Shown piece after piece: positions 1 through 33,663 of a DNA stretch of 33,663 nt; the first letter of the stretch is position 1; every line of letters begins with the position of its first letter. The stretch is taken from NCBI GenBank assembly GCA_016935665.1, contig JAFGQN010000224.1, forward strand, positions 1 to 33,663, in the 5' to 3' direction. The notes below the pieces were generated by a model. The model did not search any database and was not told where the DNA came from. It was given only the letters and a program-made list of their open reading frames with translations. The stretch is from Deltaproteobacteria bacterium. GTDB taxonomy: Bacteria > Myxococcota_A > Polyangia > JAAYKL01. The position numbers were made by a program, and so were the translations under genes.

Positions 1-155
1 ACAGTATCGATCACATTCGAAGCGCCATGTCAAAGAATCTCTAAATGATCAGCGAAAATACATCGGACGACATTGCGATCCCCCTGCCTGACTTCCGAGT
101 ATCGTTGACTTTATTTTCCCGGTGAATACATTCATGCCTGAAAGGCAGGTGAAAA

Positions 156-863
156 ATGCCAATATTTGGAATGTTCATTGACCCATTGTATTTGATAATG
201 CTGATTCCCGGACTGTTACTGGCAGGTTGGGCTTCACTGAAAGTGAAAAGCACTTTTGCCAAATATTCCCATGTCCGTTCTTCCAGAGGGTTGACTGGCG
301 CCGAAACCGCCAGACAAATTTTGCGTCGAAACGGAATATATGATGTTCATGTGGAAGAAACCCAGGGAATGCTGTCGGACCACTACGATCCCCGCAGTAA
401 GGTAGTCCGACTGTCACCGCAGGTGTATCGAGAGCCATCTGTGGCATCGATGGCTATTGCCGCGCATGAAGTCGGTCATGCACTGCAGCATGCCAGAGGA
501 TATACGCCTCTCGCACTTCGCTCAGCAGCCGTTCCACTGGCGCAGCTGGGGTCGTATGCACCGTGGATTATAATGATTGGTGGATTTTTACTGCACGTCC
601 TTGAACTTGTATATCTGGGAGTGGCGCTATTTTCAGTCACCGTAATTTTTCAACTGGTGACGCTACCGGTTGAATTCAACGCCTCTTCCAGAGCAAAAAT
701 TCAGCTTGCGGAGATGGGAGTGGTGTCCGGGGCGGACGCGCGTGGAGTGACAAAAGTCCTTTCCGCAGCCGCAATGACCTACGTGGCGGCCGCTGTCACC
801 GCCATAATGACACTCCTCTACTATCTGCTGCGTCTTGGCCTCATTGGCAACCGAGACGAATAG
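156..863 (+). CDS. YugP-type neutral zinc metallopeptidase, membrane-bound
   Basis: The 235-residue product has the zinc-peptidase signature HEVGH at residues 104-108, followed by QHARGY as in the YugP/Zn_peptidase_2 family. The phrase LPVEFNASSRA further on matches that family's conserved LPVEFDAS block, whose Glu is the probable third metal ligand. Hydrophobic segments lie at residues ~5-25, ~135-180 and ~205-228, so it should be an integral membrane protease. Length is normal for the family (220-240). The ATG is preceded by a modest AGGCAGGTG-like ribosome site. It converges on the next gene with a 33-bp gap. Substrates of YugP proteins are generally unknown, so no pathway is assigned. The family call is firm. 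Confidence 0.9.
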   Translation: MPIFGMFIDPLYLIMLIPGLLLAGWASLKVKSTFAKYSHVRSSRGLTGAETARQILRRNGIYDVHVEETQGMLSDHYDPRSKVVRLSPQVYREPSVASMAIAAHEVGHALQHARGYTPLALRSAAVPLAQLGSYAPWIIMIGGFLLHVLELVYLGVALFSVTVIFQLVTLPVEFNASSRAKIQLAEMGVVSGADARGVTKVLSAAAMTYVAAAVTAIMTLLYYLLRLGLIGNRDE

Positions 864-896
864 ACAGACGATACACAAACGGCACAGAAATTCGAA

Positions 897-2108
897 TTAA
901 TCGCTGAGCGGGAGCTGAGGCCCCGTCATCAATACAGTGGCTTCTTTAGCCAATAAAGAAACGGCCTTCTTCTTCACACTGCTATTGCATATATTTTCCG
1001 CTGTCGGCGAACCGATGACAGGTAGGCGCGTATCCGCAAGAATGGCCAGGTCCAAGTCAGAAATGTAATACCTGTGCTCAGGAACTGTCGAAGTGCCACG
1101 CATCAGGTCATAAACAAGGTCCTCCCCAGGTCTGGGGCTTAAATTGCCCACATGGCGAATGTTGTTCCAGGTCTCAGGAATCAAATCCTCATACACAGCT
1201 TTGGCAAGAGGGCCGTTAAAATAAAAATCGTCCCCATCGGTAGTGGTATTCAGATCATAATCAGACGCATAATTGTCCGGCAACTCCCCTGTATACGAAT
1301 CCCGCCATCCCGTAAAACCAAGCACATGTCCAAATTCATGCAGACAGGTGCTGGTGGCATCCAGGGTGTTTCCAGGAATATAAGCAGTTCGCTCCCACGG
1401 GTCCGGGTCAAACCAGTACTTCCAACCGTCTTCCCCATTTAGTGCCGTAATCCCCCAATTGATTTCCGCGTCATATTCACCCTCGGCCGGATCGACGCCA
1501 GTCAATATTTCATATGCCACTCCGGCCTGATATACATCGAGGCCCGTCTCTTTATCCGTGTGCGTGAAAATGGTCGTCGAACTGCGTCCATTCGCCGTAC
1601 TGATATCCTTTATATCCACAAAGATATCGATGAGTACATCAAAGGGCACCACCAGTCGCGCGGTCCACGTCTCTCCAGCAGCAAGCAGACATCTTTCAAT
1701 GTCATCGTGCAACTCGGGCATCCCCGCGTCCTCTGCCATCACCACTTTAAAAGTCACCTTCCCAAAAGACTGGATCGCATTGTTCAGCGGGCAGGCATCG
1801 ATGCAATCCGGTGTGCCGTCATTATCCTCATCGTTGTCACTGATGCCACATCCGCATCTTCCAGGGGACAGTTTCTCCGAATCGTCTGGACAATCGTCCT
1901 CCTGTGAGGTTCCATCGTTTTCCGAAACCGTATCCCTCCCGAATTCCTTGCTGTCGGAGTCTTCATCTTCAGAGGATAAAGACTCCTGCGATGCTTCAGT
2001 CTCATCGTCCCCATTTAAACCGGAATCACCGGCGGTATCCATACAGGCCACCATCGTTATTGACAGCACCCATACCAGAACAGCCCCGCAAACATGTTCC
2101 ATTTTCAT
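897..2108 (-). CDS. Secreted lipoprotein metalloprotease, leishmanolysin (M8)-like
   Basis: I take the start at MKMEHVC (2108) because an AAAGG lies about 12 nt upstream and it gives a clean signal peptide ending in TMVAC, an acceptable lipobox. After the Cys comes an acidic Ser/Glu/Asp linker, then a Cys-rich segment with DNDEDNDGTPDC, a thrombospondin-3-like calcium repeat. The catalytic motif HEFGHVLGF begins at residue ~257. The usual metzincin third His six residues on is absent, but a His occurs 58 residues after the second zinc His (IRHVG), followed 17 residues later by a Met (DLM). That spacing matches leishmanolysin-type M8 peptidases, where an insertion separates the ligands. Probably a surface-anchored protease. 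Substrate unknown. An alternative upstream ATG at 2165 would bury the signal peptide. Confidence 0.78.
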   Translation of the reverse strand: MKMEHVCGAVLVWVLSITMVACMDTAGDSGLNGDDETEASQESLSSEDEDSDSKEFGRDTVSENDGTSQEDDCPDDSEKLSPGRCGCGISDNDEDNDGTPDCIDACPLNNAIQSFGKVTFKVVMAEDAGMPELHDDIERCLLAAGETWTARLVVPFDVLIDIFVDIKDISTANGRSSTTIFTHTDKETGLDVYQAGVAYEILTGVDPAEGEYDAEINWGITALNGEDGWKYWFDPDPWERTAYIPGNTLDATSTCLHEFGHVLGFTGWRDSYTGELPDNYASDYDLNTTTDGDDFYFNGPLAKAVYEDLIPETWNNIRHVGNLSPRPGEDLVYDLMRGTSTVPEHRYYISDLDLAILADTRLPVIGSPTAENICNSSVKKKAVSLLAKEATVLMTGPQLPLSD

Positions 2109-2290
2109 TTCGATGAATTGCCTTTCGCCCAGACCTTGTTTTGCAATTGCAACCCCCTCCCCCAAATCCTGTCGTATAATATTATACTGTGAAAAATACT
2201 GGCCGGATATCCAAAATTAAAACGACCACCTATATGATGTACACATTACCGATTTTTATGGAAAGCGCTTTTTATTGAAGAGAAAAAAAG

Positions 2291-3445
2291 TCAGGCACAA
2301 AGCTCAATGATGGCATCCACTTCCGCTTGACCAATATCGCCCCGTTCCCCTATCACCATCCCCCGCTCTGCAAGCGTCCTTGAAATACTCTCACAGTCCG
2401 AGGGCTTCAAACCATATGCCGCAAGAGACGTGGGGCATCCCGTCTCTTCAAAAAACTGTTTTGTTTTTTCAATGCATTTGTCGATGGTTTCCTCATCATT
2501 TTGGCCAGTTATCCCCCAAACCCGCTTGGCGTACTGCACAATTTTCTTTCCTTTCTGCTTTCGCTGATGGCGCATATTCGCAGGTAAAACGATGGCCAAA
2601 GTACGCGCGTGATCAATTCCGTGCAGTGCTGTTATTTCGTGTCCGATAACATGAGTACTCCAATCCTGAACCGTACCGCAGTTAATCAACATATTTAAAG
2701 CGTTTGAGGCGCACCACATAATATTGGCGCGAACGTCCACATCATCTGGTGACTGACGGACCTGGAAGGAAAGTTCTACCAGCGTCGACAGGATCGCTTC
2801 GGCCTGACGGTCCTGAAGAGGCGTATTCACGTCGTATGTCAGGTACTGCTCCATCACATGGACAAACGCATCCACAATACCGTTGGCGGTTTGGCGGGCA
2901 TCCAGCGTTAATGTCACAGAGGGATCGAGAATGGAAAATTGAGGCATGACTTTGGGAGATCCAAATGCAAGTTTCTTCCCCTCTGCCCTTCTGGACACAA
3001 CTGAATTGCCGTTCACTTCCGACCCGGTGGCCGGCAACGTAAGCACGCACCCTATAGGCAGAGCGGATTTTATCTCGGCACCCTTTTCGAGAATATCCCA
3101 GGGATCCATGCCCTCGAAAAGAACAGCTGCCGCGATAAACTTCGTTGCATCCAACACAGATCCGCCTCCCACGGAAAGAAAAAAGCGCACATTTTCAGAC
3201 CTTGCGATTCTCACCGCCTCCATGCACTTCTCATATTCCGGATTGGGCTCAATTCCCTCGAATTCCACGATATCCTTACCTGCCAGCGCACTCATCACCC
3301 TGTCGTAAACACCGTTTTTACGTATCGATCCCATCCCCATCGTCACCATAATCTTGCCTTCGGCAGGAAGCAGCTTTGCAAGACTCTCAAATGAATCTGT
3401 ACCAAACACCACCTTTACCGGATTGTAATATGTAAAACTTTTCAT
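2291..3445 (-). CDS. Iron-containing alcohol dehydrogenase, YqhD-like
   Basis: The 384-residue protein is a group III Fe-ADH. It should reduce aldehydes with NAD(P)H in the cytoplasm. The nucleotide-binding stretch GGGSVLDATKF matches YqhD and butanol dehydrogenases. LPATGSEVN is the family's second signature. The metal ligands are visible as DAFVHVMEQ (Asp and His) and HVIGHEITALHGIDHA (two His). The length fits YqhD (387). I chose the ATG at 3445 rather than 3463 because AAAGGAAG sits 9 nt upstream and would otherwise lie inside the coding region. It is a single gene with 182 bp between its start codon and the next minus-strand gene, so it is probably transcribed alone. Physiological substrate cannot be told from sequence. 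YqhD homologues commonly detoxify short aldehydes. Confidence 0.9.
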   Translation of the reverse strand: MKSFTYYNPVKVVFGTDSFESLAKLLPAEGKIMVTMGMGSIRKNGVYDRVMSALAGKDIVEFEGIEPNPEYEKCMEAVRIARSENVRFFLSVGGGSVLDATKFIAAAVLFEGMDPWDILEKGAEIKSALPIGCVLTLPATGSEVNGNSVVSRRAEGKKLAFGSPKVMPQFSILDPSVTLTLDARQTANGIVDAFVHVMEQYLTYDVNTPLQDRQAEAILSTLVELSFQVRQSPDDVDVRANIMWCASNALNMLINCGTVQDWSTHVIGHEITALHGIDHARTLAIVLPANMRHQRKQKGKKIVQYAKRVWGITGQNDEETIDKCIEKTKQFFEETGCPTSLAAYGLKPSDCESISRTLAERGMVIGERGDIGQAEVDAIIELCA

Positions 3446-3629
3446 GACGCATCTTCCTTTCAAACATAGTTTAGGGAAGGAGTGTAGCCACTAAAAAGCG
3501 CATAACCAAGGAAACGATCGGAATTTTTCGAGAAAAAAATAAAATTAATCTATTTCGGGAGGAGCCGAACGAGTAAACGACAGAAAATGGAAACAGAGAC
3601 CTGAAATCTTTGCGCAAACAGCGGGAGAC

Positions 3630-3836
3630 TCAGGCCTCCCACGCAAGCGGAGTGCAGGCACGCTGATAACTTTCCATTCTCCTTGAACTGCAGGCATAAT
3701 TGCTGCAGTTTTTGCAGGAAAAAGACGGCCACAACAGAGCGGATGCTTCTGACAGGCATGTCTCGTAATGGACACAATCGTCTTTCCTGTGTTCTTTGAT
3801 TTCCTGAAACTGAAGTTCATGATCAAGTTTTTGCAT
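3630..3836 (-). CDS. Small Cys-rich protein of unknown function (CxxYxxCL...WxxFxCxxCxxY pattern)
   Basis: A 68-residue product with an acidic/basic helix at the N-terminus, then a patterned Cys set: CVHYETCLSEAS, then LWPSFSCKNCSNYAC. The two C-x5-C and C-x2-C pairs plus the conserved-looking Trp and Tyr suggest a small zinc- or iron-binding fold. I recall similar short proteins in deltaproteobacterial genomes, without known function. The start is well supported: an AGGT-type ribosome site (CGAGGT) lies 5 nt before the ATG. Tandem 9-bp repeats begin 23 bp upstream. It is divergent from the redox operon at 4074. Overlapping longer frames in the same region look like shadows. Confidence 0.6.
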   Translation of the reverse strand: MQKLDHELQFQEIKEHRKDDCVHYETCLSEASALLWPSFSCKNCSNYACSSRRMESYQRACTPLAWEA

Positions 3837-3859
3837 GTCGTACCTCGTTGGAAAAAAAA

Positions 3860-3889
3860 GTTAAGTAAGTTAAGTACCTTAAATACTTA
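3860..3889. repeat. Three tandem 9-bp AT-rich repeats in a divergent promoter region
   Basis: The units read GTTAAGTAA, GTTAAGTAC and CTTAAATAC back to back (3860-3886), followed by TTAG. The last part also makes an inverted repeat, TAAGTA (3871-3876) with TACTTA (3884-3889), loop of seven. The block sits 23 bp upstream of the Cys-rich protein start and ~185 bp upstream of the rhodanese/MauE operon. It is the right size and place for an operator serving one or both. No protein is known to bind it. Confidence 0.45.
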
Positions 3890-4001
3890 GTTGCTTCGAC
3901 CAGGCTAATTACGAAAAAATTTTACTTATTCCATATTTTTTTACTTCTACTCCAGAAGCAATGTAGACTTTTTTAACATCGCTCCATATGGAAATGGTTT
4001 T

Positions 4002-4015
4002 GGGGAATGATCCCC
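4002..4015 (+). other. Short GC hairpin in the leader of the redox operon
   Basis: GGGGA (4002-4006) pairs with TCCCC (4011-4015) around the tetraloop ATGA. It lies 58 bp before the first ATG of the rhodanese-MauE-DsbA operon, in otherwise AT-rich sequence. It is followed by more C residues and no T-run, so it is not a standard terminator on the plus strand. It could be a leader structure or chance. Confidence 0.25.
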
Positions 4016-4073
4016 CCCCTCAAATGTTGGTTCATCTGAATTGGGGAACTCAAACGACGTCGAAACACTCAAA

Positions 4074-4592
4074 ATGAAACAAGCATACTCAACAATTAAA
4101 AAATCGCTGGTGGAAGCTTCGGTTCTGGCATGTGGCGCCAGTGTCATTGCATTAGCCGTGAATATCTTCCATCCCAAAAGCATTCCCTTCATTGCCACCG
4201 ATGCATACGAAACGATGGTCCCCTGTCCCGTCCAGGAAGGTCACGTCACACCAATTGCAGCGTCTGCCAGCGAACTCGTGGAAAAAGGCGTATTTCTTGT
4301 GGATGCCCGCGAAGAATCCGAGTTCCATAAATGGCATCCAAAGGGCGCCCTTCTGCTCACCTATGACTTTCTGGACCCGATTCCTCCAGAAAACATCCGC
4401 GAAATGGCAAAGCGAATTGCAGCCAAACGGGCCACAAAGGTGCTTGTGTATGGCGATGGCGCCAATCCGGACACAGGGGAACTGCTTGGAATAGACATAT
4501 CGGCAGCCGGAATTAATAATGTTTTTTATATTAAAGGTGGTGCTGACGCGCTGAAAGCAGTGTGGCCAAAACAGGACGGGAGGCTCAAATGA
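4074..4592 (+). CDS. Membrane-anchored rhodanese-like protein lacking the catalytic Cys
   Basis: From the ATG at 4074 the 172-residue product has a hydrophobic N-terminal segment at about residues 12-31 (containing VLACGASVIALAV), then a single rhodanese fold. VDAREESEFHKWHPKGAL is the typical rhodanese 'D-A-R...H-x-x-G-A' region, and VLVYGDG is the active-site strand. In an active sulfurtransferase the residue after VY is Cys. Here it is Gly127, followed by an expanded loop, so persulfide transfer is unlikely and a binding role is more probable. A TTG at 4041 could add 11 residues. Neither start has a strong ribosome site. Its stop overlaps the next ATG in an ATGA, a sign of translational coupling with the MauE-like gene. 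Confidence 0.75.
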   Translation: MKQAYSTIKKSLVEASVLACGASVIALAVNIFHPKSIPFIATDAYETMVPCPVQEGHVTPIAASASELVEKGVFLVDAREESEFHKWHPKGALLLTYDFLDPIPPENIREMAKRIAAKRATKVLVYGDGANPDTGELLGIDISAAGINNVFYIKGGADALKAVWPKQDGRLK

Positions 4593-5068
4593 AACCTTTT
4601 TTAAGCTGGAAAGGGCATCGCTGGGTGTCTCTCGTGTTGCGTATTTACCTGGGCGGTGTTTTTGTGCTGGCCAGTCTACACAAAATTGCCCATCCCGGTG
4701 CTTTCGCGTTGGATGTGGCGACCTACAATATCCTTCCTTTGGCACTCATCAATCTGATGGCCCTTTGTCTGCCCTGGGTTGAAATCATCAGCGGCGGACT
4801 AATGGTCGCCGGATATAAGTCAAGAGCCGCCTCGTGGCTGATTTCCGGCATGATGGCAATGTTTATGGTGGCGCTGCTCATCGCTCTGGCCAACGGTCTG
4901 GACATGTCCTGCGGTTGTTTCGCATCATCGTCCATGAGCGAAGAAGACGCGATTTCACACCTGACAATCCTTCGAGACGCCACCTGGCTGTTGATGAGCA
5001 TCTATATTCTAATATTTGATCGGCAGCCAATTGGGCTGGAAACAATTATTTATGGCAAAAGAGGTTAA
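4589..5068 (+). CDS. MauE/DoxX-family membrane protein
   Basis: A 159-residue protein with about four transmembrane segments (roughly residues 15-37, 48-72, 78-105 and 125-145). DMSCGCF after the third segment is the CxC motif common in MauE-like proteins, which support disulfide formation or redox maturation of periplasmic partners, as in methylamine dehydrogenase. The start at 4589 is fixed by GGGAGG five nt upstream and overlaps the rhodanese stop. The DsbA-like gene follows after 1 nt. The trio fits an inner-membrane/periplasmic thiol relay. No methylamine dehydrogenase subunit is in the window, so the client is unknown. Confidence 0.8.
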   Translation: MKPFLSWKGHRWVSLVLRIYLGGVFVLASLHKIAHPGAFALDVATYNILPLALINLMALCLPWVEIISGGLMVAGYKSRAASWLISGMMAMFMVALLIALANGLDMSCGCFASSSMSEEDAISHLTILRDATWLLMSIYILIFDRQPIGLETIIYGKRG

Positions 5069-5069
5069 C

Positions 5070-5912
5070 ATGCAGCGTACTATCCTATTTCTAATCACAA
5101 TCCTTTCATTACAGGTAGTTTCCATGACCGCCGCCGCAACCGTCCCGTCATGCGACAAACTGAAGGGCGAAAAAAAAGCGCTGGCCCAAAAAATCCTCGG
5201 CACGGCTCATCCCTATCAATGTTGTGATGAGACCATCGAAAAATGCATTTTAAAAAAGAATCCCTGCCCCCTGGCAATCCGACTCGCAAACAGGGTCTGC
5301 CAGCTGGTTGCCGAAGGGGAAACCGAGCAGAAAATCATGAAACGATTACAAAAACGCGCGGAAAGCATGAATCCTCACCAGAAAAAAGCAACAATCAACA
5401 CATTGGAAACGATGTCCGCTGGAAATGCCGATGCCCCCGTAAAGGTGGTAGTGTACGCCTGTGCGCGCTGTCCCTTTTGCAGCAAACTGGTCCCCCGGCT
5501 CCACCGGGAAGTCGTTTCGGGACGACTCAAAGGAAAAGTGCAGCTCTACTTCAAACCGTTTCCATTAAAAGGGCACGCATACTCCAAAGAAGGGGGATTG
5601 GCGATGATGGCTGCGGCAACACTTGGCAGTTTTTGGGAATTCACACTGCACATGTACAATAACTATGAAATGTTCTGTGTAGATAAGCTCTCAGATTGGG
5701 CCGCCATCGCGGGAATGGACCCCAAAAAATTCCAGCAGTTGATGGCCGACCCCAATACGCGAAACGCACTTGTTGACAGTAAAAAGGAAGGCCTGGCCAA
5801 TGGCGTAAAGGCGACCCCCCAACTGTTTATCAACGGAAAAAAGTACACCGGTTTTCTTGATATTGATGAATTGGTGGACATTATGCTGGAAGAAGCAGAG
5901 GTCAAAAAGTAG
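5070..5912 (+). CDS. Exported DsbA-like thioredoxin-fold protein with N-terminal Cys-rich domain
   Basis: The ATG at 5070 follows an AGAGG site and starts a signal peptide of about 22 residues ending near TAAA. The mature N-terminal domain holds six Cys including a CC pair (SCDKL, QCCDET, EKCIL, NPCPLAIRLANRVC), an arrangement I associate with deltaproteobacterial envelope thioredoxins. The C-terminal domain is DsbA-like: CPFC at residues 134-137, a helical insertion, then the cis-Pro loop ATPQLFING. The protein is 280 residues and should act as a periplasmic thiol oxidase, reductase or isomerase. Placed 1 nt after the MauE-like gene, it is the natural redox partner of that membrane protein. 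Confidence 0.85.
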   Translation: MQRTILFLITILSLQVVSMTAAATVPSCDKLKGEKKALAQKILGTAHPYQCCDETIEKCILKKNPCPLAIRLANRVCQLVAEGETEQKIMKRLQKRAESMNPHQKKATINTLETMSAGNADAPVKVVVYACARCPFCSKLVPRLHREVVSGRLKGKVQLYFKPFPLKGHAYSKEGGLAMMAAATLGSFWEFTLHMYNNYEMFCVDKLSDWAAIAGMDPKKFQQLMADPNTRNALVDSKKEGLANGVKATPQLFINGKKYTGFLDIDELVDIMLEEAEVKK

Positions 5913-5919
5913 CTGATAT

Positions 5920-6363
5920 ATGAACAATCACGAAAATATTCACATTCCAGCTGGTGGCCCTCCTGACACCACACCTCCGCCAACGGAAATTTATCAAAAA
6001 ATGGGCAAAGATGGCATATTTGCCATGTTGTCGGATTTTTATCTTCGACTCGGTGATTCGGAAATAAAAGGAATGTTTCCAGCAAGTCGTGACGCATTGA
6101 TGGAGGCATCGAAAAAGAGCGCCGCCTTTTTTGTTCAAATTTGCGGTGGACCGATGGATTACACTTCAACCTACGGTCCACCGCGACTGCGCGCACGCCA
6201 TATGCCGTTTGAAATTCGCGAAAACGATAAACAGGTCTGGCTCAGCTGTTTTTTTGATGTTTTGAGCGACGCGCCAAACCGGTATGCATTTCCATTAGAA
6301 CATATGGACGCATTCAAAAGCTGGCTTGTGGCCATGGCCAACTGGATGGTGAACAGACGTTAG
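5920..6363 (+). CDS. Group II truncated haemoglobin
   Basis: A 147-residue globin of the 2-on-2 type. The block GGPMDYTSTYGPPRLRARHMPFEI carries the proximal His (in RARHMPF) in the exact GlbO-type context, and WLSCFFDVL follows as in group II proteins. The first ~20 residues are Pro/Thr rich and not part of the fold. It starts 7 nt after the DsbA-like stop with no good ribosome site of its own, so it is probably translated with the operon. Such globins bind O2 or NO or act as peroxidase-like enzymes. Here the thiol-redox context suggests protection against reactive oxygen or nitrogen species, which is inference. Confidence 0.88.
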   Translation: MNNHENIHIPAGGPPDTTPPPTEIYQKMGKDGIFAMLSDFYLRLGDSEIKGMFPASRDALMEASKKSAAFFVQICGGPMDYTSTYGPPRLRARHMPFEIRENDKQVWLSCFFDVLSDAPNRYAFPLEHMDAFKSWLVAMANWMVNRR

Positions 6364-6403
6364 CCGTCCGTGAATCAGCCGTGCCCCCTTTTTCATTTCA
6401 AGA

Positions 6404-6425
6404 GTGACTCTCGACGATGAGTCAC
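6404..6425. promoter_or_regulatory. Perfect inverted repeat between globin and ArsM-like genes
   Basis: GTGACTC (6404-6410) and GAGTCAC (6419-6425) form a perfect 7-bp dyad with an 8-nt spacer. No T-run follows, so a terminator is doubtful. Its position about 130 bp before the ArsM-like start makes an operator plausible. Confidence 0.4.
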
Positions 6426-6473
6426 ACATAACCAACTGAAATCACATCCATTTACTTTTTTTTGCGCCAATCA

Positions 6474-6488
6474 CTTTTTTTTGACACC
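6474..6488 (+). promoter_or_regulatory. T-tract plus GACACC element, copy 1
   Basis: C followed by eight T then GACACC, ending 67 bp before the ArsM-like ATG. The same element, with seven T, recurs at 7397-7410 before the radical SAM gene. TTGACA inside it resembles a -35 box, but no -10 box stands at 16-18 bp. A shared regulatory site or promoter is possible. Confidence 0.3.
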
Positions 6489-6555
6489 CATCTTTGCCCA
6501 CCTGGCTCAGTATGGTAAAAAATTTACGAACAATACATAAAGTTGTGAGACAAAA

Positions 6556-7218
6556 ATGACCCAGAAATTAAACGCAAACAACATTGAAAAAATCAACAAC
6601 CGGTACAGTGGCCTCGCAGATGATGCATGTTGCCTGTCATGCGGTAAGGCCGTCCACTTTGCACAGCCCAATGAAGGGGAAGTATGTGTGGACATTGGCA
6701 GTGGCCGGGGAACGGATGTCATTCGCATGGCGCAAACCGTGGGGCCAAAAGGGTATGCATACGGCGTGGATACCGCAGAAGGTATGCTGAAAAAGGCGCG
6801 CAGCACCGCCAAAAAGCTGGGGGTAACCAACGCGGAATTCATAGATGCCATATTTGAGGATATTCCGCTACGCGATCAGTGTGCCGACCTGGTCATCTCC
6901 AATTGCGCCATCAATCATGCAGACGATAAAACGGCCGTTTGGAAACAGATTTACCGGATTCTCAAAGGTGGCGGTCGATTTGTCGTGAGCGACATTTATT
7001 CTCTTGAACCCGTCCCCGAAGAATATCGAAAAGACCCTGATGCGGTGGCCGAATGCTGGGCGGGCGCAGTCACCAAACAAGAGTATATGGATACGCTTCG
7101 TTATGCAGGTTTTGGACAAATTCAAATACTCGAAGAAAGCGCCCCTTATGATAAAGGCAAAATACAGGTGGCCAGTTTTACAATCCTTGGAACACGTCCC
7201 GGTTGCTGCTGTGGATAA
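6556..7218 (+). CDS. ArsM-like SAM-dependent methyltransferase with Cys-rich C-terminus
   Basis: A 220-residue class I methyltransferase. Motif I is VDIGSGRGTD (45-54). VISNCAIN (Cys117), LKGGGRFVVSDI and AECWAGAVTKQEY (Cys167) closely follow the arsenite methyltransferase family, and LSCGKAV (Cys29) aligns with its GLGCGNP segment. All three positions that bind As(III) in ArsM therefore appear to be Cys, as I recall the family. It is shorter than typical ArsM at the N-terminus and adds a C-terminal Pro-Gly-Cys-Cys-Cys-Gly. Substrate could be arsenite, another thiophilic metalloid, or a thiol-bearing peptide. No arsR, arsB, arsC or acr3 is in the window, which weakens a simple arsenic-resistance reading. 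The Cys peptide gene begins 33 bp downstream. Confidence 0.8.
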   Translation: MTQKLNANNIEKINNRYSGLADDACCLSCGKAVHFAQPNEGEVCVDIGSGRGTDVIRMAQTVGPKGYAYGVDTAEGMLKKARSTAKKLGVTNAEFIDAIFEDIPLRDQCADLVISNCAINHADDKTAVWKQIYRILKGGGRFVVSDIYSLEPVPEEYRKDPDAVAECWAGAVTKQEYMDTLRYAGFGQIQILEESAPYDKGKIQVASFTILGTRPGCCCG

Positions 7219-7250
7219 ATCATAAAACAAAACAACCCTGGAGAAAAAAA

Positions 7251-7388
7251 ATGAAATCGTTAATTAAAACCAAACAAGTTGAATCTCAAAAAAGCAATAC
7301 TCACAAACGCGAAGAAAAAAAGGACACCAAAACCGTCGCACAATGCTGTGCGAAGGTTTCTAAAATAGTCGCCGGCTGTCACGATTGA
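7251..7388 (+). CDS. 45-residue Lys-rich peptide with Cys-rich C-terminus; candidate modified-peptide precursor
   Basis: The ATG at 7251 has a GGAG site 7 nt upstream, better than the in-frame upstream start at 7203, which lies inside the preceding gene. The peptide starts MKSLIKTKQV, continues as a highly charged Lys/Glu/Thr stretch to about residue 28, and ends VAQCCAKVSKIVAGCHD with Cys at 32, 33 and 43. A charged leader followed by a short Cys-rich core is the usual layout of a radical-SAM-modified peptide precursor. The radical SAM/SPASM gene starts 64 bp downstream. Alternatives: a small metal-binding protein, or a peptide that presents a metalloid to the methyltransferase. I do not recognise it as a known family. 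Confidence 0.6.
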   Translation: MKSLIKTKQVESQKSNTHKREEKKDTKTVAQCCAKVSKIVAGCHD

Positions 7389-7396
7389 TCACGCAC

Positions 7397-7410
7397 CTTT
7401 TTTTGACACC
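7397..7410 (+). promoter_or_regulatory. T-tract plus GACACC element, copy 2
   Basis: C, seven T, then GACACC, starting 9 bp after the peptide stop and ending 42 bp before the radical SAM start. It matches the element at 6474-6488. The T-run might also help end transcripts of the peptide gene, but no convincing stem precedes it. Confidence 0.3.
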
Positions 7411-7452
7411 ACATCCGCGCCATTCGCCTCCTATGCATGAAAGTTGAAACGT

Positions 7453-8781
7453 ATGTTACAGAAGTCGAAATACAATATTATTCTCAACCTGAACAACAGC
7501 GACAGAAAGCTCATCGCCAATTCTCTTTATGGTTCCGCCGATGTGTTGTCCAGAGAGGAATTTGAGCGGTACGAACAAAACGACTTTTCAGACGATGTCT
7601 GGGCGTCACGGGGATATGCAGTTGATTTGGCAGCGGAACAGGCGGAGTTTCAGAAGCAGTATATAGACTTTATAGACGACCGGGACGCTGACGAAATACA
7701 ACTGTTTTTTGCGCCCACGTATGCTTGTAATTTTGATTGCGACTACTGTTACCAAACCGAATACACCTCTGCCAATTCAGAGTTTAAACCGGAGGTAGTG
7801 GACGCTTTTTTTGAATACATCGGCAGGGAATTCGCCGGCAGGAAAAAATATTGCACATTGTTCGGTGGTGAACCGTTGCTCCCACAGTCCAAAGCGGTTT
7901 CGCTGATCACGTACTTTCTGAATCAGGCAAAAAAACACAATCTGGAAACAGCCATTGTGACCAACGGCTACCATCTGAAAAAATACCTTCCCATTTTACA
8001 AACCGCTGTCATCCGTGAGGTACAGGTGACACTGGATGGTCAGGGAGAAGTGCATGACAAACGCAGACCGCTCAAAGGTGGTGGCAGCACCTTTGACGAA
8101 ATCGTTGCAGGAATAGATGGTCTGTTGGAAGCGGATATTCCGGTCAATCTGCGCATGGTGGTGGACAGCTCCAATGTGGAGTCGCTCGCGTCTCTGGCTA
8201 CGTTTGCCATTGAGCGGGGATGGACAAAACACGCCGGTTTTAAAACACAGCTGGGACGCAATTATGAATTGCACACCTGTCAGAAAAACGGGCAGGCCCT
8301 GTACAGCCGTATTCAGATGTACAAAGAGGTTGGGGAACTCATCGACAAGCACCCGCATATCCTTAAGTTTCACAGGCCATCGTTTCATTTTGTAAAATCG
8401 TTGCACGACAAAGGTGAATTACCGGCCGCGCTGTTTGACGCCTGCCCTGGATGTAAAACCGAGTGGGCGTTTGACTACCAGGGAAACATTTATTCGTGCA
8501 CTGCGACAGTGGGCAAATCAGATGAAACATTGGGAACGTTTTATCCGGAAGTAACCAAAAACGAATACGAGATTGAAAAATGGCAGGATAGAGATGTCCT
8601 CGCCATCGAAGAGTGCAGAACCTGCAATCTTTCGCTGGTATGTGGCGGGGGATGCGGTTCGGTGGCCAAAAACAAAACAGGCCGTCTGGATACACCAGAT
8701 TGTCGTCCCATAAGGGAAGTGGCCCAAACCGGAGCGTCCCTCTTTTTTTCAACACAGGGCAACTCGCGACGAATGCCGTAA
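7453..8781 (+). CDS. Radical SAM/SPASM protein, probable peptide-modifying enzyme
   Basis: A 442-residue enzyme. The radical SAM cluster motif is C92-x3-C96-x2-C99 (YACNFDCDYCYQ), with FGGEPLL and TNGY as the following family signatures. The C-terminal SPASM region has Cys at 331, 334, 349, 388, 391, 397, 401 and 417, enough for two auxiliary Fe-S clusters, with ECRTC...CGGGCG typical of peptide maturases. The first ~80 residues (LNNSDRKLIANSLYGSADVL) resemble the N-terminal part of known precursor-modifying members. I chose the ATG at 7453; a TTG at 7444 would add three residues, and neither has a strong ribosome site. Expected chemistry is thioether or other C-Cys crosslinking of the nearby peptide, an inference from family and position. 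Confidence 0.85.
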   Translation: MLQKSKYNIILNLNNSDRKLIANSLYGSADVLSREEFERYEQNDFSDDVWASRGYAVDLAAEQAEFQKQYIDFIDDRDADEIQLFFAPTYACNFDCDYCYQTEYTSANSEFKPEVVDAFFEYIGREFAGRKKYCTLFGGEPLLPQSKAVSLITYFLNQAKKHNLETAIVTNGYHLKKYLPILQTAVIREVQVTLDGQGEVHDKRRPLKGGGSTFDEIVAGIDGLLEADIPVNLRMVVDSSNVESLASLATFAIERGWTKHAGFKTQLGRNYELHTCQKNGQALYSRIQMYKEVGELIDKHPHILKFHRPSFHFVKSLHDKGELPAALFDACPGCKTEWAFDYQGNIYSCTATVGKSDETLGTFYPEVTKNEYEIEKWQDRDVLAIEECRTCNLSLVCGGGCGSVAKNKTGRLDTPDCRPIREVAQTGASLFFSTQGNSRRMP

Positions 8782-8799
8782 CAGCAACAGGGGAAAATC

Positions 8800-10092
8800 A
8801 TGGAACAGCACAACATTAGTTACATTAATCACGACGAATGGGAAAAAGAAGTCATTTTGGCAAAGGGCCCAGTGGTCGTCGATTTTTATTCGTCCGAATG
8901 TCCACCCTGTGAAGCATTGGCTTCCAAATATGAGTCGCTGGCGGCCATCTACGGCGAAGACGTGAAGTTTCTTAAAATTTTCCGTCAGGAAAATCGTAAT
9001 CTGGCGGAATCGCTGGGGGTTAAAGGTTCTCCGACGGTTCTTTTTTACCACGATGGCAAACATGTGGGAGATACCTTGAGTGGCGGCATTCGCCGAGCCG
9101 ATTTGGAACGCAACATTCACAATCTGCTCCCATCTGACAGAGCAAAAAAACTCAAATCCATGGAAAAACCGTTTCGCAGCGAGTACGACATCATGATTAT
9201 CGGAGCAGGCCCTGCCGGACTCACCGCCGCGATTTATGCCGCACAGGCCAAAATGAAAACCGTACTGGTCGACAGAGGCATGCCGGGGGGGAATGTGAGT
9301 ATCACGCATCAGGTGTCCAACTATCCTGGATTTGTCGCACCGCAACCGGGATTCATGTTGTCTCACTACATGGCGGAGCAGGCCCGTGACGCCGGCGCCC
9401 ATTTCAGGCAGGCCGTGGACATTACCTCGGTCGATCTTAAGAAAAAGGAATTGGTGGTAGATGAACTGGAAACCATTCACGCAAGAAAAATAATTCTGGC
9501 CACGGGTTCCTCGCCCAGGCCGCTGAATATTCCCGGAGAACAGGAATACAAAGGCAGAGGGGTTTCGTATTGTGCCACCTGTGATGCCAAATATTACGAA
9601 GGCAAACACGTTGTAGTCATTGGCGGGGGCAACACCGCGATTGAAGAGGCACTGTTTATCGATAAGTTCACCGGCAAAATCACTGTGGTACATCAGTTTG
9701 ACAAGCTTCAGGCCAACAAAACGTCAGCAGATAGGGCTCTCGCAAATCCCAATATTGAATTTGCGTTTTCCCACGAACCCCGCGCATTTATTGCGGACAA
9801 TGGATCCGTGAACAAAGTGGAAGTGGAAAATCTGAAAACCGGCGAACGCCATATCATTGAATGTGATGGTGTTTTTGTATTTGTGGGAATGCAACCCAAT
9901 CTGAATCTGTTCGATGAAAAATTTGATATGGATCAGTGGGGCTATATCAATGTGGATGACTCCATGCACACCAGCATTCCCGATGTCTTTGCAGCGGGGG
10001 ATATTGTCCACAAACAGTATCGTCAAATCACCACTGCAGTGGCGGACGGCACTATTGCGGCCATGGCTGCCGCCAAAGAGCTGGAAGCGTAA
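8800..10092 (+). CDS. Thioredoxin-thioredoxin reductase fusion
   Basis: A 430-residue fusion. Residues 1-~110 are a thioredoxin with active site C34-P-P-C37 (in SSECPPCEAL), whose middle residues differ from the canonical CGPC. After a short linker comes a flavoprotein reductase: FAD site GAGPAG at 135, redox pair C258-A-T-C261 (YCATCDAKYY), NADPH site IGGGNTAIEE, and a C-terminal AAGDI. NADPH electrons can thus reach a dithiol within one chain, in the cytoplasm. AGGGGAAAATC before the ATG is a good ribosome site. The gene begins 18 bp after the radical SAM stop and is probably co-transcribed. A dedicated reductant for the peptide, the methyltransferase thiols or the auxiliary clusters is likely, but this is inference. 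Confidence 0.9.
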   Translation: MEQHNISYINHDEWEKEVILAKGPVVVDFYSSECPPCEALASKYESLAAIYGEDVKFLKIFRQENRNLAESLGVKGSPTVLFYHDGKHVGDTLSGGIRRADLERNIHNLLPSDRAKKLKSMEKPFRSEYDIMIIGAGPAGLTAAIYAAQAKMKTVLVDRGMPGGNVSITHQVSNYPGFVAPQPGFMLSHYMAEQARDAGAHFRQAVDITSVDLKKKELVVDELETIHARKIILATGSSPRPLNIPGEQEYKGRGVSYCATCDAKYYEGKHVVVIGGGNTAIEEALFIDKFTGKITVVHQFDKLQANKTSADRALANPNIEFAFSHEPRAFIADNGSVNKVEVENLKTGERHIIECDGVFVFVGMQPNLNLFDEKFDMDQWGYINVDDSMHTSIPDVFAAGDIVHKQYRQITTAVADGTIAAMAAAKELEA

Positions 10093-10241
10093 GTTCAGCG
10101 AATCGTGCAACAGAAAATCCATAATGCCCGGGCGATTGCATCGTACCGAAAAAGCCCATTTTCGATGTCGACAAGTAACCGTTGTGCGGGTACAATTTGC
10201 CGAATTTCGAAACAGACGTGCAGTTTGTAAGGAGAGGAAAA

Positions 10242-10799
10242 ATGATCGACGAAGTGTTTAGTACAATGAAGGAATCTGTGGGAAAATCCAGGGATGCACT
10301 TAAAACAAGCCTTACGCGAATTCGCACAGGAAGAGCGAACCCGGCTATTCTGGATTCTGTGAGGGTTGACTACTACGGCGCCCAGACGCCCCTGAACCAA
10401 TTGGCAACCATCTCAACACCGGAACCACGAATGATAATGATTAAGCCGTTTGATCGCACCATTTTAAATACCATCGAAAAAGCGATTCAGACTTCGGATT
10501 TGGGATTGAATCCCAGCGCGGATGCGGAAATGATTCGAATTCCCATTCCGGCGCTGACGGACGAACGCCGCAAGGATTTGGTTAAACAGGTAAAGAAAAT
10601 TGGTGAAGAGTCCAAAATTGCCATCCGCAATCATCGTCGGGACTGTAACGCGCTGCTCAAAGACATGGAGACATCCGGCGATGCCCCCAAGGACGACGTA
10701 GCCAAAGCACTGAAAAAAATTCAGGAGATGACTGATGCCGGTGTGGCGGAAGTGGACAACATCATTTCAGCCAAAGAAAAGGAAATTTCTGAAATATAG
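10242..10799 (+). CDS. frr: Ribosome recycling factor
   Basis: The 185-residue product has the full RRF sequence: LTRIRTGRANPAILD near residue 22, YYGAQTPLNQLA, then NPSADAEMIRIPIPALTDERRKDLVKQVKK, and a C-terminal helical tail ending EKEISEI. It dissociates post-termination ribosomes with EF-G. The start at 10242 has AAGGAGAGG five nt upstream; earlier in-frame ATG at 10182 lacks support. The usual partner pyrH is not upstream. Instead the redox cluster ends 149 bp before, so frr has probably been separated from its classic operon here. Confidence 0.97.
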   Translation: MIDEVFSTMKESVGKSRDALKTSLTRIRTGRANPAILDSVRVDYYGAQTPLNQLATISTPEPRMIMIKPFDRTILNTIEKAIQTSDLGLNPSADAEMIRIPIPALTDERRKDLVKQVKKIGEESKIAIRNHRRDCNALLKDMETSGDAPKDDVAKALKKIQEMTDAGVAEVDNIISAKEKEISEI

Positions 10800-10998
10800 C
10801 TCTTTCATCCGTTCATCTGCCTTCGAGTAATCCCTCACACAAGTTCGCAACAATAACGTATGTACCCCGTTAAAAAGTACTACACGCCGGTCATGAACCG
10901 CACTTTGATCGTCCGGATCAATCTATTGTCAAATCAGAATGCAATGAAAATTTGTGAGGCGAAAACAGAATAGAAGAAACAGAATACTGTGCAAAAGA

Positions 10999-12831
10999 CT
11001 ACTTCTTAAACAGTGCGTGCAAATCTGCCAGTGCTTCGCTTCGGCTTTTCTTTGGCGCTTCCTTGGACCCACCTCCCGACTGAGGTGGCCCCATTGGCGA
11101 CGGATATTCCCCTGAGCCAGGACGCTTAACAGGAGCAGAAAGGGCAGCCTCCCGTATTTGGGCCATTTCGGAATCATTGAATATAGCGCTGGCATTTTCA
11201 CGCGCCTGCTGTAACTCTCTCGATTCCTGCTGACGACGCGGTATCTCCGCGCCGGCAGGTTTAAGCGACAGGGCAATACGTCCCTTTTCGGGAATCACTT
11301 CCAGAACACGGGCGTTCACTGTTTGCCCCACCTTCACCACTTGCGACGGCTCTTCTATGAAGTCTGTTGACAGTTGCGACACATGGATCATTGCTTCGGT
11401 GGCCAGCCCCACATTGACAAACGCACCAAATTTGGTGAGATTAGTAACGATACCATCAAGCGTCATCCCTGGTTTCAGGTCTCGAATAGTCCGAACCAGT
11501 GGATTCAATCGACGTTTTTTCTGCACTCGTTTTCCCACGCCGCCTGACGCGTCCCGCTTCGCCTCATAAGCAAGCAGCAATCGCGAATCTGTGAGCGCCG
11601 CCTCCAGACGCTTATCATCGAGATCGGCGGTAAACTCCCCCAAACCAATTGCGGATGCCGGTACATTGGCCCATTCCACACTGGGACGAATAGCTCGAAA
11701 CACCAGGACAAGTGCCGATGCAATAGCTGGCGGCGTAGAAAGTTTCTGCCTGGCCAACGACATCGCCGCAGGAAGAATGCGGACCACGTTCAACTCCGGC
11801 TTACTGTCCACTAAATCGGAAACGTCCCGCAATGTGGCATCGTCCGTAGCGGACACAGGTAGAACCACCGCCTGAATCTCACTATCCGAAAGAATCGCCT
11901 TTACTTCATCCACAATGGACTGGCTGTTTTTTACATCGCGACTTTCAAGTAACTTTCCTGCTTTGTCCACCACAACCGCACCCCGATTGCTGTCGGCTGA
12001 TCCCACGTATACGCTCAGAATCTTGGGACTTTCCAATGGTGGCACCTGAAGCAATCCCACATACGCGTCACGGGCCGTTTGCAGCGCTTCATGGTATGCA
12101 TCAAAATCCATCAGCACAGCAACGACCTGACGAATCGTACTTCCCACCAACTCATCCAACACGCTCTCGATTTCCCGTCGCTGCGCTGCGATTCCCATCT
12201 CCACAACATGTGCACGCGCCTGCGCAATGAACTCCGATTCAGGCATATTGAATTCCAATTTAATGATCCCGGCTTTTTCGCCACGCCTTGCTCCCAGCCA
12301 GAGATATTTTTTCAGTTCTCGAATATTCTCATTGGAAAACACATACGGCTCAAATTGCGACGCGTCCGCATGGGCCGAGTTCACCATGACCGACGATACG
12401 GTTCCCTTGTCCATAGCCAGAGAGACACAGGCGTTCCAGAGTGCGAGATGGGCGCTCACTGCCTTTTCCCAGCTGGCCACGTCAGCATATCCGGTACGCT
12501 GACACATTCTGGCGACGCGCTCCAATGCGGACAATTCGTGAGGAAAGGCGGTTTGAGTAAACGACCTATCGGGAAGCGCCAGCTTGCTGGTCGCCAATAC
12601 TCGCTTCGCATTCCGAAAAGCATCTTTCCATCTTTCAAAATGTTCGTAAGCATCCTGAAGTTTTAACAGACTAGACGTAGGAAACGATTCCAAAATGGCG
12701 TTATTGCTCTTAAGCAGCCCGCCAATTCCCTTTGACCGTTCCATAAAGCGCGCCAGCTTAGGCAGCGCCGCCTTATCTGATGAATCGTATAAATCGCGAT
12801 CAACTCGCTTTAATATTTCGACAAAATCCAT
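10999..12831 (-). CDS. Tex-like S1 RNA-binding protein, shortened (HhH module missing)
   Basis: A 610-residue divergent Tex/YhgF relative; typical Tex proteins are 720-780. An all-helical N-terminal part holds an HTH-like region and MNIRELKKYLW-type core. Residues ~290-400 (ILSVYVGSADSNRGAVVV) match the YqgF/RNase H-like domain but lack its obvious acidic motif. ASAIGLGEFTADL corresponds to Tex's PKSIGVGQYQHDV. In Tex this is followed by the helix-hairpin-helix segment; here the sequence goes almost directly to a Lys/Arg stretch and the S1 domain at ~450-520 (LKPGMTLDGIVTNLTKFGAFVNVG). The last ~70 residues are disordered, Pro/Gly/Ser rich. Probably a transcription-linked nucleic-acid binder. 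The start has no clear ribosome site. Confidence 0.75.
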   Translation of the reverse strand: MDFVEILKRVDRDLYDSSDKAALPKLARFMERSKGIGGLLKSNNAILESFPTSSLLKLQDAYEHFERWKDAFRNAKRVLATSKLALPDRSFTQTAFPHELSALERVARMCQRTGYADVASWEKAVSAHLALWNACVSLAMDKGTVSSVMVNSAHADASQFEPYVFSNENIRELKKYLWLGARRGEKAGIIKLEFNMPESEFIAQARAHVVEMGIAAQRREIESVLDELVGSTIRQVVAVLMDFDAYHEALQTARDAYVGLLQVPPLESPKILSVYVGSADSNRGAVVVDKAGKLLESRDVKNSQSIVDEVKAILSDSEIQAVVLPVSATDDATLRDVSDLVDSKPELNVVRILPAAMSLARQKLSTPPAIASALVLVFRAIRPSVEWANVPASAIGLGEFTADLDDKRLEAALTDSRLLLAYEAKRDASGGVGKRVQKKRRLNPLVRTIRDLKPGMTLDGIVTNLTKFGAFVNVGLATEAMIHVSQLSTDFIEEPSQVVKVGQTVNARVLEVIPEKGRIALSLKPAGAEIPRRQQESRELQQARENASAIFNDSEMAQIREAALSAPVKRPGSGEYPSPMGPPQSGGGSKEAPKKSRSEALADLHALFKK

Positions 12832-12924
12832 ATCAACAATTTCTGTTTGAGGTTAGAGCGCGGACATCGATTGCTGTCCGGCCGTTTCATCTGTTACAGA
12901 GTTCGCTAATCTTTAATGTAATTA

Positions 12925-13488
12925 TTACTTATCGCGAACGCATCTTGCGCGACACTGACCTACAGAATGTAAGCCCAAATCATTTACTGCGCCAGTGGAG
13001 ATACCCACAATAACAGCCCGTTTTTTACTTTTCTCCGTTGAGGTCCACATCACCAGGGATTCATTGGGAAGTTTCTGAGAATTGGCGGCTGCCTCAGCTT
13101 CCGCCTGGGTGGGAAGACGCCAGTCATCCTTTCCTGCCAGCGTCAGATTTTTACAGTATTCAACTGCATTTGGCTGATTAATATCGGCATCATTATGTCC
13201 CTTTTGCACCCATAAATTGCCCACTTCCACATACTCTTTATCGTCGTCCGTCGTTGCGTCGGGAACACTTGGCTCTGATGCCTGACGAGCAGCTTCCTCA
13301 GCCAGTTGGGCTTTGGCTGCCAGTCCCAGACAATAATCATCGAGGCTGCATCCCTCGTCTTCACAATCCGTATATCCATTTTTATCGTTATCTTTAGAAT
13401 CGGCACAGTCCCCATCTGTGGTTCCCTCCGGTGATGAAAAGCAGGACGCCATCACCAGTGAAAACAAAACCATTACAACTTTTCTCAT
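12925..13488 (-). CDS. Lipoprotein with DUF1566-like C-terminal domain
   Basis: Starting at 13488 (AAGGTGAGG four nt upstream), the 187-residue product has a signal peptide with lipobox VMASC. Then comes the TSP3-like Cys-bearing sequence DCADSKDNDKNGYTDC..., an Ala/Glu-rich spacer, and a C-terminal domain with WVQKGHNDADINQPNAVEYC, DDWRLPTQAEAE, MWTSTE and CVRD. The 'WRLPT' and 'WTST' phrases are hallmarks of DUF1566/Lcl-type modules found in surface proteins of deltaproteobacteria. Function unknown; probably an outer-membrane binding protein. Divergent from the Smr-domain gene. Confidence 0.8.
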   Translation of the reverse strand: MRKVVMVLFSLVMASCFSSPEGTTDGDCADSKDNDKNGYTDCEDEGCSLDDYCLGLAAKAQLAEEAARQASEPSVPDATTDDDKEYVEVGNLWVQKGHNDADINQPNAVEYCKNLTLAGKDDWRLPTQAEAEAAANSQKLPNESLVMWTSTEKSKKRAVIVGISTGAVNDLGLHSVGQCRARCVRDK

Positions 13489-13612
13489 GAGCCTCACCTT
13501 ACCTGATATTGAAATGCGCCACATCGGTCAGCGCGTGAAATTAAAGATTGTTTGGCTATTCATATACAGATTTGTCATTCATTTCAACTACCGACTGTGG
13601 CAAAATTACATT

Positions 13613-13978
13613 ATGAATCGGAAAAAACAGACAATACCTCCCGAATTCGACGCGAATGATGTGGAATTTGAGGATTTCAGCGCAGAAGTGGTTGCCATGT
13701 CCATCGATGGCACACTTGATTTGCATGCATTTGCGCCCCGGGATATAAAAGAGTTGGTGCCTGACTACCTCAAGGAATGTCTCCGAAACAACATTCATGA
13801 AGTGCGCATCGTTCATGGCAAGGGAAAAGGCGTTTTGCGCCGGATTGTGCACAGTGCTCTGGACCGACTGGATTATGTTGTGTCATATCAGACCGCCGGA
13901 CATGGTCGCGGCAGTTGGGGCGCAACAGTCGTTCAACTCAAACCCGTCGCTCCCCCACAGACCAGCAATGATAAATAA
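13613..13978 (+). CDS. Smr-domain protein
   Basis: The 121-residue product contains a Smr domain: LDLHAFAPRDIKELVPDYL, the HGKGKGVLRRIVHSAL loop, and GSWGATVVQLK as the last strand. The LDLH and HGKG motifs are those of the MutS2/SmrA nuclease domain, here stand-alone with a ~35-residue acidic leader. Stand-alone Smr proteins are endonucleases or ribosome-linked factors; no specific role can be assigned. I place the start at ATG 13613, as upstream in-frame codons lie inside the divergent lipoprotein's promoter and signal sequence. The ribosome site is weak. Confidence 0.85.
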   Translation: MNRKKQTIPPEFDANDVEFEDFSAEVVAMSIDGTLDLHAFAPRDIKELVPDYLKECLRNNIHEVRIVHGKGKGVLRRIVHSALDRLDYVVSYQTAGHGRGSWGATVVQLKPVAPPQTSNDK

Positions 13979-14101
13979 AGTCGGTATTATTTTCAGGAAT
14001 TGACAAAGCTGCAATGTTCCTGTTCTATTTGCGCGGCATTCACTGCATTTGAAACATATTCTGCATTTTGCAGACAGGCAATCGATGGAGATACAATACC
14101 A

Positions 14102-15349
14102 ATGAGCATTCCCTCTAATCGCGTTTTTTCCGGCATTCAACCCAGCGGCGACATTCATATTGGCAACTATCTTGGAGCAGTAAAAAAGTGGGTTGAACTT
14201 TCAGATACCCACGAATGCATTTACTGCGTCGTTGACGACCACGCCATCACCGTGGAATACGATGTACATCAACTGCCAGTTCGTACATTCAATGCTGTGT
14301 TGGCCACCATGGCATGCGGTCTAAATCCCGAAAAGTGCACCATTTTCGTACAATCGCATGTTCCGCAGCACACTGAACTCACATGGCTGTTTAACTCCAT
14401 CACTCCCATGGGCTCATTGTTCCGAATGACCCAATTCAAGGACAAGGCGCGAAATGCGCTGCAGCGCTCCCTGGATACCAAACAGGGTGGCGCCAGGAAA
14501 ACCGCGCTCTTTGGGTTAAAAAAAATTGGCAATCAGACACTTAAGCTATCGGATAAGTTAAAAGCCGACCTGGAAACCATCGATCCCAAAGCGGCAGCCG
14601 GATTCAAGGGAGAGGAATTTATAGCGCTCCAGAAACAGGTCATGCGGATTAATGATATGATGGGCGTCATGATGCAACATCTGCAGGTGGGACTCGGCGT
14701 GGCCGATGCATCCTGTGGCCTGTTTGATTACCCCGTATTGCAGGCCGCCGACATTCTTTTGTACAAGGCATCGCTGATACCCGTGGGGGAAGATCAGGAG
14801 CAGCATCTGGAATTGTGCCGTGAAATCGCAGAACGCTTCAACAAAAAATTCGGCGATATTTTTCCAATGGCGCAACGCATTAAAGGGGAGGCGACACGAA
14901 TCATGGGGCTTGATGGGGCAGCTAAAATGTCTAAAAGCCTGAATAACTACATCGGTGTTCTCGACGACATGGAAACCATCACCAATCGATTGAAACCCGC
15001 GTTTACCGATCCTGGACGAATTCGTCGGGATGATCCTGGCAACCCGGATATTTGCAACATATATTCACTGCATAAACTTTTTTCAAATGATGCCACTTGT
15101 GACGAAATTGCAGAGGAATGTCCCAAAGGATCGATAGGTTGCTTCGACTGCAAGCAAAAGCTTGCCGAAGCAATTAACAGGGAGCTGGCTCCGATTCGGG
15201 ATCGCGCCGGCATGCTCCGGGCGAAACCGGAACTGGTGCTGGAGGCTCTTTCAGCGGGAAGAGCAAAAGCGGGACAGATTGCAAAAGAAACAATGGGCGA
15301 AGTACGTGAATCAATGGGAATAGGCGCCAGTATATTAAACAAGTTGTGA
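14102..15349 (+). CDS. trpS: Tryptophanyl-tRNA synthetase with an ~80-residue insertion
   Basis: The 415-residue product is a class I TrpRS: FSGIQPSGDIHIGNYLGA at the N-terminus carries HIGN (19-22), VGEDQEQHLELCREIAERFN is highly conserved, and KMSKS is at 275-279. It charges tRNA-Trp. Bacterial TrpRS is usually 330-350 residues. The excess comes from residues ~116-205, between MTQFKDK and GLFDYPVLQAADILLY, which are about 10 residues apart in E. coli. The insert is helical and basic. The start at MSIPSN fits the family; the ribosome site is weak. It follows the Smr gene by 123 bp. Confidence 0.95.
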   Translation: MSIPSNRVFSGIQPSGDIHIGNYLGAVKKWVELSDTHECIYCVVDDHAITVEYDVHQLPVRTFNAVLATMACGLNPEKCTIFVQSHVPQHTELTWLFNSITPMGSLFRMTQFKDKARNALQRSLDTKQGGARKTALFGLKKIGNQTLKLSDKLKADLETIDPKAAAGFKGEEFIALQKQVMRINDMMGVMMQHLQVGLGVADASCGLFDYPVLQAADILLYKASLIPVGEDQEQHLELCREIAERFNKKFGDIFPMAQRIKGEATRIMGLDGAAKMSKSLNNYIGVLDDMETITNRLKPAFTDPGRIRRDDPGNPDICNIYSLHKLFSNDATCDEIAEECPKGSIGCFDCKQKLAEAINRELAPIRDRAGMLRAKPELVLEALSAGRAKAGQIAKETMGEVRESMGIGASILNKL

Positions 15350-15408
15350 TTACGGTGTTTTTATAGTTATATTGCTAAAAACATCTTATTTGCGAGGAGT
15401 ATTGCAAA

Positions 15409-16041
15409 ATGAACAAAACGCCCCAAATACTGTTTCTGGTCTTCATCGCCAGTCTTGTTGTGTCCTGCGACGAATCCAAGGGAGCGGCATTCGTGTATGG
15501 ACACATCGAGATAGATCCACCAGGTGCTATCGCCGACTTTGAAGGGAAACTGGAGGCGTCAGACAATTCCCCCGTGTACGGCAAATGTACCATGGATGGC
15601 AATAAATTCATCTTCACAGTGGGTCATGCCAGCACAGGCGAATTGTCTAACCTGGGTGTAGATGCGCCCACATTTTTAAGCATTTCGGGTATTCCCGGAC
15701 CTCCCTCGAAAGGCGTCTATGATTTAACCCAAACGCCTCCCTCTCCCATCGATAATCCGACTACCTACAAGAAATTGGGAGCGGGTGTCAAGATATGGGC
15801 ACAGACCAAAGAAGACAAGTGGACATTTGCCGGCAATGAAGCCGACTGCGACCTGGAACTCTTTGCCATCCCCAAAGATGGCGAAGTTATCTTTGAAGAA
15901 AATCTGGACCTGAATAAAACATTTGACTACTACGTTCGCCTGTACTGCAGTTCGGTTATTGCTTCAAAGGAAATAAGCACTATTAAAGGCCGTAGATTCA
16001 ATTTCTTTAATGCCGAACTGTATTTCGAAAACTGCAACTGA
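15409..16041 (+). CDS. Putative lipoprotein of unknown function
   Basis: A 210-residue protein with a signal peptide MNKTPQILFLVFIASLVVSC and a clear lipobox (VVSC). GAGGAG nine nt before the ATG supports the start. The rest is mainly beta-like, with two Cys in the first half-domain (KCTMDG, DCDLEL) and two near the end (YCSS, ENCN), which may form disulfides. I see no catalytic motif and do not recognise the family. It converges on the regulator gene with a 5-bp gap. Confidence 0.8.
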   Translation: MNKTPQILFLVFIASLVVSCDESKGAAFVYGHIEIDPPGAIADFEGKLEASDNSPVYGKCTMDGNKFIFTVGHASTGELSNLGVDAPTFLSISGIPGPPSKGVYDLTQTPPSPIDNPTTYKKLGAGVKIWAQTKEDKWTFAGNEADCDLELFAIPKDGEVIFEENLDLNKTFDYYVRLYCSSVIASKEISTIKGRRFNFFNAELYFENCN

Positions 16042-16046
16042 TATTT

Positions 16047-16883
16047 TCAACCCATTCGCAATTCACGCAGTAGCTTGCCAATCGGCCGTGCCCTCAGCGG
16101 ACGTTCCAACACCTGAGCGGCGCCGCATCCCCGTGCTTTCCGAACAACATCCGGGGTCATCAACATACTCGTGGCAATCAACCGGACCGTTGCCAGCGAT
16201 TCGTTGGCAGCGAGACTGCGCAATGCCGAAAAACCGTCCGCTCCAGGTAAAAAAAGATCCATTATAATCATTTGAGGTTGAATTTCACCCGCCGTCACCA
16301 GCAAATCAGTCAGACTTTTCACCACGCGGCCTCGCACCCCCATTCCCGGACCGGTGATGTTTTCAAATATTTCCACAGTAGCGGCGTCATCGTCCGCCAG
16401 CAACACTGTTCGCTCCTGCTCTTTTTTTAAAATGGGACGACCGCTCCCTCCACGACGAAACTGTCGTTTGTACTGAGTGGATGAACTGCGCACCACGCGA
16501 GCTTCCGAACCGTCAGAGTCCAGCAATGTCAGCGCGTGTTCGTTGTGGGGCAATACAATTTGCTCAGAGAGAAACCGCAAAAAGCCCATGTCGTCACTGA
16601 GTATCATAATCGCTTCGTCGGCGGTGATGTATCCCGAGGCCACATGACACAACAGCGAAATATCGATACTGAGCGATTGCGACAACGAAAGCAGCCGCGC
16701 CGCATCATCCATGGCAATTTGACCGTGTTTCCAGCGGCTTGTTCGCGCGCTTTCCAGCCCCACCATTCTACCAAGAGCCGCATCTGAAAGCGGTTCATCC
16801 GTGTAGATGGTGTCTGTCACGTGCCGTACAAGACGGAACAGTTCTTTACTGGCGGGAAATCCCGGTATCTTTTTGTCGTGCAT
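16047..16883 (-). CDS. HTH plus receiver-domain response regulator, atypical
   Basis: A 278-residue protein in reversed order: an N-terminal Xre-like helix-turn-helix (LSDAALGRMVGLESARTSRWKHGQIAM) and a C-terminal CheY-like receiver. The receiver keeps the acidic pocket (LLADDDAATV), the phospho-acceptor Asp (MIIMDLFLPGADG) and the Ser/Thr switch (IATSML), but the usual Lys of the KP motif is replaced (VLERPL). That may alter activation. GGAAGGA before the ATG supports the start. It is divergent from the histidine kinase at 16990 with about 106 bp between them, so they could share control; pairing is not proven. Confidence 0.8.
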   Translation of the reverse strand: MHDKKIPGFPASKELFRLVRHVTDTIYTDEPLSDAALGRMVGLESARTSRWKHGQIAMDDAARLLSLSQSLSIDISLLCHVASGYITADEAIMILSDDMGFLRFLSEQIVLPHNEHALTLLDSDGSEARVVRSSSTQYKRQFRRGGSGRPILKKEQERTVLLADDDAATVEIFENITGPGMGVRGRVVKSLTDLLVTAGEIQPQMIIMDLFLPGADGFSALRSLAANESLATVRLIATSMLMTPDVVRKARGCGAAQVLERPLRARPIGKLLRELRMG

Positions 16884-16934
16884 GCCATTTCCTTCCGGCG
16901 CTGGAACATATCACATTACCCTTGCCATGAAAAA

Positions 16935-16963
16935 AAACACAACCCTGATTTTTTTTTGTGTTT
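16935..16963. promoter_or_regulatory. AT-rich inverted repeat between regulator and kinase
   Basis: AAACACAA (16935-16942) and TTGTGTTT (16956-16963) form an 8-bp dyad with a 13-nt spacer in the divergent intergenic region, 52 bp before the regulator start and 27 bp before the kinase start. It could be an operator. The T-rich loop makes a terminator reading less likely. Confidence 0.35.
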
Positions 16964-16989
16964 CCTTTAATTCCCGTTACACTTCTCCA

Positions 16990-18189
16990 ATGAATCGCAT
17001 GTTTTCATTTGGTCTTATTGGGCGAATCGTTATAGCGCTATCCATTGTATTTGCACTCCTTATGCTGCTCAACGACATGACAGTCACGTCTGTGATCCGA
17101 TTAACACTCGAAAGCAACCAAAGCACCGCATCAATTGACACATCGGCAGCGACAACCGCCTTTATATCCAAAGTGCGAAAACCCATTCTCATCTATTCCA
17201 TTACGGCGGCGGCATTCTCACTTCTGGCGGCATCGCTGATGATCCATCGAATTGTGGTTCGCCCCATTCGGGACATAACACAAACGCTGGACGACGTGAC
17301 TCACGGAAAACTGAATGTTCGCGCCAAAGCATCGGGCGCTACGGAGCTGATATTGTTATCGACCCGATTCAATCACATGTTGGACACCATTTCGCAACAG
17401 AAACAGTTTTTGGAAGAACAGCTGCACCAGTTGGAAGATGCCGCCACTAATTTAAAAAACACTCAAAACGATTTGGTTCGCGCCGCGCGTCTTGCGTCGG
17501 TTGGCACACTGGCATCCGGCGTAGCCCACGAAATCGGAAATCCCATTGCCGGTATTCTGGGGCTTCTCGAAGCCCTGGAGGATGAACGTTCTCCCAAAAC
17601 CGCACAAACATACCGAAATCTGATTCGAAAGGAAATTGAACGTATTGATAAAATCATTCGTGACCTTTTAAGCTACGCCCGGCCCGATTCCAGCCCCAAG
17701 CCCCATCAGGCGCGTCTGACCGATGTGATGCAACACGTGGCCAGTCTGGTTCGTGTCCAAAAAAGTTTTTCCAGTATTCAGATTCATTTTTCTCGAACCG
17801 ATGAGCCACCGCTGCTGGCCATCTCCACCGATGACCTGACCGCTCTTCTCATCAATCTGTTTTTAAACGCCGCACAGGCCATCTCAAATGATGGCAATAT
17901 TTATGTTTCGTGGGAACGGGATACCCAGCACCAGCATATCATTTCGAAAGACGCTGCGATTATCCATGTTAGAGACGACGGCCCTGGGATCTCAAAAGAT
18001 ATTGCCGAGCACATTTTTGATCCGTTTTTCACCAATCGAAAGGCCGGTGGTGGCACAGGGCTTGGCCTTGCCATCTGCATGAGTATCTGCGATCGCAATG
18101 ACGCGCGCATTGAGCTTTGTCAGGACACACAGAAAGGTGCGCACTTTCGGATATTCATACCGTTCGCCACGAAGTCGTTATCGTCATAA
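16990..18189 (+). CDS. Membrane sensor histidine kinase (HAMP-HisKA-HATPase)
   Basis: From ATG 16990 the product is 399 residues: a first membrane span (IVIALSIVFALLMLL), a short periplasmic loop of ~45 residues, a second span (ILIYSITAAAFSLLAASLMI), HAMP (RPIRDITQTLDDVTHGKL), a coiled coil, HisKA with phospho-His in GVAHEIGNPIAGILG, and HATPase_c with N box (NLFLNAAQAI), DDGPGIS and GGGTGLGLAI. The tiny sensor loop suggests it senses membrane state or via a partner. An upstream ATG at 16927 would add 21 residues; neither has a convincing ribosome site. Receiver partner may be the divergent regulator. Confidence 0.88.
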   Translation: MNRMFSFGLIGRIVIALSIVFALLMLLNDMTVTSVIRLTLESNQSTASIDTSAATTAFISKVRKPILIYSITAAAFSLLAASLMIHRIVVRPIRDITQTLDDVTHGKLNVRAKASGATELILLSTRFNHMLDTISQQKQFLEEQLHQLEDAATNLKNTQNDLVRAARLASVGTLASGVAHEIGNPIAGILGLLEALEDERSPKTAQTYRNLIRKEIERIDKIIRDLLSYARPDSSPKPHQARLTDVMQHVASLVRVQKSFSSIQIHFSRTDEPPLLAISTDDLTALLINLFLNAAQAISNDGNIYVSWERDTQHQHIISKDAAIIHVRDDGPGISKDIAEHIFDPFFTNRKAGGGTGLGLAICMSICDRNDARIELCQDTQKGAHFRIFIPFATKSLSS

Positions 18190-18245
18190 AGTCCAAAAAA
18201 ACATGATATATTAGAGGCTGGAATGTGTTTCAAAGGAGTCACCCC

Positions 18246-19334
18246 ATGGAATTTCACGATATTCAGCATCAAAGCATCCCCCTTGATGAAGAATTCTTTT
18301 TCAAACTGCCCAAAACCGATTTGCATGTGCACCTGGATGGGTCTTTGCGACTCAAAACAATTCTGGCGCTGGCAGAACAGCAGAAAGTGGATTTGGGCAC
18401 CGACACAGAGGACGGTCTAATAGAACTGATTGGCCCTGGTAAACACCATGCGTCCCTCCATGATTATCTGCAGGGTTTCGAAATTACCCTGAAGGTGATG
18501 CAAACCGAAGAGGCCCTGTATCGGACCGCCTTCGAACTGGCCGAAGACGCGGCCAAAGAAAATATTCGCTACATGGAAGTGCGTTATTCCCCCATTTTAC
18601 ATACCCGGGAGAAGCTGTCTCTCGCAGCGATTCTCGAAGCGGTGCTGGCGGGGCTCAGGGATGCGGAAAAAGCGTTTGGCATTCGCAGCGGCGTCATTGT
18701 CTGCGGCATTCGCAATATTTCTCCGGCGGTGAGTCTGAGACTCGCTGAGCTGGCCGCCGCATTTAAAAACAGAGGCGTTGTGGGATTTGATTTAGCCGGC
18801 GCCGAATACAACAATCCGGCAAAGGATCACCTGGACGCATTCACACTCATCCTCTCCAATAATGTCAACGTGACCATTCACGCGGGGGAAGCCTATGGTC
18901 CGGACAGCATTCATCAGGCGGTGCATTACTGCGGTGCCCATCGCATTGGCCATGGCACTCGGCTGCGGGAAAACGGAGATCTGCTCAACTACATCAATGA
19001 TCATCGAATCCCGTTGGAGGTCTGCCTCTCCAGCAACGTGCAAACCAGTACCGTGGCGGATTTGGACAATCATCCATTCAAATTTTATCTGGATCTGGGG
19101 CTGCGCGTTACGTTAAACACCGACAACCGACTGATTACCAACACCACAATGACCAAAGAATACATGCTGGCCCATCAGCATTTCGATTTTCTGCCCTGCG
19201 ACATCATCGACATCGCCATTCACGGCGCCAAATCCACATTCATGCCCTACGATTTAAAAAAGCAATTCATTCGCGAAATAAAAAGCGAGGTTAAACAGAT
19301 GTTGCTGGATCAGGCGCAGAAACGACAGGTGTAG
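18246..19334 (+). CDS. add: Adenosine deaminase family protein
   Basis: A 362-residue amidohydrolase. The zinc site HVHLDGS at the N-terminus, VTIHAGEAYG, HRIGHGTRL and the late NTDN with the metal-binding Asp are the four ADA signatures, and EVCLSSNVQT matches bacterial adenosine deaminases. It should convert adenosine to inosine, though some members deaminate 6-aminodeoxyfutalosine and sequence alone does not settle this. AAAGGAG seven nt before ATG 18246 defines the start; an in-frame ATG at 18225 would place that site inside the gene. Stands in a plus-strand row with the acyltransferase and cyclophilin genes. Confidence 0.92.
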   Translation: MEFHDIQHQSIPLDEEFFFKLPKTDLHVHLDGSLRLKTILALAEQQKVDLGTDTEDGLIELIGPGKHHASLHDYLQGFEITLKVMQTEEALYRTAFELAEDAAKENIRYMEVRYSPILHTREKLSLAAILEAVLAGLRDAEKAFGIRSGVIVCGIRNISPAVSLRLAELAAAFKNRGVVGFDLAGAEYNNPAKDHLDAFTLILSNNVNVTIHAGEAYGPDSIHQAVHYCGAHRIGHGTRLRENGDLLNYINDHRIPLEVCLSSNVQTSTVADLDNHPFKFYLDLGLRVTLNTDNRLITNTTMTKEYMLAHQHFDFLPCDIIDIAIHGAKSTFMPYDLKKQFIREIKSEVKQMLLDQAQKRQV

Positions 19335-19399
19335 ACGACCTATTCCCGTAACCGCCATACGGTATTGCTCCCATTTAAAAAAAAGAGTACCTTCCGGCC

Positions 19400-20401
19400 A
19401 TGAATCAACGGTATGAAAAAACAAATCCGCTGGATGAACTGAAAAAGCTGGGCGCAGAGCGCCTTCGTGAACTCAAGCAACTGGGAGACGAGCTGTTTGA
19501 ACACATGTCTCCCAAAGATTTGGCCACCCTGCTGTTTCCACCCGCGCTGGGACTCAATATGCTCAAAGGCATTCTGGGAGGCCGCGCCTTTGAAGGTGAC
19601 GACTACAACAACGATAATAACGATTGTCCCGACCCCGAACTGATGGATGCGGTATTGAACATGGCCAGATGGTGGTCCACCCACTATTTTTCCACCCGCA
19701 TCTACAATGTGGAAAATCTGCCGGCGGACAAACCCGCACTCATCGTGGGCAACCACAGCGCCGGACTGATGCCTTTGGATGCGCTTTTCGCCATGAACGA
19801 AATTCGGGATGTGCATGGAAAACATCAGCGAGTGTACTCACTGGTACACGATTTCGCGTACATGGCCCCCCGCATCGCCAAAGTGGCCAGACGCATGGGA
19901 GTCATACGCGCCAAACGGGAAAACGCGCTGGCGGCGCTGAAAGATGGCGGGCACGTGCTGGTCTATCCCGGTGGCGACCAGGATGCGTTTCGCACATTTT
20001 CAGAACGAAAAAAAATTGTTCTGGCCGGACGCAAAGGGTTCATTCGCATCGCCCTCCAGGCGGGGGTGCCCATCGTTCCGCTGGTGTCCGTGGGGCTGCA
20101 CGAATCGTTCTTTGTTTTATCCAGGGGCGAAGGTCTGGCGCAAAAACTCGGTCTAAAGGAAAAACTGCGAACCGAAGTGATGCCCCTTTCCCTCTCGTTT
20201 CCCTGGGGGTTGGTACCGGCATTTTTTCCGTTTATTCCGCTGCCCACCGCCATCGAAATGGAGTTTTGCCCCGCAATTGAAGTCAATGGCAGCCCTGATG
20301 ACGAAGACCTGGTCACCGTAATTTACAATCAGGTTGAAAGCGTCATGCAAAATAAAATGGATTCCCTCAACGAAAACCGAACTCCGTTTTTTGGTCGTTG
20401 A
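19400..20401 (+). CDS. PlsC-type lysophospholipid/diacylglycerol acyltransferase
   Basis: A 333-residue protein. The acyltransferase signature NHSAGLMPLDALF (N-H-x-(many)-D) appears mid-protein, with YPGGDQDAF as the later substrate-binding block and VPIVPLVSVG following it, as in DGAT/MGAT-like bacterial acyltransferases. The first ~100 residues are charged and helical (LDELKKLGAERLRELKQL), unusual for the family. It should acylate a lipid or glycerol-type acceptor at the membrane. Start at ATG 19400 is reasonable though the ribosome site is weak. Exact acceptor unknown. Confidence 0.82.
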   Translation: MNQRYEKTNPLDELKKLGAERLRELKQLGDELFEHMSPKDLATLLFPPALGLNMLKGILGGRAFEGDDYNNDNNDCPDPELMDAVLNMARWWSTHYFSTRIYNVENLPADKPALIVGNHSAGLMPLDALFAMNEIRDVHGKHQRVYSLVHDFAYMAPRIAKVARRMGVIRAKRENALAALKDGGHVLVYPGGDQDAFRTFSERKKIVLAGRKGFIRIALQAGVPIVPLVSVGLHESFFVLSRGEGLAQKLGLKEKLRTEVMPLSLSFPWGLVPAFFPFIPLPTAIEMEFCPAIEVNGSPDDEDLVTVIYNQVESVMQNKMDSLNENRTPFFGR

Positions 20402-20408
20402 ATCTTAT

Positions 20409-20428
20409 GGAATCGTTTGTTAGATTCC
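20409..20428. other. Inverted repeat between acyltransferase and cyclophilin genes
   Basis: GGAATC (20409-20414) and GATTCC (20423-20428) form a 6-bp dyad with an 8-nt loop, 8 bp after the acyltransferase stop. No T-run follows, so a Rho-independent terminator is not established. Confidence 0.3.
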
Positions 20429-20480
20429 CTGCGAAATAAACAAAAAACAAATAACCCAAAAAATTGCAAAGGAATTGAAA

Positions 20481-20996
20481 ATGACAAATCCCACAGCAAC
20501 ATGTGAAACGTCTCTCGGCACATTTACCGTAGAGCTATATACAGACAAAATGCCCATTACGGCGGGTAACTTCATCAAGCTGGCCAAAGACGGCTTCTAC
20601 GATGGTCTGCATTTTCACCGTGTCATCGAGGGGTTCATGTGCCAGTTTGGCTGTCCCCACAGCAAAGACCCACAAAGCCCCATGGCCGGCACCGGTGGTC
20701 CACCCCATGGCACCATCCAGGACGAGCATCCCGAAGATGCCAAATTTTCCAATGAACCCGGCACACTGTCCATGGCAAATACCGGACGGCCCAACAGCGG
20801 CGGGTCCCAGTTTTTCATCAATACCGTGCACAACGCATACCTGGACTGGTTTTCCGCAGGCCCCTCCAAACACCCCGTATTTGGAAAAGTAATTGAAGGG
20901 ATGGACGTGATTACCAAAATTGAGACCTGTCCCAAAGGCGCCGGCGATCGTCCCACCCCCCCGGTTAAAATGATCAAAATCACCATAACCGAATAA
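20481..20996 (+). CDS. Peptidyl-prolyl cis-trans isomerase, cyclophilin type
   Basis: A 171-residue cytoplasmic cyclophilin without signal peptide. [13 protein letters not shown] holds the catalytic Arg (in FHR) and Phe, [18 protein letters not shown] is the family core, and [15 protein letters not shown] closes the fold. It catalyses prolyl bond isomerisation in folding proteins. AAGGA seven nt before ATG 20481 supports the start over the TTG at 20475. It converges on the decayed GH43 gene, whose last codon ends 2 bp away. Confidence 0.95.
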
Positions 20997-20998
20997 AC

Positions 20999-21845
20999 TC
21001 ACTTCACTTTTTCCGACACAAATCGAAACAAATCCAGATTCAACAGTTGGTCCAGGCTGTTTGCAGTAAACCGCAAGTAGACATCGTGCACACCGACCAC
21101 CTTTTCAATGGGGCACATCAAATCACGCCATTTCTGCCAGCCGCCGGTAATTGATGGTGGTGGCCGCGACATCCTTTAAACTTGTCATGTCGACGTTCAG
21201 ACGCATCACTCGCGCATTTTTGCCCGTCCCCGGCATGCCGCCTCCAAAATAGAGGTACACCTGACCATCGTCATCCACAAAGCAGGCGGGGTCAAACACC
21301 CATTCCACATCTTCCACGCCAGGGGTTGTTCTATCAATCAGTGGCCGCCCCAATGCATCGTGGAATGGACCGTACGGAGTATCAGAAACAGCCACCCCGA
21401 TGCTGTCACCGCCATTGGGAAAATACAGATAGTATTTTTGAGTGACATCACTATACGCCGCATCCGGCGCAAACAGACGCTCGGCCCAGGGAATATCTTT
21501 CGCATCCAGCACCACCCCGTGATCCTGCCAGTTCACCAAATCATCGGAGGAAAATACGCGATAATCGTTCATCATGTATTCGTCCTGGGCATCCAAATCA
21601 TGGGTGGCATACACATAAATGCGTCCATCAAATACACGGGCGGACGGGTCGGCCGTGAACACATGCCGGATAACGGGATTTTTCGCCAGACCGTTTAACC
21701 CACTGTATTCAATGGTTTTTTTTCTTTTCATGACAGCGAAATTCAAATTATCGCTGTCGGATGCCGCGCTGTTGTAACGGCCCCCGCAGGCCATGGCGCC
21801 AAGGCATATGGCGATGGTGTAAATAAACCAACAGGTTGATCTAAA
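20999..21845 (-). pseudogene. Decayed GH43-CBM6 glycosidase lipoprotein
   Basis: The 5' part encodes a lipoprotein signal (WFIYTIAICLGAMACGG) and the first half of a GH43 arabinosidase/xylosidase: NPVIRHVFTADPSARVFDGRIY with the general-base Asp, FAPDAAYS with the second Asp, then RVMRLNVDMTSL. The frame then stops at 21123. In another frame, from ~21151 down to TGA at 20999, the DNA encodes the end of a CBM6: TGGWQKWRDLMCPIEKVVGV, then HDVYLRF and NLDLFRF. The rest of GH43, including the general-acid Glu, and the front of CBM6 are missing. A strong AGGAGG stands at 21852-21857, but the codon at the right distance is TTT (21845-21843), so the start seems lost too. Three independent lesions mark it as dead. 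Confidence 0.82.
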
Positions 21846-21851
21846 ACGATA

Positions 21852-21857
21852 CCTCCT
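21852..21857 (-). promoter_or_regulatory. Orphan strong ribosome binding site of the GH43 pseudogene
   Basis: AGGAGG on the minus strand, within AAAGGAGGT, is ideal. No ATG, GTG or TTG in the lipoprotein frame follows at a usable distance. It marks the original start of the GH43 gene and argues that the start codon has mutated. Confidence 0.6.
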
Positions 21858-21920
21858 TTTCGAACGGGCCTGGCGAAATACTGCAGTTTTGTCTGTTTTT
21901 TGTAAAGGGGGGATAAAATC

Positions 21921-21932
21921 GTGGTATACCAC
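21921..21932. promoter_or_regulatory. Perfect 12-bp palindrome just before dnaE2
   Basis: GTGGTATACCAC is its own reverse complement and ends 4 bp before the ATG at 21937; a second short palindrome ACATATGT overlaps that start codon. The placement suits a repressor site or translational control. It does not match the E. coli CTGT-N8-ACAG or Bacillus GAAC-N4-GTTC LexA boxes. Confidence 0.45.
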
Positions 21933-21936
21933 ACAT

Positions 21937-24900
21937 ATGTATGGTTTAAAATCATATGTACCCCTGTGGTGCAAAAGTAATTTTTCTTTTCTCGAAGGGG
22001 CCAGCCATCCCGAGGAACTGGTGGAGGAAGCCCATCGACTGGGTCTGACCGCCATCGCCATCACCGACATTGATGGCGTATATGGCATCGTGCGCGCCCA
22101 CGTGCGGGCAAAGGCACTGGGCATCCAGCTGATTATCGGTTCTCAAATCACCCTGGCCGACAACTCCCATCTCATTTTGCTGACAAGGGATCATACCGGA
22201 TATCAGAACCTGTGTCGCATCATCAGCAAGGGTCGTCTTGAAAACCCCAAAGGAAGCTGCGTTGTGTCGTTGAGGACGGTGTGCCGATACGCCAATGGTC
22301 TGATTGCCCTGCGTCCCCCTGGCGGTACGGACAAAAAAGAAACCACCGTTGTTGAAACCTTAAAAAAATATTTCGAAGATTCTCTTTACCTGATGGTGAC
22401 GCGTCACAAAATCGCCGAAGAAGTCAAACCCAATGCGCTGCAGCGGGAGCGCGCCGGCACACACAATCTGCCCATCGTGGCCACCACCGAAGTGCTGTAC
22501 CACACAAGGGCGCGCAAATCGCTTCAGGATGTGGTCACCTGCATCCGTCATGGCGTCACCCTGGCCGAGGCACGGCGAAAATTAAGAGGCAACTGCGAAC
22601 ACCACCTGCAGAGCACGGCCGCGTTTATATCTCTGTTTGCCGAAATTCCCGAGGCTGTGGCCGCCACAACACATATTGCCAGTCAGTGTCATTTCAACCT
22701 CGACCAAATTAATTACCGCTATCCCTCCGAAGTCAACCAGGCCGGCATATCTTCTTTTGAACGGCTTCGCATTCTCACATTTGAAGGGGCGCGCAGAAGG
22801 TACAACAACGCCATTCCCCAAAACACCATTGCGCAACTCAACGAGGAACTGTCACTGATTAACGAACTGGATTATCCCGGATATTTTTTAACCATGTATG
22901 AGATTGTGGAGTTCTGCAAGCAACAGAACATTCTGTGCCAGGGACGGGGTTCCGCCGCCAATTCCGCGGTCTGTTTTTGCCTGGGTATCACCTCGGTGGA
23001 CCCGGTGAAAATGAATCTTCTTTTTGAGCGGTTTATTTCCAGGGAGCGCAACGAGCCGCCGGATATTGATTTGGACATTGAACACAATCGCCGCGAAGAA
23101 GTGATTCAGCACGTGTACGAACGCTATGGGCGCAGTCACGCGGCCATGGTGGCGGTGGTGGTGCGCTATCGTCCCCGCTCGGCAGTACGCGAGGTGGGAA
23201 AGACGCTGGGCATCGACGACATTTCGCTGGGCCGACTCTCCAAACTCCTCTCCCGTTACGGCACGCTGGATACCGAATCCATGACCGCCGCCGGGTTTTC
23301 TCTGGAAGCCCCACTCTACCAGCTGCTCTACCAGCTCACCAATGAACTGGTGGATTTCCCCCGCCACCTGTCCATCCATCCTGGGGGGTTTATTCTGGGC
23401 AGCGAACCCGTTCATCAACTGGTGCCTGTGGAAAACGCCACCATGCCCGGTCGCACCGTTATTCAATGGGACAAAGATGACGTGGAAACACTGGGGCTCT
23501 TTAAAGTGGATTTACTCGGCCTTGGCGCCCTGCACCATCTGCACCTCTGTTTTGATCTGCTCAAAGAAACCCGCCCGCTGAATATTGGTCTGGCCACCAT
23601 TCCCCACGATGACGCCACCTACGAAATGATTCAGCAGGGCGACACCATTGGCGTCTTTCAAATTGAAAGCCGCGCCCAGATGAGTATGCTCCCAAGGCTG
23701 CGCCCCAAAACCTTTTACGATTTGGTGATTCAAATCAGCATTGTGCGCCCCGGCCCCATCACTGGCGGCATGGTGCACCCGTACCTGGCAAGACGCAATG
23801 GAGAGGAAAAAATCACGTATCCTCATTTGTCACTGGAACCGGTTCTCAAAAAAACCCTTGGGATTCCTCTTTTTCAGGAGCAGGTGATGAAAATCGCCAT
23901 CATCGCGGCCGACTACACCCCCGGTGAGGCGGATCAACTGCGCCGCGACATGGCCGCATGGAAAAAAAGCGGACGCATTGAACGCCACCAGGAGAGGCTC
24001 ATTTCCCGCATGGAGAAAAAGGGCATCGCAAAAGAATTTGCAATTCGGGTCTTCGAACAGATTCGCGGATTTGGCGAGTACGGATTTCCCGAAAGCCATG
24101 CCGCCAGTTTTGCGCTCATCAGCTATGCGTCGGCGTATCTGCGTCGACACTACCCCGCGGAGTTTTCGTGTGCCCTGCTCAACGCGTTGCCCATGGGGTT
24201 TTACATGCCCTCAACCATTGTGGAAGACGCCAAACACAAAGGGGTTGCGGTCTATCGAATCAACGTAAAAAAAAGCATGTGGTTTTGCACCGTTCCCCAA
24301 CACAACACCATTCAGATGGGCCTGCGTCATGTAAAAGGCATTGGCAAACAGCACTTTGAACAAATTTTCACCGCACGGCAACAGGCGCCTTTTAAAAGTC
24401 TGGACGATTTTTTTACACGCACCACTTTGCCCGCCCACGTTCAAAAGCAGCTGGCACTGGCGGGCGCCCTCGAATGTTTTGGCGCCAATCGCCGCAACGC
24501 GCTGTGGCAGGGACTGGCGGTACATCACGACAACACCAGTGCCAACACGGCCATATCTCTGCCCGATAGTCACTCCCATGTAGCATTTGAAAACATTAAT
24601 GATTTTAATACAATAGGCTGGGATTACGATATCACCGGACACAGCACAACCGGACACCCGCTTTGTCTTTTCAGAGAAACGCTGTCGCGAAAAAAAATCC
24701 CCACCGCAGATGAAATCAGCAAATACAAAGACAGGCAAATTCACTATGTGGGGATGGTGATCTGTCGTCAACGGCCGTCTACCGCTGCGGGAGTGGTATT
24801 TATGACCCTTGAGGATGAAACAGGTTTTGTGAACCTCATTTGCTTTAAAGACATATTTGAAAAATACAAATTGATTGCCAAAACCACTCCCATTCTCGGA

Positions 24901-25011
24901 GTCACCGGAAAGGTACAGTATCAGGATGGGGTCACGCATCTCATTGCACAGCACCTGTGGAAGCCGAAGCTGAAAGAATCCGCCACCACAACGAGTCGCG
25001 ACTTCAAATAG
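21937..25011 (+). CDS. dnaE2: Error-prone DNA polymerase III alpha, DnaE2/ImuC type
   Basis: The 1024-residue product is DnaE2 rather than DnaE: it is ~100 residues shorter than replicative DnaE and opens with the DnaE2-like SNFSFLEGASHPEELVEEAH. The PHP metal site is degraded (WCKS in place of HxHS). The polymerase aspartates are in PDIDLD (375-380), with RGSAANS, SIHPGGFIL and WDKDDVETLGLFKVDLLGLG following. HhH is at ~800 and a C-terminal OB fold (MVICRQRPSTAAGVVFMTLEDETG). It performs translesion synthesis, usually with ImuA and ImuB, neither of which is here. I start at MYGLKSYVPL; GGGGGG lies ~20 nt upstream and spacing is poor. The gene is divergent from the GH43 pseudogene. Confidence 0.92.
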   Translation: MYGLKSYVPLWCKSNFSFLEGASHPEELVEEAHRLGLTAIAITDIDGVYGIVRAHVRAKALGIQLIIGSQITLADNSHLILLTRDHTGYQNLCRIISKGRLENPKGSCVVSLRTVCRYANGLIALRPPGGTDKKETTVVETLKKYFEDSLYLMVTRHKIAEEVKPNALQRERAGTHNLPIVATTEVLYHTRARKSLQDVVTCIRHGVTLAEARRKLRGNCEHHLQSTAAFISLFAEIPEAVAATTHIASQCHFNLDQINYRYPSEVNQAGISSFERLRILTFEGARRRYNNAIPQNTIAQLNEELSLINELDYPGYFLTMYEIVEFCKQQNILCQGRGSAANSAVCFCLGITSVDPVKMNLLFERFISRERNEPPDIDLDIEHNRREEVIQHVYERYGRSHAAMVAVVVRYRPRSAVREVGKTLGIDDISLGRLSKLLSRYGTLDTESMTAAGFSLEAPLYQLLYQLTNELVDFPRHLSIHPGGFILGSEPVHQLVPVENATMPGRTVIQWDKDDVETLGLFKVDLLGLGALHHLHLCFDLLKETRPLNIGLATIPHDDATYEMIQQGDTIGVFQIESRAQMSMLPRLRPKTFYDLVIQISIVRPGPITGGMVHPYLARRNGEEKITYPHLSLEPVLKKTLGIPLFQEQVMKIAIIAADYTPGEADQLRRDMAAWKKSGRIERHQERLISRMEKKGIAKEFAIRVFEQIRGFGEYGFPESHAASFALISYASAYLRRHYPAEFSCALLNALPMGFYMPSTIVEDAKHKGVAVYRINVKKSMWFCTVPQHNTIQMGLRHVKGIGKQHFEQIFTARQQAPFKSLDDFFTRTTLPAHVQKQLALAGALECFGANRRNALWQGLAVHHDNTSANTAISLPDSHSHVAFENINDFNTIGWDYDITGHSTTGHPLCLFRETLSRKKIPTADEISKYKDRQIHYVGMVICRQRPSTAAGVVFMTLEDETGFVNLICFKDIFEKYKLIAKTTPILGVTGKVQYQDGVTHLIAQHLWKPKLKESATTTSRDFK

Positions 25012-25147
25012 CCATCCCCCCCAAAAAAAACTGACAACTGATAATAAAAAACATCGTCATGATATGCGTCCAAAAGGAATTCATTTTACAGAAAATATGC
25101 ACCAATCCATTCGCATTGTACCCCATGCGATATAAACAGCGATTATG

Positions 25148-25192
25148 AACAACGTATTGAGCTGATATGAGCTACTTTCTCTCAACAACGTA
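25148..25192 (+). repeat. Two AACAACGTA direct repeats upstream of the CE15 gene
   Basis: AACAACGTA occurs at 25148-25156 and 25184-25192, 36 bp apart, about 80-125 bp before the esterase ATG. The 262-bp gap between dnaE2 and the esterase holds no other gene I can support. The pair could be a regulator site; chance is possible in AT-rich DNA. Confidence 0.25.
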
Positions 25193-25273
25193 CTCTGCAC
25201 TAATAAAAGGGTTTTACCCCTGAGTTCTATGCACAGACAAATATGGGGAATAAAAAGGAAGGAGCTAATAAAG

Positions 25274-26911
25274 ATGAAAATCCGTAATATTTCGTGGGGT
25301 CTTTTATGCACTTTGTTGATGTTTTCAATAATTTCTTGTGGTTCGGATAGTGCAAAAGACAACGAATCTGACGAATCAGGGGATGAAAGTTCCGCCGACG
25401 GCGATAGCGACAGTGACAGTGACAGTGACAGTGATTCGGATGGCGATAGCGATGGGGATAGCGATTCGGATGGCGACAGCGAAGGGGATGGCGACGGGGA
25501 CTCGGATGCCGATGGGGATGCGGACGGGGATTCGGATTCTGATGGCGACTATACCTGCGAATTCGACTGTCTGCCTCACTGCCGTTCCTGGAATGGCACC
25601 CCACACACGGATCAAACCTGTGCAGGCGGGTTGAGTTGCTGCGAGGGTGCGGATATCCCGGACGATTACGATACGGACACCGGATCCACCGACGGCGACT
25701 CTGACTCCGATGGTGACACAGATAGCGATGGCGATACGGATTCGGACGGCGACACGGATGGAGACTCCGATGGAGACTCCGATGGAGATGCGGCCTCTGA
25801 AGAAGACTATTTTGGCGAATGCGGTCGTCCGGACACCCCTGGAATGAACGAACTCAAAAGCATTCCCAAACTGCCCGATCCGTTCTCATTCAAATTTGGC
25901 GATGGCGGTGAAGTGACCAGCAAAGACGACTGGAAATGCCGACGCGCCGAAATCAACGCGGCCGCTCAAGCGTATATTTACGGTGAAAAACCAATTCCCG
26001 AAAGCGTTACCGGTTCGTTCGCCGACGGCACGCTGAAAGTCACCGTTGAAGATGAAGGAAAGTCCATTTCATTCGATGTGAAAATAAGCGGCGGCGATGC
26101 CGGCAATCCCAAGCCGGCGATATTGGAATTCCCAATGGGAGGACTATCCATGCCGTCCGGGATTGTATCAATATCCTTCCCATCTGAAACCATAGCGAAA
26201 GACGGAAAAACACGGACAGGAAAATTTTACGATCTGTATGGTTCCAATCATCCGGCAGGTGAATTGATTGCGTGGGCATGGGGTGCCAGCCGTATTATCG
26301 ATGCACTGGAAGTCACACCCGAAGCCGGTATCGATGCCACCAAAATAGCTGTTCATGGATGTTCTCGTTACGGTAAAGGAGCGCTGGCCATTGGCGCCTT
26401 CGACAGACGCATCGCATTGACACTTCCCGAAGAGGGCGGCTCTGGCGGCGCGCCGGCATGGCGTATGATTGCTAGAGATTCCGCGGCACAGCCGTTAAGC
26501 AGTGCCTGCACCGAGTGCGTCTGGTTCCACAAGGATTTCTGCAGCTTCGATGGCAAACAGGACAAACTGCCCGTGGATATGCACGAGGTGATGGGAATGA
26601 TTGCCCCTCGCGCTTTCCTGTATCTGGACCAGCCGTCCGCCGACTGGCTGGGCAAGAGCACTGGCTACTGGACGGCCAATGCCACAGCGGAAATCTACAA
26701 AGCGCTGGGCGAAGAAGGCGCCTTCACTTACAGTCAGATGAACGGTTCCGGACACTGCAGCACCCCTTCAGGACAATCCACATTTATTAACGCGTATGCG
26801 AACTACTATCTGCTGGGCACCGGGTCCAAGCCCGCCGGAGCGGTGAACAAATCCGCCGCCGCGAACTTCAACGCCGCCGACTGGATTGACTGGGATACCC
26901 CATCTCTGTAG
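25274..26911 (+). CDS. CE15 glucuronoyl esterase lipoprotein with Asp-rich linkers
   Basis: The 545-residue product begins with a lipoprotein signal (MKIRNISWGLLCTLLMFSIISC). Two runs of Asp/Ser/Gly repeats (~residues 36-95 and ~135-180) flank a Cys-rich module of ~35 residues with CEFDCLPHC and GLSCCEG. The C-terminal catalytic domain is CE15: nucleophile Ser364 in GCSRYGKGA (Tyr where most members have Asn), LPEEGGSGGAPAWR, and catalytic His494 in GSGHC. Such enzymes cleave ester links between lignin and glucuronoxylan. AAGGAG nine nt upstream fixes the start. Together with the nearby decayed GH43 it suggests a plant-polysaccharide diet, which is inference. Confidence 0.9.
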   Translation: MKIRNISWGLLCTLLMFSIISCGSDSAKDNESDESGDESSADGDSDSDSDSDSDSDGDSDGDSDSDGDSEGDGDGDSDADGDADGDSDSDGDYTCEFDCLPHCRSWNGTPHTDQTCAGGLSCCEGADIPDDYDTDTGSTDGDSDSDGDTDSDGDTDSDGDTDGDSDGDSDGDAASEEDYFGECGRPDTPGMNELKSIPKLPDPFSFKFGDGGEVTSKDDWKCRRAEINAAAQAYIYGEKPIPESVTGSFADGTLKVTVEDEGKSISFDVKISGGDAGNPKPAILEFPMGGLSMPSGIVSISFPSETIAKDGKTRTGKFYDLYGSNHPAGELIAWAWGASRIIDALEVTPEAGIDATKIAVHGCSRYGKGALAIGAFDRRIALTLPEEGGSGGAPAWRMIARDSAAQPLSSACTECVWFHKDFCSFDGKQDKLPVDMHEVMGMIAPRAFLYLDQPSADWLGKSTGYWTANATAEIYKALGEEGAFTYSQMNGSGHCSTPSGQSTFINAYANYYLLGTGSKPAGAVNKSAAANFNAADWIDWDTPSL

Positions 26912-27046
26912 TCACAGAACGTCCCAGTGAACAATCACCAACTCTTTTGCCGAAATAACCTTCTGAATCCCAGATGCTTACCATTGGGAACACACCGATG
27001 TCATATGTCGCAATAATTGCGGCAGGACGATTTCAAAAAGAAGATA

Positions 27047-30000
27047 CTATCTCACTTCAAGTTTGAAACGGTATTCACCGGAGATACCACTTGAAAACAC
27101 GTGGATGTACAGGGGCCCATCAGCAACTGCGGTGGCCTGGATGGTTTCAAAACCTCCACTTGTAAAGGATGTCACCGCTGTCCCGGGAAGAAGGTTTCCC
27201 GCCGAATTCACAAGCAGAACCTTCACCACATCCGCTGGACTCGTCAGCCCTGTGGACGTGTTGGTTATGACTATCTGGTCACCGACTGTCCCAGTGAACG
27301 TGTAGTAATCATGCCACGAGCTACTGGTAACCACGGCCAAAACGCTATTCCCAATCGCAACGAAATCCGCCAACCCTATTTGGTCATTTGAATCCGTTTC
27401 ATCATCCGTCGGAATCACTATATCAAAGCCGTCATCGCTGACATCCATCACAGATGCATCGTCTGTATTCTCGACACGCAACAGAATCGAATCCATGTTC
27501 TCAGCGAAAAGTGGCGCCTTCCAGTCGTAGCTGCCGGTGTTTTCAATGTCGTCCGCAATCGAAACATAGTTTTCACCGTCATTTAAGGAATACGCCAGGT
27601 TCACAGAATCAATATTGCCTGTGTTGTTCCAGCGAACGGGAATAATGTTGCCCACATTCCAGGATTCCCCCCCATTGGGGCTTAAAAGAGTGATCGTTGG
27701 TGCATCATGGGAAACATGCGTTAATCGGAATCGATATTTTCCGGCACCGGAAGCGGCTCGAACATGAATGAAACACCAGCCCTCGACTGAGGTCTGCTCC
27801 ATCACGCTGTTTGAATCGCCCACCTCGAAAACCTGACTCGCCGGTTTTTCTGAGTCTCCACAAAACAGAAATACCGTCACTTTTTCAGCCGCGTTTTCCA
27901 ATCCAACCGATTCATTGGAAATGACCACGTCGTCCCATGCGTCCGCATAAACTTTGTAGAAGTCCGAAAACGAACCTTGAGTGACCACAGCTTCCACCAA
28001 ATCGCCATATGCTATTGCATCCGCATCATCCATATTATCATTGGGGTCTGTTTCATCATCCGGAAATTTACTCAATGTCAATGTCCCATCCAGCGCGGCA
28101 TACGGAACCAGATCGTCCACATCTGCAACCCGCAGATACAGCGGCTTGTCCAGTTCCAGTTTCAACGGAAGCGTCCAGGCATATGTGCCCGCGTTGGGTG
28201 TCGCAGATATAATATCAATATAATGGATACCATCCTGCGAATACATCAATGAGACCTCCTCTACCGTGCCCCCGGTGGTGCTCCAGCTAATATTCTGAGT
28301 ACTCCCAATTGCCCACTCGTCGCCATCAGCGGGATTCAGCCAACTGATCTGCTCAGTGGCCTCGCCTCGAGACAGCGCGAAATGATATGCAACCGGTCCG
28401 GTCGAAATGTCAACCTGGATGTAGTACACCCCGGTTTCAGGGAGAATGTACGCCAGAAGGTCGTCTTCACTCACGTTGAAATACTGGTATGTCAACAGTT
28501 GCCTGTTCTTGTCCTTTAAAAACACTACAACTTCATTTACCTTATCTGCGGGATTGGCGCCGCTCACTGCCAGCCAGGAGAGATGCACAACATCCCCTTT
28601 TTCTCCATCAAAAGCATAAAAGTCGTGTTGAGACCCAATGGTAATTTGCGCAGAAATGTCGTCGCCGTACGCCACTTCCACTGCATAATCAAAATTGTCG
28701 TTAAACTCATATTCATCGTCGCCGGGCGCCACAATATTGAATGCTTCTTCAGATTCTCCAAAAACAACACCGTTTTCGGCTCCGGAAACACGAATCACAA
28801 CTGCACCAGACAACTGTGCATTCCCAGGTACCGTCCAACTGTAAACACCGGTATTTGCGACATCGTCGGCAATTATCTCGTACGATTCGCCATTGTCCAC
28901 AGAGAATTCCAGCAACAAGTTCCCCACGTCTCCAGCACTGGACCATTTAATATCGACTGTAGCCCCGGCTTCCACACGATCTTCAGCTGCCGGCGCGACA
29001 AGTGTCAGAGAGGGAGGCGTCACCGTCTCTCTGGTAACCGTGAACGCGTAGTTTCCAACACCAGTAGACCCCGAGTTTAGTGGAGAACGCGTGACCAGCA
29101 CGTAGTAGTCACCGGGCTCGTCCAGCTCCAACTCAATTGATTCGGTACCCAATGCCGTAAAATAGGCCTCTACAGGCTCTCCAGCCCCGCTATGCAACAA
29201 TTTTACCATCACGCGATCCGCCGGATACTCTGAATTCGTGATGGAGGATGTATTGGTCACCGTCACTACCTCATTGGCAGCACCGGTAAATTTGTAGTAA
29301 TCCACACCCGAGGCAAGGGTCAACGCCGCAGCGATTTCCTGGTCGTAAAAAATTATCTCTGCATCCCCGGTATTCTCGTTGGGTTCGTAATCGTCATCCC
29401 CGAAGGGCGCCAATTCAAAAACGCCATCGCTCACGTCATACGGCAGCGCATCGGCCGCATCTGAAACGCGAATTTTCACCTCAGTCGATGGAGACATCGT
29501 GTCCGGAATTTCCCAAATGTAGCTGCCGTCGTTTTCAGTGGAAGCCACCATACGGTAAAAGGAATTCCCGTTATCCAAAGAATATTCAAGAATCACATTC
29601 TCAATGGCGCCTGTGTGGGTCCAGGTGATTTCCTTCGACGTGGCCACTTCCCACTGTTCACCAGCATTGGGCTCTATAAGCGTCAGAGTGGCGCCGGCTG
29701 CATCGCCATTGCCAAGTTTAAACTGATATGCGCCCGGTCCGCTATTCACATTTACATGAATGAAGTACTTACCGGTGTAGGGCAGGATATAAACCAGTTT
29801 ATCCGGCTTTGCGTAAGTAAAAGTTTCATTCGTTAAAACTGCATCGTTCTCATCGCGTAGAAATATCACCACGCGGTCCGCAGGATTCTCCAGCAGTTCA
29901 TCCAGATTCGAAATCACCACACTTTCTCCAGCAGTTCCTATAAACGAGTAGTAGTCCAGCAAAGATCCCACTCTCAGAATTCCTTCAATAATCTGTCCGA

Positions 30001-30727
30001 TTTGAATCGGATGCGCGACGTCGGCAGTGTCGTTCGGTTCGTATTCGTCATCCAATTTGTCTGAATCCGAGTCAGCCGTTGCGCTATCTGCTGTCTCGCT
30101 GTCAGCCGTTTCACTGTCAGCTGTCTCGCTGTCCACCGTTTCGCTATCGGCCGTTTCACTATCCGTCGTCTCACTGTCCGCCGTTTCACTGTCCGCCGTT
30201 TCACTGTCAGCTGTTTCACTGTCAGCTGTTTCACTGTCAGCTGTCTCACTGTCCACCGTTTCGCTATCGGCCGTTTCACTATCCGTCGTCTCACTGTCAG
30301 CCGTTTCACTGTCCGCTGTCTCGCTGTCCACCGTTTCGCTATCGGCCGTTTCACTATCCGTCGTCTCACTGTCAGCCGTTTCACTGTCCGCCGTTTCACT
30401 GTCAGCTGTCTCGCTGTCCACCGTTTCGCTATCGGCCGTTTCACTATCCGTCGTTTCACTATCCGCCGTTTCACTATCCGCCGTTTCACTATCCGCCGTT
30501 TCACTATCCGCCGTTTCACTATCCGCAGTCGCACTGTCTGCCGTTTCGCTATCCGCGGTCGCAGTATCTGCTGTCGCACTGTCCAGGGAGGGAGTGTCAG
30601 TATCGGAAGAGGAACTGCTGTCATCTGTTCCGGTAGTATCGGTTGGCTTTTTCCCGCTGCATCCAGCACCGAAAACCAAAGTTGTCAGCAGAAAAACTGA
30701 AAGGAAAAAAAGATATTGTTTCATCAT
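27047..30727 (-). CDS. Giant repeat lipoprotein: DSETA stalk plus five PPC and four Kre9/KNH-like domains
   Basis: A 1226-residue surface protein. AAGGG precedes a double ATG (30727, 30724); the signal peptide ends FGAGC. Then a Ser/Thr/Asp stretch and 34 pentapeptides of the DSETA type (see the repeat entry). From ~225 a unit of about 220 residues repeats: a PPC-like domain opening with DDxYEPND or DDETDxND (starts near 225, 442, 668, 891, 1107), each holding YYxFxGxxGD-like strands, followed by a Kre9/KNH-type Ig-like domain with WxxTGxIExVxLxYSxDxG. The fifth PPC ends the protein without a KNH partner. Probably an adhesive or binding stalk protein anchored to the outer membrane. No catalytic motif. 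Confidence 0.85.
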   Translation of the reverse strand: MMKQYLFFLSVFLLTTLVFGAGCSGKKPTDTTGTDDSSSSSDTDTPSLDSATADTATADSETADSATADSETADSETADSETADSETADSETTDSETADSETVDSETADSETADSETADSETTDSETADSETVDSETADSETADSETTDSETADSETVDSETADSETADSETADSETADSETADSETTDSETADSETVDSETADSETADSETADSATADSDSDKLDDEYEPNDTADVAHPIQIGQIIEGILRVGSLLDYYSFIGTAGESVVISNLDELLENPADRVVIFLRDENDAVLTNETFTYAKPDKLVYILPYTGKYFIHVNVNSGPGAYQFKLGNGDAAGATLTLIEPNAGEQWEVATSKEITWTHTGAIENVILEYSLDNGNSFYRMVASTENDGSYIWEIPDTMSPSTEVKIRVSDAADALPYDVSDGVFELAPFGDDDYEPNENTGDAEIIFYDQEIAAALTLASGVDYYKFTGAANEVVTVTNTSSITNSEYPADRVMVKLLHSGAGEPVEAYFTALGTESIELELDEPGDYYVLVTRSPLNSGSTGVGNYAFTVTRETVTPPSLTLVAPAAEDRVEAGATVDIKWSSAGDVGNLLLEFSVDNGESYEIIADDVANTGVYSWTVPGNAQLSGAVVIRVSGAENGVVFGESEEAFNIVAPGDDEYEFNDNFDYAVEVAYGDDISAQITIGSQHDFYAFDGEKGDVVHLSWLAVSGANPADKVNEVVVFLKDKNRQLLTYQYFNVSEDDLLAYILPETGVYYIQVDISTGPVAYHFALSRGEATEQISWLNPADGDEWAIGSTQNISWSTTGGTVEEVSLMYSQDGIHYIDIISATPNAGTYAWTLPLKLELDKPLYLRVADVDDLVPYAALDGTLTLSKFPDDETDPNDNMDDADAIAYGDLVEAVVTQGSFSDFYKVYADAWDDVVISNESVGLENAAEKVTVFLFCGDSEKPASQVFEVGDSNSVMEQTSVEGWCFIHVRAASGAGKYRFRLTHVSHDAPTITLLSPNGGESWNVGNIIPVRWNNTGNIDSVNLAYSLNDGENYVSIADDIENTGSYDWKAPLFAENMDSILLRVENTDDASVMDVSDDGFDIVIPTDDETDSNDQIGLADFVAIGNSVLAVVTSSSWHDYYTFTGTVGDQIVITNTSTGLTSPADVVKVLLVNSAGNLLPGTAVTSFTSGGFETIQATAVADGPLYIHVFSSGISGEYRFKLEVR
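30074..30583 (-). repeat. 34 tandem 15-bp repeats encoding D-S-E-T-A pentapeptides
   Basis: Exactly 510 bp. Most units are DSETA; variants DSETT and DSETV come in a fixed order (T, A, V, A, A) that recurs four times, so blocks of about 75-90 bp were copied as a whole. Because the unit is 15 bp, other frames stay open too, giving long antisense frames that are not genes. The tract encodes an extended acidic stalk between lipid anchor and PPC domains. No spacers exist, so it is not a CRISPR array. Confidence 0.95.
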
Positions 30728-31402
30728 TGCACCCTTGAGCAATAGTGACGAAATCGCACAACCATTAGTCTCAACAGGCTGCGACGCGTTTCATCCACTT
30801 AAAAATCAGTCAGCACGAGCTTATAAATTACAATTACCGGATGCTAACATAGTCAATCACGTATACGCAGTATAAAAATATCCATGTAAATACTAAACCG
30901 CCGTGTTCAGAGCTTATATCCTGTGGTTTTCACGATATTCATCTCTACAATGAAGGCAAAGTGGCAAATACCTGCCAGGAATACAGTCTGGACGGCAGTC
31001 AGTTCGACAATACTCCGAGGGAACCACATTGGCTGGCGCACATGGATTCCAACGTTCCAAAGCACCGTGGATACGTTTTCTTTTTTTCAATTTAGACACG
31101 GTAAACAATGATGGATAATATAGTGACACTCTAAACGCGCTCTACTTCATAGCCGCCGCAGGTAAATTTCTACCCGGATACGCGCATTCCAAACAGTATT
31201 CATTGACAGGATTTCATCTACAGGTTCCAATGGATAACGAAGAATATAATCCGGCAACAAGAAAAACAAAGCATGCCACATGCGACTTGTAACTTGTGAG
31301 CGGCAACAATTTCTGTTATTCGAAACTACCCTGTTTAATTCACTATGTTATATAAAGCCACGAACAATTCCAGGAAATTACTGGTTCCGGGAGCTGGGAT
31401 AA
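30728..31402. other. 675-bp stretch without a supported gene
   Basis: It separates the divergent giant lipoprotein and hybrid kinase genes. It is AT-rich and should hold both promoters, but I find no convincing -35/-10 pair, terminator or RNA gene. TTGACA at 31203-31208 has no -10 at normal spacing. A coding-like open stretch within it is listed separately. Confidence 0.5.
30853..31095 (+). pseudogene. Possible gene remnant (open frame without start codon)
   Basis: Between stops at 30850 and 31093 one plus-strand frame reads through 80 codons without ATG, GTG or TTG near its beginning. The second half looks protein-like (HDIHLYNEGKVANTCQEY, then LDGSQFDNTPREPHWLAHMD). I do not recognise it. 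It could be the tail of a lost gene or chance; the evidence is only amino-acid composition. Confidence 0.25.
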
Positions 31403-33463
31403 ATGAAGAGGGAACAAGAACTGCTACTTCTGCTGTTTGGCAGCAGTCCAACGTTTGAAAAAGAAATCACGGATGCACTAACGGGCTCATCGTTTTTAGT
31501 GACAACGCATTCAGTTCGGGACACCACCGCATTTTACAAAGCCATCACTGTTCAGAAATGGCAAATGGCAATTTGTGAATGCGATGACACCGGTTCCGAA
31601 GTGGAAATCATTCTGAGGCAAATTCGCGATTTTGGAGCAGATCTGCCGGTATTGGTTGTTGGTTCGCCCCCTCAGGAATCCCGATTGATAAAACTGATGG
31701 AAGCCGGCGCAGTGGACTTCTTTTTATATCGGCGTCTCGCTGGGCTGCCATATGCATTGCGGCGGGAATTCGACGCCCGCGAGACACGATTGACCCTGCG
31801 TAAAATCCGATCACAGCTGGACGAAAAAAGCGCAGAGCTGGAAATTAAATCGCTGGGTGCGCAACAGGCGGAATCAGACCTGAAGAAAGAGGCGACCAGA
31901 CGACAGGTGCTCATGAACGCATCGCGAGATGGAATCGCCATTTTCAATCAGGAGCATGAGGTGGTGGAAGCCAACCATCGATTTAGTGAGATGCTGGGAT
32001 ACACCCACGAAGAGGCGCTGCAACTGCATACATGGGATTTGGAAGACAATATGTGCGAAGCGGACATCCGTGAGGCGTTTGGCAATCTGGCGCAGACCTC
32101 AGCGACGTTCGAAACAAAACATCGCCGCAAGGATGGCTCCACCTACGATGCGGAAGTCAGCGCATCCGGCGCACTGGTTGGAGATGAACCCATGGTATTC
32201 ACTGTGAGTCGCGACATCACGGAGAAGAAAAAAATTCAGGCCAGTCTGGCGCAGTCCGACCGCCTTACCAGCATGGGGATGCTTGCCGCCGGAGTGGCGC
32301 ACGAAATTAACAATCCCCTCGCGTACGTTCTCTACAATCTGGAAACCCTCGCCCGAGAGATGCCCTTTTTCGAACAAAAGCTGCGCAGTTTTCGCAGAAA
32401 GTGTCATTCCATGGTGCACCACGGCTCGCTGGAGGCGTTGCGGGGTGACTTTTACGCCAGTTTCGGCGCCATTGATTTTGATAAATACAATAAACGCATC
32501 CGCGAAGCGTTGGAAGGGACCCGTCGAATACAGGACATTGCCGGCTCCCTGAGCACTTTTTCCCGCGTGGAACGCAGACAACTGGTGTCGGTGGATGTTC
32601 ATTACACCATCGAGTGCGCCGCGAACATGGCGTTCAATGAAATCAAGTACCGCGCCAAATTTGTAAAAGATTTTGGGTGCATCTCCAACGTAATGGCCAG
32701 TGAAGGCCATATTTCGCAGGTCTTCTTAAATCTGCTCATCAACGCAGTTCATGCTGTGGAAGAAGGGCATGTGGAAGACAACGAAATTCGCGTGCGCACC
32801 TGGCAGGATGGCGAAATGGTGTGTATTGAAGTCCGGGATACGGGCAAAGGTATTTCCAAAGATAATATGCGTCGCATTTTTGAACCATTCTTTACCACCA
32901 AAAATGTTGGTGAAGGTTCGGGACTGGGCTTGAGTATCTCCCGCAACATCATTACCGGCTATGGGGGTGACATCGACGTGCAAAGCGAAGAGGGCAAAGG
33001 TACCAGCTTTATCATCCGGCTTCCAGTACGCACCGATTCTGCGGAAATTGAAGATGAAATCAATAACGATTGCGACGCTGTCACTGTCTCCGGTGGAAAC
33101 ATTCTGATCATCGACGACGAGATCAATATTGTAAATGCGTTGGCAGACATCCTGTACGAATACAAAGTAACAACCGCCTACTCCGCCCGCGATGCGATAA
33201 CAAAAGTGGACGAACGCCCACATTTCGATGCCATCCTATGTGATTTGATGATGCCAGAAGTCACGGGAATGGCATTTCACGAATGGATAAGTGAAAAGCA
33301 TCCCGCTTTGGCGAACAAAATCATTTTCGTTACAGGCGGTGCGTTTACGCCAAATGCCAGGGAATTTTTAACGCGTGTGCCAAACACATGTCTGAACAAA
33401 CCGTTCAACCTGAGTGAACTGAAACAGGCTGTGGCCCAGATGGTCACAACATCTCCCAAATAG
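31403..33463 (+). CDS. Hybrid sensor histidine kinase (pseudo-receiver-PAS-HisKA-HATPase-receiver)
   Basis: A 686-residue soluble kinase with no membrane span. Residues 1-~125 resemble a receiver domain without its acidic pocket (LLLLLFGSSPTFEKEI; CECDDTG), then a coiled coil, a PAS domain (~170-280, ANHRFSEMLGYTHEEAL...VSRDITEKKK), HisKA with GVAHEINNPLAYVLYN, HATPase_c with NLLINAVHAV, DTGKGIS and GEGSGLGLSI, and a C-terminal receiver with phospho-acceptor Asp in ILCDLMMPEVTG and Lys in LNKPF. The start is supported by GGGAG upstream. A cytoplasmic signal is likely read by PAS or the degenerate N-terminal domain. Target unknown; no output regulator is adjacent. Confidence 0.92.
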   Translation: MKREQELLLLLFGSSPTFEKEITDALTGSSFLVTTHSVRDTTAFYKAITVQKWQMAICECDDTGSEVEIILRQIRDFGADLPVLVVGSPPQESRLIKLMEAGAVDFFLYRRLAGLPYALRREFDARETRLTLRKIRSQLDEKSAELEIKSLGAQQAESDLKKEATRRQVLMNASRDGIAIFNQEHEVVEANHRFSEMLGYTHEEALQLHTWDLEDNMCEADIREAFGNLAQTSATFETKHRRKDGSTYDAEVSASGALVGDEPMVFTVSRDITEKKKIQASLAQSDRLTSMGMLAAGVAHEINNPLAYVLYNLETLAREMPFFEQKLRSFRRKCHSMVHHGSLEALRGDFYASFGAIDFDKYNKRIREALEGTRRIQDIAGSLSTFSRVERRQLVSVDVHYTIECAANMAFNEIKYRAKFVKDFGCISNVMASEGHISQVFLNLLINAVHAVEEGHVEDNEIRVRTWQDGEMVCIEVRDTGKGISKDNMRRIFEPFFTTKNVGEGSGLGLSISRNIITGYGGDIDVQSEEGKGTSFIIRLPVRTDSAEIEDEINNDCDAVTVSGGNILIIDDEINIVNALADILYEYKVTTAYSARDAITKVDERPHFDAILCDLMMPEVTGMAFHEWISEKHPALANKIIFVTGGAFTPNAREFLTRVPNTCLNKPFNLSELKQAVAQMVTTSPK

Positions 33464-33648
33464 CATCCGTCTGGTGCCGTCATCGAAGACATCGTTATTG
33501 GTTTGATTCATCTCATTTCAAGCATTTTCAGAAATGCGCCTGTACTCCCAGATTGCATAAAATAAACAGGAAAAGAGAACGGAAAATCTTGCGGGGCCGC
33601 ATGGATATTGGGTATTCCTGATTTGCAACAAAAAAGAATTCCGGTTCC

Positions 33649-33654
33649 AGGAGG
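33649..33654 (+). promoter_or_regulatory. Strong ribosome binding site at the window edge
   Basis: AGGAGG followed by nine bases to the end of the window. A start codon just beyond the edge would be at good distance, so a plus-strand gene probably begins right after the window. The 185 bp between the kinase stop and this site hold no gene I can support. Confidence 0.5.
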
Positions 33655-33663
33655 CCACCGCAA

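Follow-up and report, generated by a model that had tools for sequence, protein, structure and literature searches.

The window, a 33,663-nucleotide stretch of DNA, contains a cassette of four consecutive plus-strand genes encoding an ArsM-like methyltransferase, a short peptide, a radical SAM (rSAM)/SPASM protein, and a thioredoxin (Trx) fused to its reductase (TrxR). We confirmed the positions given to these genes by an initial annotation, and the intergenic distances that it gives (32, 64, and 18 bp) hold when the rSAM gene starts at ATG 7453, where the homologues begin. A longer version of this gene with a TTG start at 7444 was unsupported by homologues. The features of the locus are as follows:

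6476..6488, plus strand: TTTTTTTGACACC, copy 1, upstream of the methyltransferase gene (exact repeat in the window)
6556..7218, plus strand: ArsM-like SAM methyltransferase, 220 aa (NCBIfam NF008823 match, alignment to CmArsM)
7251..7388, plus strand: predicted precursor peptide, 45 aa, MKSLIKTKQVESQKSNTHKREEKKDTKTVAQCCAKVSKIVAGCHD (conservation across cassette loci, synonymous codon variation)
7398..7410, plus strand: TTTTTTTGACACC, copy 2, between the peptide and rSAM genes (exact repeat in the window)
7453..8781, plus strand: rSAM/SPASM protein, 442 aa from the ATG (Pfam Radical_SAM E value of 2e-18, invariant Cys, AlphaFold model)
8800..10092, plus strand: thioredoxin fused to a thioredoxin-reductase-like flavoprotein, 430 aa (Pfam Thioredoxin and Pyr_redox_2)

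The 2 exact copies of TTTTTTTGACACC in the window compare with 0.09 expected (at most 1 mismatch allowed), and this repeat is possibly a shared promoter or operator element. No RNA families or tRNAs were found in the window.

The peptide gene is preceded by GGAG at Shine-Dalgarno distance and encodes a variable Lys-rich leader followed by a C-terminal 16-residue core, AQCCAKVSKIVAGCHD (C32, C33, and C43). The 45-residue peptide with Cys near its C terminus is a real gene, since it recurs beside the same rSAM/SPASM protein in 117 of 118 distinct loci, the single locus without it being interrupted by a contig end. Across the cassette loci, the C terminus is exact (AQCC[A/S/T]Kx[S/T]xxxxGCHD, then the stop codon) and the leaders are free to vary; 11 of the 16 core positions are fixed or nearly so across five phyla, and the invariant residues are written with differing synonymous codons from one genome to another. 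The stop after GCHD is TAA in 57 loci, TGA in 19, and TAG in 4. Because the stop codon differs between genomes, the TGA of the window is a stop and not a selenocysteine codon, which rules out a selenopeptide. We also ran a degenerate DNA search for the peptide without reference to the enzymes, using the reversed pattern as a control. Matches were obtained solely in genomes with the rSAM gene nearby, and the control pattern gave zero matches. No NCBIfam or Pfam model matched the peptide. The initial annotation had predicted that the peptide is the substrate of the rSAM protein and had made this depend on conservation of the two genes side by side; since the peptide is indeed kept next to the rSAM gene, the prediction is well supported, and we consider it very probable.

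About 117 loci, spread over five or more bacterial phyla, carry the cassette. Together with the peptide core, it is kept down to about 40% rSAM identity while the gene order changes between loci, and the distances of the three enzymes correlate with each other (r of 0.84 to 0.90). As judged from these sequences, the four genes form one functional unit. An rSAM relative with 28% identity, in locus L020, marks the edge of the rSAM family: the stretch examined carries no peptide, methyltransferase, or Trx-TrxR gene. A search of plasmids returned a single rSAM relative (27%), carried by a Rhodococcus plasmid. What looked like an rSAM-TrxR fusion in locus L018 was an ORF in a different frame.

The rSAM protein contains the cluster motif C92xxxC96xxC99, the SPASM cysteines C331, C349, C388, C391, C397, C401, and C417, and an additional invariant cysteine, C276. 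The CxxxCxxC motif is invariant in 81 of 81 sequences, as is the full SPASM set for two auxiliary clusters, the latter already reported in the initial annotation. The AlphaFold model (pLDDT of 91) matched CteB with a Z score of 27.8 over 394 residues, nearly equaled by sulfatase-maturating enzymes (Z score of 25.9), and TigE with a Z score of 21.8 over the whole length. Both the CteB and TigE matches include the N-terminal domain, which aligns within these full-length structures; this region (about residues 1 to 77, three strands plus helices) is RRE-like at the level of the fold only. None of the NCBIfam maturase cut-offs was reached, which excludes membership in TIGR04463, CefB, Clo7bot, PapB, SCIFF, or another NCBIfam maturase family. 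Sequence and model make the protein a probable member of the broad kind of rSAM/SPASM peptide maturases of ribosomally synthesized and modified peptides (RiPPs), and from the CteB-like fold we infer that it may install a thioether cross-link in the peptide, as expected of a ranthipeptide or sactipeptide.

The methyltransferase matched NCBIfam NF008823 with an E value of 9e-57 and 192.6 bits, below the cut-off of 263. Its residues C29, C117, and C167 align to C72, C174, and C224 of CmArsM, the triad that binds As(III), and are invariant in 74 of 74 and 24 of 24 aligned sequences. The window enzyme has further cysteines (C25, C26, and C44) and a C-terminal GCCCG tail; C25, C26, and C44 drift among homologues, whereas the triad does not. 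In the Trx-TrxR fusion, the thioredoxin CPPC (C34/C37) and the reductase-like CATC (C258/C261) are both invariant in 74 of 74 sequences, and Pfam and PDB matches support FAD and NAD folds. The fusion scored 335 bits against TIGR01292 (cut-off of 343). The NADPH-phosphate motif HRRxxxR is absent, HQFDKLQAN standing in the alignment where 2q7v has HRRDTLRAN, which makes an electron donor other than NADPH likely. The role of the fusion as the predicted supplier of reductant is plausible.

The genomic surroundings bear on the element that the methyltransferase might handle. In the spirochaete locus L130, the cassette lies beside Acr3 (437 bits, cut-off of 283), ArsC, and two ArsR-type regulators. 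This is the only locus with Acr3, ArsC, and ArsR adjoining, and no homologue of the L130 Acr3 or ArsC is present among the ORFs of the remaining scored loci, so an ars operon is not the general context of the cassette. A SaoE-like permease is encoded near the cassette in L130, L053, and L177. Among Spirochaetota, co-occurrence with Acr3 was strong before size matching (22/33 versus 86/263, P = 2e-4) but disappeared among genomes of at least 2.8 Mb (11/15 versus 23/40, P = 0.22). The initial annotation proposed a thiol-bound metalloid as the substrate of the methyltransferase; this proposal draws support from the invariant As(III) triad and from one arsenic island and loses that of the genome-level Acr3 link. 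Neighbors commoner than ars genes hint at sulfur or thiol redox chemistry; they are DUF1847, DUF302, SQR-like, YgaP, and TauE proteins. To see whether a lack of glutathione might explain the peptide, we searched for GshB; no genome scored above the cut-off and several had subthreshold matches.

We propose, as the best overall explanation and with confidence somewhat short of even, that the cassette is a new RiPP-like system in which a modified Cys peptide remains intracellular as a thiol ligand acted on by the ArsM-like enzyme. The rSAM enzyme would bind the variable leader via its RRE-like N-terminal domain and modify the fixed core AQCCAKxSxxxxGCHD, probably by forming a thioether from Cys to a neighboring residue, as CteB does, with the invariant Ser/Thr as a candidate. 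The cassette comes without an accompanying protease or exporter, so the modified peptide would not leave the cell and would act there as a small thiol ligand. Its remaining thiols and the methyltransferase cysteines would be kept reduced by the Trx-TrxR fusion, and the ArsM-like enzyme would methylate a soft element, most likely As(III), delivered on the peptide thiols, much as known ArsM/AS3MT enzymes use arsenic bound to glutathione. A metalloid-carrier role of the peptide is conceivable, if somewhat doubtful. It is rather unlikely that the modified peptide is a dedicated thiol carrier, replacing glutathione in the delivery of As(III) or a related element to the ArsM-type enzyme and equipped with a fused reductase of its own.

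The neighboring genes raise the alternative that the chemistry concerns sulfur and not a metalloid, the modified peptide being a ribosomal low-molecular-weight thiol or a sulfane-sulfur carrier served by Trx-TrxR and the methyltransferase acting on a thiol or persulfide. DUF302 (21 loci), an SQR-like oxidoreductase, a YgaP-type membrane protein, TauE/SafE, OsmC, and rhodanese point this way, as do Rrf2 and a cysteine-synthase-like PALP enzyme in L016 and, in both the window and L014, upstream genes of the rhodanese/MauE/DsbA-like type. However, no sulfur-type neighbor is universal among the loci, and the retained As triad of ArsM exceeds what a thiol methyltransferase should need; we regard this alternative as unlikely. 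We give a similarly low probability to the methyltransferase being a tailoring enzyme on the peptide (Cys S-methylation or another site), the product being a RiPP that carries both modifications and has an unrelated function. The methyltransferase gene lies beside that of the peptide at almost every locus, and the extra cysteines C25 and C26, like the CCCG tail at the C terminus, could pass the peptide on, but the residues invariant in every copy are the As(III) ligands of ArsM and not a peptide-binding feature.

The resemblance of CC...GCHD to a soft-metal site would also suit a small chaperone for metals or metalloids that is left unmodified, the rSAM protein having another target. The leader/core layout, the RRE-like domain, the CteB-like fold, and the strict linkage of peptide and enzymes at about 40% enzyme identity make this improbable. 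Many described SPASM maturase clusters yield exported antimicrobial or signaling RiPPs (PMC10352776). Here, clustering of the neighboring genes showed neither a conserved protease nor a conserved ABC exporter or immunity gene, and the core is invariant over five phyla, whereas antagonistic peptides diversify; an exported product is thus very improbable.

For a RiPP, a core so nearly fixed across five phyla is unusual when the enzymes have diverged to 40% identity; it would mark a product whose chemical role is strict, nearer a cofactor than an antibiotic. If the metalloid role is true, the peptide would be a genetically encoded thiol ligand for bacterial arsenic biomethylation; if it is false, the peptide remains a new conserved thiol product. 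The thiol-carrier reading, if true, would make a RiPP a cofactor in metalloid metabolism in bacteria, mostly uncultured, from five or more phyla, and we know of no earlier RiPP acting in this way. Since the genes are small and the core is fixed, the system is directly testable in E. coli. To our knowledge, no described peptide system brings together the modification of a peptide by an rSAM enzyme, an active site of the ArsM type, and a dedicated thioredoxin system. The view of the initial annotation that no characterized system has this gene set is consistent with all our searches: neither the gene set nor the peptide motif was described in the literature and family libraries searched, the absence from the literature being weak because bioRxiv and most subscription journals were not covered.

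Several known systems share parts of the cassette. The arsenosugar (ArsM plus ArsS) and arsinothricin (ArsM plus ArsL) pathways pair ArsM with an rSAM enzyme that acts on a small arsenical, without a precursor peptide or the SPASM peptide-maturase fold; the cassette methyltransferase scored far below the NCBIfam cut-offs for the ArsM types of both pathways. In the SbtM/SbtA thio(seleno)oxazole RiPP, Cys or Sec of a short bacterial peptide undergoes rSAM modification. Unlike in that system (cited in PMC13188914), TGA in the cassette is a stop only, and the SbtM family is absent from the best NCBIfam matches. The cassette methyltransferase shares its fold with ArsM/AS3MT, along with the three cysteines that bind As(III), and AS3MT operates with Trx/TrxR and with As-thiol complexes, among them As(SG)3 (PMC12608789). 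The cassette enzyme differs in being a short form (about 215 residues) that falls below the NF008823 cut-off and in its linkage to a peptide and to an rSAM maturase. For the rSAM protein, the best-scoring families were TIGR04463 and CefB (NF038107), rSAM/SPASM maturases of Cys peptides, at 143 bits each, far below their cut-offs of 525 and 600. The closest solved structure is that of CteB (PDB 5WGG/5WHY), the thioether-forming maturase of the SCIFF ranthipeptide CteA. Like CteA/CteB, the cassette combines a nearby short Cys peptide with both auxiliary-cluster Cys sets, but the rSAM protein is only 17% identical to CteB (TIGR03974, 84 bits versus a cut-off of 425), the precursor has three core Cys compared with six in CteA, and the cassette includes methyltransferase and Trx-TrxR genes.

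The initial annotation had proposed a cassette of four consecutive genes, and ORF listing and reading located all four on the plus strand of the window:

6556-7218, plus strand, ArsM-like methyltransferase gene
7251-7388, plus strand, peptide gene
7453-8781, plus strand, radical SAM/SPASM (rSAM) gene, ATG start
8800-10092, plus strand, gene for a thioredoxin-thioredoxin reductase (Trx-TrxR) fusion

A mechanically called TTG start of the rSAM gene at 7444 was discarded because homologues begin at the ATG at 7453, from which rSAM residues are numbered here. The genome (8.16 Mb, 249 contigs, 95% complete), whose closest named relatives are Deltaproteobacteria (Myxococcota) MAGs (isolate series labelled Zod), contains one copy of the cassette. 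An exact repeat, TTTTTTTGACACC, lies 5' of the methyltransferase gene (6476-6488) and between the peptide and rSAM genes (7398-7410), these being the sole two copies in the window (0.09 expected in total), and is possibly a shared promoter or operator.

In six related genomes with the identical gene set, every peptide ended in AQCCAKxS[KR]xxxGCHD. We then scanned the rSAM alignment against genome contigs, which yielded 266 relatives; the best 80 were retained, and all 80 loci encoded the peptide, with its invariant end abutting the stop codon. Among the 121 scored peptides, the A, Q, C, C, K, G, C, H, and D of this core were unchanged, position 8 was S or T, and position 5 was A, S, or T, while leaders varied in both length and sequence. 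The invariant residues are written with differing synonymous codons, showing that the constraint acts on the protein. Selenocysteine at the TGA of the window was ruled out by the variable stop codons of the 80 loci (TAA, 57; TGA, 19; TAG, 4). In total, the peptide was present at 117 of 118 distinct loci (122 scored, four contigs having been counted twice under two ids), so the conservation beside the rSAM gene on which the initial annotation depended was borne out. The sole exception, L190, is a contig that stops within the rSAM gene. No peptide was found beside the outgroup rSAM L020 (28% identical). Extra CC pairs, such as SCCGTANNTVAQCC and AQCCATAQCCAK, occur in the leaders at L130:10455 (genome G619), L167, L169, L181-L184, and L191.

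Using no enzyme information, we searched genomes with a degenerate DNA pattern derived from the peptide. It matched 4 of the 198 Bacteroidota genomes and 9 of the 100 Spirochaetota genomes (the seed genome of each set is counted), and the reversed control pattern matched none in either set. Every matched genome had an rSAM gene within about 2.5 kb. A search with the enzyme found rSAM in 33 of 296 Spirochaetota genomes, and in a divergent subgroup, with rSAM identity of about 40%, the peptide ends in AQCC[S/T]Kx[S/T]xxxxGCHD. Several genomes have the order TrxR, methyltransferase, peptide, rSAM. Loci without a methyltransferase or Trx-TrxR gene lie mainly at contig ends, with L097, L047, and L178 as ambiguous cases. 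Protein distances of the three enzymes were correlated pairwise (r = 0.90, 0.89, and 0.84). Phyla are only in part separated on the tree, so that some transfer of the cassette between phyla is likely. Together, these sequence comparisons show that the four genes form one conserved unit.

The rSAM protein carries a CxxxCxxC motif (C92, C96, C99), SPASM cysteines C331, C349, C388, C391, C397, C401, and C417, and one additional cysteine, C276; none of these varied among 81 sequences. Its best NCBIfam models, TIGR04463 and CefB, scored 143 bits each against cut-offs of 525 and 600. The structure closest to its AlphaFold model (pLDDT 91) was CteB (Z 27.8, 394 residues), which matched at model residues 4-438, N-terminal region included; TigE aligned over the full length (Z 21.8), and anaerobic sulfatase-maturating enzymes aligned over the core (Z 25.9). 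CteB is a thioether-forming enzyme (PDB title; PMC10352776). Given the match to CteB and TigE and this chemistry, the natural reading of the model is that rSAM would be a leader-guided peptide maturase; by analogy, it may form thioethers.

The best family match of the methyltransferase was to arsenite methyltransferases (193 against an NCBIfam cut-off of 263). Its C29, C117, and C167 align with CmArsM C72, C174, and C224, which are As(III) ligands (PMC12608789). The three were invariant in 74 of 74 sequences and kept in 24 of 24 of a set made up largely of divergent spirochaetes, in which C25, C26, and C44 were lost. These cysteines are the strongest pointer, as a hint, to a metalloid substrate. 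AS3MT works with Trx/TrxR (PMC12608789). In the Trx-TrxR fusion, neither CxxC motif varies, and HQFDKLQ replaces the NADPH-phosphate motif HRRxxxR of 2q7v in the alignment, so electrons may come from NADH or another donor. At L115 (contig C56, 1144-1851, minus strand), elsewhere in the genome, one 625-aa ORF holds a canonical-looking ArsM and a radical SAM domain (CNLSCPDC) as a fusion; this second link between ArsM and rSAM is unrelated to the cassette.

At the spirochaete locus L130, the cassette is flanked by Acr3 (437 bits), ArsC, and two ArsR/SmtB-type regulators; a SaoE-like permease lies close to it there and in L053 and L177. Acr3 was above cut-off in 16 of 18 sampled cassette genomes. 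Within Spirochaetota, it was present in 22/33 cassette genomes versus 86/263 others (P = 2e-4), and among the 55 genomes of at least 2.8 Mb in the 100-genome sample of the peptide-pattern search, in 11/15 versus 23/40 (P = 0.22), a difference no longer significant.

Our results show a system in which the Cys core of the peptide is fixed, rSAM has a maturase fold that includes a leader-binding-like domain, the methyltransferase has an ArsM-type site, and a reductase is linked. We infer that rSAM modifies the peptide core, that the product would be the thiol ligand of a soft element, itself the target of the methyltransferase, and that the fusion would maintain thiols in the reduced state. The neighbouring gene families of the cassette loci included no accompanying protease or exporter, suggesting that the product is retained in the cell. 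Rival explanations are that the methyltransferase methylates the peptide itself, that the peptide is an unmodified chaperone, or that the peptide has a sulfur-carrier role. A SPASM maturase with its peptide is a known broad kind, and novelty appears to lie in the peptide family, its core, and the combination of four genes: no NCBIfam or Pfam model matches the peptide, and no paper on the gene set or motif was found in the literature searched, in agreement with the earlier statement that no characterised system of this kind was known to its author.

Among neighbouring genes, the Cys-bearing family DUF1847 occurred at 26 cassette loci (e.g., L058, L033, L092, and L094), often between the rSAM and TrxR genes, and is a candidate fifth member in Bacteroidota and Spirochaetota. 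DUF302 occurred at 21 loci, and SQR-like, DUF6132, YgaP-type, TauE/SafE, and OsmC proteins at fewer. Cys-containing MarR regulators lie immediately 5' of the methyltransferase gene in L083, L019 (by sequence similarity), and L166-L170. CxxC-pair proteins adjoin the cassette in the divergent spirochaete loci L181-L184; that of L183 is a DUF5714 protein, and the others look alike. At L016:4237-6896, genes adjoining the cassette encode an Rrf2 regulator, a PALP enzyme resembling cysteine synthase, and a probable sulfhydrylase, which links this locus to cysteine supply. Upstream of the cassette in the window, 4041-6363 encodes in succession a rhodanese, a MauE/DoxX-type membrane protein, a DsbA-like thioredoxin with additional Cys, and a truncated globin. 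This order is repeated in L014 and in part in L015 and was not seen adjoining the other cassette loci; it is possibly a separate redox operon. Further downstream, 25229-26911 and 27047-30742 encode probable lipoproteins in which SDSDGD and DSETAD are repeated over long stretches.
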